DNA from: a bacterium HR26
GTDB taxonomy: Bacteria; Chloroflexota; Chloroflexia; Thermomicrobiales; Thermomicrobiaceae
Reading direction: 5' to 3'
Length of the DNA: 42,090 nucleotides
Assembly: GCA_002898875.1 (NCBI GenBank)
Contig: BEIC01000002.1
Location: forward strand, 1-42,090
The notes under the pieces were generated by a model that made no database searches, had not been told where the DNA came from, and saw nothing but the letters and a program-made list of their open reading frames with translations. The translations under genes were made by a program, and so were the position numbers. Below are positions 1 through 42,090 of this stretch, piece by piece. Positions within the stretch are counted from its first letter, which is position 1. Every line of letters begins with the position of its first letter.

Positions 1-225
1 GTGGCGGCGCCAGCGCAGATCGGGCCGCACGAGCCGAACGCGCAGTGCTACGGGCATGCGCTGGTGGTCGATCCCTGGGGGACGGTGGTGGCGGAGGCGC
101 CGAACCGGGTGGGGGTGGTGGTGACCGAGCTCGACTTCAGCTACCTGCGCGAGATCCGCAGGCAGCTCCCCTCGCTGGCCAACCGGCGCCCGGAGGCCTA
201 CGAGCCTCGGTTGGCGGCACGCTAA
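1..225 (+). CDS. carbon-nitrogen hydrolase (nitrilase/omega-amidase family), 3' end only
   Basis: This is the last 74 codons of a gene that enters from the left edge; GTG at base 1 is simply the first codon in the window, not a credible start. The fragment contains the C-terminal strand pattern of the nitrilase superfamily: a YGHALVVDPWG segment (usually YGHSMIVDPWG), then a terminal helix ending in LPSLANRRPEAY, which matches the usual P-L-x-x-RR-P-x-x-Y tail. Members hydrolyse amides or nitriles with a Glu-Lys-Cys triad; those residues lie upstream and are not visible, so activity and substrate cannot be judged. It precedes an ABC importer and a creatininase-like amidohydrolase on the same strand, which may indicate a shared amide substrate (inference). 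Confidence 0.85.
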   Translation: MAAPAQIGPHEPNAQCYGHALVVDPWGTVVAEAPNRVGVVVTELDFSYLREIRRQLPSLANRRPEAYEPRLAAR

Positions 226-358
226 GAGTGCGCTTGCTGGAACTCGTGCGCGGTTAGGCAGGAAGGAGAAGAGATAGAGAGAAGTGACGCATGAGATCGA
301 TTGAGGCTAGGTAGCAAATTCACTGGGGCGAGGCCATACCGTCCTAAAGGAGGGGAAG

Positions 359-2077
359 ATGACCGAGCAGGCGCCGGCGTGGGCGCGACTGCTGGACTTG
401 AGCTCGCGCTCTCTAAATCGACGAACCGTAGTGCGACTCGGCGCCGGGGCAGTCGGGTCGCTGGCAGCGGGAGCGCTCTTGGCCGCATGCGGCGGTGAGC
501 AAGAGACGCAGCGAGAATCAGCGCCGACAGCCACTTCAGTGCCCGGCACGCAGGTTTCGCCGACAGCGGATATGGCCACAACACCCGCAACGAGCCCGTC
601 GGCAGGTGAGCCGGTACGCGGGGGCGAGCTCATTTACGCTCTCTCCTCGGATCCACCTAATCTTGACCCGCATATCTCAACCGGTACGGCGGCACGTTGC
701 GTGAAGTTGCAGTTGTACAACGGGCTGTTACGATACAACGACGAGGGCGAACTATTACCGGATCTGGCCGCAGAGTGGGAGATCTCGGATGATGGCTTGC
801 AGTACACCTTCATCCTCCGGGAGGGAGTGACCTTCCATGACGATACGCCGTTGACCGCTGAGGACGTGAAGGTCTCAATTGAGCGCATTCAGGATGAGGC
901 CACCGGTGCAACACGCAAGGTCGAGATGTCCGGTATCTCCGAGATTACAGTCGAGGACGAGCAAACGATTATCTTAAAGCTCGAACAACCGCATGCAGCG
1001 CTCCTCGAATATTTCGCCCAGCCGGAAACGGCTATTCTTTCTAAGAAGTTCCTTGAGAGTGGTGGTGATCCCAACACGACCTCAGTAGGAACCGGTCCCT
1101 TCAAGCTTCTCTCTCGAGAGCCGGGCGTCCGGATCGAAGTGGAGCGGAACCAGCAATATCACCACGAGGGGCGGCCCCATCTCGACAAGATCATCTTCAT
1201 TCCTTATCAGGACGAAAACACACGCGTTTCGGCGGTCAGAGGTGGCGACGCTCACATGGCTGACTATGTCCCGTGGAAGGATATGCAATCAATCGAGAAT
1301 GATCCCAATCTACGACTCGAGACGGGGCAGAATTCGGCGTTCATGTGCATCCAATACAACGTCCGTGTGAAGCCGTTTGATGACCCAAAGGTCAGAGTAG
1401 CGTTAAGCTACGCGTATGATCGGAAGGCGATCATCGACGCGGCCTTCTTTGGTCGAGCAATCGAGATTACCGGAGGGGTTATTCCGCCCCAAAGCTGGGC
1501 CTACAACGAGGAACTCGAAGGAACCTATACATATGACCCCGAGAAGGCAAAGCAATTACTCGCTGAAGCTGGATACGCAAATGGCTTCTCCGTCACTCTC
1601 ATGTCGACTTCTCAGTATGGGATGCATCAGAGTACCGCTCAGGTAGTTCAGAATAATCTCCAGGCGATCGGGATCGACTGCAAACTTGAGCTCTATGATT
1701 GGCAGACGGTCGTCCAGAAGCACACGAAGGGCGAGTATCAATTCCGCATCCACGGCCTGGCACCAGAAATCCTCGATCCGGACTTCTTAACCAACTTCTT
1801 CGCGTCCGGCTCGCCACATAGCAAATCCACCGGGTTCTCCGACCAGGAGATCGACCGGTTGCTCCAGGAGGGCCGGGCTGCACAAAACCAGGAACAGCGC
1901 AAGCAGATCTATAAGCGGTTAGAGCAACGCATACTGGAGTTGGCCCCATGGACGTTCCTCGTCTATCGACAGGATGGGGAGGCTCTCCGACGCGAAGTGC
2001 AGGGGTACAAGCATTTGCCTGGAGCACTCGGCTTCTTCTCCGGGATCATGCTTCAAGAAACGTGGCTGCAGAAGTAA
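359..2077 (+). CDS. ABC importer substrate-binding lipoprotein, family 5 (peptide/opine/nickel type)
   Basis: Extracytoplasmic solute receptor of a Dpp/Opp-type importer. The N-terminus has a twin-arginine element (NRRTVVRLGAG, Arg21-Arg22), a hydrophobic stretch and a lipobox LLAAC with Cys44, so export by Tat followed by lipidation is expected. A Thr/Ser/Pro-rich linker (about 45-85) precedes the SBP_bac_5 domain, where TFHDDTPLTAEDVKVSIERI and the later LSYAYDRKAII helix are characteristic. At 572 aa the length is normal for the family. The start is fixed by a strong AAGGAGGGG 3 bases upstream of ATG 359. Two permease genes follow, separated by a perfect hairpin. Substrate cannot be read from sequence; dipeptides, oligopeptides or an amide compound are possible. 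Confidence 0.93.
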   Translation: MTEQAPAWARLLDLSSRSLNRRTVVRLGAGAVGSLAAGALLAACGGEQETQRESAPTATSVPGTQVSPTADMATTPATSPSAGEPVRGGELIYALSSDPPNLDPHISTGTAARCVKLQLYNGLLRYNDEGELLPDLAAEWEISDDGLQYTFILREGVTFHDDTPLTAEDVKVSIERIQDEATGATRKVEMSGISEITVEDEQTIILKLEQPHAALLEYFAQPETAILSKKFLESGGDPNTTSVGTGPFKLLSREPGVRIEVERNQQYHHEGRPHLDKIIFIPYQDENTRVSAVRGGDAHMADYVPWKDMQSIENDPNLRLETGQNSAFMCIQYNVRVKPFDDPKVRVALSYAYDRKAIIDAAFFGRAIEITGGVIPPQSWAYNEELEGTYTYDPEKAKQLLAEAGYANGFSVTLMSTSQYGMHQSTAQVVQNNLQAIGIDCKLELYDWQTVVQKHTKGEYQFRIHGLAPEILDPDFLTNFFASGSPHSKSTGFSDQEIDRLLQEGRAAQNQEQRKQIYKRLEQRILELAPWTFLVYRQDGEALRREVQGYKHLPGALGFFSGIMLQETWLQK

Positions 2078-2084
2078 CCGCTTC

Positions 2085-2121
2085 TGACTGAGCCGACGAT
2101 GGATCATCGTCGGCTCAGTCA
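2085..2121 (+). promoter_or_regulatory. perfect 16-bp stem-loop between binding-protein and permease genes
   Basis: TGACTGAGCCGACGAT (2085-2100) and ATCGTCGGCTCAGTCA (2106-2121) are perfect inverted repeats with a 5-base loop GGATC. The element starts 7 bases after the binding-protein stop codon. No T-run follows; instead the Shine-Dalgarno and start of the permease come within 20 bases. Hairpins at this point in importer operons commonly act as partial terminators or as 3' protection that raises the amount of binding protein relative to permeases. That role is inferred here; the structure itself is read directly. Confidence 0.75.
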
Positions 2122-2138
2122 ATGCTGCCGAGGGGACA

Positions 2139-3086
2139 ATGGGGGCTTACATCATACGCCGTCTCATACAGTCAGCTCTGCTGATCTTCGTCATCGCTAG
2201 CCTGGTCTCAATCTTCATTCAGCTTCTTCCAGGAGACCCGGCATATATCATCCTGGGTGAGACGAATGCCACGCCCGAGCGCGTCGCCGCGGTTCGACGG
2301 GAATTGGGTCTGGATCGTCCACTACTCGTTCAGTATGCGGACTGGCTGTCGGGGGTCGTGCGTGGGGATCTCGGACAGTCCCTAACCAGCAAGCGCCCAA
2401 TTGGTCCAGATTTAGCGAAGCGTTTGCCGCGCACATTCGAACTGATCGTTGCCTCAATGACACTCGCGGTGCTCCTTGGGATACCGGCCGGTATTCTCGC
2501 AGCAAAATATCGCAACCGTGCTCCGGACGTCCTTGTTTCACTGTTCTCAGTCATATGGATCTCTACTCCAGTGTTCGTCTCCGGTACACTCTTGCTATTG
2601 GTCTTCGGGGTAAAGCTGAGACTTCTACCAGCCACTGGGTATGTAAGTTTCATTGATGATCCGATAGAGCACTTGAAGCGACTCGTTCTGCCAGCGACGA
2701 GCCTAGCTCTTCTCGATATGGCGGTCATTCTGCGCATGACGCGTTCCTCCTTACTTGAAGTACTGGGAGAAGACTATGTCCGTACCGCTCGTGCTAAGGG
2801 ACTGGCTGAGTCTTCAGTCCTCTTCCGGCACGCGCTCAGGAACGCACTCATTCCTGTGGTCACGATCGTCGGTTTACAGGCAGGCACTCTCCTCGGCGGA
2901 ACTGTCCTGATTGAGTTCATTTTCAATTGGCCGGGTGTTAGCAGTTACCTGATCTCTGCCATCAATCAGCGCGACTATCCCGTAGTGCAGGCAGTCGTTC
3001 TTGTCATCGCTACAATCTTCGTCCTACTTAACCTCATTACAGACCTGATTTATGCAGTGATCGACCCGAGGATCAAGTACGCCTGA
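2139..3086 (+). CDS. ABC importer permease, DppB/OppB type
   Basis: First transmembrane subunit of the importer. The protein (315 aa, normal for the family) begins with the typical YIIRRLIQSALLIFVIASLVS first membrane helix followed by the LLPGDPAY periplasmic segment. About six membrane helices can be traced. The cytoplasmic EAA-type loop that contacts the ATPase is recognisable as DYVRTARAKGLAESSVLFRHALRNALIP, around residues 213-240. The start ATG 2139 is preceded by GAGGGGAC. It forms an operon with the binding protein upstream and the DppC-type gene 16 bases downstream. It uses lower-GC codons like the rest of the block. Confidence 0.93.
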   Translation: MGAYIIRRLIQSALLIFVIASLVSIFIQLLPGDPAYIILGETNATPERVAAVRRELGLDRPLLVQYADWLSGVVRGDLGQSLTSKRPIGPDLAKRLPRTFELIVASMTLAVLLGIPAGILAAKYRNRAPDVLVSLFSVIWISTPVFVSGTLLLLVFGVKLRLLPATGYVSFIDDPIEHLKRLVLPATSLALLDMAVILRMTRSSLLEVLGEDYVRTARAKGLAESSVLFRHALRNALIPVVTIVGLQAGTLLGGTVLIEFIFNWPGVSSYLISAINQRDYPVVQAVVLVIATIFVLLNLITDLIYAVIDPRIKYA

Positions 3087-3102
3087 TCGGACGGAGAGCG
3101 GT

Positions 3103-4005
3103 GTGCAGCGAGGGCGAGCTTCGCTTGGCGTCGCGATAGCGGAACCATCCCAGAACGGACTAGCCGAACGGTCACCGAGCAGAACCTGGCGGCGTGTACG
3201 GACCAATCCACGGGTGGTCGTATCGGGGACGATCCTGCTTTTCATTGGCGTCATTGCCCTGCTCGCACCGTGGATTTCTCCCCAGGATCCATTCCACATG
3301 AACACGGCCATGCAGCTCCAGGGTCCGAGCTGGGAGCACCCATTCGGAACAGACGAATACGGCCGCGATCTGATGGCACGAGTGATGCGCGGCAGCCGGT
3401 CGTCTCTGATCATCGCACTTTCGTCGGTAGCGCTCGCTACTGTCGTGGGCATCGGATTCGGAATCATCGGGGGTTATTTTGGGGGATTCTGGGAATTCGT
3501 GACGATGCGCACTGTGGATGTCCTTCTGACGATTCCACCAATCCTCCTCGCGATCGCTGTCGTAGCCTTTCTTGGACCGAGTCGGATTAACCTGATATTG
3601 GTTATCGGTTTCCTGTACATGACGCGATTCGCTCGCCTTAGCTTCGCATCAGTAGTTCAGGTCAAGCAGCGGGAATTTGTTGAGGCGGCACGCGTGATAG
3701 GAGCGCGTACGCCGCACATTATCCGCACCGCGATTCTACCCAACATTCTGGCACCCATCTTTGTTCAGATCTCTCTGAGCCTGGGTTTCGCCATACTGCT
3801 CGAGTCCGGCTTGAGCTTTCTCGGCCTCGGCACGCCGCCACCCGAGCCGACGTGGGGGAACATGATCGGAGTTGGACGAGGTTTCATGCAGCAGAGCGGC
3901 TGGTATGTCTTTTGGCCCGCCCTAGCAATCTCTGTCACAATCCTGTGCTGCAATATGCTGGGCGATGGCCTGCGCGACGCGCTCGACCCGCGCCTGCGCG
4001 AGTGA
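3103..4005 (+). CDS. ABC importer permease, DppC/OppC type
   Basis: Second transmembrane subunit (300 aa). It has the DppC-type N-terminal cytoplasmic tail, a first helix VVVSGTILLFIGVIALLAPW, and the family segment HPFGTDEYGRDLMARVMRGSR. The EAA loop reads EFVEAARVIGARTPHIIRTAILPN, followed by the conserved SGLSFLGLGTPPPEPTWGNMI and the C-terminal DGLRDALDPRLRE. The chosen GTG 3103 has GGAGAG upstream; GTG 3101 is out of frame, and a slightly later start cannot be excluded. No gene for an ATP-hydrolysing subunit follows; the next gene is a creatininase-like hydrolase in high-GC DNA. The transporter therefore needs ATPases encoded elsewhere. Confidence 0.92.
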   Translation: MQRGRASLGVAIAEPSQNGLAERSPSRTWRRVRTNPRVVVSGTILLFIGVIALLAPWISPQDPFHMNTAMQLQGPSWEHPFGTDEYGRDLMARVMRGSRSSLIIALSSVALATVVGIGFGIIGGYFGGFWEFVTMRTVDVLLTIPPILLAIAVVAFLGPSRINLILVIGFLYMTRFARLSFASVVQVKQREFVEAARVIGARTPHIIRTAILPNILAPIFVQISLSLGFAILLESGLSFLGLGTPPPEPTWGNMIGVGRGFMQQSGWYVFWPALAISVTILCCNMLGDGLRDALDPRLRE

Positions 4006-4064
4006 CATCCCAGCGCGCCCCCGGTCCGCCGCCGGTACGGATCACCAGGGAAGGATAGGAAGCC

Positions 4065-4799
4065 ATGACGCTGGTTCAGTACATGACTTGGGTCGACTTC
4101 GACGCGCTGCGTCGCCAGACCGATCTCGTCTTGATCCCGCTCGGCGCGGTCGAGGTCTACGGCCCGCACCTGCCGATGGGCGCCGATGGCATCGCTACGA
4201 TGGCCCTCACCCAGCGGGTAGCCGAGCGAGTGCCCGCCTTCGTGGCACCCTTGATCCCGGTCGGCTTCTCGCAGTCGCTGGCTGAGTTCCCCGGCACCCT
4301 CTCGGTCCGCCCACAGTCGCTCCTCGCCTATACCCGTGACGTGGCCGAGAGCTTCATCCGCTGGGGCTGCCGACGCATCCTCTTCGTCAATGGCCACGCC
4401 GGCAACGTGCCCTACCTCAATGAGCTGGCGCTGGAGCTGGAAGCGACCTATCAGGTGCGCTGCGCCCAGATCGACTGGTGGCGCTTCATCCAACCGCTGG
4501 TCGAGGACCTGGTCGAGAGCGACCTGCTGCCGCACGGGCACGCCGCCGAGTTCGGCACCAGCGTGATGCTTCATCTGGTGCCCGAGCACGTGCGAATGGA
4601 GCGGGCAGTGCGTACCGAGCCGGCTCTGCCAGACGACTTCCCCGAGTTCCTCCGTCCTCGGAGCTACCGCGCCCAGACCGCGACCGGAGTGCTGGGTGAC
4701 GCCACCAAGGGCACCGCCGAGAAAGGAGCCGAGGTGATGCGCCGCGCGGTGGAGCGCGTGGTGGCCTTCATCCAGAGCGACGCCTTCCGCGCGCCCTAG
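4065..4799 (+). CDS. creatininase-family amidohydrolase
   Basis: Members of this family are metal-dependent hydrolases of cyclic or linear amides (creatinine, a formamide of riboflavin/F420 synthesis, the mycofactocin peptide). The 244-aa protein shows the N-terminal metal site as PLGAVEVYGPHLPMGAD (Glu30, His35, Asp41), the FVNGHAGN loop with His111, and GHAAEFGTSVML with Glu162. In characterised creatininases the first motif is EQHGPH; here Tyr32 stands where the metal-binding His would be, so one metal site may differ. ATG 4065 follows GGAAGGATAGGAAGCC. It lies 59 bases after the importer operon on the same strand and may act on the imported compound (inference). Substrate unknown. Confidence 0.85.
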   Translation: MTLVQYMTWVDFDALRRQTDLVLIPLGAVEVYGPHLPMGADGIATMALTQRVAERVPAFVAPLIPVGFSQSLAEFPGTLSVRPQSLLAYTRDVAESFIRWGCRRILFVNGHAGNVPYLNELALELEATYQVRCAQIDWWRFIQPLVEDLVESDLLPHGHAAEFGTSVMLHLVPEHVRMERAVRTEPALPDDFPEFLRPRSYRAQTATGVLGDATKGTAEKGAEVMRRAVERVVAFIQSDAFRAP

Positions 4800-4854
4800 C
4801 ACGCTTCCGTCTCGGTGCCCCGCCTGCGCTTAGGAGCCGCACTCAATCGTTCAG

Positions 4855-5172
4855 CTACAGGTCGAAGTAGAGGTGGTAGTGATGGGCGCAGCCCGGATTG
4901 AAGGCCATTCCACACGACGGGCAGACGAAGCCGCACGAGAGGTACTGCTCGATGCTCAGCTCGGTGCGGCAGACCCCGCACAGGATCGCGGGTCGGCCGA
5001 ACTCCTCTCGAGTCCAGCGAGCGGGCGGGTGCGACTCCAGTTCTTGGTGGCAGAAGTAGCACGCATAGTAGCGATCGCAGCACTTGAACTTGATCGCCAC
5101 GACGTCGAGCGGGCTCCGATAGTGGATGCAGCGCGTCTGCTCATCGACCAATTTACCGTACACCGCGCCCAT
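4855..5172 (-). CDS. CHY zinc-finger protein
   Basis: A 105-aa protein rich in Cys/His that matches the small bacterial CHY zinc-finger family from end to end. The visible ligand series is C15-x-H17-Y, C31/C32, C38-x2-C41-H42, H48, C65-x2-C68, C80, C84-x2-C87, C95 and HHYH at 98-100, enough for three zinc sites. The opening MGAVYGKLVDEQTRCIHY and closing NPGCAHHYHLYF are typical of the family. The eukaryotic relatives include Hot13, a zinc-binding redox helper of the mitochondrial intermembrane space, and the RCHY1 N-terminal domain; the bacterial role is not established. ATG 5172 has GAGAGCGGGGAAG upstream. It stands alone, facing away from the next gene. Confidence 0.9.
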   Translation of the reverse strand: MGAVYGKLVDEQTRCIHYRSPLDVVAIKFKCCDRYYACYFCHQELESHPPARWTREEFGRPAILCGVCRTELSIEQYLSCGFVCPSCGMAFNPGCAHHYHLYFDL

Positions 5173-5391
5173 ACTTCCCCGCTCTCACCGTACGCCGCCG
5201 CGCCGAGCGCGAACAATCCTACCAGGTCAGCCGGCATGCTTTGTTCGGGTGCTATCCTTGAGCACGCTGCTGCTTGAACGGCAGCCAGGGATGCCTTGCA
5301 CGCCAGGGCATCCCGAAGCGAGAGACATTGTCCGCTTGGCCACAGCGCGCGACGACCTTCGATACGAGCCAGGCGTTATCGACAGGGAGCG

Positions 5392-6468
5392 ATGATCGGG
5401 GGCAACTCGACGCTATCGATTCGCCAGCGCATCCTGCTCGCGCTCGTCATTGCACTCGCGAGTACCACCCTCTGCTACTACAACCTCGTCCAGCGGGATC
5501 AGCTCGCCAGCGACTTCACCTGGCCCTGGCGCGGGGCTATGCGCCTGCTGCACGGCGAGAACCCGTACCATGATCCCCGGCTCTCGCCGCTGTACCCGTA
5601 CCCGTTCGACGCTCCGCTCTACTACCCCTTGCCAGCCTTGCTCGTCGCGCTGCCGTTTACGGTGCTGCCCGCCGAACTGGCCGGAGCTCTCTTCTTCGGC
5701 ATCTCTTCCGGCCTGCTCGCCTATGGCATCAGCCGCCAAGGGCTGCACCATCTGCCGCTCTTCTTCAGTGCTCCGTTCTACGTGGCGGCAGTGGTAGCCC
5801 AGTGGTCGCCACTGATCACGGCTGCGGCCTTCCTACCCGTGCTCCTCCCCTTCGCATTCGCAAAGCCGAATGTGGGCCTACCGATTGTCCTGTCTTTCCC
5901 TCACCGCCGTGGCCTGATCTTCTCTGGTGTTGTCTTGGGTCTGAGCCTGTTGATCATGCCGAGCTGGCCGCTCGATTGGCTCGCGAACGTCACCTCGAGT
6001 CACCAGCAGTACCGGATACCGCTCACCGTGTTGCCGGGACCTCTCCTGCTGCTGGCCCTGATCCGCTGGCGAGAGCGCGAGGCGCGCCTGCTCCTGCTCT
6101 TCTCGGTCATCCCACAGCGGCTCTGGTTCTACGACCAGCTTTCGCTCTGGCTACTCGCTCGCTCGTTCCGCGAGAGCCTGCTGCTGAGCGCGGCGAGCTG
6201 GATCGGCTACTGGAGCTGGCGGCTGCTGCCTGACGGCAACCTGCGCCTGGGCAGTTCGCCCGAGACGGCGGGACCGTGGGTAATCGCCTGCATCTATCTC
6301 CCCGCGCTGCTGATGCTCCTGTTCCGGGAACGGGTGAGACGCTTCGCAGGCTTGCAACGGCCCGCGAACCGGCTGCCCCGCCGAGGGCAGCTACGAGCCG
6401 CCGACCCGCTGGAATATCACCGCCCCCGGTCCGTCGTAGACCACGACGTACCGTGGATCGCTCCGTAG
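5392..6468 (+). CDS. polytopic membrane protein, GT87/DUF2029-like (possible mannosyltransferase)
   Basis: A 358-aa protein with about eight hydrophobic segments. The first helix (LLALVIALASTTLCYYN) is followed by an external loop SDFTWPWRGAMRLLHGENPY, which resembles the D-F...A...L-x-G-x-P-Y loop of GT87-type polyprenyl-phosphate-sugar transferases (GT-C fold). Later catalytic features of the family cannot be confirmed by eye, so the transferase role is tentative. The ORF track opens at 5296, but ATG 5392 with AGGGAGCG just upstream and a membrane-protein N-terminus is the better start. The last 78 bases overlap the 3' end of the convergent gene 6391-8031, so the Arg-rich tail is encoded opposite that gene's end. 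Confidence 0.65.
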   Translation: MIGGNSTLSIRQRILLALVIALASTTLCYYNLVQRDQLASDFTWPWRGAMRLLHGENPYHDPRLSPLYPYPFDAPLYYPLPALLVALPFTVLPAELAGALFFGISSGLLAYGISRQGLHHLPLFFSAPFYVAAVVAQWSPLITAAAFLPVLLPFAFAKPNVGLPIVLSFPHRRGLIFSGVVLGLSLLIMPSWPLDWLANVTSSHQQYRIPLTVLPGPLLLLALIRWREREARLLLLFSVIPQRLWFYDQLSLWLLARSFRESLLLSAASWIGYWSWRLLPDGNLRLGSSPETAGPWVIACIYLPALLMLLFRERVRRFAGLQRPANRLPRRGQLRAADPLEYHRPRSVVDHDVPWIAP

Positions 6469-8031
6469 GGAAGCCTGGATCGCTGCCGTGCGGTCGATCA
6501 GCACGCCCTCCACGTTAGCCGGCCGTCTGGTCACGTAGACGTAGCTGAACCTGATCCCGTGCTCCCGAGCCCAGTTCTCCAGACAACCGCTGCCCTGGGT
6601 TGCACAGGCCTGGAGCTGCTCGTGCCGGGCGATGCGCCCGGCAAACCCTCCGACCCACTCGTAGCCCTGCACGACATCGACGCTGACCCGCTGCGTCAGC
6701 GCCGGGAACCACTCCGACGTCTTATCCTGTCCGAACCAGGGCTCACCGGTGATCACGATGAAGGGGCTGGTTCGGAGGGTACTGGTGCCCGCCCACTCCA
6801 TGGCCGCGCGCTCATCCGGCGAGAGGCCGGTCAGCAGAGGGTTGAACGCATAGGCAGTCGACACGGCCGATTGCACCGCCATCACCAGCAGGGTGACCTG
6901 AAGTAACCAGGTGCGGTCGAGGAGGGAGTTGGTCACTCCTTTGAGGATGCCGCTGCCAGAGGACCAGAAGAGCGTCGTCGCACGGACGACGCGGCTGAGC
7001 AGTGGCAGCAAGACCTCGATGATGCCGATGCCGGCAAGCATCGCCAGCGGGATGACTGCACGCTGATCGGCGGCCCGTGGCTGGAGCACGTGGATCGTCA
7101 GAACCCAGGCGGGAAGCAGGTACTCTCGTCGAGACAGGCATACGAATGCGCCGAGCAGGGCGAGCCCGCCGAGCATCGTGAACGTCGGCTCCCGGGTGAT
7201 GTCCAGGTGGAGGAGCTGGACGACGCCATGGTAGAACGGCCAGCCAGGATCGCCGGCCGGCTTGAGCGTCGAGATCCCGTGACGGATCAGGACAGTCACC
7301 CACCAGGGAGCAGTAACCGCCAGCGTGCCCAGGCCGGCGAGAATCGAATTGATGAGCCCATGACGGTCACGGGCGAGAAAGACGTACAGGAGTGGAATGC
7401 TGTAAGCAGTGAACCACGCGGCCTCGGGATGGCTCAGGACGGTACAACCGGCCAGGATCGCCAGCCACAGGGCATGCCTCCGATCCCCTCGCGTGTAGAG
7501 CAGGTAGGCTTGCCACAGTGCCAGAATCGAGAAGAGCTGCCCAAGCGACCGTGTAATGCCCCCGCCCATGACTTGCCAGACGAATGCCATCGGCAGCAGC
7601 GCGAAGGCGAAGGTCGCCGGGACGATCGCCGCCTTGGGGCGAAGCATCGCCTGGCAGAGCAGCACGAACGCGCCGAGTCCGAGCACGCTGACGGTCACCG
7701 GGAAGAAGCGCATAACGCTGAGCAGGCTCCAGGGCCCGAGGCTGTCGATGAGCCCGACCAGGTAGAACGCGAGAGGCGGGTAGGCGAACGGGATGCCGTC
7801 GAGGTTGTAGGACGTGTAGGCCGGCAGCCGGTAGTGTGCGTGCTGGAGATCGCGCACCATGCTGTAGAAGAGGCCACCGTCGTTGAGCGGGAAATCGCTC
7901 CTCAGGACGAAGTAAAGACGCAGCACAAGCGCCACGAGGATCGCCTGCCCGATCATCAAGAGCGTGTGCACATCGCCGCGCAGCCTGATGCGCGGCGGAG
8001 TCATCACAAGCGCTCGTTCTCGAATTGCCAC
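6391..8031 (-). CDS. GT-C-like polytopic membrane protein (PMT/ArnT-type glycosyltransferase candidate)
   Basis: A 546-aa protein with roughly eleven to twelve membrane helices and a soluble C-terminal domain of about 150 residues. After helix 1 comes LRSDFPLNDGGLFYSMVRDL; an Asp-containing motif in this first external loop is the hallmark of GT-C transferases, which move sugars from polyprenyl-phosphate donors. The C-terminal part (EWAGTSTLRTSPFIVITGEPWFG...) looks like the external domain often following such membrane cores. GTG 8031 has GAGGAGAGGGG directly upstream; an internal ATG nine codons later is possible. Together with the convergent GT87-like gene it suggests surface glycan or lipid-sugar synthesis (inference). 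Confidence 0.65.
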   Translation of the reverse strand: MAIRERALVMTPPRIRLRGDVHTLLMIGQAILVALVLRLYFVLRSDFPLNDGGLFYSMVRDLQHAHYRLPAYTSYNLDGIPFAYPPLAFYLVGLIDSLGPWSLLSVMRFFPVTVSVLGLGAFVLLCQAMLRPKAAIVPATFAFALLPMAFVWQVMGGGITRSLGQLFSILALWQAYLLYTRGDRRHALWLAILAGCTVLSHPEAAWFTAYSIPLLYVFLARDRHGLINSILAGLGTLAVTAPWWVTVLIRHGISTLKPAGDPGWPFYHGVVQLLHLDITREPTFTMLGGLALLGAFVCLSRREYLLPAWVLTIHVLQPRAADQRAVIPLAMLAGIGIIEVLLPLLSRVVRATTLFWSSGSGILKGVTNSLLDRTWLLQVTLLVMAVQSAVSTAYAFNPLLTGLSPDERAAMEWAGTSTLRTSPFIVITGEPWFGQDKTSEWFPALTQRVSVDVVQGYEWVGGFAGRIARHEQLQACATQGSGCLENWAREHGIRFSYVYVTRRPANVEGVLIDRTAAIQASLRSDPRYVVVYDGPGAVIFQRVGGS

Positions 8032-8154
8032 GGCCCCTCTCCTCAGCTCTACTCCGCTTCCCCCCTCCCCTAAGGAGTCGATCAGTTCCCAGAGAGTGTC
8101 TACTAAAGTATCCCTGGCAAGCGGCCAGGCAACGAGGCAGCGCCTGCGTCACGC

Positions 8155-9027
8155 TTAGAGAACACGGCCACATCGTGGGCAGAAGACATCCTCTTGCCGC
8201 ACCTGCGCATGGCAGTACGGGCACTTGCCGGCCACCACGGCGGGAGACGGACCGGGCGGCTGGCGCTCCGGCCGGCGCGCGATGACCGCAGTGTCCATGG
8301 AGGAGATATCCGCAGACGACCCTGGCGGACGAGTTTGCCGCTCTTCGACGACTCGAATCGGCCGGGTTTCCTCCGCTGCCGGGCGCGGGGGCTCGGTCTT
8401 GTACGCCACCGGCGGGCGACCGGTGCTGGCAGGAGCGCGCGGCGGGTAGCGCCGGGTCGGCGTCTGCTGGCGCTCGAATTCCTCATCGACCGGCTCGTAG
8501 TCGATGGCGACGGGGCCCTGGCCGAAGAGGGCCAGGTAGACAATGACCGGCAAAAAGGCGATTGCCCCACCCAGGAGCAGCCAGCCCAGACTCTCGCTGA
8601 GCAGCCGCGCTACCACCGCGCGGTCGAACAGGCCCACGTCGTTCTGCAGAAGGAAAACACGAATGTCGCGCAGTGAAAACCCGAGAAGAAGCGCGCCGTT
8701 CCCCGCCGCGACGAGCGCGCCGGCTAACCGGCCGGTCAGCCCCGGGGCCGGCAAGATCAGCGCCGCGCCCAGCCCGTAGCCTACCAGAAATGTGCTGCCC
8801 ACCAGGAAGAGCATCGCGACCAGGAAGACGCCACCATTCTCGCTCAGGCCGCTCCTGGCAGCCAGGTCCTGTCCCCAGGGGCCGGCCCAGAACTCGCCGA
8901 GCACGACGCCGAGCAGCACGCCCAGTGTGACCAGCACCTCGCGCTGGGCCCCGCGCCAGAAGCCGATCGGCACGAAGAGCGCGAGCAAGATCAAAAGCAG
9001 GACATCGAGCAGGAGATATGGATTCAC
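8155..9027 (-). CDS. CvpA-like membrane protein with C-terminal zinc ribbon
   Basis: The ORF track shows a 636-aa frame, but its first 346 codons are antisense-frame read-through of the neighbouring FixC gene. The real product is about 290 aa from GTG 9027, which has GGGAGGAGC upstream. Residues 1-165 hold four hydrophobic helices with the pattern of CvpA (colicin V production) family proteins, beginning NPYLLLDVLLLILLALFVP. A Pro/Arg-rich, probably disordered linker follows (about 175-265), and the protein ends with a CPYCHAQ...FCPRCGRVL zinc ribbon. Function is unknown. It is the last gene of the fatty-acid/ETF cluster, 65 bases after fixC, and may be co-transcribed with it. Confidence 0.8.
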   Translation of the reverse strand: MNPYLLLDVLLLILLALFVPIGFWRGAQREVLVTLGVLLGVVLGEFWAGPWGQDLAARSGLSENGGVFLVAMLFLVGSTFLVGYGLGAALILPAPGLTGRLAGALVAAGNGALLLGFSLRDIRVFLLQNDVGLFDRAVVARLLSESLGWLLLGGAIAFLPVIVYLALFGQGPVAIDYEPVDEEFERQQTPTRRYPPRAPASTGRPPVAYKTEPPRPAAEETRPIRVVEERQTRPPGSSADISSMDTAVIARRPERQPPGPSPAVVAGKCPYCHAQVRQEDVFCPRCGRVL

Positions 9028-9092
9028 GACGCTCCTCCCGGTTGTCGGGGTCCACGCGGCGTTCACGACACCGGGCCAAGCGTACCACGCTC

Positions 9093-10391
9093 CTACCGCA
9101 GCATCCGTGCCCCAGCCAGCAGGTCGCGCAGCGTTCGCCCTGGTGGCAGCGCCTCTCGCAACCGGCGGGCGATCTTGCCGTACTTGGTCATCTTCGGCGT
9201 CCCGTCCACCGTGAGGTAGTCGCGCAGCGCACCGGCCAGTGCCTCGGGAACCTCGCGCAGGAGGTAGGGGCGCTGGTGCACGAACGGGGTCACATTCCGG
9301 ATCGTGTAGAGATCTTTCAGGATGAAGCTCTCCTCGAGCAACTCCTGGTAGCGGCTCAAGCTGACTGCCGAGAAGTCGCCGCTCCGCTTGGCCTCGATGA
9401 TCGCCTCCGCCGCCAGCTTGCCGGAGATCATCGCGAAGTTCGAGCCCTCCCGGCTGATCGGGTTCACAAACCCAGCCGCGTCGCCTACCACCACTGCGCC
9501 GTCGGTGAACAGCGTCGGCAGCGCATACCAGCCGCCCTCTGGGATAAGGTGCGCCGAGTACTCGATGAGCTCGCCACCCTCCAGCAGCGGAGCGATGGCC
9601 GGGTGCCGCTTGAAGCGGTCGAGCATATCGCTGACGTTCAGCCCGCTCTCGATCAGGTCGGACAGCAGCGCGCCGGTGCCGACCGAGAGCGTCTCCCGGT
9701 TCGTGTAGATGAACCCGTAGCCGAGCAGCCCGGCGGTCGACTCGCCGAAGACCTCCATCGCCAGGCCGAGGCCAGGCGGCAAGTTGAACCGCTCGTTGAT
9801 CACCTCCTCCGAGAGCCGGATCAACTCTTTGGCTACCAGCGCCTGCTCGGAGGGATGCCACTCCCGGTGGAGCCCGGCCTTCTGAGCCAGCAGGGAGTTG
9901 GCACCGTCGGCCAGCACCACGACGTCGGCATACAGTTCGTCCCCCTCGCCGCCAGCCTTGACGCCGACGATCGCGCCATCGCGCCATACCACGTCCTCGA
10001 CAGTCATACCGGTCACGATGAACGCACCGGCCGCCTCCGCCTGCTGGGCGAACCACCGGTCCCACTCAGCGCGCATGACGCTGAACGCGTTGTACGGTTC
10101 CTGGGCAAACGCCTGTGTGCGGTAACTCAGCCCGATCGCGCTGTCCTCGGTGAGCAGTAGGTAGCGCTGCTCGATGATCGCCCGCTCGAGGGGAGCCTCG
10201 CGCCAGAAGCCCGGGACCAGCTCCTCGGTCGGCTGGCGGTAGAGGATGCCGCCCATGACGTTCTTGGAGCCGGGGTAGCCGCCGCGCTCGAGGATCACGA
10301 CCTCCAATCCTGCCCGTGCCAGGGTCAGCCCGGCCGCAACCCCGGCCGGCCCGGCTCCGACGACGATGACGTCGACCCGCTCCTGGCTCAT
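9093..10391 (-). CDS. fixC: FixC-like electron-transfer-flavoprotein dehydrogenase (FAD, ETF:quinone oxidoreductase type)
   Basis: A 432-aa FAD flavoprotein of the FixC/geranylgeranyl-reductase family. The N-terminal dinucleotide fold is DVIVVGAGPAGVAAGLTLA, followed by the ERGGYPGSKNVMGG motif typical of FixC. A second FAD contact, GDAAGFVNPISREGSNFAM, lies around residues 300-320. FixC proteins accept electrons from the EtfAB pair and pass them, usually through the FixX ferredoxin, to quinone. The gene follows etfA by 26 bases, so it is in the same transcription unit. No fixX gene and no C-terminal [4Fe-4S] cysteine cluster is visible: the next gene is the CvpA-like protein. ATG 10391 has GGGAGGACGA upstream. 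Confidence 0.9.
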   Translation of the reverse strand: MSQERVDVIVVGAGPAGVAAGLTLARAGLEVVILERGGYPGSKNVMGGILYRQPTEELVPGFWREAPLERAIIEQRYLLLTEDSAIGLSYRTQAFAQEPYNAFSVMRAEWDRWFAQQAEAAGAFIVTGMTVEDVVWRDGAIVGVKAGGEGDELYADVVVLADGANSLLAQKAGLHREWHPSEQALVAKELIRLSEEVINERFNLPPGLGLAMEVFGESTAGLLGYGFIYTNRETLSVGTGALLSDLIESGLNVSDMLDRFKRHPAIAPLLEGGELIEYSAHLIPEGGWYALPTLFTDGAVVVGDAAGFVNPISREGSNFAMISGKLAAEAIIEAKRSGDFSAVSLSRYQELLEESFILKDLYTIRNVTPFVHQRPYLLREVPEALAGALRDYLTVDGTPKMTKYGKIARRLREALPPGRTLRDLLAGARMLR

Positions 10392-10417
10392 TCGTCCTCC
10401 CTACCGAGCCGGGCTGA

Positions 10418-11413
10418 TCAGGCCTTCCCTCGCACCTCGCGCAGCCGCTTCGCCAGCCTGGGCACGATCTCGAAGAGATCGCCGATGATCGCGAAGTCGG
10501 CCATCTTCACCAGCGGCGCGTTGGGGTCGCGGTTGATGACCACGATTGTGTCCGAGCCGCGCATCCCGACGGTGTGCTGCACCGCCCCGGAGACCCCGAC
10601 TCCTAGGTACAGCTTGGGCCGGACGTTCTTGCCGGTCTGGCCGATCTGCTCGTAGTGCGGGCGCCAGCCCAGATCACTCACCGCTCGGGTACAGCCGACG
10701 GCGCCGTCGATGGCCGCCGCTAGCTCCTCGACGAGCCGGAAGTTTTCGGCCGATCCGACCCCTCGCCCGCCGACGACGACGATCGGCGCGCTCTCCAGGT
10801 TGGTCTGTCCCTTCGGCTTCTCGACCAGGCGTGTCACGGTCACCAGCCGGTCGGCCTCGGTGAAGGAGACCGCGAGCGGCTCGACCGGAACTAGGCGGCT
10901 TGCCTGCGGCTCCGGCGCGGCGAAGGCCCCGGAGCGCACCGTGATGAAGACTCTGCGGCCCCGCGGAGCCCGGACCGTTGTCAGGAGCTTATCCTGGTAG
11001 ACAGGTCGCGTGGCGACAACGGCCTCGTCGTCGATCTCGATCCGGGTGCAGTTGACGAGGTGTGCGGCCCGCAGCCTTCCGGCCAGGAGCGGTGCCACGT
11101 CACGCCCGAGCGTGGTCGCCGGCAGCAAGACCAGCTCGGGATCGGCCGCCGAGATTGCGGCCTCCACCGCCCGCGCGGCCCGTGCCGCCACTGGCTCACC
11201 CAGCGCCGGGTCATCCGCCACCAGGACTCGATCAGCCCCGAGTGCACCCGCCAGCTCAGCCACCATCTGGACGCCGCTGCCCACGACCAGGGCGACCAGC
11301 TCGCCGCCCAGCCGGTCGGCCAGCGTCCTGCCGGCCCCGAACAGCTCGAGCGACGCAGGCCTGGCTTCGCCTCCTGTCGTCTCCACCACCGCCAGCACGC
11401 GCGCTTGACCCAC
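10418..11413 (-). CDS. etfA: electron transfer flavoprotein alpha subunit
   Basis: The 331-aa alpha subunit of ETF, which binds the electron-carrying FAD. The C-terminal FAD domain is clear: GGRGVGSAENF, then GCTRAVSDLGW, then the signature QIGQTGKNVRPKLYLGVGVS and SDTIVVINRDPNAPLVKMADF. The N-terminal half has the Rossmann-like ETF domain shared with the beta subunit. It accepts electrons from acyl-CoA dehydrogenase and delivers them to the FixC-type dehydrogenase encoded next. It lies 30 bases after etfB and 26 before fixC. Whether this pair is of the classical or the electron-bifurcating (FixAB) type cannot be decided by eye. Confidence 0.95.
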   Translation of the reverse strand: MGQARVLAVVETTGGEARPASLELFGAGRTLADRLGGELVALVVGSGVQMVAELAGALGADRVLVADDPALGEPVAARAARAVEAAISAADPELVLLPATTLGRDVAPLLAGRLRAAHLVNCTRIEIDDEAVVATRPVYQDKLLTTVRAPRGRRVFITVRSGAFAAPEPQASRLVPVEPLAVSFTEADRLVTVTRLVEKPKGQTNLESAPIVVVGGRGVGSAENFRLVEELAAAIDGAVGCTRAVSDLGWRPHYEQIGQTGKNVRPKLYLGVGVSGAVQHTVGMRGSDTIVVINRDPNAPLVKMADFAIIGDLFEIVPRLAKRLREVRGKA

Positions 11414-11443
11414 TGCCCGTATCCTCCCGGTCTCGCGACTGAA

Positions 11444-12208
11444 CTAGATCAGCCGGCGCTCCTGCAGGAACGCGATCAACTGCTCGACGGCCTGGTCCGG
11501 GTCCACGTCCTGCAAGACGACCCCGGCCGCCGCCTCTTCCTCGACGAAGAGCCCTCCCCAGGAGACAACCGGCGCGAGATCGTCGTCGCTCAGCCCCAGA
11601 TCAGCCGGCGCGAGCCGCTCGCTCGGCTTCCGGCGCGCCTCCATAATTCCCCGTAAGGTCGGCAGTCGCGGCTCGTCGAGCGCCGAGAGCGCGCAGAGGA
11701 GCGCTGGCGGGCGCACCTGCTGGAACTGGTGCCCGTCCTCGATCTCACGCTCTAACGTCAGGATGCCATCCTGGTACTCCCAGCCGACCACGTTGCTTAC
11801 CAGGGGGATGTCGAGCAGCGCCGCCACCTGTGGGCCGACGTTACCGGTGCCGGCGTCGCTCGTCTCCTGCCCGGCCCAGATCAGATCCGGCGCCTCGCGC
11901 CGCAGCCAGGCAGCCAGCACAGTCGCGGTGACCAGGCTATCGCCCGGCAGGCTCGGGCCCTCGATCGCCACCGCCCGGTCCGCTCCCATCGCCAGGCAGC
12001 GGTTGAGCGTCTCCCGAGCCGTGCCGACGCTTGCGACGACCACCTCGGCCTCGCCGACCTGCTCTTTGAGCCGTAGCGCTGCCTCCACGGCATAGAGGTC
12101 GTACTCGTTGGTCGCCTGAGGAGTGCCCGGAACCAGGTCGCCCAGTCGCCGGTCGTACCGGATCGCATTGGGATCCGGTACCTGCTTCACCAGCACCGCG
12201 ATCTTCAC
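11444..12208 (-). CDS. etfB: electron transfer flavoprotein beta subunit
   Basis: The 254-aa beta subunit of ETF. It opens MKIAVLVKQVPDPNAIRYD, a standard start for the family (K-Q-V-P-D). The nucleotide-binding region is present as LAMGADRAVAI and QETSDAGTGNVGPQVAALL, and the C-terminal arm ends in a helix that wraps the alpha subunit in known structures. In classical ETF this subunit binds AMP; in bifurcating ETF it binds a second FAD, and the deciding contacts cannot be called without structural alignment. ATG 12208 has AGTGGAGCGTAGAGGTGA upstream. It follows enoyl-CoA hydratase by 124 bases and precedes etfA by 30. Confidence 0.95.
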   Translation of the reverse strand: MKIAVLVKQVPDPNAIRYDRRLGDLVPGTPQATNEYDLYAVEAALRLKEQVGEAEVVVASVGTARETLNRCLAMGADRAVAIEGPSLPGDSLVTATVLAAWLRREAPDLIWAGQETSDAGTGNVGPQVAALLDIPLVSNVVGWEYQDGILTLEREIEDGHQFQQVRPPALLCALSALDEPRLPTLRGIMEARRKPSERLAPADLGLSDDDLAPVVSWGGLFVEEEAAAGVVLQDVDPDQAVEQLIAFLQERRLI

Positions 12209-12332
12209 CTCTACGCTCCACTTCTACCCGCGCTCACCCGCCGTCTACAAGTGTGGCAGAGCATACCTCCCTGATGCTGCCGATCCCGGCAAGGAACAGG
12301 CTCGTCGGCACTGAACCGGGCTTCTCCCGCCG

Positions 12333-13106
12333 TTACGCGCCGCGGAACTCGGGCGAGCGCTTCTCGAGGAACGCGCTCATTCCCTCGCGCTGGTCGGCCG
12401 TGCTGAAGGCCAGGGCGAAGGCCTGCGCCTCCAGCGCCAGGCCGGTCTCGAGGTCTACGTCTAATCCCCGCCGGATCGCTTCCTTGCTAAGCCGTACCGC
12501 CACCGGCGCGTTGCGCGCGATGTCAGCCGCCAGCGCGCGGGCGCGCTCGAGCAGCTCGCCTGGAGGGTAGACGGCGTTGACGAGCCCGATGCGCAGGGCC
12601 TCCTGCGCGCCGACTCGCCGGCCGGTATAGATCAGCTCCCGAGCCAGGCCAGGACCGATGACCCGCGGCAGACGCTGGGTTCCCCCCCAGCCCGGCGGCA
12701 CTCCCAGCGAGACCTCGGGCTGGCCGAGCACGGCCGTCTCGCTGGCCAGCCGGATGTCGCAGGCGAGCGCGATCTCGCAGCCGCCGCCGAGCGCGTAGCC
12801 GTTGATCGCGGCGATGACCGGCTGCGGCGCCGCCTCGATTGCTGAGCACACGGCCTGTCCGAGCCGCGCGAAGGCGAGCGCCTCAGACGGGCCTTTATCT
12901 TTCATCTCCGCAATATCGGCTCCGGCGATGAAGGCGCGGTCGCCGGCACCGGTCACGATGATGGCCCGCACCGACGAGTCGCGCGCCAGCCGCTCGAAGG
13001 ACTCCAGCAGCTCCTGCAGCGATTGGGTATTGAGCGCGTTCAGCCGCTCCGGGCGGTCGACCGTGACGACGGCAACCATGTTCTCCTGCGTCACCTGGAT
13101 CGGCAT
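12333..13106 (-). CDS. enoyl-CoA hydratase (crotonase family)
   Basis: A 257-aa crotonase-fold protein that should hydrate trans-2-enoyl-CoA to 3-hydroxyacyl-CoA in beta-oxidation. Both catalytic glutamates of true hydratases are present: Glu111 in GGGCEIALACD and Glu131 in LGQPEVSLGVPPGWGGTQRL. The CoA/oxyanion segment AFIAGADIAEM is intact. Length agrees with mature rat crotonase. ATG 13106 is preceded by GAAAGGGGAAACCG. It lies between the acyl-CoA dehydrogenase (158 bases upstream) and etfB (124 bases downstream) on the same strand, consistent with a fatty-acid or branched-chain acyl-CoA oxidation unit. Confidence 0.93.
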   Translation of the reverse strand: MPIQVTQENMVAVVTVDRPERLNALNTQSLQELLESFERLARDSSVRAIIVTGAGDRAFIAGADIAEMKDKGPSEALAFARLGQAVCSAIEAAPQPVIAAINGYALGGGCEIALACDIRLASETAVLGQPEVSLGVPPGWGGTQRLPRVIGPGLARELIYTGRRVGAQEALRIGLVNAVYPPGELLERARALAADIARNAPVAVRLSKEAIRRGLDVDLETGLALEAQAFALAFSTADQREGMSAFLEKRSPEFRGA

Positions 13107-13264
13107 CGGTTTCCCCTTTCATATGCTCCGCGCGCCATCCACGATCCGGCGCAGCTCGGCAGTGAAGACCAGAGAACGATCGGAGAGCGGAACCGGCACC
13201 GACTAGCGTTCTGGCAAGCGCAGTTCCTCTCCTGCCAGGGCAGACGCCGGTATCGCCCTCGGGC

Positions 13265-14476
13265 TCAGGCGCGCGCCGCCTGCTCCTCGAAGGCCTGGGC
13301 CGGCGGCTGCGGGCAGCGCAGCGGCCGATCCACACGGTAGCCGAGCGCGTACTCAGCCTGCAGAATCTGGTGGATCTCCCGGGTACCCTCGTAGATAACC
13401 GCGCCGCGGGAGTTGCGCAGGTAGCGCTCCACTGGGTACTCGTTCGAGAAGCCATACGCACCGTGGATCTGGACCGCGTCGTTAGCCGCCTCGAAGGCCG
13501 CATCGCAGGCCACCCACTTGGCTAGCGAGGTCTCGCGGGTGTTGCGGATGCCCCGATTCTTCAACTCTGCCGCCCGGAAGACGAGCAGCCGAGAGGTCTC
13601 GTACCCCTTGACCATCTTGGCGATCATCTGCTGCACGAGCTGGAACCGGCCGATCTCCTGCCCGAACGCCTGCCGCTCATGGCAGTACTTGATGCTGGCT
13701 TCCAGGCAAGCCCGGATCAGGCCACAGGCTCCAGCCGCCACCGTGAAGCGTCCCTGATCGATCGCGCTCATCGCGATCTTGAAGCCCTCGCCGGGCTCGC
13801 CGATCATATTCTCGGCCGGCACGCGCACGTTCTGCATCGAGATCCAGCCGGTATCGCCCGCCCGGATCCCCAGCTTGCCATGGATCGAGCCGGTCGTCAG
13901 TCCCTCCATGCCCCGCTCCAGTATGAAAGCGGCCAGGCCGCGGTGCTTCTGTGAGGGATCGAGCGTCGCGAAGACCAGGAAGTGGTCGGCGGTGTTGGCT
14001 AGCGAGATCCACATCTTCTCGCCGTTCAGGATGTACGAGTCGCCATCCCTCACCGCTCGGGTCTGGATATTGCCGGCGTCGGAGCCGGCTCCCGGCTCGG
14101 TCAGGGCGAAGGTAGCGAGCTTCTCGCCCTTGGCCTGGGGCACCAGCCAGCGCTGCTTCTGCTCCTCGGTCGCCCACTGGTGTAGCGTGAGGCTGTTGAG
14201 CGCCACATGCACGCTGATCACCACTCGTAGGAAGGTGTCGACAGCCTCCAGCTCCTCGCAGGCAAGCGCCAGGCTGACATAGTCGAAGCCGCCTCCGCCG
14301 TAGCGCTCGGGTATGGGCAAGCCCAGGATGCCCAGCTCGCCCATCTTGCGGAATACCTCGGGGTGGTACTCCCCCTTGGCATCCCACTCCCGGATATACG
14401 GGGCCACCTCACGCTGGGCGAACTCGCGCACCATGTCGCGCACCTGGATCTGTTCAGGGGTCAGCTCGAAGTCCAT
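13265..14476 (-). CDS. acyl-CoA dehydrogenase
   Basis: A 403-aa FAD enzyme introducing the alpha-beta double bond in acyl-CoA. The first signature is FALTEPGAGSDAGNI, the FAD/substrate stretch is EKMWISLANTADHF, and the C-terminal region reads GAYGFSNEYPVERYLRNSRG followed by VIYEGTREIHQIL. Glu363 in IYEGT is at the catalytic-base position of short/medium-chain and glutaryl-CoA dehydrogenases. Chain-length preference cannot be assigned. ATG 14476 has GGGAGGACCGGG upstream. It is the first gene of the minus-strand cluster that continues with enoyl-CoA hydratase, EtfBA and FixC, so its electron acceptor is very likely the neighbouring ETF. Confidence 0.94.
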   Translation of the reverse strand: MDFELTPEQIQVRDMVREFAQREVAPYIREWDAKGEYHPEVFRKMGELGILGLPIPERYGGGGFDYVSLALACEELEAVDTFLRVVISVHVALNSLTLHQWATEEQKQRWLVPQAKGEKLATFALTEPGAGSDAGNIQTRAVRDGDSYILNGEKMWISLANTADHFLVFATLDPSQKHRGLAAFILERGMEGLTTGSIHGKLGIRAGDTGWISMQNVRVPAENMIGEPGEGFKIAMSAIDQGRFTVAAGACGLIRACLEASIKYCHERQAFGQEIGRFQLVQQMIAKMVKGYETSRLLVFRAAELKNRGIRNTRETSLAKWVACDAAFEAANDAVQIHGAYGFSNEYPVERYLRNSRGAVIYEGTREIHQILQAEYALGYRVDRPLRCPQPPAQAFEEQAARA

Positions 14477-14550
14477 CCCGGTCCTCCCGGCATTCCGAAC
14501 CGCACGGTCAACGCTGGCTCAGCCGCACGGAGCTGCGCCGCTGGCCGCAG

Positions 14551-14579
14551 TATATAGGAAAGATCCAGGGGCCGGGCAA
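14551..14579 (-). promoter_or_regulatory. candidate promoter of the acyl-CoA dehydrogenase/ETF cluster
   Basis: On the minus strand TTGCCC (14579-14574) is followed after 17 bases by TATATA (14556-14551), an otherwise uncommon AT-rich run in this GC-rich DNA. Transcription would start near 14544, giving a leader of about 68 bases before ATG 14476. This sits in the 310-base divergent gap (14477-14786) between the dehydrogenase and the Hpt-like gene; I see no gene in the rest of that gap. Confidence 0.4.
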
Positions 14580-14786
14580 GGCACGGGCGTCTGCCGGCCA
14601 TCACCCGCTGCCTCGGAGAGGGCGGCGCCGAGGCCTTCAAGAACCGGACCGCGACCATCGCCAGCACGGGCACATGGACTGACTATCGGCCAGGAGCGGA
14701 TCGTACCAAACTCCTATGGGCAGTGCTCTCGGTCTGACGACTATCTCCGACTGGAGGCCATCGGTCGTAACCCTTCCAGAGGCGGG

Positions 14787-15773
14787 ATGGTCGAGTGCGA
14801 GATCGGGGAGCGAGGACCAGTGCAGCGGCTGATGTCCCATCTCATCGGGATGGCCGATGAGGACACGCTCAGCGCCGCACTCGCCGCGGTCAAACAGGGG
14901 GTCGCCGAGCTCAGCCAGGCCCGACCGGATCCGGCACTCCTCGATGCCGCCGGCCACGCGCTGAAGCAGATCATTGAGGCTGGTGGGTTGACCAACGCGC
15001 TACAGCTCGCGGAGCTGATCCAGCTCGTAGAGCACGCGATGAACCTGGTGCGTGAGAGCGAGGGACGGGTGCTGCTCGCGCCCTACGTCCAGGCGCTGGT
15101 GCTCGATCTCGAGCGAGCGGTCGCGGCCTTTGCCGCTGGCTCGCCGGTGGCCCCGACACTGGAACATGCCCGCGGGCTCAGCCAGTCGCTGGAACGCTGG
15201 CAACCGCACCGGCTGATCGCGCTCGATGGCTACCAGCAGCATGGTTCAGCCGACGTCACCGCGATGCAACACGAGAGCCCAGTGCTCAAGATCACGAGCC
15301 GGCTGTCGCTCGGTGCTGGCGTGGCGAGCCAGAAAGTCACCGGCTGGCTGAGCGGCAGTGGTCGTAGCCTTGACGCTCGTGCGGAGACACTTCCTGCCGA
15401 GCAGCCGGATCCAAAGGCAACCATCGGCGAGATCCTCTCCACAGCCGACATGCTGCTGACGGCGTTAACCGCCATGCCCAGCCGGCTCGAGCTACTGGAC
15501 GCGCTCCACGTTTGTGCCCACTCCATCCTGGACATGGTGGATGGTCAGCCCGGGCCGCTTCCCCGGCTGGCCGCCGCGGCGGCCGAGCTGCTCTCGGCAT
15601 GTCGCTCCCGGCTCGTTCCGCCTGATGATCAGGCGCGCGAGTATCTCCGCACACTCTGGCTGATGTCCAGCTTGCTCCTCGTAACCCCAGACCCTCCACG
15701 AGCCCTGCTGGCCGCGATCGAGAGCCTGCTCGCCGACCCTCCTCAATCGCCCGCCCTGGGCAGCAACGACTAA
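14787..15773 (+). CDS. Hpt-like helical protein of unknown function
   Basis: A predicted all-helical soluble protein of about 328 aa. Two segments look like degenerate histidine-phosphotransfer (Hpt) four-helix bundles: around residues 45-110 (DAAGHALKQIIEAGG...LAELIQLVEHAM) and around 235-300 (DALHVCAHSILDMVDG...AAAAELLSACRSRL). Each has a His in the helix where an Hpt domain would be phosphorylated, but the consensus is weak. There is no kinase or receiver domain. The start is uncertain: ATG 14787 is used, but GTG 14820 has the better GGGGAGCGAGG site. The track's start at 14313 runs antisense through the dehydrogenase gene and is rejected. I do not recognise the family with confidence. Confidence 0.6.
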   Translation: MVECEIGERGPVQRLMSHLIGMADEDTLSAALAAVKQGVAELSQARPDPALLDAAGHALKQIIEAGGLTNALQLAELIQLVEHAMNLVRESEGRVLLAPYVQALVLDLERAVAAFAAGSPVAPTLEHARGLSQSLERWQPHRLIALDGYQQHGSADVTAMQHESPVLKITSRLSLGAGVASQKVTGWLSGSGRSLDARAETLPAEQPDPKATIGEILSTADMLLTALTAMPSRLELLDALHVCAHSILDMVDGQPGPLPRLAAAAAELLSACRSRLVPPDDQAREYLRTLWLMSSLLLVTPDPPRALLAAIESLLADPPQSPALGSND

Positions 15774-15927
15774 TCTCCTCGATCCCCAACGCTCCACTCC
15801 GCCGGACTGGGAGATTGCCCATGTACCAGGCACCTTCGCCTTCCCCGCTGGCCGACCTGGCCGGCTGGTAGAATTGCCCGCCGGCTGGCGATTGCGTGCG
15901 GCGTCGCAGCGGGAAGGGACAGGGCGA

Positions 15928-16428
15928 ATGCGTGGCCTCCGCAGAGTCTCTCGGCTGATGATCGTGGTGCTGCTCTCGGCGGTCATTCTCGCGGGATGCA
16001 GTCGCGGTGGGACGAGCAATACCCGGGGAACGGAGACAGCGCAGGCAAACCCGACTGAGCAAGCCGGTACACCGACCCGGACTGTCGAGCCGGCGCCTGA
16101 GCCAGTGACCGTCTCGGCGAACGAACTCCAGATGATCGAAGAGTGGCGGAGCAGCCAGGTGCCGGCCTATCCAGGAGCGAGCCGGGTGCGGTTCGAGCCC
16201 TACCAAACGCAGGTCGAGAACGGCGGGATGATGGTATACCGGACCGACGACTCGCCCGAGCAGGTGGTCGCCTTCTACCGCGGAGCGTTGCAAGCGCTGG
16301 GCTGGCAGGAACTCAGGGCCGACGCGAACAAGGTCGTGGCCAAGCGTGGCGAGGCGGCCCTGACGGTCAATGTGAACGAACAGGAGGGCGGCACGGCGAT
16401 CCTGCTGATGCTGACCGACGCGCCGTAA
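15928..16428 (+). CDS. small lipoprotein with a C-terminal globular domain
   Basis: A 166-aa secreted lipoprotein: basic start MRGLRRVSRL, hydrophobic core, lipobox ILAGC with Cys24. A Thr/Glu/Pro-rich linker (about 25-65) leads to a domain containing VPAYPGASRVRFEPY, a YRTDDSPEQVVAFYRGALQALGW helix and a final beta-rich part. The P-G-A-x followed by D-S-P-E-x-V-x-x-F-Y-x-x-x-L-x-x-x-G-W layout recurs in uncharacterised bacterial lipoproteins; a function is not known to me. ATG 15928 is chosen over the track's 15874 because the signal peptide begins there and AGGGCGA precedes it. A TAGAAT about 55 bases upstream may be its -10 element. Confidence 0.8.
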   Translation: MRGLRRVSRLMIVVLLSAVILAGCSRGGTSNTRGTETAQANPTEQAGTPTRTVEPAPEPVTVSANELQMIEEWRSSQVPAYPGASRVRFEPYQTQVENGGMMVYRTDDSPEQVVAFYRGALQALGWQELRADANKVVAKRGEAALTVNVNEQEGGTAILLMLTDAP

Positions 16429-16500
16429 CCCAGCCTAGCGATGTGCTGCCAGGGTGAACGCGGTCGCGCTCGGTCTCTTCCCCCGGCTGGGTGACCAGGG

Positions 16501-16941
16501 CTACTTGCGCACGACCAGCCGGTACAGCGTCCCCACGAAGAGGCCGCCCAGCAGGCCGACGAACAGCCCGAGTCGCGTCACGTCCGACGGCTGGGTCGGC
16601 AATGCTAGCAGCACCTGAAAAGCCCGCGCCAGCGGCACCGGCAAGAGCAGCCAGCCGAGCAGGCCGCCGGCAGCGGCAGCGATGGCGACGGTCACCAGGC
16701 TGGCCAGCAGCGGATCGCCGTCGACAACACCCTCGTTGACTGCGGGGGTGGCAACCGCCGGCCGCTCCGGCGGATCGACGAGCGCCAGCAGCGCTGGATC
16801 GAAACCGACGGCGATCAGCTCAGCATCGGGCCTGGGCGCCGCCGCCCCGCAGGCTGGGCACCGCTCCGCGTCATCAGCGAGGGGCGCACGGCACCACTGG
16901 CACGACCGGTTGGTAGAAGCGGGCTGGACATTCCCCTCCAT
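16501..16941 (-). CDS. zinc-ribbon membrane protein
   Basis: A 146-aa protein. Residues 12-35 form a zinc ribbon (CQWCRAPLADDAERCPACG). An acidic, Pro-rich linker follows, then two to three hydrophobic helices (LLASLVTVAIAAAAGGLLGWLLLP and LGLFVGLLGGLFVGTLYRL) and a short basic C-terminus. The N-terminal ribbon is therefore probably cytoplasmic and tethered to the membrane. No enzymatic motif is visible and the family is unknown to me. It converges with the lipoprotein gene, 72 bases apart. In the 210-base gap upstream (16942-17151) there is a short palindrome ACTGT-ACG-ACAGT that could be an operator. Confidence 0.75.
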   Translation of the reverse strand: MEGNVQPASTNRSCQWCRAPLADDAERCPACGAAAPRPDAELIAVGFDPALLALVDPPERPAVATPAVNEGVVDGDPLLASLVTVAIAAAAGGLLGWLLLPVPLARAFQVLLALPTQPSDVTRLGLFVGLLGGLFVGTLYRLVVRK

Positions 16942-17094
16942 ATAGGATGCCTCTTGAAGCCTCTCAAAGCGCGTTCGCGAACCGGCCTGGACATCGCTGC
17001 ATACTGTACGACAGTCACGCTCACTGTCCTAGCGTACCCAAGTACTGATTGCACATTACGCTCGCCCTGCCCTAGTCGCGATATGGCCATGAGC

Positions 17095-17123
17095 CCCCGG
17101 CGGGGCAGCGCCGCCGGCCGGGG
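17095..17123 (-). terminator. GC-rich imperfect hairpin downstream of the aminotransferase gene
   Basis: The run CCCCGGCGG...CCGCCGGccGGGG can form a strong stem with a two-base bulge and a short loop. It lies about 30 bases past the stop codon of the minus-strand aminotransferase gene and before the next minus-strand gene. No T-run follows, so intrinsic termination is only a possibility; it may simply be a stabilising 3' structure. Confidence 0.35.
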
Positions 17124-17151
17124 TCAAGCAACCTGTGTCCGCAGGGGTCCG

Positions 17152-18534
17152 CTAAAGTTTCTCGAAGAGCCCCTCGTCCTTCATCCGGCGGATGGACCGA
17201 TCGAACGCCTCGATCGTCCGGTCGATGTCCTCAGGGGTGTGGGCTACGCTGAGCAGCCCGCCACCGTGGAAGAGGTCGACACCCTCATTGATCATCGCCT
17301 GGTGGAGCGCCAGCGAGAGGCGCGGGCTCATCCCAGCCTTGAGCACCTCCGGCGTGACTCCCTCTGGAACGCGGATGTCGTCGCCACGCTGGTTCGCACA
17401 GGTGTGCCCGAGCGCGATATGGAAGACGGAGCTCTCGCCCCAGACGAAGCCAGGGATACCTTGCTGGACGAGCACCTGGTTGAACCCTCGACGCAGCCGC
17501 GAAGCCATCGCGTCGGCATGCTGCTGCACGCCGGGATCAGCGACGAGCTGGAGACAGGCGCAGCCGGCAGCAGCCGAAAGCGGGTTCGCGTTGAAGGTGC
17601 CGGGGTGGCTGACCCGGCACCGGGCGTTCCAGCCGGGATCATCGCGGAACTCGAGCAGGCCTATGATATCGGCTCGGCCGCCGAGAGCGCCGCCTGGTAG
17701 CCCGCCAGCGACGATCTTGGCCATCGTCGTCAGGTCAGGTGTCACACCCGCCAGGCGCTGAGCCCCTCCGGGCGACCAGCGAAAGCCCGTAATGACCTCG
17801 TCGAAGATCAGCAGGGTCTGATGCCGCTGGGTGATCTCGCGCACGCGCTGTAGGAAACCCTCCGGCAGCGGGATCGAGGCCCAGGAGGCACCGCTCGGCT
17901 CCAGGATCACCGCCGCGACGTCGCCCTGGGCCAACCGCTGGTCGACAAAGTCCAGATCGTTGACCGGTGCCACCACAACCGTGTCGAAGATTGCTTTCGG
18001 GATCCCCGGTGACTCCTCCTGGGTAAAAGGCAGCTTCTCCCCCGGGATTGCGTAGTCGTGCCAGCCGTGGAAGTGACCGGCGAACTTGAGGATCTTGTCT
18101 CGCCCGGTGTAAGCGCGCGCCAAGCGCATGGCCATCAACGTCGCCTCAGTGCCCGAGGCAGTGAACTTGACCCGCTCGCAGGAGGGCTTCAATTCGCGGA
18201 TCCTCTCGGCCCACTCCAACTCAAGCTCGTGGCCGGCCCCGTAGTGAGTGCCACGACGCACCTGGGCCGCCACCGCCTCGACGATCTGCGGATGGGCGTG
18301 GCCGAGCAAGAGAGCGCCATGGCCCATGGTGTAGTCGATCAATTCGTTACCGTCGAGATCCCACTTCTTCGATCCGGCGGCTCGCTCGACGTAGATCGGA
18401 AACGGTTTCAAATAGCGCACATCGTGGGTGACGCCGCTGGGGAAGTCCTTCAGCGCGCGCTCGTACTGCGCGCGCGACGACGGGTGCCTCTCGATGTATT
18501 CCTGCTCGATCGTCAACGTTCGCTGCCGGGCCAT
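17152..18534 (-). CDS. class III aminotransferase, glutamate-1-semialdehyde-2,1-aminomutase-like
   Basis: A PLP-dependent fold-type I enzyme of 460 aa. The cofactor lysine is Lys273 in TTMAKIVAGGLPGGALGG, close to the aminomutase G-K-I-I-G-G-G-L-P-V-G-A-Y-G-G; Asp245 in IFDEVITGFRWSPGGAQ binds the PLP ring nitrogen. GHFHGWHDY and SGTEATLMAMRLAR are also typical of this group. The enzyme is longer than HemL (about 430 aa) and no haem genes are nearby, so an omega-amino-acid aminotransferase or a different aminomutase is as likely as HemL. ATG 18534 follows AAGGAGGG at 7 bases; the track's ATG 18561 is upstream of that site and less likely. Monocistronic by context. Confidence 0.88.
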   Translation of the reverse strand: MARQRTLTIEQEYIERHPSSRAQYERALKDFPSGVTHDVRYLKPFPIYVERAAGSKKWDLDGNELIDYTMGHGALLLGHAHPQIVEAVAAQVRRGTHYGAGHELELEWAERIRELKPSCERVKFTASGTEATLMAMRLARAYTGRDKILKFAGHFHGWHDYAIPGEKLPFTQEESPGIPKAIFDTVVVAPVNDLDFVDQRLAQGDVAAVILEPSGASWASIPLPEGFLQRVREITQRHQTLLIFDEVITGFRWSPGGAQRLAGVTPDLTTMAKIVAGGLPGGALGGRADIIGLLEFRDDPGWNARCRVSHPGTFNANPLSAAAGCACLQLVADPGVQQHADAMASRLRRGFNQVLVQQGIPGFVWGESSVFHIALGHTCANQRGDDIRVPEGVTPEVLKAGMSPRLSLALHQAMINEGVDLFHGGGLLSVAHTPEDIDRTIEAFDRSIRRMKDEGLFEKL

Positions 18535-18696
18535 CGAGCATCCCTCCTTAGGAATTGCCAAGATCAGCCAGCCGGCCGCCTCGAATTATCGGCCAACTCC
18601 CTTGCGCGTGTCTATGCCGCCGGCCGGCAAGCGACAGGGGTGATGCTGAATCGTGGCACCCGGCCGGCGCGAAAGGAGACCACATTGTCCGGCGCT

Positions 18697-19131
18697 TCAG
18701 CACATCAGAAGGGACGGGGGCGACTCTGCATCAGGCCCGCGCTGCGGTATCTCGCCTTCAGGCTGCATCCGGACCTGCGCGATCTTGCCTTCCCTGAACC
18801 AGAACGTGGCGAGAAAATGCGCGTGTAACTCCTGGCTGATCGGCAGCAGACCCTCTGGAGCGCTCGGGATCGGCCCAGCGACGGAAATCGAGGCGACTGC
18901 ACGATCGGCCTGGAGCTCGATCGACTGGACCGTGACCTGGAGATCGGGGTAGGCCAGGCGCGTGACCGAGGTATACAGCTTCAGGCTCTCGAGCCCCTCA
19001 ACGGGAGCGCGCAGCATACTCAGGTAGGTGATGTCCGGCGTGGCGATCTCGTCGAGGACTTCGAACCGCGATTGGTTCCAGACTTCCTCGAACCACCGGC
19101 GAATCAGCGTCACCCGCTCATCGAGCGTCAT
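18697..19131 (-). CDS. SnoaL-like/NTF2-fold protein (ester-cyclase type)
   Basis: A 144-aa protein with the SnoaL-like layout: an N-terminal helix TLDERVTLIRRWFEEVWNQ, then DEIATPDITYLSM, a VEGLESLKLYTSVTRLAYPDLQVTVQSI segment and a curved sheet ending FWFREGKIAQVRMQPE. Members bind small hydrophobic molecules and some are cyclases or isomerases; the catalytic role here is unknown. ATG 19131 has GGAGCAGGAG upstream and starts the domain. The track's GTG 19272 would add 47 residues with no family resemblance, although a TAAAAT lies just before it. It is divergent from the PAS/GAF/LuxR regulator across a 393-base gap. Confidence 0.8.
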   Translation of the reverse strand: MTLDERVTLIRRWFEEVWNQSRFEVLDEIATPDITYLSMLRAPVEGLESLKLYTSVTRLAYPDLQVTVQSIELQADRAVASISVAGPIPSAPEGLLPISQELHAHFLATFWFREGKIAQVRMQPEGEIPQRGPDAESPPSLLMC

Positions 19132-19277
19132 GCTCCTGCTCCTCAGCAAGTCGAGGCCATTAGCTCCTGGTGACCGCGTTACTAGCCCCATCACTCCACG
19201 CCGGACTTGGGGAGTCAGGGATGACGAGTCCGGGAAGAGGCTGCTTCCAATGTCTACGTATGCATCCGACACGGCAT

Positions 19278-19306
19278 ATTTTAGGCGATGATGGTGCTTC
19301 TGAGAA
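19278..19306 (-). promoter_or_regulatory. candidate promoter of the SnoaL-like gene
   Basis: Minus-strand TTCTCA (19306-19301), a 17-base spacer and TAAAAT (19283-19278). The -10 matches the consensus at five of six positions; the -35 is weak. The resulting leader to ATG 19131 would be about 140 bases. The element is only 5 bases from GTG 19272, so a leaderless longer product is a formal alternative. Confidence 0.35.
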
Positions 19307-19339
19307 GACGAAATGTCGCCATTTCAGAATACCTCGTTA

Positions 19340-19368
19340 TTCCCTTTCGCAGGGTTCGTTGCTACAAT
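19340..19368 (+). promoter_or_regulatory. candidate promoter of the PAS/GAF/LuxR regulator
   Basis: TTCCCT (19340-19345), 17 bases, TACAAT (19363-19368). This lies in the 393-base divergent region 19132-19524, which has lower GC than the genes and holds no ORF I believe in. Transcription from here would give a leader of about 150 bases to GTG 19525. Confidence 0.4.
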
Positions 19369-19524
19369 GGTGCAGCAGCTCACGACCGCTGCGGAGCACG
19401 GGACATCCTCGCACCGCCTCGGTGTCAGCCTGTGTATCCGTGTTCATCGCAGCGCGAGCGACCCCCTCAAGGCAAGCGGAGCCTCGTCGCGGGAAGAGGC
19501 TAGCGCGCGTAGTACCGGCAAGCA

Positions 19525-21750
19525 GTGAGTATCGGACCCTCAGGTATCCGGAGCGTGCAGGCTCGTATGGAGGCCGAAGTACGCGATACTATCGCCGATA
19601 TCCGCCAATGGGTAAGCCTGCTCCAGGCGATCGCCGACGCGGGTCAGCAGGCCATGATCGTAGTCGGCCCCGAGCGTCGAGTCCTCGCGTTCAACCGGGT
19701 GGCTCAGCAGTTGGCTGAGGCCTACTACCAGCCGCTCACTATGGGTGGTCTCTACGACGAGGCCCTACGCCCTGAAGATCGCGACGACATCGTGTCGTAT
19801 ATCCAGAGAGCGCTCGACGGCGCAATGGTCATCGCGGAGCGAAAGATTCCCCAAGGTGAAGGTCAGATTTGGGTCGAAAGCCATTTCACGCCGCTGCGCG
19901 ATGCGGCAGGCACCATCCGTGCCGTCTGTATCACCACGCTATCGATCGACGAGCGCAAACGAGCAGAGGAGAAGCTCCGGTCCGCGCGCGACCAGCTCCA
20001 GGCCGTACTCAGGAATATTGCCGATGGGGTGGCAGTGCTGACGCCGGATCGGCGTATTCGGTACGCCAACGAGGCGCTGGCACAGCTCTTCGGCTACTCA
20101 TCGGCTGATGAGCTGATCGGCCTGGAGCTGCTGGCAATCTACGAGCGCCTGCAGGTGCGGGAGGAGAACGGCGGACCGCTCTCGCTCGAGGCCATGCCGA
20201 GCTGGCAGGTCTTCCACGGGATGCCGGTGGCCGAGGCCACGTACTGCTTCCAGCCTCTGGGAAGCAGCGAAGACCGGTGGGCAGTGGTCAGAGCCCGACC
20301 GGTCCCCGACGACCGCGGTAACGTCCGCTTCGCCGTCAAGAGCTTCCACGACATCACGCAGCTTCGCCGCACGGAGCAAGGGCTTCGGCTCCTCGTCGAT
20401 GCTGGCGCCATTCTCGGCTCATCTCTGGAGTTCGAGCAGATCATCTCGCGAGTCGCCGAAATGGTGACCTCGCGGATAGCGAACTGGTGCGCGATCCATC
20501 TGGTCGCCGATGACGGCCAGGTGGTGCGTGTCGCCGCATCTCACGCCGACCCCGGCTCCTGGACCGCAGAGCTCGAGGCACAGCTCTCAGGCGATGGCGG
20601 GATGCCAGATGTCATCGCGAACGTGCTGCGCTCAGGCCGGGCAGAGCTGTACACGGAGATCCCTGGGGAGCGACTCCTTGGACACAAGCGTGCCAGGAAG
20701 TTGGTGGCCTTCTGGGACGATGTCGGCCCCCTCTCGGTGATCGCCGCCCCGTTGACCCGCCGGGAACGAGTCATCGGCGCGATTACGCTCATCTCAGCAA
20801 CGGCATACCGGCGGTATATACCAGCAGAGCTCGCCGTCGTCGAGGAGCTCGCGCGGCAGATCGCCCAGGCGGTCGAGAACGCCCGCCTCTACCGGGAGGC
20901 GCGGCGAGCTGCCGAAGAGGCACGCCGCCAGGCCGCCCGCGTCCAGATACTTGCGGAGGCATCGCGGATCTTCGCCGAGGCGAGCCTCGACTTCCGCGCG
21001 GTGCTGCACGCCGTTGGCCGCTTCATCGGCGAGCGACTCGGTGATCTCTGCGTGGTTCGCCTGCTCTCGGACGACGGGCGCTGGCTCGAGCCAGCGATGG
21101 TGTACCATCCCGACCCAGCCGTTCAACGCGCTCTGCGCGACGTGGCGGCGATGACCCCGCTGAGGGCCGATCAGGGGATTTCGGGCAAGGTCGTGCAGAG
21201 CGGCGCAGCCCTGCTGGTACCGGACGTCGCGGCACTACCCCCGGAGAAGCGTCGCTCGCTGATGCCGAGCTATGAACTCGTTCGCGAGCACTTCGACTTG
21301 CGGAGCCTCCTGGCCGCGCCGCTCCGCGAGCAGGGGCAGGTGATCGGAGCCATCAGCCTGGCACGAAGCGCCCCTGAGCGCCCCTACTCGATGGACGATC
21401 AGCTCTTGCTGCAGGAGCTGGCGGACCGCGCGGCGCTGGCTATCGCCAATGCCCGGCTCTATGAGCGAATCATGCAGCGCGAGCGCCGGCTCCTTGGCGC
21501 GTTCGCACCGGCAGCGGGCGAGCGCAGCCCGGCGCTCATCCCCGAGCCGCTCACCAAGCGCGAGCGAGAGGTGCTGTGGTATCTCGCGCAAGGGATGACC
21601 AACCAGGAGATCGCGGACACGCTCCACGTCAGCCAGGGTACGATCAAGGCGCACGTCGAGAGCATCATCGGCAAGCTTGGCGTGGCGAACCGAACCCAGG
21701 CTGTGGTCCGCGCCCTCGAGCTCGGCCTGCTCGTCTCGCCGCTGGAGTAA
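19525..21750 (+). CDS. PAS-PAS-GAF-GAF-LuxR-type transcriptional regulator
   Basis: A 741-aa one-component sensor-regulator. Reading by eye, PAS 1 spans about residues 25-125 (ending in the PAC-like RAVCITTLSIDERKRAEEKL), PAS 2 about 140-275 (AVLTPDRRIRYANEALAQLFGY), GAF 1 about 290-440, GAF 2 about 465-645, and the LuxR/GerE helix-turn-helix 676-741 (LTKREREVLWYLAQGMTNQEIADTLHVS). There is no histidine-kinase or receiver domain, so ligand or redox sensing by PAS/GAF would act directly on DNA binding. GTG 19525 has a poor ribosome site; ATG 19567 (14 codons later) is possible. It may control the two paralogous small genes 22386-23699 downstream (inference). Confidence 0.9.
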   Translation: MSIGPSGIRSVQARMEAEVRDTIADIRQWVSLLQAIADAGQQAMIVVGPERRVLAFNRVAQQLAEAYYQPLTMGGLYDEALRPEDRDDIVSYIQRALDGAMVIAERKIPQGEGQIWVESHFTPLRDAAGTIRAVCITTLSIDERKRAEEKLRSARDQLQAVLRNIADGVAVLTPDRRIRYANEALAQLFGYSSADELIGLELLAIYERLQVREENGGPLSLEAMPSWQVFHGMPVAEATYCFQPLGSSEDRWAVVRARPVPDDRGNVRFAVKSFHDITQLRRTEQGLRLLVDAGAILGSSLEFEQIISRVAEMVTSRIANWCAIHLVADDGQVVRVAASHADPGSWTAELEAQLSGDGGMPDVIANVLRSGRAELYTEIPGERLLGHKRARKLVAFWDDVGPLSVIAAPLTRRERVIGAITLISATAYRRYIPAELAVVEELARQIAQAVENARLYREARRAAEEARRQAARVQILAEASRIFAEASLDFRAVLHAVGRFIGERLGDLCVVRLLSDDGRWLEPAMVYHPDPAVQRALRDVAAMTPLRADQGISGKVVQSGAALLVPDVAALPPEKRRSLMPSYELVREHFDLRSLLAAPLREQGQVIGAISLARSAPERPYSMDDQLLLQELADRAALAIANARLYERIMQRERRLLGAFAPAAGERSPALIPEPLTKREREVLWYLAQGMTNQEIADTLHVSQGTIKAHVESIIGKLGVANRTQAVVRALELGLLVSPLE

Positions 21751-22248
21751 GCCAGGGCTCGCTGTGCTGCCAGCCAGCGCCGAGCCAGCCAGGGCGGCAC
21801 AGAGAGCCGCCCATAGCTGCTACCTTTCCACTGTTCTCTTCACGAGAGACAAGGCCCGGGTGAAGCCCCCTGCCGACTGCCTAGCGTGCTCTGCTCAGGA
21901 TTCCAGACCGCCCGGCACGATCGGGATGCGAGCGACGCGGCGCAGCGCGACCGGCTGGCCACCGCCACCCGCTCACATTCAGGATGCGGTGGGCCTGGAG
22001 TCGCCCGGTCTGGCGAGAAACTTCACCAGAACGAAATTCCGCTGTTCGGGGAATGTACGTTCAGCCGGATGGCCGACGCTCGCCCGCTCGATCCCTCGTA
22101 TCGTGGGTGCAGACGACTGCCCCCGTTCGTGGAGGTGGAGGACGGGCGTATTCGTCGGAGCGGTGGTCGTCAAATCGGGCAAGGCCAGTCGTTGACGGCA
22201 AAGCCGGCCCAAGTACACGGGCGAGTTCACGCCAGGGAGGGGTTGGCG

Positions 22249-22275
22249 ATGAGCAAAGACCCCACATGCGCATGA
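22249..22275 (+). CDS. candidate leader mini-ORF (8 aa)
   Basis: ATG 22249 opens MSKDPTCA-stop. A GGGAGGGG ribosome site lies about 6 bases upstream, better than that of most genes in the window. The last codons TGC GCA TGA form the left arm of the hairpin TGCGCA-tgagga-TGCGCA, an arrangement in which ribosome position would decide folding. The next gene starts 110 bases downstream. Translation and regulatory function are inferred only; the codons themselves do not point to a specific amino acid signal. Confidence 0.25.
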   Translation: MSKDPTCA

Positions 22276-22298
22276 GGATGCGCACCGGGTCATGCCCG
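22267..22298 (+). promoter_or_regulatory. two tandem short hairpins in the leader
   Basis: TGCGCA (22267-22272) pairs with TGCGCA (22279-22284) around a 6-base loop, and CGGG (22286-22289) pairs with CCCG (22295-22298) around a 5-base loop. The first overlaps the end of the mini-ORF. They lie about 90 bases before the gene at 22386. Confidence 0.3.
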
Positions 22299-22385
22299 CA
22301 CCGAGCAGCAGGAAAAGCGCGGTGGGAAGCCGGGCAATTCGTCGATCATGCAGTTCGGCGACGTTCGAGCTGGAGGGCTGGATCG

Positions 22386-22925
22386 ATGGTTCAGGTGATG
22401 TCGCGCGAAGAGCAGATGACCAAGGCTGAGTCGTTTCTCTACGAGGTTCGTCACCTGGGGAAGATCCCCACACGGTGGCAGGGGCTCGTCCTGGCACATC
22501 GCCCTGGTGGCGAGTGCTTCTCCTGCTCGATACTCCCGCTCACCCCTGAGGAAGTGGTTGGGCTCTGTGGCGAAGGCTGGGCGTTTGGCGTCTGCGCGGT
22601 TCGCCCGGGAACCTATGAGGCCTGCAACGGCGATCTGCTGATTGTCAGGGGCGATGGTTCCTGGGTGCTGAGCCCGAACGGCGACGGCCAGGTAGGCCAG
22701 GAGCGGCTCTGGCGGATCACGACGCTCGAGCACGCCGGCCGGGAGTTCACGGCTCGGGTTTACACTGATGAGCAGTGCTCCTCGTGGCAGCTCTGGGAGC
22801 ACGGCATGCTCATCGCCCGGAGCGAGCTGCGGCCGATCAGCCCGTTGCAGGCCTGGCACGAACTGCTGTACCTCGCCGCCGCTGTCGTCGCCGAGGTCGA
22901 TGAGGACGACTGGCAAGAGGGGTAA
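22386..22925 (+). CDS. small protein of unknown function, paralogue A of a tandem pair
   Basis: A 179-aa soluble protein without signal peptide or membrane helix. Its conserved parts, judged against the next gene, are SILPLTPEEVVGLCGEGWAF in the N-terminal half and FTARVYTDEQ...WQLWEHG...WHELLYLAAAVVAEV in the C-terminal half, suggesting a beta-rich middle and a terminal amphipathic helix. Five cysteines in the first two thirds (FSCS, GLC, GVC, EAC) plus one later are absent from the paralogue. ATG 22386 is chosen because GGAGGG ends 8 bases before it; the track's start at 21984 adds 134 low-complexity residues. I do not recognise a family. It follows the PAS/GAF/LuxR regulator. Confidence 0.75.
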   Translation: MVQVMSREEQMTKAESFLYEVRHLGKIPTRWQGLVLAHRPGGECFSCSILPLTPEEVVGLCGEGWAFGVCAVRPGTYEACNGDLLIVRGDGSWVLSPNGDGQVGQERLWRITTLEHAGREFTARVYTDEQCSSWQLWEHGMLIARSELRPISPLQAWHELLYLAAAVVAEVDEDDWQEG

Positions 22926-22931
22926 CCGCGG

Positions 22932-22964
22932 ATGACCGATCGGCACGGCGTTTCAGGGGATTGA
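22932..22964 (+). CDS. candidate leader mini-ORF (10 aa)
   Basis: ATG 22932 opens MTDRHGVSGD-stop, 6 bases after the stop codon of the upstream gene, with GAGGGG 9 bases before it. Immediately after it come GCACGCG...CGTGC segments that can pair with either of two partners (GCACGGC 22943-22949 inside the mini-ORF, or GCACG 22972-22976). The layout echoes the mini-ORF before the first paralogue. Expression is unproven. Confidence 0.22.
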   Translation: MTDRHGVSGD

Positions 22965-23109
22965 CGGCTGGGCACGCGCATGCCGTGCGGACTGACCCGG
23001 CGTCCAGTAGTGCAGCGCAACCCGGAGGGAACCGGAATTTGCGAAGGGTTCGCATCAAAAGCGGGCTGATCCGCTGAATCACCGGATACTGGGGCGAGAG
23101 GTGGACGAG

Positions 23110-23147
23110 CTCGACATCGCAGGGACGCGAGACCTTGCGATGTCGAG
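23110..23147 (+). promoter_or_regulatory. 15-bp stem-loop just upstream of paralogue B
   Basis: CTCGACATCGCA (23110-23121) is the exact reverse complement of TGCGATGTCGAG (23136-23147); three more pairs (GGG/CCT, one G-T) extend the stem to 15 bp with an 8-base loop. It ends 24 bases before ATG 23172 and just before the GAGAGGGGAGC ribosome site. Two smaller hairpins stand upstream: TGCGAA-GGG-TTCGCA (23040-23054) and AGCGG-gctgat-CCGCT (23060-23075). With no T-run it is more likely a translation- or stability-controlling structure than a terminator. Confidence 0.6.
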
Positions 23148-23171
23148 TCCATTTCGACGAGAGGGGAGCAC

Positions 23172-23699
23172 ATGGCAGCTACCGAGTTCCGACTCCATGC
23201 GGTGACCCATCGGCGAGCGCTGCGCCGTCGTTGGCTCCCGGCCCGGCTCGGGGTGCGAGAGATGCCAGGCGGCGGAGACCTGAAGCGCTCGGTACTCGCG
23301 CTCTCCGACCAGGAGGTGCAGGAGCTCGCCACCGAGCCATGGGCGCTGTCCGTGAACCGTATCCCCGAGCTGACCTTCACGCTCTTCGGGTCGAGCGAGC
23401 TAACCGTACCGGGTCTTGGTGCGTGGCAGGTGGCGGCCGGCGAAGCTGACGGCAGGGGATCGGCCTCCCCGACGAGCCTCCGCTTCCGGAACCGGATACT
23501 CACAGCTCGGGTATGGCGAGATCGGACGCGCTACCGCTGGGAGCTCCGAGACGGGGACGTGCCGATCGCTGAGGGATCGGCCCGTCGGCGCCGAGCGACA
23601 CGATCCTGGTGCGAGGTACTCCACCTGGCTGCGGCCCTGGTGACCGGCATCGGGAAGCTCGAGCTTAAGCCACGGCTGCTTCGGAACGAGCAATCGTGA
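23172..23699 (+). CDS. small protein of unknown function, paralogue B of a tandem pair
   Basis: A 175-aa soluble protein with an Arg-rich N-terminus. It aligns by eye over most of its length with the preceding gene product: SVLALSDQEVQELATEPWALSV versus SILPLTPEEVVGLCGEGWAFGV, and LTARVWRDRTRYRWELRDGD...WCEVLHLAAALVTGI versus FTARVYTDEQCSSWQLWEHG...WHELLYLAAAVVAEV. Identity is low, so the duplication is old or both were gained separately. It has one Cys only. ATG 23172 follows GAGAGGGGAGCAC. Function unknown; the pair may be targets of the upstream LuxR-type regulator. Confidence 0.75.
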   Translation: MAATEFRLHAVTHRRALRRRWLPARLGVREMPGGGDLKRSVLALSDQEVQELATEPWALSVNRIPELTFTLFGSSELTVPGLGAWQVAAGEADGRGSASPTSLRFRNRILTARVWRDRTRYRWELRDGDVPIAEGSARRRRATRSWCEVLHLAAALVTGIGKLELKPRLLRNEQS

Positions 23700-23713
23700 G
23701 CGATGGACACCGG

Positions 23714-23742
23714 TTGACAGCGACGGGCAGGGATGATACGAG
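23714..23742 (+). promoter_or_regulatory. candidate sigma70-type promoter of the D-cysteine desulfhydrase gene
   Basis: A perfect TTGACA (23714-23719), 17 bases, then TACGAG (23737-23742; the overlapping GATACG is an alternative). Start of transcription near 23749 would give a leader of about 35 bases with GGAGGAGGAGAGG as ribosome site before ATG 23785. Confidence 0.4.
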
Positions 23743-23784
23743 AGGGCAGATGGTGCTGACCGAGCGGAGGAGGAGAGGCAAACG

Positions 23785-24786
23785 ATGCACCTGCCCGGAC
23801 TGCCCCGCTGGCCACTGGCCCACCTGCCCACACCCCTGGAGGACGCCCGCAATCTGAGCGCCGCACTCGATGGTCCACGCATCCTCATCAAGCGCGACGA
23901 TCTCACCGGTCTAGCCCTGGGCGGCAACAAGACGCGCAAGCTCGAGTACCTGATCGCCGATGCCTGGGAGCAGGGCGCAACCGTCGTCATCACCACCGGA
24001 GCGGTTCAGTCGAACCACTGCCGCCAAACCGCCGCGGCGGCCCGCATTGCGGGTATGCGCTGTGTCCTGGTACTGAGCAGCGCAGATGCCGACCCGCCTG
24101 TGCAGGGCAACCTGCTGCTCGACTACCTGCTCGGAGCCGAGGTGCACTTCGTACGCGACCGGAGCGAGCGCATGCCAGCGATGGAGCGGATCGCCGAGGA
24201 GCTGCGCCGGCAGGGCGAGCGGCCGTATATCATCCCCACCGGCGGCTCCACCCCGCTCGGAGCATCCGCCTACGTCGCCGCTGCCTTCGAGCTGACCCAA
24301 CAGCTCATCGCCAATAGCTGGGAGGTTTCCCGCGTCTACGTCACCAGCAGCACGTCGGGCGGCACGCATGCCGGTTTGGCGCTCGGCGCCCGGCTGTGCG
24401 GCAACCCGTTCCAGGTGGTCGGCATCGGAATCGAGGCAGACGCCGCGGCGATCCGCGACGTGGTGCTGCCCCTGGCGAACGCGACGGCCGAGTTCCTCGA
24501 TGTCGACGTTCGGCTGGGGCCGAACGACCTCCATATCGATGACCGGTACGTCGGGCCGGGATACGGGATACCGACCGGGGAATGCCTGGAGGCGATCAGG
24601 CTGGCGGCTCAGACCGAGGGGCTGCTGCTCGACCCGGTGTACACCGGCAAGACGCTCGCCGGGCTGATTGACCACATCCGGCGCGGGGAGATCGGGCGGG
24701 ACGAGACGGTGGTCTTCATCCATACCGGTGGCGCTCCCGCGCTCTTCGCGCAGGCCGACGCGCTCGTGGCCTCCCTCCAGCGCTGA
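23785..24786 (+). CDS. D-cysteine desulfhydrase / ACC-deaminase family PLP enzyme
   Basis: A 333-aa fold-type II PLP enzyme. Lys49 in LALGGNKTRKLEYL is the Schiff-base lysine; VQSNHCRQTAAAA is the substrate/PLP loop and GGSTPLGASAYV the phosphate region. The domain order and length match DcyD (D-cysteine to pyruvate, sulfide and ammonia) and 1-aminocyclopropane-1-carboxylate deaminase, which differ by a few active-site residues that I cannot settle by eye; DcyD-type is more common in this bacterial context. The start is supported by GGAGGAGGAGAGG. It ends only 11 bases from the convergent MmgE/PrpD gene. Confidence 0.88.
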   Translation: MHLPGLPRWPLAHLPTPLEDARNLSAALDGPRILIKRDDLTGLALGGNKTRKLEYLIADAWEQGATVVITTGAVQSNHCRQTAAAARIAGMRCVLVLSSADADPPVQGNLLLDYLLGAEVHFVRDRSERMPAMERIAEELRRQGERPYIIPTGGSTPLGASAYVAAAFELTQQLIANSWEVSRVYVTSSTSGGTHAGLALGARLCGNPFQVVGIGIEADAAAIRDVVLPLANATAEFLDVDVRLGPNDLHIDDRYVGPGYGIPTGECLEAIRLAAQTEGLLLDPVYTGKTLAGLIDHIRRGEIGRDETVVFIHTGGAPALFAQADALVASLQR

Positions 24787-24797
24787 GACGGTGGGGA

Positions 24798-26147
24798 TCA
24801 GCCGGACCAGCAGACGCGTAGTAGTTCGCGTACCGGTAGTCCGTCGCCAAGGCGAGCTACCGCCTGAGCCAGCAGAGCCGCCCGCTCGGAACCGAGCACC
24901 GGCGTCACCATGCCCAGGAACTTCTCCCGTAGCTCCTCGTCGCTCATCGGGTTGCCCGGCATGCCGCGCGGTACGGTGACCGTCTCTTCCAGCGTCGCGC
25001 CACCGGCCAGCCGCACCCGCACATGCGCTGGCCAGGCCTGTGGGTAGGCCGCGTTGAACTCAGGCACCGCCCGAACCACCACCCGGGCGCGCAGCGCGGC
25101 CAGCTCGGGGTCGGCCAGTCGCGCCGGCCGGAACTGCTCCAGGCCGGCCGCTCCGTCGAAGAGCGCCACGGCCACCGCGTGCTGCATGCTGAACTTGGCG
25201 GCATGCTCCGTTTCCGGTGCCGGGTTATCGGTGATGTCGAGCGCCACTTGATATGTCCCGACCTCGACCTGCCGGATGACTCGGCCGGCGATCCGCTCGC
25301 GCAGCTGGAGCGCCGCGTCAATCGCTGTATGGGTATGGCCGCAGCAGGCATGTCGCTTGTAGCCGTTCTCGAGGATCTTGAAGCGGTTGCCGAGGCCGTC
25401 GGTGATCCGCGAAAGATCGACCTCGCTGGCGGTCGCCGCGAAGAACCCGCGCCGACCCTCGAGAATGGTGCGTGCGCCGGTTAACCCTGCTCTCGCCAGC
25501 TCGGCGGCTAGCAAGCCATCGTGCGCCGCCTTGCCGGCGTGTAGCGGCTTGGACATCGCCCCGTCATCGAGGAACTGCCAGAGCCCACTGGCCATCGTGC
25601 CGGCGCTCCCGAGGGCATCGACCAGCCCCTGGCAGGAGAGGCCCAGCACCGTGCCGGCGGCCGCGGTCGCGCCGAACACACCACAGGTCGCCGTCGGATG
25701 CCAATAGCGGTAGTGCGACGGGTTCACGGCTTCGGCCAGGCGGATGCCGACCTCGTAGCCGGCCACCGCCGCTCGGAGAAATACCTGGCCGCTCGCATCG
25801 ACCCGCTCGGCGGCTGCCAGCGCCGCCGGGATAATCGGCGCGGCAGGGTGGAAGGTCGACGGCTGGTGGAGATCGTCCAGCTCCAGGACGTGCGAGGCCG
25901 CACCGTTGGCAAAGGCCGCACCCAGGGCCGAGAGCCGCTCGCCGGTCGCCAGGACAGTCGCTTGCTGGCCAGCCATCGCCTGCCGGGCGACTGCCAGAGC
26001 TGTCCGAGCTGGAAAGGCCTCGCCGCCGCGAATGGCCGAGCCGAGCCAGTCGAGCACTGCCCGCTCGGCCGCACGGCGCACATCATCGGGGAGCGGACTG
26101 GCCCGGAGGTCGACGGCAAACTCGGCAAGCCGCTGTGTCAGCGACAT
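24798..26147 (-). CDS. MmgE/PrpD family protein
   Basis: A 449-aa member of the MmgE/PrpD family, which includes 2-methylcitrate dehydratase, itaconate (cis-aconitate) decarboxylase and many uncharacterised enzymes. Characteristic segments are AVLDWLGSAIRGG near residue 35, ANGAASHVLELDDLHQPSTFHPAAPIIPAALA around 80-110, and YKRHACCGHTHTAIDAAL around 270-285. Genes of methylcitrate metabolism (PrpB, PrpC) are not nearby, so PrpD activity should not be assumed. ATG 26147 is preceded by GAGGAGGCCCG. The neighbouring convergent gene is the D-cysteine desulfhydrase-like enzyme. Confidence 0.9.
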   Translation of the reverse strand: MSLTQRLAEFAVDLRASPLPDDVRRAAERAVLDWLGSAIRGGEAFPARTALAVARQAMAGQQATVLATGERLSALGAAFANGAASHVLELDDLHQPSTFHPAAPIIPAALAAAERVDASGQVFLRAAVAGYEVGIRLAEAVNPSHYRYWHPTATCGVFGATAAAGTVLGLSCQGLVDALGSAGTMASGLWQFLDDGAMSKPLHAGKAAHDGLLAAELARAGLTGARTILEGRRGFFAATASEVDLSRITDGLGNRFKILENGYKRHACCGHTHTAIDAALQLRERIAGRVIRQVEVGTYQVALDITDNPAPETEHAAKFSMQHAVAVALFDGAAGLEQFRPARLADPELAALRARVVVRAVPEFNAAYPQAWPAHVRVRLAGGATLEETVTVPRGMPGNPMSDEELREKFLGMVTPVLGSERAALLAQAVARLGDGLPVRELLRVCWSG

Positions 26148-26385
26148 CGGGCCTCCTCATCACCACCAGGAGTGCCGGAACACGCGCACAATAGCAGAAA
26201 GGACCGAAGGGGCGTTCGGCTCGGGGTTCGGCGAGCGCCGCACAATCATACGGCAGGCGCAACCGGCGAGATCACGGCAACTAGCCCGTTGCTCTACCGG
26301 ATACTGGCACCGGCCCGTTGGGCCAGCTCGCTCTCAGGACGACAGCCGGTAGAGTAGCCGAGGGTGCCCGTTTCGGATTAGATGC

Positions 26386-26655
26386 CTACGAGGTCCAGAC
26401 GCCGGCCGCGTAACGCGCCGCTACCGCGCCGCAGACCGAGCAGCGGGCTTCAATCCCGTGCGTCGTCCGCCTCAGGCGTACCCGGCTCGTATCGGGGTGA
26501 TCTTCACCACACTGGGAACAGACGACCGGCTCCCAGGCAGCGCGAGCGTCATCCATGCTCTCGTTACGGGCGCGGTTCCTCCGCACGCGAACCGGCTCGA
26601 AGTCCTCCTCTTCCTCGAACATGACGTCCAGCCGATGTCCTCGCTGACGCTTCAT
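26386..26655 (-). CDS. small acidic zinc-ribbon protein
   Basis: An 89-aa protein. The N-terminal third is charged (FEEEEDFEPVRVRRNRAR) and the C-terminal half carries two CxxC pairs, CSQCGEDHPDTSRVRL and ARCSVCG, forming a probable zinc ribbon. ATG 26655 has GGAGGTCGAGG upstream. No family is recognised. It is flanked by non-coding gaps of about 240 and 200 bases and reads away from the HEAT-repeat gene. DNA, RNA or protein binding are all possible. Confidence 0.6.
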   Translation of the reverse strand: MKRQRGHRLDVMFEEEEDFEPVRVRRNRARNESMDDARAAWEPVVCSQCGEDHPDTSRVRLRRTTHGIEARCSVCGAVAARYAAGVWTS

Positions 26656-26841
26656 GTTCTGGCCTCGACCTCCGTGTCAATCTGCCTGTACCGGTCATCC
26701 CGTAGGGCGATGCCTGCCATGCACCGGCAGCAGGGCACTCTCCTACCCAACGGGCCTCGCACCAGTTACCTGATGCTTGCTGTATAGCATCCTGGGCGAG
26801 CGCTGACAACCCCCTTCAGGCAGAATCCCTGCCCTAGCCGG

Positions 26842-26847
26842 TACAAT
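26842..26847 (+). promoter_or_regulatory. -10 element placed for a leaderless transcript
   Basis: TACAAT ends 7 bases before the ATG of the HEAT-repeat gene (26855). Transcription normally begins about 7 bases after a -10 element, which would put the first base of the mRNA at or next to the A of ATG. There is no purine-rich ribosome site upstream of that ATG, in contrast with nearly every other gene here. A convincing -35 is not seen. Confidence 0.45.
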
Positions 26848-26854
26848 TTGGTAC

Positions 26855-27943
26855 ATGAGCGACGACATGATCCGCGTGCTCACCCACCGCATCCTAACCG
26901 GAGGCCAGCTCGAGTCCGACGAGATCGCTCGTCTTCCCGGCTGGCTAGGCGAGCGGAGACGACGATTGATCGAACAGCTCCTGTCATCCCCGGCCGGACG
27001 CCGCTGGGTGCGCTGCCGGCTCCTGCCTGGGCTGCCCGATCCGGAGCGCGCAGCGCTCGCCGAGCGGCTGCTCGGCTGGCCCGAGGACTTCGACCCAACC
27101 CACCGCGATCCCTCCACCCGCCAGGTGGTACAGGCGCTTTCGTGCGAAGCGCTCGACCGCGCGCTGGTCTGGCTGGCCGGCACAAACGCTGCCGCTGCCC
27201 TCTGGGAGCGACTGGCGAACGACGGTCGCACTGCTCTCCGGGAGGTGGCGCTCCGGGTGCTACGCGAGGGGACATCCCTGGCCCGCGAGACGATGCTCTA
27301 CGTGCTCGTCATCGATCCCGAGCACCCCGCCCTGCTCTCGGCCGAGGAAGTCCGTGACGTCCTGGCCGCCGCACTCGCCGACCCCGACCCGGAGGTGCGC
27401 GGCCTGGCGGCCGAGCTGGCCGCTGAGGCTCACCCCGATCTAATCCTGGCTGATCTAGATTCCTACCTGGGCGACGAGAGCGAACGGGTCCGCGCCGCCG
27501 CCTGGGCGGCGGCCTTCTCGGTCGACCCCGAGTCCGCAGCCGAGCGGGCGGCCGGGCTGGTCGGCGACGAGCAGGCCGCGCTGCCAGTTCGCCGGAGCGC
27601 GCTCCTGGCGCTCGGCCAGGCGCTACCGACCGAGCGGATGGCGCCACTCCTGGCGCTGCTCGTCGCGCATCCCGAGCCGGCGCTGGCGGAGGACGCGGCC
27701 GACCTGCTCTGGCGCATGCACCGGCACCCGCTGCCGGCCCAGGCCGCAGCTCAGAGCCCGCACCCAGAAGTGCGCGAGATCGGCGAGCGGCTGCTGCACC
27801 CCGAGCGCGGCTCACCGGCCGCCGGTGGCGACCGGCCTGGCGCCCCAGGTTCTGGCGTGGGCTTCTACCGGCGCTTGCTGGAGCTGGGACGCGAGCGGCC
27901 GAATCGTGACCACCAGGAGCAGGACCGCGAAGCGCCGCAGTGA
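26855..27943 (+). CDS. HEAT-repeat (alpha-helical repeat) protein
   Basis: A 362-aa soluble protein made of paired helices. Repeats of the HEAT/PBS-lyase type are visible from about residue 165, e.g. ALADPDPEVRGLAAELAAE, YLGDESERVRAAAWAAAF and LPVRRSALLALGQAL, with the D-x-x-x-x-V-R turn. The first 160 residues are also helical but less regular. The last 40 residues are polar and probably disordered. Such proteins are protein-interaction scaffolds; partner and process are unknown. Expected to be translated from a leaderless mRNA. It converges with the class II aldolase gene 32 bases away. Confidence 0.75.
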   Translation: MSDDMIRVLTHRILTGGQLESDEIARLPGWLGERRRRLIEQLLSSPAGRRWVRCRLLPGLPDPERAALAERLLGWPEDFDPTHRDPSTRQVVQALSCEALDRALVWLAGTNAAAALWERLANDGRTALREVALRVLREGTSLARETMLYVLVIDPEHPALLSAEEVRDVLAAALADPDPEVRGLAAELAAEAHPDLILADLDSYLGDESERVRAAAWAAAFSVDPESAAERAAGLVGDEQAALPVRRSALLALGQALPTERMAPLLALLVAHPEPALAEDAADLLWRMHRHPLPAQAAAQSPHPEVREIGERLLHPERGSPAAGGDRPGAPGSGVGFYRRLLELGRERPNRDHQEQDREAPQ

Positions 27944-27975
27944 TGCCAGGTCAGGTGGGACCTGTCCTCGCCAGC

Positions 27976-28620
27976 TCAGTTCCCGGCGCCGTAGACGCTG
28001 CGACGGAGCGCCTCGACCGCTTCCGGCCCCATCCCGCGCAGCGTGAGGCCCGCGGCGCGTGCCATGACCACCATCCGGCAGAGAAACTCGAGCGTCTCCA
28101 TTCGGCGGAAGGCCGTCAGCGATGAGTCACCGACCGTCACCGCCCCGTGGTTGGTCATGATCACGACGTACCGATCGTCGCCGAGCGCCTCGGCCACGGC
28201 CCGCCCGAGTTCGTCGGTACCTGGCTGGATATACGGGACCCGGGCGATCTGGCCGAGGTAGAGCGCGGTCTCCGGCACCAGATCGGTAGGCAGTTCTAGA
28301 TCGGTACAGGACACCATGGTGGTGTAGAGCGGCGAGAGGTGGATGATGCAGCGCACGTCCGGTCGGCGCTGGTAGATGTGGCGGTGGAGCTGAATCTCGC
28401 TCGAGGCCTCCGGCGGCTCACCCGGCCCGCCGCGGAGCGGGCAGAGCACGAGATTCTGCGCGTCGAGCTGATCGAGCGTCGTCCCGCGCTCGGTGATCAG
28501 GAAGTGCGCTTCGCTCCGCCGCACGCTGAGGTTGCCACCAGTGCCCCACAGGAAGCCACGCCGCCCGGCCAGTCGACCGAGCGCGATCAGGTCTTCACGC
28601 GGTGCCAGGTCAACAGGCAT
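27976..28620 (-). CDS. class II aldolase/adducin family protein with an altered zinc site
   Basis: A 214-aa protein of the L-fuculose-1-phosphate aldolase/RhaD/AraD family. The phosphate-binding GTGGNLSVR, the catalytic Glu75 (SSEIQLHRHIY) and the third zinc ligand His158 (TNHGAV) are present. The usual H-x-H zinc pair is IIHLSPLY here, so Ser96 replaces the second His (His94 of E. coli FucA, ligands 92/94/155). Either metal binding is altered or the protein is not a classical aldolase. ATG 28620 has a weak GAGGTGAAT site. It lies 73 bases downstream of sucD on the same strand and may be the last gene of that operon. Confidence 0.85.
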   Translation of the reverse strand: MPVDLAPREDLIALGRLAGRRGFLWGTGGNLSVRRSEAHFLITERGTTLDQLDAQNLVLCPLRGGPGEPPEASSEIQLHRHIYQRRPDVRCIIHLSPLYTTMVSCTDLELPTDLVPETALYLGQIARVPYIQPGTDELGRAVAEALGDDRYVVIMTNHGAVTVGDSSLTAFRRMETLEFLCRMVVMARAAGLTLRGMGPEAVEALRRSVYGAGN

Positions 28621-28693
28621 AGCTCTGATTCACCTCACAGCTCGCACGTCTAGACGTCGCCTCCTCGCCGCCAGGCGCCTGGCTGCCTGCGAT

Positions 28694-29563
28694 TCACCCG
28701 AGAGCCTTGCGAATCAACTCGGCGACCTGAGCCGGCCGCTCGGCGACCAGCACGCCGGCCGCCTCCAGCGCCGCAATCTTCTCGGCCGCCGTGCCCTGTC
28801 CGCCGGAGATGATCGCGCCAGCATGGCCCATGCGCTTCCCCGGCGGAGCCGTGCGCCCGGCGATGAACCCGACGACTGGCTTGGTCACGTGCTCCCGGAT
28901 GTAGCCGGCCGCCGCTTCCTCGTCCGTCCCACCGATCTCGCCAATCAGCACGATCGCTTCGGTCTCCGGGTCATCCTGAAACATCGCTAGCACATCGATG
29001 AACGAGGTGCCGATGATCGGGTCACCGCCGATGCCGACGGCGGTCGACTGACCGATGCCGGCCTGCGTCAGCGCCCAGACGACCTCGTAGGTTAGCGTGC
29101 CGCTGCGCGAGACGACCCCCACCGGCCCCGGCCGGTGGATGTAACCCGGCATGATGCCGACTTTGGCCTGGCCCGGCGTGATGAGCCCCGGACAGTTGGG
29201 GCCGATCAACCGGCAGCCGCGTGCCTGGACGTACTGGTAGACCTTGACCATCTCCAGCGTCGGGATGCCCTCGGTGATGCAGACGATAAGCGGGAGGCCA
29301 GCGTCGACAGCTTCGTAGATCGCGTCCGGCGCGAACGGCGCGGGTACGTAGATGATCGAGGCGTTGGGCGCGGTCGCGGCCACCGCGTCGGCCACCGTGT
29401 TGAAGACCGGCACGCCGTGGACCTCTCGGCCGGCCGCGCCCGGAGTCACCCCGGCAACCACGTGGGTCCCGTACTCCAGCATCTGCGCGGTGTGGAACGA
29501 GCCTTCGCGGCCGGTGATCCCCTGGACCAGTAGTCGCGTCTCCCGGTTCACCAGCACGCTCAT
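28694..29563 (-). CDS. sucD: succinyl-CoA synthetase alpha subunit
   Basis: The 289-aa alpha subunit of ADP/GDP-forming succinyl-CoA ligase (TCA cycle). CoA binding is shown by [17 protein letters not shown] and GVTPGAAG, and the phosphorylated histidine is His247 in [31 protein letters not shown] agrees with succinyl- rather than malyl-CoA ligases, though a related substrate cannot be excluded. Its ATG overlaps the stop of sucC in an ATGA arrangement, so the two are translationally coupled and made in equal amounts. Confidence 0.95.
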
Positions 29564-30708
29564 GCTCGCCCCTCCCGACCCTGCGCGGCAGCGACCGCCC
29601 GCTGGGCCGCTTCCTCCATCGTGTCGACGACGGTCAGCCCGGCCTCGGCCAGCATGCGCCGGCCTTCCTCCTGCCTGGTTCCCACCAGCCGGATGACGAG
29701 CGGTACGCGCACCTCGACCGTCCTCAGTGCTTCCAGCAGCCCCTCAGCCACCACGTCGCCCCGGGTGATCCCGCCGAAGATGTTGATCAGTACAGCCCTG
29801 ACGTTGGGATCGGAGAGGACGAGCCGCAGAGCGGTAGCTACCTGCTGGCTGCTGGCTCCACCACCGACATCGAGAAAATTGGCAGGCGCGCCGCCGTAGA
29901 GCTTGACCGCATCCATCGTCGCCATCGAGAGGCCGGCGCCGTTCACCACGCAGCCGATCGTCCCGTCCAGCTTTACGAAGCTGATCCCAGCCGCGCGCGC
30001 CTCTTGCTCCAGCGGATCCTCGGCCAGGGGATCGCGCAGCGCCTCGTGCTCCGGATGGCGGAAGAGCGCGTTGTCGTCGAGCACGATCTTCGAGTCGAGC
30101 GCCAGCCACGAACGGTCGGTCGTCAGGGCCAGGGGGTTGATCTCGGCCAGCGAGGCGTCAACCGCCACGTATGCCGCGTAAAGCTGGCGGGCCAGCGCCG
30201 CGAACGGCCGGACCAGGTCCGGCTCCAACCCCAGCGCGAACCCCAGGCGCCGGGCCTGGTAGTCGTGCAGGCCGAGCAGCGGATCGGCATATTCCCGGAC
30301 GATCTTCTCCGGCGTCTCGCGTGCGACCTCCTCGATGTCGATGCCGCCGGCAGCGCTGGCCATGACGACCACCCGGCGGCTGGCCCGGTCGAGCACGACC
30401 CCGAGGTAGTACTCGTGCGCCATCTCCACGGCCGGCGCGACCAGGACTTTGTGGACAGTGGCACCACGGATGTCCATCCCAAGGATCTGCCTCGCAGCGG
30501 CCTCGGCCTCGTCGGGATCGGCGGCCAACCGGATCCCCCCGGCCTTGCCTCGCCCCCCAACATGGACCTGGGCCTTGACCACCACGGGCCTGCCGATCTC
30601 CTGGGCGGCCGCCCGGGCTTCCTCGGAAGTTGCGCACACCTTCCCGTGATTCACCGGGATACCGAAGCGGCTGAAGATCTCGGCCGCCTGATACTCGTGG
30701 ATGTTCAT
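29560..30708 (-). CDS. sucC: succinyl-CoA synthetase beta subunit
   Basis: The 382-aa beta subunit with the ATP-grasp domain: [19 protein letters not shown] start, [16 protein letters not shown] nucleotide loop, and the C-terminal flavodoxin-like part [17 protein letters not shown]. It carries the phosphohistidine swing site and nucleotide, and pairs with SucD. ATG 30708 is the family start; the track's ATG 30756 would add 16 residues and overlaps the promoter. A TGCTATGAT extended -10 lies about 40 bases upstream. The order sucC-sucD with 4-base overlap is standard. Confidence 0.95.
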
Positions 30709-30751
30709 CCGGCGCCCCAATCCTCGATCAACGCACCGAACGCCGTGCCCG

Positions 30752-30760
30752 ATCATAGCA
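30752..30760 (-). promoter_or_regulatory. extended -10 promoter of sucCD
   Basis: On the minus strand TGC-TATGAT (30760-30752) matches an extended -10 (TGn plus TATAAT with one change). The -35 region is poor, as is usual for extended -10 promoters. Start near 30745 gives a leader of about 37 bases to ATG 30708, so sucCD need not depend on read-through from hutU. Confidence 0.5.
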
Positions 30761-30883
30761 CAGCGGTCGATGTCACTTTCTGATCATGCCTGCTTTCAGG
30801 CCGAGCCAACTGGCGAACGGCTGTTCTACCGCCGCCCCCGCCCAGGTTCATCCGAGTGTTTCTTGGGGCCGGCACGAGCAGAG

Positions 30884-32557
30884 CTATCCGGTCTCCTTCG
30901 GCCAGAGGGGAACCTTCATCTGGTGCGCCCGCGCGTGCTGCACGGCTCGCTCATAGCCGGCGTCGACGTGCCGCAGCACCCCGATGCCCGGGTCGTTGGT
31001 CAGCACCCGCTCCAGCCGCGCCGCTGCCTCCGGTGTCCCATCGGCGACGATGACCATACCGGCGTGGATCGACAAGCCGATGCCGACCCCACCGCCGTGA
31101 TGGACCGCGACCCAGGTCGCGCCAGAGGCCGTGTTCAGAAGCGCGTTCAGGATCGGCCAATCAGCGATGGCATCGGACCCATCGCGCATGCCTTCCGTCT
31201 CCCGGTAGGGCGAGGCCACCGACCCGGCGTCCAGATGGTCGCGGCCGATTACGATCGGCGCCTTGACTTTGCCGGCGCGGACCAGGTCGTTGAAGCAGAG
31301 CCCGGCCAGGTGCCGCTCGCCGTGCCCCAGCCAGCAGATCCTGGCCGGCAGCCCCTGGAACTTGACGCGCTCCTCCGCCATCAGCAGCCAGCGGCGCAGC
31401 GACTCGTTCTCTGGGAACAGCTCCATCAGCGCCCGGTCGGTGACGAGAATGTCCTCCGGGTCACCCGAGAGCGCCACCCAGCGGAAGGGGCCCTTCCCCT
31501 CACAGAACAGCGGGCGGATGTAGGCCTGCACGAACCCCGGGTAGTCGAAGGCGTTCTCGACACCTGCCAGGTAGGCCTGCCCCCGCAGGTTGTTGCCGTA
31601 GTCGAACACCACCGCACCCGCCTCCTGGAAGGCGAGCATCGCGCGCACGTGCTGGGCCATCGCCCACCGGGCGCGCTTGACATACGTCTCCGGATCCTGC
31701 CGGCGCAATAGCCGGGCATCCTCGAGCGTCATCTCAGGCACCACGTAACCGTCGAGGGGGTCATGCGCCGCGGTCTGGTCGGTCACCACGTCGGGCCGGA
31801 AGCCGCGCTTGACCAGCTCCGGCAGGACCTCGGCAGCGTTGCCCAGGAGCCCGATCGAGCGCGCCTCGTTACGGCGCGCGTACTCCTGGGCGCGCGCCAG
31901 CGCGTCGTCGAGTGAGGCAGTTGCCTCGTCGAGATACCGCGTCTCCAGCCGGCGCTGGATGCGCTCCGGGTCGACCTCGACCACGAGGCAGACGCCGCCG
32001 TTCATGGTGACGGCCAGCGGTTGGGCACCGCCCATCCCGCCCAGGCCGGCGGTCAGGACGATCTTCCCGCGCAGGGAGCCGCCGAAATGCTGGCGAGCCA
32101 CTTCGGCGAACGTCTCGTACGTCCCCTGGAGGATGCCTTGCGTGCCGATGTAGATCCAGGCACCGGCGGTCATCTGCCCGTACATCGTGAGGCCGAGCGC
32201 CTCCAGCCGCCAGAATTCCTCCCAGGTCGCCCACTTCGGCACGAGCAGCGAGTTGGCGATCAGCACGCGCGGCGCATCGGGAAACGTGCGCAGCACGCCG
32301 ACCGGCTTGCCCGATTGGATGAGCAGCGTCTCGTCGTTCTCGAGTTCCCGTAGGCAGCGGACAATCGCGTCGAACGCCTCCCAGTTGCGCGCCGCCTTGC
32401 CCGTTCCGCCGTAGACAATCAGCTCCTCCGGCCGCTCGGCCACCTCGGGGTCGAGGTTGTTCATCAGCATTCGCAGGGCAGCCTCCTGTCCCCAGCCTTT
32501 GCAGGAGAGCGTTGAGCCGCGGGGGGCGCGGACGACTCTGGGTTGTGGGGTGCTCAT
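30884..32557 (-). CDS. hutU: urocanate hydratase
   Basis: Converts urocanate to imidazolone propionate with tightly bound NAD+ used as an electrophile. The 557-aa length matches the family. NAD contacts [14 protein letters not shown] and [14 protein letters not shown] are present, as is the active-site Cys408 in [13 protein letters not shown] (Cys410 in the Pseudomonas enzyme), followed by the highly conserved [23 protein letters not shown] 32557 is preceded by GAGGAAGGAG; the track's 32608 start is 17 codons further up without support. It follows hutH by 54 bases on the same strand. Confidence 0.96.
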
Positions 32558-32611
32558 CGCTGCCACTCCTTCCTCAAGTACGGAACTCCGGCCCGAGCCT
32601 TGATCCAAGGC

Positions 32612-34183
32612 TCAACTCGGATGCACAGGCATCTCCACAACCATCCCTCCCTCGCGCAGCAGTGCAAGCAGGGCCGCGATGTCGTCGGCGACGACGTGGT
32701 CGTCCCGCTCGCGGAAGGGCACGCGCTGGCGGATTCGGTCGTAGAGCGCTCGCAGCGGGCTGCCGGGGGGCGGCACGCGCCCAGCGAGGTCGCAGGCCTG
32801 CACGGCGCAGAGTGCTTCAACGGCGACGATGGTCTCGACGTTGCCCACGACCTGGCGGAAGGTGCGCGCCGCCGTCGCCCCCATGCTGTTGTAGTCCTCC
32901 ACGTTCGCCGAGGTCGGGATCGAATCCACGCTGCTCGGGTGAGCCAGTACTCGGTTCTCGGCCACCAGCGACGCTGCTAGGTAATGCGCGATCATCGCCC
33001 CGCTATTGAGGCCCGGCTCGGCGACCAGGAAGGGCGGCAGCCCGTAGTCTTCTCCGTCGACGAGCAGCGCAACCCGCCGCTCGATCATGGCCCCGAGCGA
33101 GGCGATCGCGATCTTCGCTGCGTCGCAGCCGAGCGCCAGTGGGTGACCGTGAAAGTTGCCGCCGGAGATGACTTCGGCCTCTTCATTCCCGTTCTCGACG
33201 AAGATCAGGGGGTTATCGGTCGCGGCATTCAGCTCGATCTCAAGCGTGGCCCGTAGCGGTTTCAGCACGTCAGCGACAGCACCGTAGACCTGTGGGATGC
33301 AGCGGATCGAGTAGGGATCCTGCACTCGCCCGCCCGTGCGTTCCGGCTCCGGCACCGGGTCGAGGAGCGCGCGGATGCGCGCGGCCACGGCTCGTTGCCC
33401 AGGATGCGGGCGAACCTGGTGTAGCCGCGGGTCAAAGGGCGAGCGCCGAGCACCGAGGGCGCAGGCGGACAGGGCTGCCACGCCGAGCGCTGACTCGAGC
33501 AGACACTCGGCATCGAGCAGCGCCAGCGTCGCCAGCGCCGCCATGATCTGCGTGCCATTGATGAGCGCAACCGCTTCCTTCGGCTCCAGCTCGAGTGGCG
33601 GAATCCCTCGCACCTCCAGGGCCTCGCCCGCAGGGACGATCGTCCCGTCCAGCTCAACCTGTCCCAGGCCGACCAGCGGCAGAGCCAAATGAGCCAGCGG
33701 CGCGAGGTCACCGCTGGCGCCGAGCGAACCCTGGCTAGGGACAACTGGATGGATGCGGGCGTTCAGCAGCGCCAGGAGCGTCTCGATCACGACCGGGCGG
33801 ACGCCGGAGTGGCCGGTGGCCAAGGCGTTGGCGCGGAGTAACAGCGCCGCGCGGACGACCTCCGTCGGCAGCGGCTCGCCGGCGCCGGCGGCGTGGCTGC
33901 GCAGCACGTTGAGCTGGAGGACACGCGTCTGCTCCGGCGGGATCAGCCGGTCAGAGAGCGAGCCCACGCCCGTCGTCACGCCGTACTCCGGCCGGCCCGA
34001 CTGGGCGATGCGCGCGATCGCCGCTCGTGCAGACTCGATCCGCTGGCGAGCGGCTTCGGCCAGGCGCGCTGTGGCGCCTCGCCGTGCCACCTTTTCGACA
34101 TCTTCGAGGCGAAGTGTTGCTCCATCAACAATGACGACTCCTGAAGCGTCGGGCGCGCTGTAACCCCTTGATTTCACAGGCAT
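32612..34183 (-). CDS. hutH: histidine ammonia-lyase
   Basis: Deaminates histidine to urocanate using the autocatalytic MIO group formed by Ala156-Ser157-Gly158 in SLGASGDLAPLAHLAL. The catalytic tyrosine loop is YGVTTGVGSLSDR (Tyr68), and RSHAAGAGEPL carries the His typical of histidine-specific lyases. Length about 523 aa. ATG 34183 is used because GAGCGAGGG precedes it. The longer track start, ATG 34255, adds 24 polar residues but sits 7 bases after a TATAGT on the same strand, so a leaderless longer form is conceivable. It heads the hutHU operon; hutI and later genes are not in the window. Confidence 0.94.
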   Translation of the reverse strand: MPVKSRGYSAPDASGVVIVDGATLRLEDVEKVARRGATARLAEAARQRIESARAAIARIAQSGRPEYGVTTGVGSLSDRLIPPEQTRVLQLNVLRSHAAGAGEPLPTEVVRAALLLRANALATGHSGVRPVVIETLLALLNARIHPVVPSQGSLGASGDLAPLAHLALPLVGLGQVELDGTIVPAGEALEVRGIPPLELEPKEAVALINGTQIMAALATLALLDAECLLESALGVAALSACALGARRSPFDPRLHQVRPHPGQRAVAARIRALLDPVPEPERTGGRVQDPYSIRCIPQVYGAVADVLKPLRATLEIELNAATDNPLIFVENGNEEAEVISGGNFHGHPLALGCDAAKIAIASLGAMIERRVALLVDGEDYGLPPFLVAEPGLNSGAMIAHYLAASLVAENRVLAHPSSVDSIPTSANVEDYNSMGATAARTFRQVVGNVETIVAVEALCAVQACDLAGRVPPPGSPLRALYDRIRQRVPFRERDDHVVADDIAALLALLREGGMVVEMPVHPS

Positions 34184-34254
34184 GCTACCCTCGCTCCGTC
34201 TCCGCCGCTCACGCGGCCCCGGTGTCGATAGATCGCGCCGGGATGATTCGCTCA

Positions 34255-34284
34255 TTTCTGGTACTATACCGTGGTATACAGAAA
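34255..34284. promoter_or_regulatory. palindromic operator-like site in the hutH/YtxH divergent region
   Basis: TTTCTG-gtac-TATACC-gt-GGTATA-CAGAAA: the 12-base outer and inner arms match perfectly apart from a four-base bulge. On the minus strand it includes TATAGT (34268-34263), a good -10 for hutH. A repressor bound here would cover that promoter, as expected for an inducible hut operon; GntR/HutC-type operators elsewhere are likewise GTAT/ATAC-rich palindromes, but no regulator gene is in the window. A second small hairpin (AGTGACC...GGTCGCT) follows toward the YtxH gene. Confidence 0.5.
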
Positions 34285-34359
34285 CGCAGTGACCTTCTCG
34301 GGTCGCTAGGCGACTTAGGCGATCGCAAGCGCAGGGAGGTGTAAGAAAGGAGCCTCATC

Positions 34360-34719
34360 ATGGGCCGACAAGTCCAGAGCTTCGTCGCTGGGTTCGTCGG
34401 AGGCGCGCTGGTCGGAGCGGCGAGTGCCCTGCTCCTCGCTCCGCGGTCGGGCCAGGAGGTCCGCCAGCAACTGCGCGAGCGGAGCAAGGCGTTGCAAGAG
34501 CAGGCCCAGACCGTAGCCGGGGAAGTCCGCATACGCTCCCAGGACGTCTTGACCCGGGGCAAGGTGCTGATCGAGAGCGCCGCTGAGGTGGCCAGCCAAC
34601 GAGTGCAGGAATTGGGGCATCGCGTGCGGCCAGAGCAGCCACCGGCCGCTGGCGAGCCGCAGCCGGCGATGACGTTCCCACCAACAGAGCAGCCTTCGGC
34701 GAGTGCGCCGGGTAACTAA
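34360..34719 (+). CDS. YtxH-like small membrane-associated protein
   Basis: A 119-aa protein. The N-terminal 35 residues form one membrane helix with the YtxH pattern GFVGGALVGAASALLLAPRSG, followed by a long amphipathic coiled region (EVRQQLRERSKALQEQAQTVAGEV...) and a Pro-rich tail. Relatives in Bacillus are general-stress proteins; the molecular role is not known. ATG 34360 follows AAAGGAGCCTC. A second, shorter protein with the same APRSG motif is encoded 157 bases downstream. Confidence 0.85.
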   Translation: MGRQVQSFVAGFVGGALVGAASALLLAPRSGQEVRQQLRERSKALQEQAQTVAGEVRIRSQDVLTRGKVLIESAAEVASQRVQELGHRVRPEQPPAAGEPQPAMTFPPTEQPSASAPGN

Positions 34720-34876
34720 GCCCGTAACTGTCCGAGCCTTGTGCTGCCTGTGACGCCAGTGAGGGCGCTGGGGCAGTTGTCTGTATCGCATCGCCGCCGG
34801 AGCCAGTGCCCTGCCTGGATCGAAACACCGTCCGCCGAGGTAGGCTCGCTGTCGAGAGACGGGAGAGCAGGAAGCC

Positions 34877-35062
34877 ATGCTCAGCCGTATCCGCACTGCG
34901 TTCAAGTTCCTCGCCTGGGGATTGCTTCTCGGCCTGCTCTTCGCGCCGAGAAGCGGCGCCGAGACCAGGCGGCGGGTCGTGCAGTGGGTGACACGCCGGC
35001 TGGAGACCGCGTTCGGCCGCGTCCTCCGCGTCACCGAGAGCGGGAGACCGACCCAGCGATAG
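34877..35062 (+). CDS. mini YtxH-like protein (61 aa)
   Basis: A 61-aa protein with a single membrane helix ending in LLLGLLFAPRSGAETRRRVVQW, i.e. the hydrophobic stretch plus LFAPRSG core of YtxH proteins, then a basic amphipathic helix. It is about half the length of the upstream YtxH-like protein and lacks the long coiled region. ATG 34877 is preceded by GAGCAGGAAGCC. The pair probably arose by duplication and truncation (inference). Function unknown. Confidence 0.75.
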   Translation: MLSRIRTAFKFLAWGLLLGLLFAPRSGAETRRRVVQWVTRRLETAFGRVLRVTESGRPTQR

Positions 35063-35092
35063 GCGTCACCGATTGGTCCCGCCGCCTTCCTC

Positions 35093-35135
35093 CCGCCGGT
35101 AGCTATCGAACCATAACCACCTCAGCTACCGGCGG
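35093..35135 (+). terminator. 12-bp perfect stem-loop before the rhomboid gene
   Basis: CCGCCGGTAGCT (35093-35104) and AGCTACCGGCGG (35124-35135) are perfect inverted repeats with a 19-base loop. It starts 31 bases after the mini-YtxH stop codon. No T-run follows, so a weak or factor-assisted terminator is the best reading. The ATCTATAACG just after it contains TATAAC, a possible -10 for the rhomboid gene at 35202. Confidence 0.45.
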
Positions 35136-35201
35136 ATCTATAACGTGCAGGAGTAGCTGGTCAGAGCCGGTTAGACCGGTGAGCGATGAGAGGCAGGGGG
35201 A

Positions 35202-35957
35202 ATGATTCCCATCGGTGACGACAACAGCGGTCGCCAGTCGTTCCCGTTCGTCAACATCGCGCTGATCCTTACCAATATTGCTGTCTTCGTCTATCAGCTC
35301 TCGCTGCTCGCGACCTCACCGCAGGCGCTCGAGCGCTTCGTCGCAGCTTACGGCGCTATCCCGGCCGAGCTGACGACTGGGATCGACCTGCCACCGCGGA
35401 TCGGCATGCCGGTCTACCTGACGATCTTCACCTCGATGTTCCTGCACGGCGGCTTCCTGCACATCGCCGGCAACATGTGGTACCTGTGGATCTTCGGCGA
35501 CAACGTCGAGGATACGATGGGTCATCTCCGGTACCTGATCTTCTACCTCCTGGGAGGCATCGCCGCCGCCGTAGCCCAGACGCTCACTGCCCCGTCCAGC
35601 GAGGTGCCGATGGTCGGTGCCAGCGGGGCGATCTCGGCGGTGATGGGCGCCTATCTCGTGCTCTTCCCTGGCGGCCAGGTCCGGACGCTCGCCTTCTTTG
35701 GGTGGATCCCGCTGATCTTCTATCTGCCGGCGCTAATCTTGATCGGCCTCTGGTTCGTGCTCCAGTTCTTCGCCGGGATCGCCTCGCTCGGCGTCGAAAC
35801 GGCACCGACCGGTGGGGTCGCCTACTGGGCACACATCGGCGGCTTCATCGCTGGCATGCTGCTGGTCTGGCTCTTCCGCAACCCGGAGCGGGTCGAGCGC
35901 CAGCGGGCTGCACGCCGCGCCCATCGTGCCTTCCAGCGCGTCGCTTCCCGCTGGTGA
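35202..35957 (+). CDS. rhomboid-family intramembrane serine protease
   Basis: A 251-aa polytopic membrane protein. The rhomboid catalytic dyad is visible: Ser141 in GASGAISAVMGAY and His211 in AHIGGFIAGML, with the oxyanion Asn91 in HIAGNMWYLWIFGDNVED. The first helix (FVNIALILTNIAVFVYQL) and the external L1 loop with WIFGDNVED are typical; six membrane helices are expected. It cleaves single-pass membrane substrates, not identifiable here. ATG 35202 has GAGAGGCAGGGGG upstream. It converges with the DNA methyltransferase gene, 36 bases apart. Confidence 0.93.
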   Translation: MIPIGDDNSGRQSFPFVNIALILTNIAVFVYQLSLLATSPQALERFVAAYGAIPAELTTGIDLPPRIGMPVYLTIFTSMFLHGGFLHIAGNMWYLWIFGDNVEDTMGHLRYLIFYLLGGIAAAVAQTLTAPSSEVPMVGASGAISAVMGAYLVLFPGGQVRTLAFFGWIPLIFYLPALILIGLWFVLQFFAGIASLGVETAPTGGVAYWAHIGGFIAGMLLVWLFRNPERVERQRAARRAHRAFQRVASRW

Positions 35958-35993
35958 TCCCAGATGCCAGCGTTCCAGGTGCTGCCCGGCCGC

Positions 35994-36605
35994 TCACCAG
36001 GCGCTGAGCTCGCCGCGCTCCCACGCCAGCAGCCGGGCCTTGAGCGCGATACCGCCGCCGTAGCCGGTGAGGCTGCCGCCCGAGCCGATGACCCGGTGGC
36101 AGGGGATCACCAGCGGCAGCGGGTTCGCGCCGTTGGCGGCAACGACCGCCCGCGCGGCTCCCGGCCGCCCGACGGCCCGGGCCATCTCGGCATACGTCCG
36201 CGTCTCACCGAAGGGGATCGCGGCGACCGCCTGCCAGACTCGCCGCTGGAACGGCGTGCCGATCGGCTCGAGCGCGAGCACGAACTTCCGGCGCTGGCCG
36301 GCGAAGTACTCCTCCAATTGCGCCATCGCCTCGCGGAGCGGGCCAGGGTCGTCAACGAAGGTGACGACGCGCGTACCCGAGCGGGTCAGCCGGCGCCGGA
36401 GACCGTCCTCCGCGTCCTCCCGTGACTCATTCGGCAGCACGATCGCGAGCAGCCCGCGCGGCGCACCATAGAGCCAGAGGGTGCCGATCGGCGTCCCGAG
36501 TGCGCTGCGCGCCACGACGACCTCGCCGCCGCCCTGGCCCGGTCGAGCCGCAAACCTGGCAATGCTCTGTCCCTCGATCGCCGGTGATGACGTGGTGCGT
36601 TCCAC
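35994..36605 (-). CDS. ogt: methylated-DNA--[protein]-cysteine S-methyltransferase
   Basis: Repairs O6-alkylguanine by transferring the alkyl group to its own cysteine, once per molecule. The acceptor is Cys169 in LVIPCHRVIGSGGSLTGYGGG; the DNA-binding helix and arginine finger region TYAEMARAVGRPGAARAVVAAN precedes it, and TPFQRRVWQAVAAIPFGET is standard. The N-terminal ribonuclease-like domain occupies about residues 25-110. At 203 aa it is slightly longer than E. coli Ogt because of about 25 extra N-terminal residues; an internal start is possible. It has no adaptive-response (Ada) domain. Confidence 0.94.
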   Translation of the reverse strand: MERTTSSPAIEGQSIARFAARPGQGGGEVVVARSALGTPIGTLWLYGAPRGLLAIVLPNESREDAEDGLRRRLTRSGTRVVTFVDDPGPLREAMAQLEEYFAGQRRKFVLALEPIGTPFQRRVWQAVAAIPFGETRTYAEMARAVGRPGAARAVVAANGANPLPLVIPCHRVIGSGGSLTGYGGGIALKARLLAWERGELSAW

Positions 36606-36935
36606 CCGGTCACTCTCCCTCGCTCATCCACCACCTCGGCACCGCTCTGAGCGCGAGATCGCTCGAGGGTCGTCGGCAGTGGCCGGGCACCGGTCCACAC
36701 CTATTCTGGCCTAAACAGGTCCACGAGCCCGTTCAACTGTCTTCGACTGCCGCGATCAGCGCTGCGGCGCAAGCCGATTCGCCGCCCGGCACGCCCAGCA
36801 GATAGGCTATGCCAGCGTGGTCGTCATGCCGGCGGTGAATCGTGGCTGGCAGGAGGCCGGCAAGCCCGTCGAGCGCGGGTAGGCGCCTGGCGCTCCGTCT
36901 CCAGAACCCGAGCGAGGGCATGGCCCAGGAGACGC
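36606..36935. other. 330-base gap without a convincing gene
   Basis: Between the ogt start and the end of the YibE/F gene. The only frame of note is a 62-codon minus-strand ORF (36733-36921) whose product, ending GIAYLLGVPGGESACAAALIAAVEDS, resembles no family I know and has an unremarkable ribosome site; it could be a remnant. A promoter for ogt should lie near 36610-36700 but no clear -10/-35 pair is seen. Confidence 0.4.
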
Positions 36936-38108
36936 TCAGTGGTGATGGTGGCTGTGGTGGTCATGCGAGAGGTGCTCCGGGGCCGTGCGGACGGCCAGCC
37001 AGCTCGCGAATCCGGTGGTCAGCGGCACCGCACTGATCAGTCCCAGGCTGCCGACGAGCGTGCGCACGATCTCCTCGGTCACGACTTCACGATTCACAAC
37101 CTGGAGCAGCGGCTGGTCGAGCTGGGTGAAGAGCAGCAGGAGCGGCAGTGCAGCCCCAGCGTAGGCGAGCACGAGGGTGTTGACCGTGGCGGCGATGTGG
37201 TCACGCCCGACCCGCACGCCGCTGGCGAACAGCTCCCAGCCGGTCAGCAGCGGATTGGCCCGCCGCAGCTCGAACACCAGCGAGCTCTGGCTCACGGTGA
37301 TGTCGTCGAGCACGCCCAGCGCGCCGATGATCATCCCGGCCAGCAGCAGCCCCTGGGGGTTGATCGCCTGGCCCCCGACCACAACCTGGAGGAACGCGGC
37401 CTCCTCCGAGGCCAGCCCGGTAAGCGATGCCGCCCGCACGAAGAGCGCCGCCAGTAGCCCGGTCAGGATCAGGCTGACCGAGGTGCCTGCGATTGCCGCC
37501 GCGGTCAGCTTGCCGATCCCGTGCGTCAGCAGCATGGTGAGGGTGAAGATGACGAACGAGGCGACGATTGCTGTCGCCACCGGGTTATCCCCGGCAAGGA
37601 TGCGTGGCACCAGGATCCAGATGAGCACGGCGAAGGTGATCGCCAGGCTGGCGAGCGCGCGCAGTCCCTTCCACCGCCCCAGCAGCAGGATCGCGACCAC
37701 GAAGAGGAACGCCAGTACCAGCAGCGGCGTGCTCCGGTCTCGGTCGATGATGAAGAAGACTTCCTGCCCGTCCGGGCCAACGGTGCGCGAGAGGTAGACC
37801 CGATCGCCCGGCTCGTAGCGCACACCGGCGGTGTTGAGATCGCGCACGCCGACCGAGACCTCGACCTCAGAGCCCGCGCGCTCGCCGCTGGTGACCCGCA
37901 CCAGCAAGCGCTGGAACGGCTGCGTCACCGGCCCGACCGTCGTCATCCCCTCCTCGAGGATGACGACCACCTCACCGGTCTCATAGCTGGCCGTCCCCTG
38001 GGCCGGCTGTTCCCCCTGGGCGAGAGACCGCGGCGCCATGAGCGCCCAGGTTAGGGCCACGAGCGCGATCGTCAGGATCACCTTCCTCATCCCTGCCTCG
38101 CGAACCAC
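36936..38108 (-). CDS. YibE/F family membrane protein with a His-rich tail
   Basis: A 390-aa protein. A signal-like hydrophobic N-terminus is followed by an extracytoplasmic beta-rich domain (about 40-125) and seven to eight membrane helices; GVLDDITVSQSSLVFELRRANP and VGRDHIAATVNTLVLAYAGAALPL are hallmark segments of YibE/F. The function of the family is not established. The C-terminus HLSHDHHSHHHH is an evident metal-binding tail, suggesting a link to zinc, nickel or copper (inference). GTG 38108 with GGAGGGAG upstream is used; ATG 38090 is an alternative. Confidence 0.88.
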   Translation of the reverse strand: MVREAGMRKVILTIALVALTWALMAPRSLAQGEQPAQGTASYETGEVVVILEEGMTTVGPVTQPFQRLLVRVTSGERAGSEVEVSVGVRDLNTAGVRYEPGDRVYLSRTVGPDGQEVFFIIDRDRSTPLLVLAFLFVVAILLLGRWKGLRALASLAITFAVLIWILVPRILAGDNPVATAIVASFVIFTLTMLLTHGIGKLTAAAIAGTSVSLILTGLLAALFVRAASLTGLASEEAAFLQVVVGGQAINPQGLLLAGMIIGALGVLDDITVSQSSLVFELRRANPLLTGWELFASGVRVGRDHIAATVNTLVLAYAGAALPLLLLFTQLDQPLLQVVNREVVTEEIVRTLVGSLGLISAVPLTTGFASWLAVRTAPEHLSHDHHSHHHH

Positions 38109-38243
38109 CGTGCTCCCTCCACGCTGCCCGCCACTTCACGCCGTCTCTCACCATACCAGGACGAGACGTGGCAGCGGGCGCCGTCCGATATGCTAGAGTC
38201 CGAGCGGAGCAGATGCTTCACCGAGGCAACGGGAGGGTGTGCG

Positions 38244-39146
38244 ATGGTTCACGTTCGCTGGCGTTGGCCACCTGCCAGTACCTTCTCGATCGTTGCACGC
38301 GACCCGGTTACCGGCGATCTGGGGGTCACGGTGCAATCGAAGTTTCTGGCGGTCGGCGCGGTCGTACCCTGGGCGCGGGCCGGCGTCGGCGCGGTGGCCA
38401 CCCAGGCGTGGGCCAACGTGACCTACGGCCCACGCGGGCTAGAGCTCTTGGCAGCTGGGTATTCGGCCGACGAGGTGGTGGCCCGGCTCACCGGCGAGGA
38501 CCCCGGGCGAGCCGAGCGACAGGTTGGGATCGTGGACAGCCAGGGGCGGGCAGCAACCTTCACCGGAGAGCGATGCATCCCCTGGGCCGGCGGTGTCGTA
38601 GGCGAAGGGTTCTGCTGCCAGGGCAACATCCTGGTCGGGCCGGAGGTCGTGCAGGCGATGGCCGATGCGTACCGCTCGACGAGCGGCACCTTCGCCCACC
38701 GGCTGATCACCGCGCTGGAAGCCGGCCAGGCCGCCGGCGGCGACTCGCGAGGTCAGCAGTCGGCCGCTATCCTGATCGTGCGGGAAGGTGGCGGCTACGG
38801 CGGCGGCAACGACCGCTACATCGACCTGCGCGTCGACGACCATCCCCAGCCGATCGCCGAACTGCGCCGGCTGGTGCTGCTCCACCGGGTCTACTTCCAG
38901 CTCGACGAGGCCGACCTCGTGCCACTCAACCCACCGCTGCTGCGACACATCGGCGAGCAGCTTCGCCGGCTGGGCTACCTGGCCGAGGCGGAAGCGGACG
39001 CGCAGGCCACGCTGGCGGCCCTGGAGCGATTCGCCAGTGTGGAGAACCTGGAAGCCCGCTTCCGCACCGACGGCCAGGTCGACACCGTTCTGCTCGAGTT
39101 CCTGGAGGCCCGCAGCCAGGGGCGCGCGCCGGATTTGAGCCGTTAG
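38244..39146 (+). CDS. DUF1028 (Ntn-hydrolase-like) protein with C-terminal peptidoglycan-binding-like domain
   Basis: A 300-aa protein. Residues 10-215 match DUF1028: STFSIVARDPVTGDLGVTVQSKFLAVGAVVPWA, then GVGAVATQAWANVTYGPRG, and GGNDRYIDLRVDDH. The family has an Ntn-hydrolase-like fold; its chemistry is not established. The final 80 residues (YFQLDEADLVPLNPPLLRHIGEQLRRLGYL...) are the domain usually fused to DUF1028 and annotated as a putative peptidoglycan-binding type. ATG 38244 follows ACGGGAGGG; the track start at 38190 is 18 codons earlier without support. Its stop is 3 bases from the stop of the convergent FtsX-like gene. Confidence 0.88.
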   Translation: MVHVRWRWPPASTFSIVARDPVTGDLGVTVQSKFLAVGAVVPWARAGVGAVATQAWANVTYGPRGLELLAAGYSADEVVARLTGEDPGRAERQVGIVDSQGRAATFTGERCIPWAGGVVGEGFCCQGNILVGPEVVQAMADAYRSTSGTFAHRLITALEAGQAAGGDSRGQQSAAILIVREGGGYGGGNDRYIDLRVDDHPQPIAELRRLVLLHRVYFQLDEADLVPLNPPLLRHIGEQLRRLGYLAEAEADAQATLAALERFASVENLEARFRTDGQVDTVLLEFLEARSQGRAPDLSR

Positions 39147-39149
39147 CCC

Positions 39150-42090
39150 CTACTCGTAGCGCAGCGCCTCGACGATCGAGACGCGCGAGGCCTGGCGCGC
39201 CGGCACATAGGCCATTAGCAGGGCCACGGCCAGCGCCAGCCCGGCGAAGAACGCGATCTGCCCCCAGGGCACGATCAGTGTCTCGAACTGGAACGACTCG
39301 TTGAAGTCCTCGCTGAAGAGGACGAGGCGCGAGAGCAAGAGCCCGAGCACCAGGCCCGAGAGCACGCCGAGCGCGGTGACGATGGTCGACTCCAGCAGGA
39401 AGCCGGCCGCCACCATCGACTGGCGGTAGCCGATGGCTCGCAGCGTGCCGATCTGGTGCCGTCGCTCGACCACCGCCCGGAACGAGACGACGCCGAGCGC
39501 CGCGATACCCACCACAAGTCCCAGCGCCATGAAGCCCTGGATCAGCCGGATGAAGCCGCGGGCGATGCTGGTCTGCTCGGCGATCTCGTCGGCGATGACC
39601 GAAGACTGCACACCATATTGGATCAGCCCGGACTCGATCTGCCGGCTCAGCGCTCGGGCGTCGGTCCCGGGAGCCACATCGACGTAGTATGCGATGCTCG
39701 CCGGTTCGGGAAACAGCTCCTGAAATGCCTGCTCACTCACGTAGATGCCGAAGAGCATCGAGGCCTGCGGGTCGATCACCCCAACGACCGTGAGCTGCTT
39801 GACCCGGTTGTCGAGCGGGCTCCGGACCTCGATCTTAACCGGCTGCATGGTCGACCCCTGGCGCTCGACGCCCTCGATCGTGAAGCTCAGCGGCCCGCCG
39901 CCGAAGCCGCCGGACTGGAGCGTGTTGGCATCCACGATCGCCAGCGTCGGGTCCTCGCTCACGGCCTCCCAGACGGCCTGATCGCTATCGTAACCAGCTG
40001 CGCGGAGCTGGAGCGGCGCCTCGCTCTTGTGGGCGAACACCTGGTCGATCCCGCTCACTGGGTAGTTCGACCACTCTGCGTCGCCCGGCTGGCGCGCCTG
40101 CGCCTGGAACGCTCCCATTTCCAGCACTCGGCCGACCGCAGCCACGCCGGTCGTGTCGATCCCCGCATCGGCCAGCGCCTGCCGGAAGTCAGGGATCGGG
40201 TTCGTCGGGGGCTGGCTGGCGGTGATCTCCCAGCCGGCTCCCGCCTGGTCACTCGCGAAGAGCGCCATGAAGTTGGCGTTGATGGTCGACATCACCACCA
40301 GCGAGAAGATGATCAGGCTGAACATCGCAATGGTTAGGCCGGTGCGCCCCCGGTTGGCCAGCGGGTAGGCCACCGCGATCTTGACCGCCGGCAACCAGCT
40401 TCTGAAGGAGCGCCCGAAGACACTGACCAGCGCGGTCAGCACGTCGGCGTTCCAGACGATCAGCACGGTGGAGGCTGCCACCATCATGACGCCGGAGAGG
40501 AAGAACATCTCGATGTCGCCCTCCATGCGGCCGAAGAGGCGATTGTGGAGCGAATCGGGCAACAACCAGTAGACGAGTACCAGCGCCGAGGCCACGCTGT
40601 AGAGCGGCCGGGCCGGCACGCCGAAGCGGCGCAGGATAGCCGCCGCGCTCAGCGGCAGCAGCGACATGCCGAAGGCGAAGAGAAAGAGCCGATCGCTGGC
40701 CTTCCCACCCCAGAGCATGAGCACCCCGAGCAGCAGGCCGAGGACGCCAAAGATCAGCCAGCGCCGCCCAGCACGGGGCAGCGACGGCTCCGGCAGATCG
40801 CGCACCGCCGAAACGATGTTCAGCCGGCTGACCCGCCAGGCCGCGACGGCCACGGTCAGGAAGGTCACCACGACGCCGAGAGTGTAGGCGACCACTAGGT
40901 CGCGCGGGCGCCAGGCCGGCTCGATGACCAGGAACTCGCCGATGAGTTGCGCCATAATGCCGGCGATGCCGAAGGCCACCAGGACACCCAGCACCGCTCC
41001 GACGAGCGCCGCGGCCAGGTTGTACCCCAGCCCCTCGATCAGGAAGACAGCGACCAGGTGGCGGCGCTTCATCCCCAGCGCGCGCAGCATGCCCATCTCC
41101 GGCTTCCGCTCGGCTGCCAGCAGGGCAAAGATCAGGAAGATGAGGAGCAGACCGGCCGCCACCGAGAAGAGCCCGAAGATCAGGAAGAAACTGGCGAATG
41201 TCTCGCCGGCCTGCTCCGCCTGCTCCACCGAGCGCTGCTTGACCGGAATGGCCCGGTATGGCGTGCCCTCGAGCGCCTGGTTGAGCCGCGCGGTCACTGC
41301 CTCGGAGTGCTGGAGCCCCTCGCGCACGTCGCCGCGATTGCTGACGGCGATGAAGCTGATCTGGCCGGGACGACCCAGGAGCTCCTGCGCTCTGGCCAGC
41401 GACATCGCCATGCCACTCTCGCCGCCGGTGGAGAGGGTGCCAGTCAACACCCAGTCCGGGGCGATCGCAGCCACTGTGACCGCAACCTGCCCACCCTGGA
41501 GGTAGAGCGCCAGGCGGTCGCCCACCTGGGCATCCAGTTGCTCAGCCGTGCTCTCGCCGAGCACGACGGCCTCCTCGCCTAGCCCCGCGAGGTCGATCGA
41601 CCGGCCCTCGAGGTCGCGCAGGCCACCGATCGGCTCCATCGCCGCCGGGTCCAGCCCGATCAGGTTGACGACCGGCTCGCTCAGGCCTGTCCGCTGGTTA
41701 AGGACCGGTACTGGTTGCCAGAGGGCTGGTATGACCGCGTCGATCGCCGGCTCGCCAGCGGCGACCTCGCGGATCGTCGCGGCGATCTCCTCAGGGAAGG
41801 TTACACCTGGCGTCGGCCCAGCGAAGTCGCTCTGGTCGCCGGCAGGGACGACCAGCTCGTCCACCTCGCCGCTCAGGCGATAGACCTCCGAGGTGATGCT
41901 CCGATTCAACGTGGTCCCGGTGGTCAGGGCCGCGGCGAAGATCAGCGTGCTCAGCATCAGGCCGACGACGACCAGCACTGTCTGCACCGGGCGCCGCGGG
42001 ATATTCCGCAGGCCGATGTGGCCAAGGATCGGCCGGCGCAGCCAGATCGCCCCGGCGATCGCGAGGCAGAGGAGAAAAGCAGCGACCAGC
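39150..42090 (-). CDS. FtsX/MacB-type ABC transporter permease (5' end outside window)
   Basis: A very long permease with two FtsX domains: one around residues 250-420 of the track ORF (RKPEMGMLRALGMKRRHLVAVFLIEGLG) and one at the C-terminus (RRHQIGTLRAIGYRQSMVAAGFLLES...YVPARQASRVSIVEALRYE), with MacB-type periplasmic domains between. The track begins at GTG 41987, but the frame stays open to base 42090 and encodes a membrane helix plus ILGHIGLRNIPRRPVQT, the usual juxtamembrane motif of this family. The true start is therefore beyond the right edge, probably with more N-terminal sequence and perhaps the ATPase gene. Role: export or mechanotransmission of lipids or lipoproteins; substrate unknown. 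Confidence 0.92.
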   Translation of the reverse strand, partial: LVAAFLLCLAIAGAIWLRRPILGHIGLRNIPRRPVQTVLVVVGLMLSTLIFAAALTTGTTLNRSITSEVYRLSGEVDELVVPAGDQSDFAGPTPGVTFPEEIAATIREVAAGEPAIDAVIPALWQPVPVLNQRTGLSEPVVNLIGLDPAAMEPIGGLRDLEGRSIDLAGLGEEAVVLGESTAEQLDAQVGDRLALYLQGGQVAVTVAAIAPDWVLTGTLSTGGESGMAMSLARAQELLGRPGQISFIAVSNRGDVREGLQHSEAVTARLNQALEGTPYRAIPVKQRSVEQAEQAGETFASFFLIFGLFSVAAGLLLIFLIFALLAAERKPEMGMLRALGMKRRHLVAVFLIEGLGYNLAAALVGAVLGVLVAFGIAGIMAQLIGEFLVIEPAWRPRDLVVAYTLGVVVTFLTVAVAAWRVSRLNIVSAVRDLPEPSLPRAGRRWLIFGVLGLLLGVLMLWGGKASDRLFLFAFGMSLLPLSAAAILRRFGVPARPLYSVASALVLVYWLLPDSLHNRLFGRMEGDIEMFFLSGVMMVAASTVLIVWNADVLTALVSVFGRSFRSWLPAVKIAVAYPLANRGRTGLTIAMFSLIIFSLVVMSTINANFMALFASDQAGAGWEITASQPPTNPIPDFRQALADAGIDTTGVAAVGRVLEMGAFQAQARQPGDAEWSNYPVSGIDQVFAHKSEAPLQLRAAGYDSDQAVWEAVSEDPTLAIVDANTLQSGGFGGGPLSFTIEGVERQGSTMQPVKIEVRSPLDNRVKQLTVVGVIDPQASMLFGIYVSEQAFQELFPEPASIAYYVDVAPGTDARALSRQIESGLIQYGVQSSVIADEIAEQTSIARGFIRLIQGFMALGLVVGIAALGVVSFRAVVERRHQIGTLRAIGYRQSMVAAGFLLESTIVTALGVLSGLVLGLLLSRLVLFSEDFNESFQFETLIVPWGQIAFFAGLALAVALLMAYVPARQASRVSIVEALRYE

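Follow-up and report, generated by a model that had tools for sequence, protein, structure and literature searches.

Orphan gene families with lineage-specific duplication lack detectable relatives beyond a single genus, hold several paralogues and are under purifying selection. The same appears to apply to a family of small proteins, here named A, B and C, two of which (A and B) are encoded next to each other in the window, by which we mean the whole stretch of 42,090 nucleotides analysed. Unlike such orphan families, A/B/C has one copy, B, with a reversed net charge, and A and B sit in an accessory segment together with a LuxR-type sensor. A further point of comparison is provided by the PAS/GAF-LuxR one-component regulators, since the gene upstream of A and B has the same domain make-up; this gene lies beside A and B without being homologous to them, and its control of them is putative. 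At the structural level, the nearest lead is MmoD, the inhibitory subunit of soluble methane monooxygenase (PDB 6d7k), in which about 60 residues align to a small domain in the predicted models of both A and C. A/B/C differs from MmoD in having no sequence relationship to it and a whole-protein TM of at most 0.28.

The genome that contains the window as its contig C2 (G000, a draft) was compared with its closest relative in our collection, Thermalbibacter longus CFH 74404 (G001), and with two Thermomicrobiaceae MAGs (G002 and G003) placed in the same genus as these two, giving a genus sample of four genomes. Five shared genes pair the window genome with T. longus and the two MAGs with each other, with 488 informative sites for this arrangement vs 28 and 23 for the others. 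In the literature on Thermalbibacter we found nothing related to A, B or C. The features of the locus are collected in Table 1.

Table 1. Features of the A/B locus and its surroundings, in window coordinates.
Feature	Position	Strand	Evidence or description
Class-III aminotransferase, left-hand boundary	17152..18561	-	Pfam PF00202; syntenic in all four genomes
Present/absent segment, about 5.1 kb	18595..23709	.	In window genome and T. longus, not in G002 and G003
SnoaL-like protein, in segment	18697..19272	-	Pfam PF07366, E 5e-13
PAS-PAS-GAF-GAF-LuxR (GerE) one-component regulator, in segment	19525..21750	+	Pfam
Conserved block, LuxR-A intergenic region	22017..22135	.	91/119 identical to T. longus
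Protein A, acidic paralogue	22386..22925	+	179 aa, pI 4.8, CxxC motif ECFSCS; ORF and paralogy
Hairpin, leader of B	23110..23147	+	Inverted repeat, 15-nt arms, 8-nt loop
Protein B, basic paralogue	23172..23699	+	175 aa, 27 Arg, pI 11.4; ORF and paralogy
PLP-dependent enzyme (PALP), right-hand boundary	23785..24786	+	Pfam PF00291; 92-94% identical in the other three genomes

A first-pass annotation made from the DNA letters had described two ORFs of 179 and 175 aa that align over most of their length at low identity, one cysteine-rich and the other arginine-rich. Both ORFs were found where it had placed them, and the alignment held: A and B are 32% identical over 164 residues (BLASTP E 5e-16), with a Smith-Waterman score of 161, while 1000 shuffles averaged 31 and peaked at 62. 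Judged by their sequences, A and B are genuine, strongly diverged paralogues. The contrast in composition was borne out as well, with 6 Cys, 12 Arg and a pI of 4.77 in A and 1 Cys, 27 Arg and a pI of 11.37 in B. Net charge is -12 for A and +11 for B, and the T. longus counterparts have -13 and +13. The CxxC motif of A is kept in T. longus A and is missing from B and C. As the highest 19-residue hydropathy in the family proteins is only 1.1-1.3, a membrane span is not expected.

The orthologues in T. longus are 87% identical for A and 82% for B. Comparing the window genome with T. longus gives a dN/dS of 0.095 in A and 0.168 in B, and the differences at codon positions 1/2/3 number 13/6/39 in A and 10/7/37 in B; low dN/dS and substitutions mainly at the third position indicate that both genes are coding. 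Two observations support 22386 as the start of A, namely a GGAGGG ahead of the ATG and the near-complete identity of the start region in T. longus (95% across the start).

The third copy, C, lies on a separate contig of the window genome (contig C61, L020:6750-7268) and was found at its own locus in each of the four genomes sampled. It is convergent with a pdxH-like gene; G002 also has an MFS-like transporter divergent from it. Both gene names come from a reading of the translations. There are three copies of the family in the window genome and in T. longus and one in each of the two MAGs. Full-length similarity among the members is significant; identity is about 43% between A and C and about 31% between B and C, with 28 invariant columns in the family alignment. 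C has a net charge of -9 to -13, and the signs of the charges of all three proteins are unchanged in T. longus. The dN between A and C (0.57) is far above that between the C genes of the window genome and G002 (0.12), suggesting that the duplication probably predates the split of the genus, provided that A, B and C evolve at similar rates.

The view that A and B could not be placed in a named family has survived the searches made here. The profiles of Pfam, NCBIfam, PHROGs and PADLOC gave no match under E 0.1 for A, B or C, and a profile search of PDB chains found no relative (best E 0.17). We ran a family profile against 158 genomes from the class and 400 from the phylum Chloroflexota. It returned no convincing further relative; the only other matches were marginal and incomplete, extending over 41 positions (E 6.5e-4) and 57 positions (E 0.0024). 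Scans of GTDB contigs, viral contigs, plasmids and phages, which rely on short conserved peptides and which remote relatives may escape, recovered the known copies only, or nothing. No diverged C was detectable near pdxH in Thermomicrobiaceae of other genera. Weak tblastn matches to B in three genomes of other genera (G048, G017 and G028) all contain stops and escape the family profile at a cut-off of E 0.01; we read them as arginine-rich compositional matches. An internal repeat was also considered and rejected, as hhalign found no match between the N- and C-terminal halves of the protein. Within these searches, the family appears to be restricted to the genus Thermalbibacter.

A and B belong to a segment that was mapped by blastn against L057, L058 and L024, by its junction sequences and by comparison of the genome quartet. 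In the window genome and in T. longus it holds the SnoaL-like gene, the PAS/GAF/LuxR gene, A and B; in G002 and G003 the aminotransferase adjoins the PLP enzyme, the aligned flanks lying about 100-150 bp apart. Given the pairing of the four genomes, one gain or one loss explains this pattern. As the paralogues are probably older than the genus, loss of the segment in the two MAGs, or its arrival from a relative outside the sample, is favoured over a recent duplication in place, again assuming similar rates. No transposase was found among the recognised genes of the segment, and no mobile-element ends were found at its borders, which share no 9-mers, direct or inverted. The SnoaL-like gene diverges unusually fast, being 60% identical in T. 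longus, where the LuxR and PLP genes reach 83-93%. Between the segment and the PLP gene (23709-23784), a TTGACA-like motif is kept in all four genomes, which makes a separate promoter for the PLP gene probable at the segment border.

The leaders of A and B had been noted as unusual, and comparison with T. longus located real conserved blocks in both. Ahead of B, positions 23103-23142 are 95% identical to T. longus vs 53-65% over most of the A-B gap. This stretch forms a strong hairpin directly ahead of B: the hairpin region (23100-23155, 56 nt) has an RNA fold z of -6.8, and the T. longus stretch one of -4.9; the hairpin is present as a single copy per genome, in these two genomes. It is a candidate terminator, attenuator or protein site. 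The block ahead of A is 76% identical, and about 80% in its core, vs roughly 45% in its surroundings, and its core motif is single copy. Several readings of this block were tried. It has some triplet periodicity, but as a small gene it was rejected since the periodic frame on the + strand has stops in T. longus and that on the - strand has stops in both genomes; as a structured RNA it folds no better than shuffles (z-scores -0.6 and +0.5). No convincing relatives of the block were found, and Rfam gave no match. It could be a control region or the relic of a gene. Taken together, the hairpin and this block are plausible as putative control sites.

AlphaFold2 models of A and C were built on an alignment of six sequences and reached a pLDDT of 79.4 and a pTM of 0.58 for A, and 78.9 and 0.55 for C. 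At this pTM and alignment depth, the two models have an identical order of strands and helices, running from an N-terminal part that is rich in beta strands and has short helices, through four strands, to a C-terminal helix. Foldseek searches of both models against the PDB and viral models returned nothing at E < 0.01, and the predicted fold would correspond to no solved fold as a whole. MmoD recurs in Foldseek for both models over the aligned stretch, with a probability of 0.89-0.99 and a target TM of 0.47-0.70, which raises the idea that A/B/C is a highly diverged member of a known family, defined by a C-terminal four-strand meander plus helix (MmoD-like or a similar small fold). A meander plus helix is a simple, common arrangement. 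The MmoD matches have an E of only 0.13-0.24 and query TM values no higher than that given above, MmoD is not among the matches of the profile search of PDB chains carried to E 10, and A/B/C has no Pfam or NCBIfam match. With such E values and no sequence support, the partial match to the model domain may be taken as a lead only, and we consider descent from a known family of this kind very unlikely.

The sequence of B in T. longus bears on two further explanations. Its codon 115, a tryptophan codon in the window genome, is an in-frame TGA, yet the frame runs on past it and the invariant residues of the family beyond are still present, so that the stop may be recent, be bypassed by read-through or reflect a sequencing error. 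The same TGA could mean that B is on its way to becoming a pseudogene in both species, a duplicate in decay beside functional A and C. Of the three orthologue pairs that link the window genome with T. longus, that of B indeed has the highest dN (0.113; A 0.079, C 0.048), and in B it reaches 0.21 past the stop vs 0.07 ahead of it. We find decay doubtful, because dN/dS is still 0.17 overall and 0.12 ahead of the stop, substitutions fall mostly at codon position 3, the ORF is intact in the window genome, and residues 116-160 past the stop have changed modestly (80% identity, dN 0.11). The first-pass annotation had instead proposed a regulated two-protein system downstream of a PAS/GAF/LuxR regulator. 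The regulator itself is as described, with two PAS, two GAF and one LuxR domain, and its only full-length orthologue within the Thermomicrobiaceae is in T. longus (83% identical). In its most developed form the proposal would make LuxR-A-B a dedicated system, in which the sensor switches on A and B and these act together as an acidic/basic heteromer; the opposite net charges of A and B, found in T. longus too, and the conserved leaders are what such a system would lead one to expect. The predicted co-occurrence of the three genes stood in part: the order LuxR-A-B is kept in T. longus and so is common to two species, but the whole pattern amounts to a single gain or loss event and carries little evidential weight. 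An operon system would consist of closely spaced genes, kept together and intact. What we found are separate leaders, gaps of 635 bp between LuxR and A and 246 bp between A and B, which do not suggest one operon, a stop in T. longus B, by which the pair is not kept intact, and a C gene that stands alone, with no regulator, in G002 and G003. The proposal of a regulated two-protein system is thus not borne out, and we judge a dedicated LuxR-A-B system unlikely.

The reading that we prefer, to which we give about an even chance, is that A/B/C is a small, soluble, mostly beta-stranded and genus-restricted family with a core member, C, and two accessory members, A and B, of which B is charge-reversed. 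C would be the core copy, while A and B would be old, diverged copies residing in the 5.1-kb accessory segment with the PAS/GAF/LuxR sensor and the SnoaL-like gene. A and C may share an intracellular binding or adaptor job, a role that we infer only from size, solubility and the absence of an enzyme-family match. B would have turned basic and become specialised and dispensable, perhaps binding nucleic acid or the acidic A and C. The conserved leader of each gene may serve in its control, and the likeliest regulator of A would be the LuxR protein. A bolder version, in which a genus-specific fold gave rise to an acidic and a strongly basic partner and B binds nucleic acid and controls its own message via the hairpin, seems to us highly improbable.

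In conclusion, A/B/C is a well-bounded orphan family, with selection at the protein level, three paralogues, one of them charge-reversed, and a clear presence/absence segment. Taken alone the family settles no open question. As T. longus CFH 74404 is a named strain, the A, B and C genes should be accessible to experiment, and the family may be used as a case of how genus-specific proteins arise and diverge.
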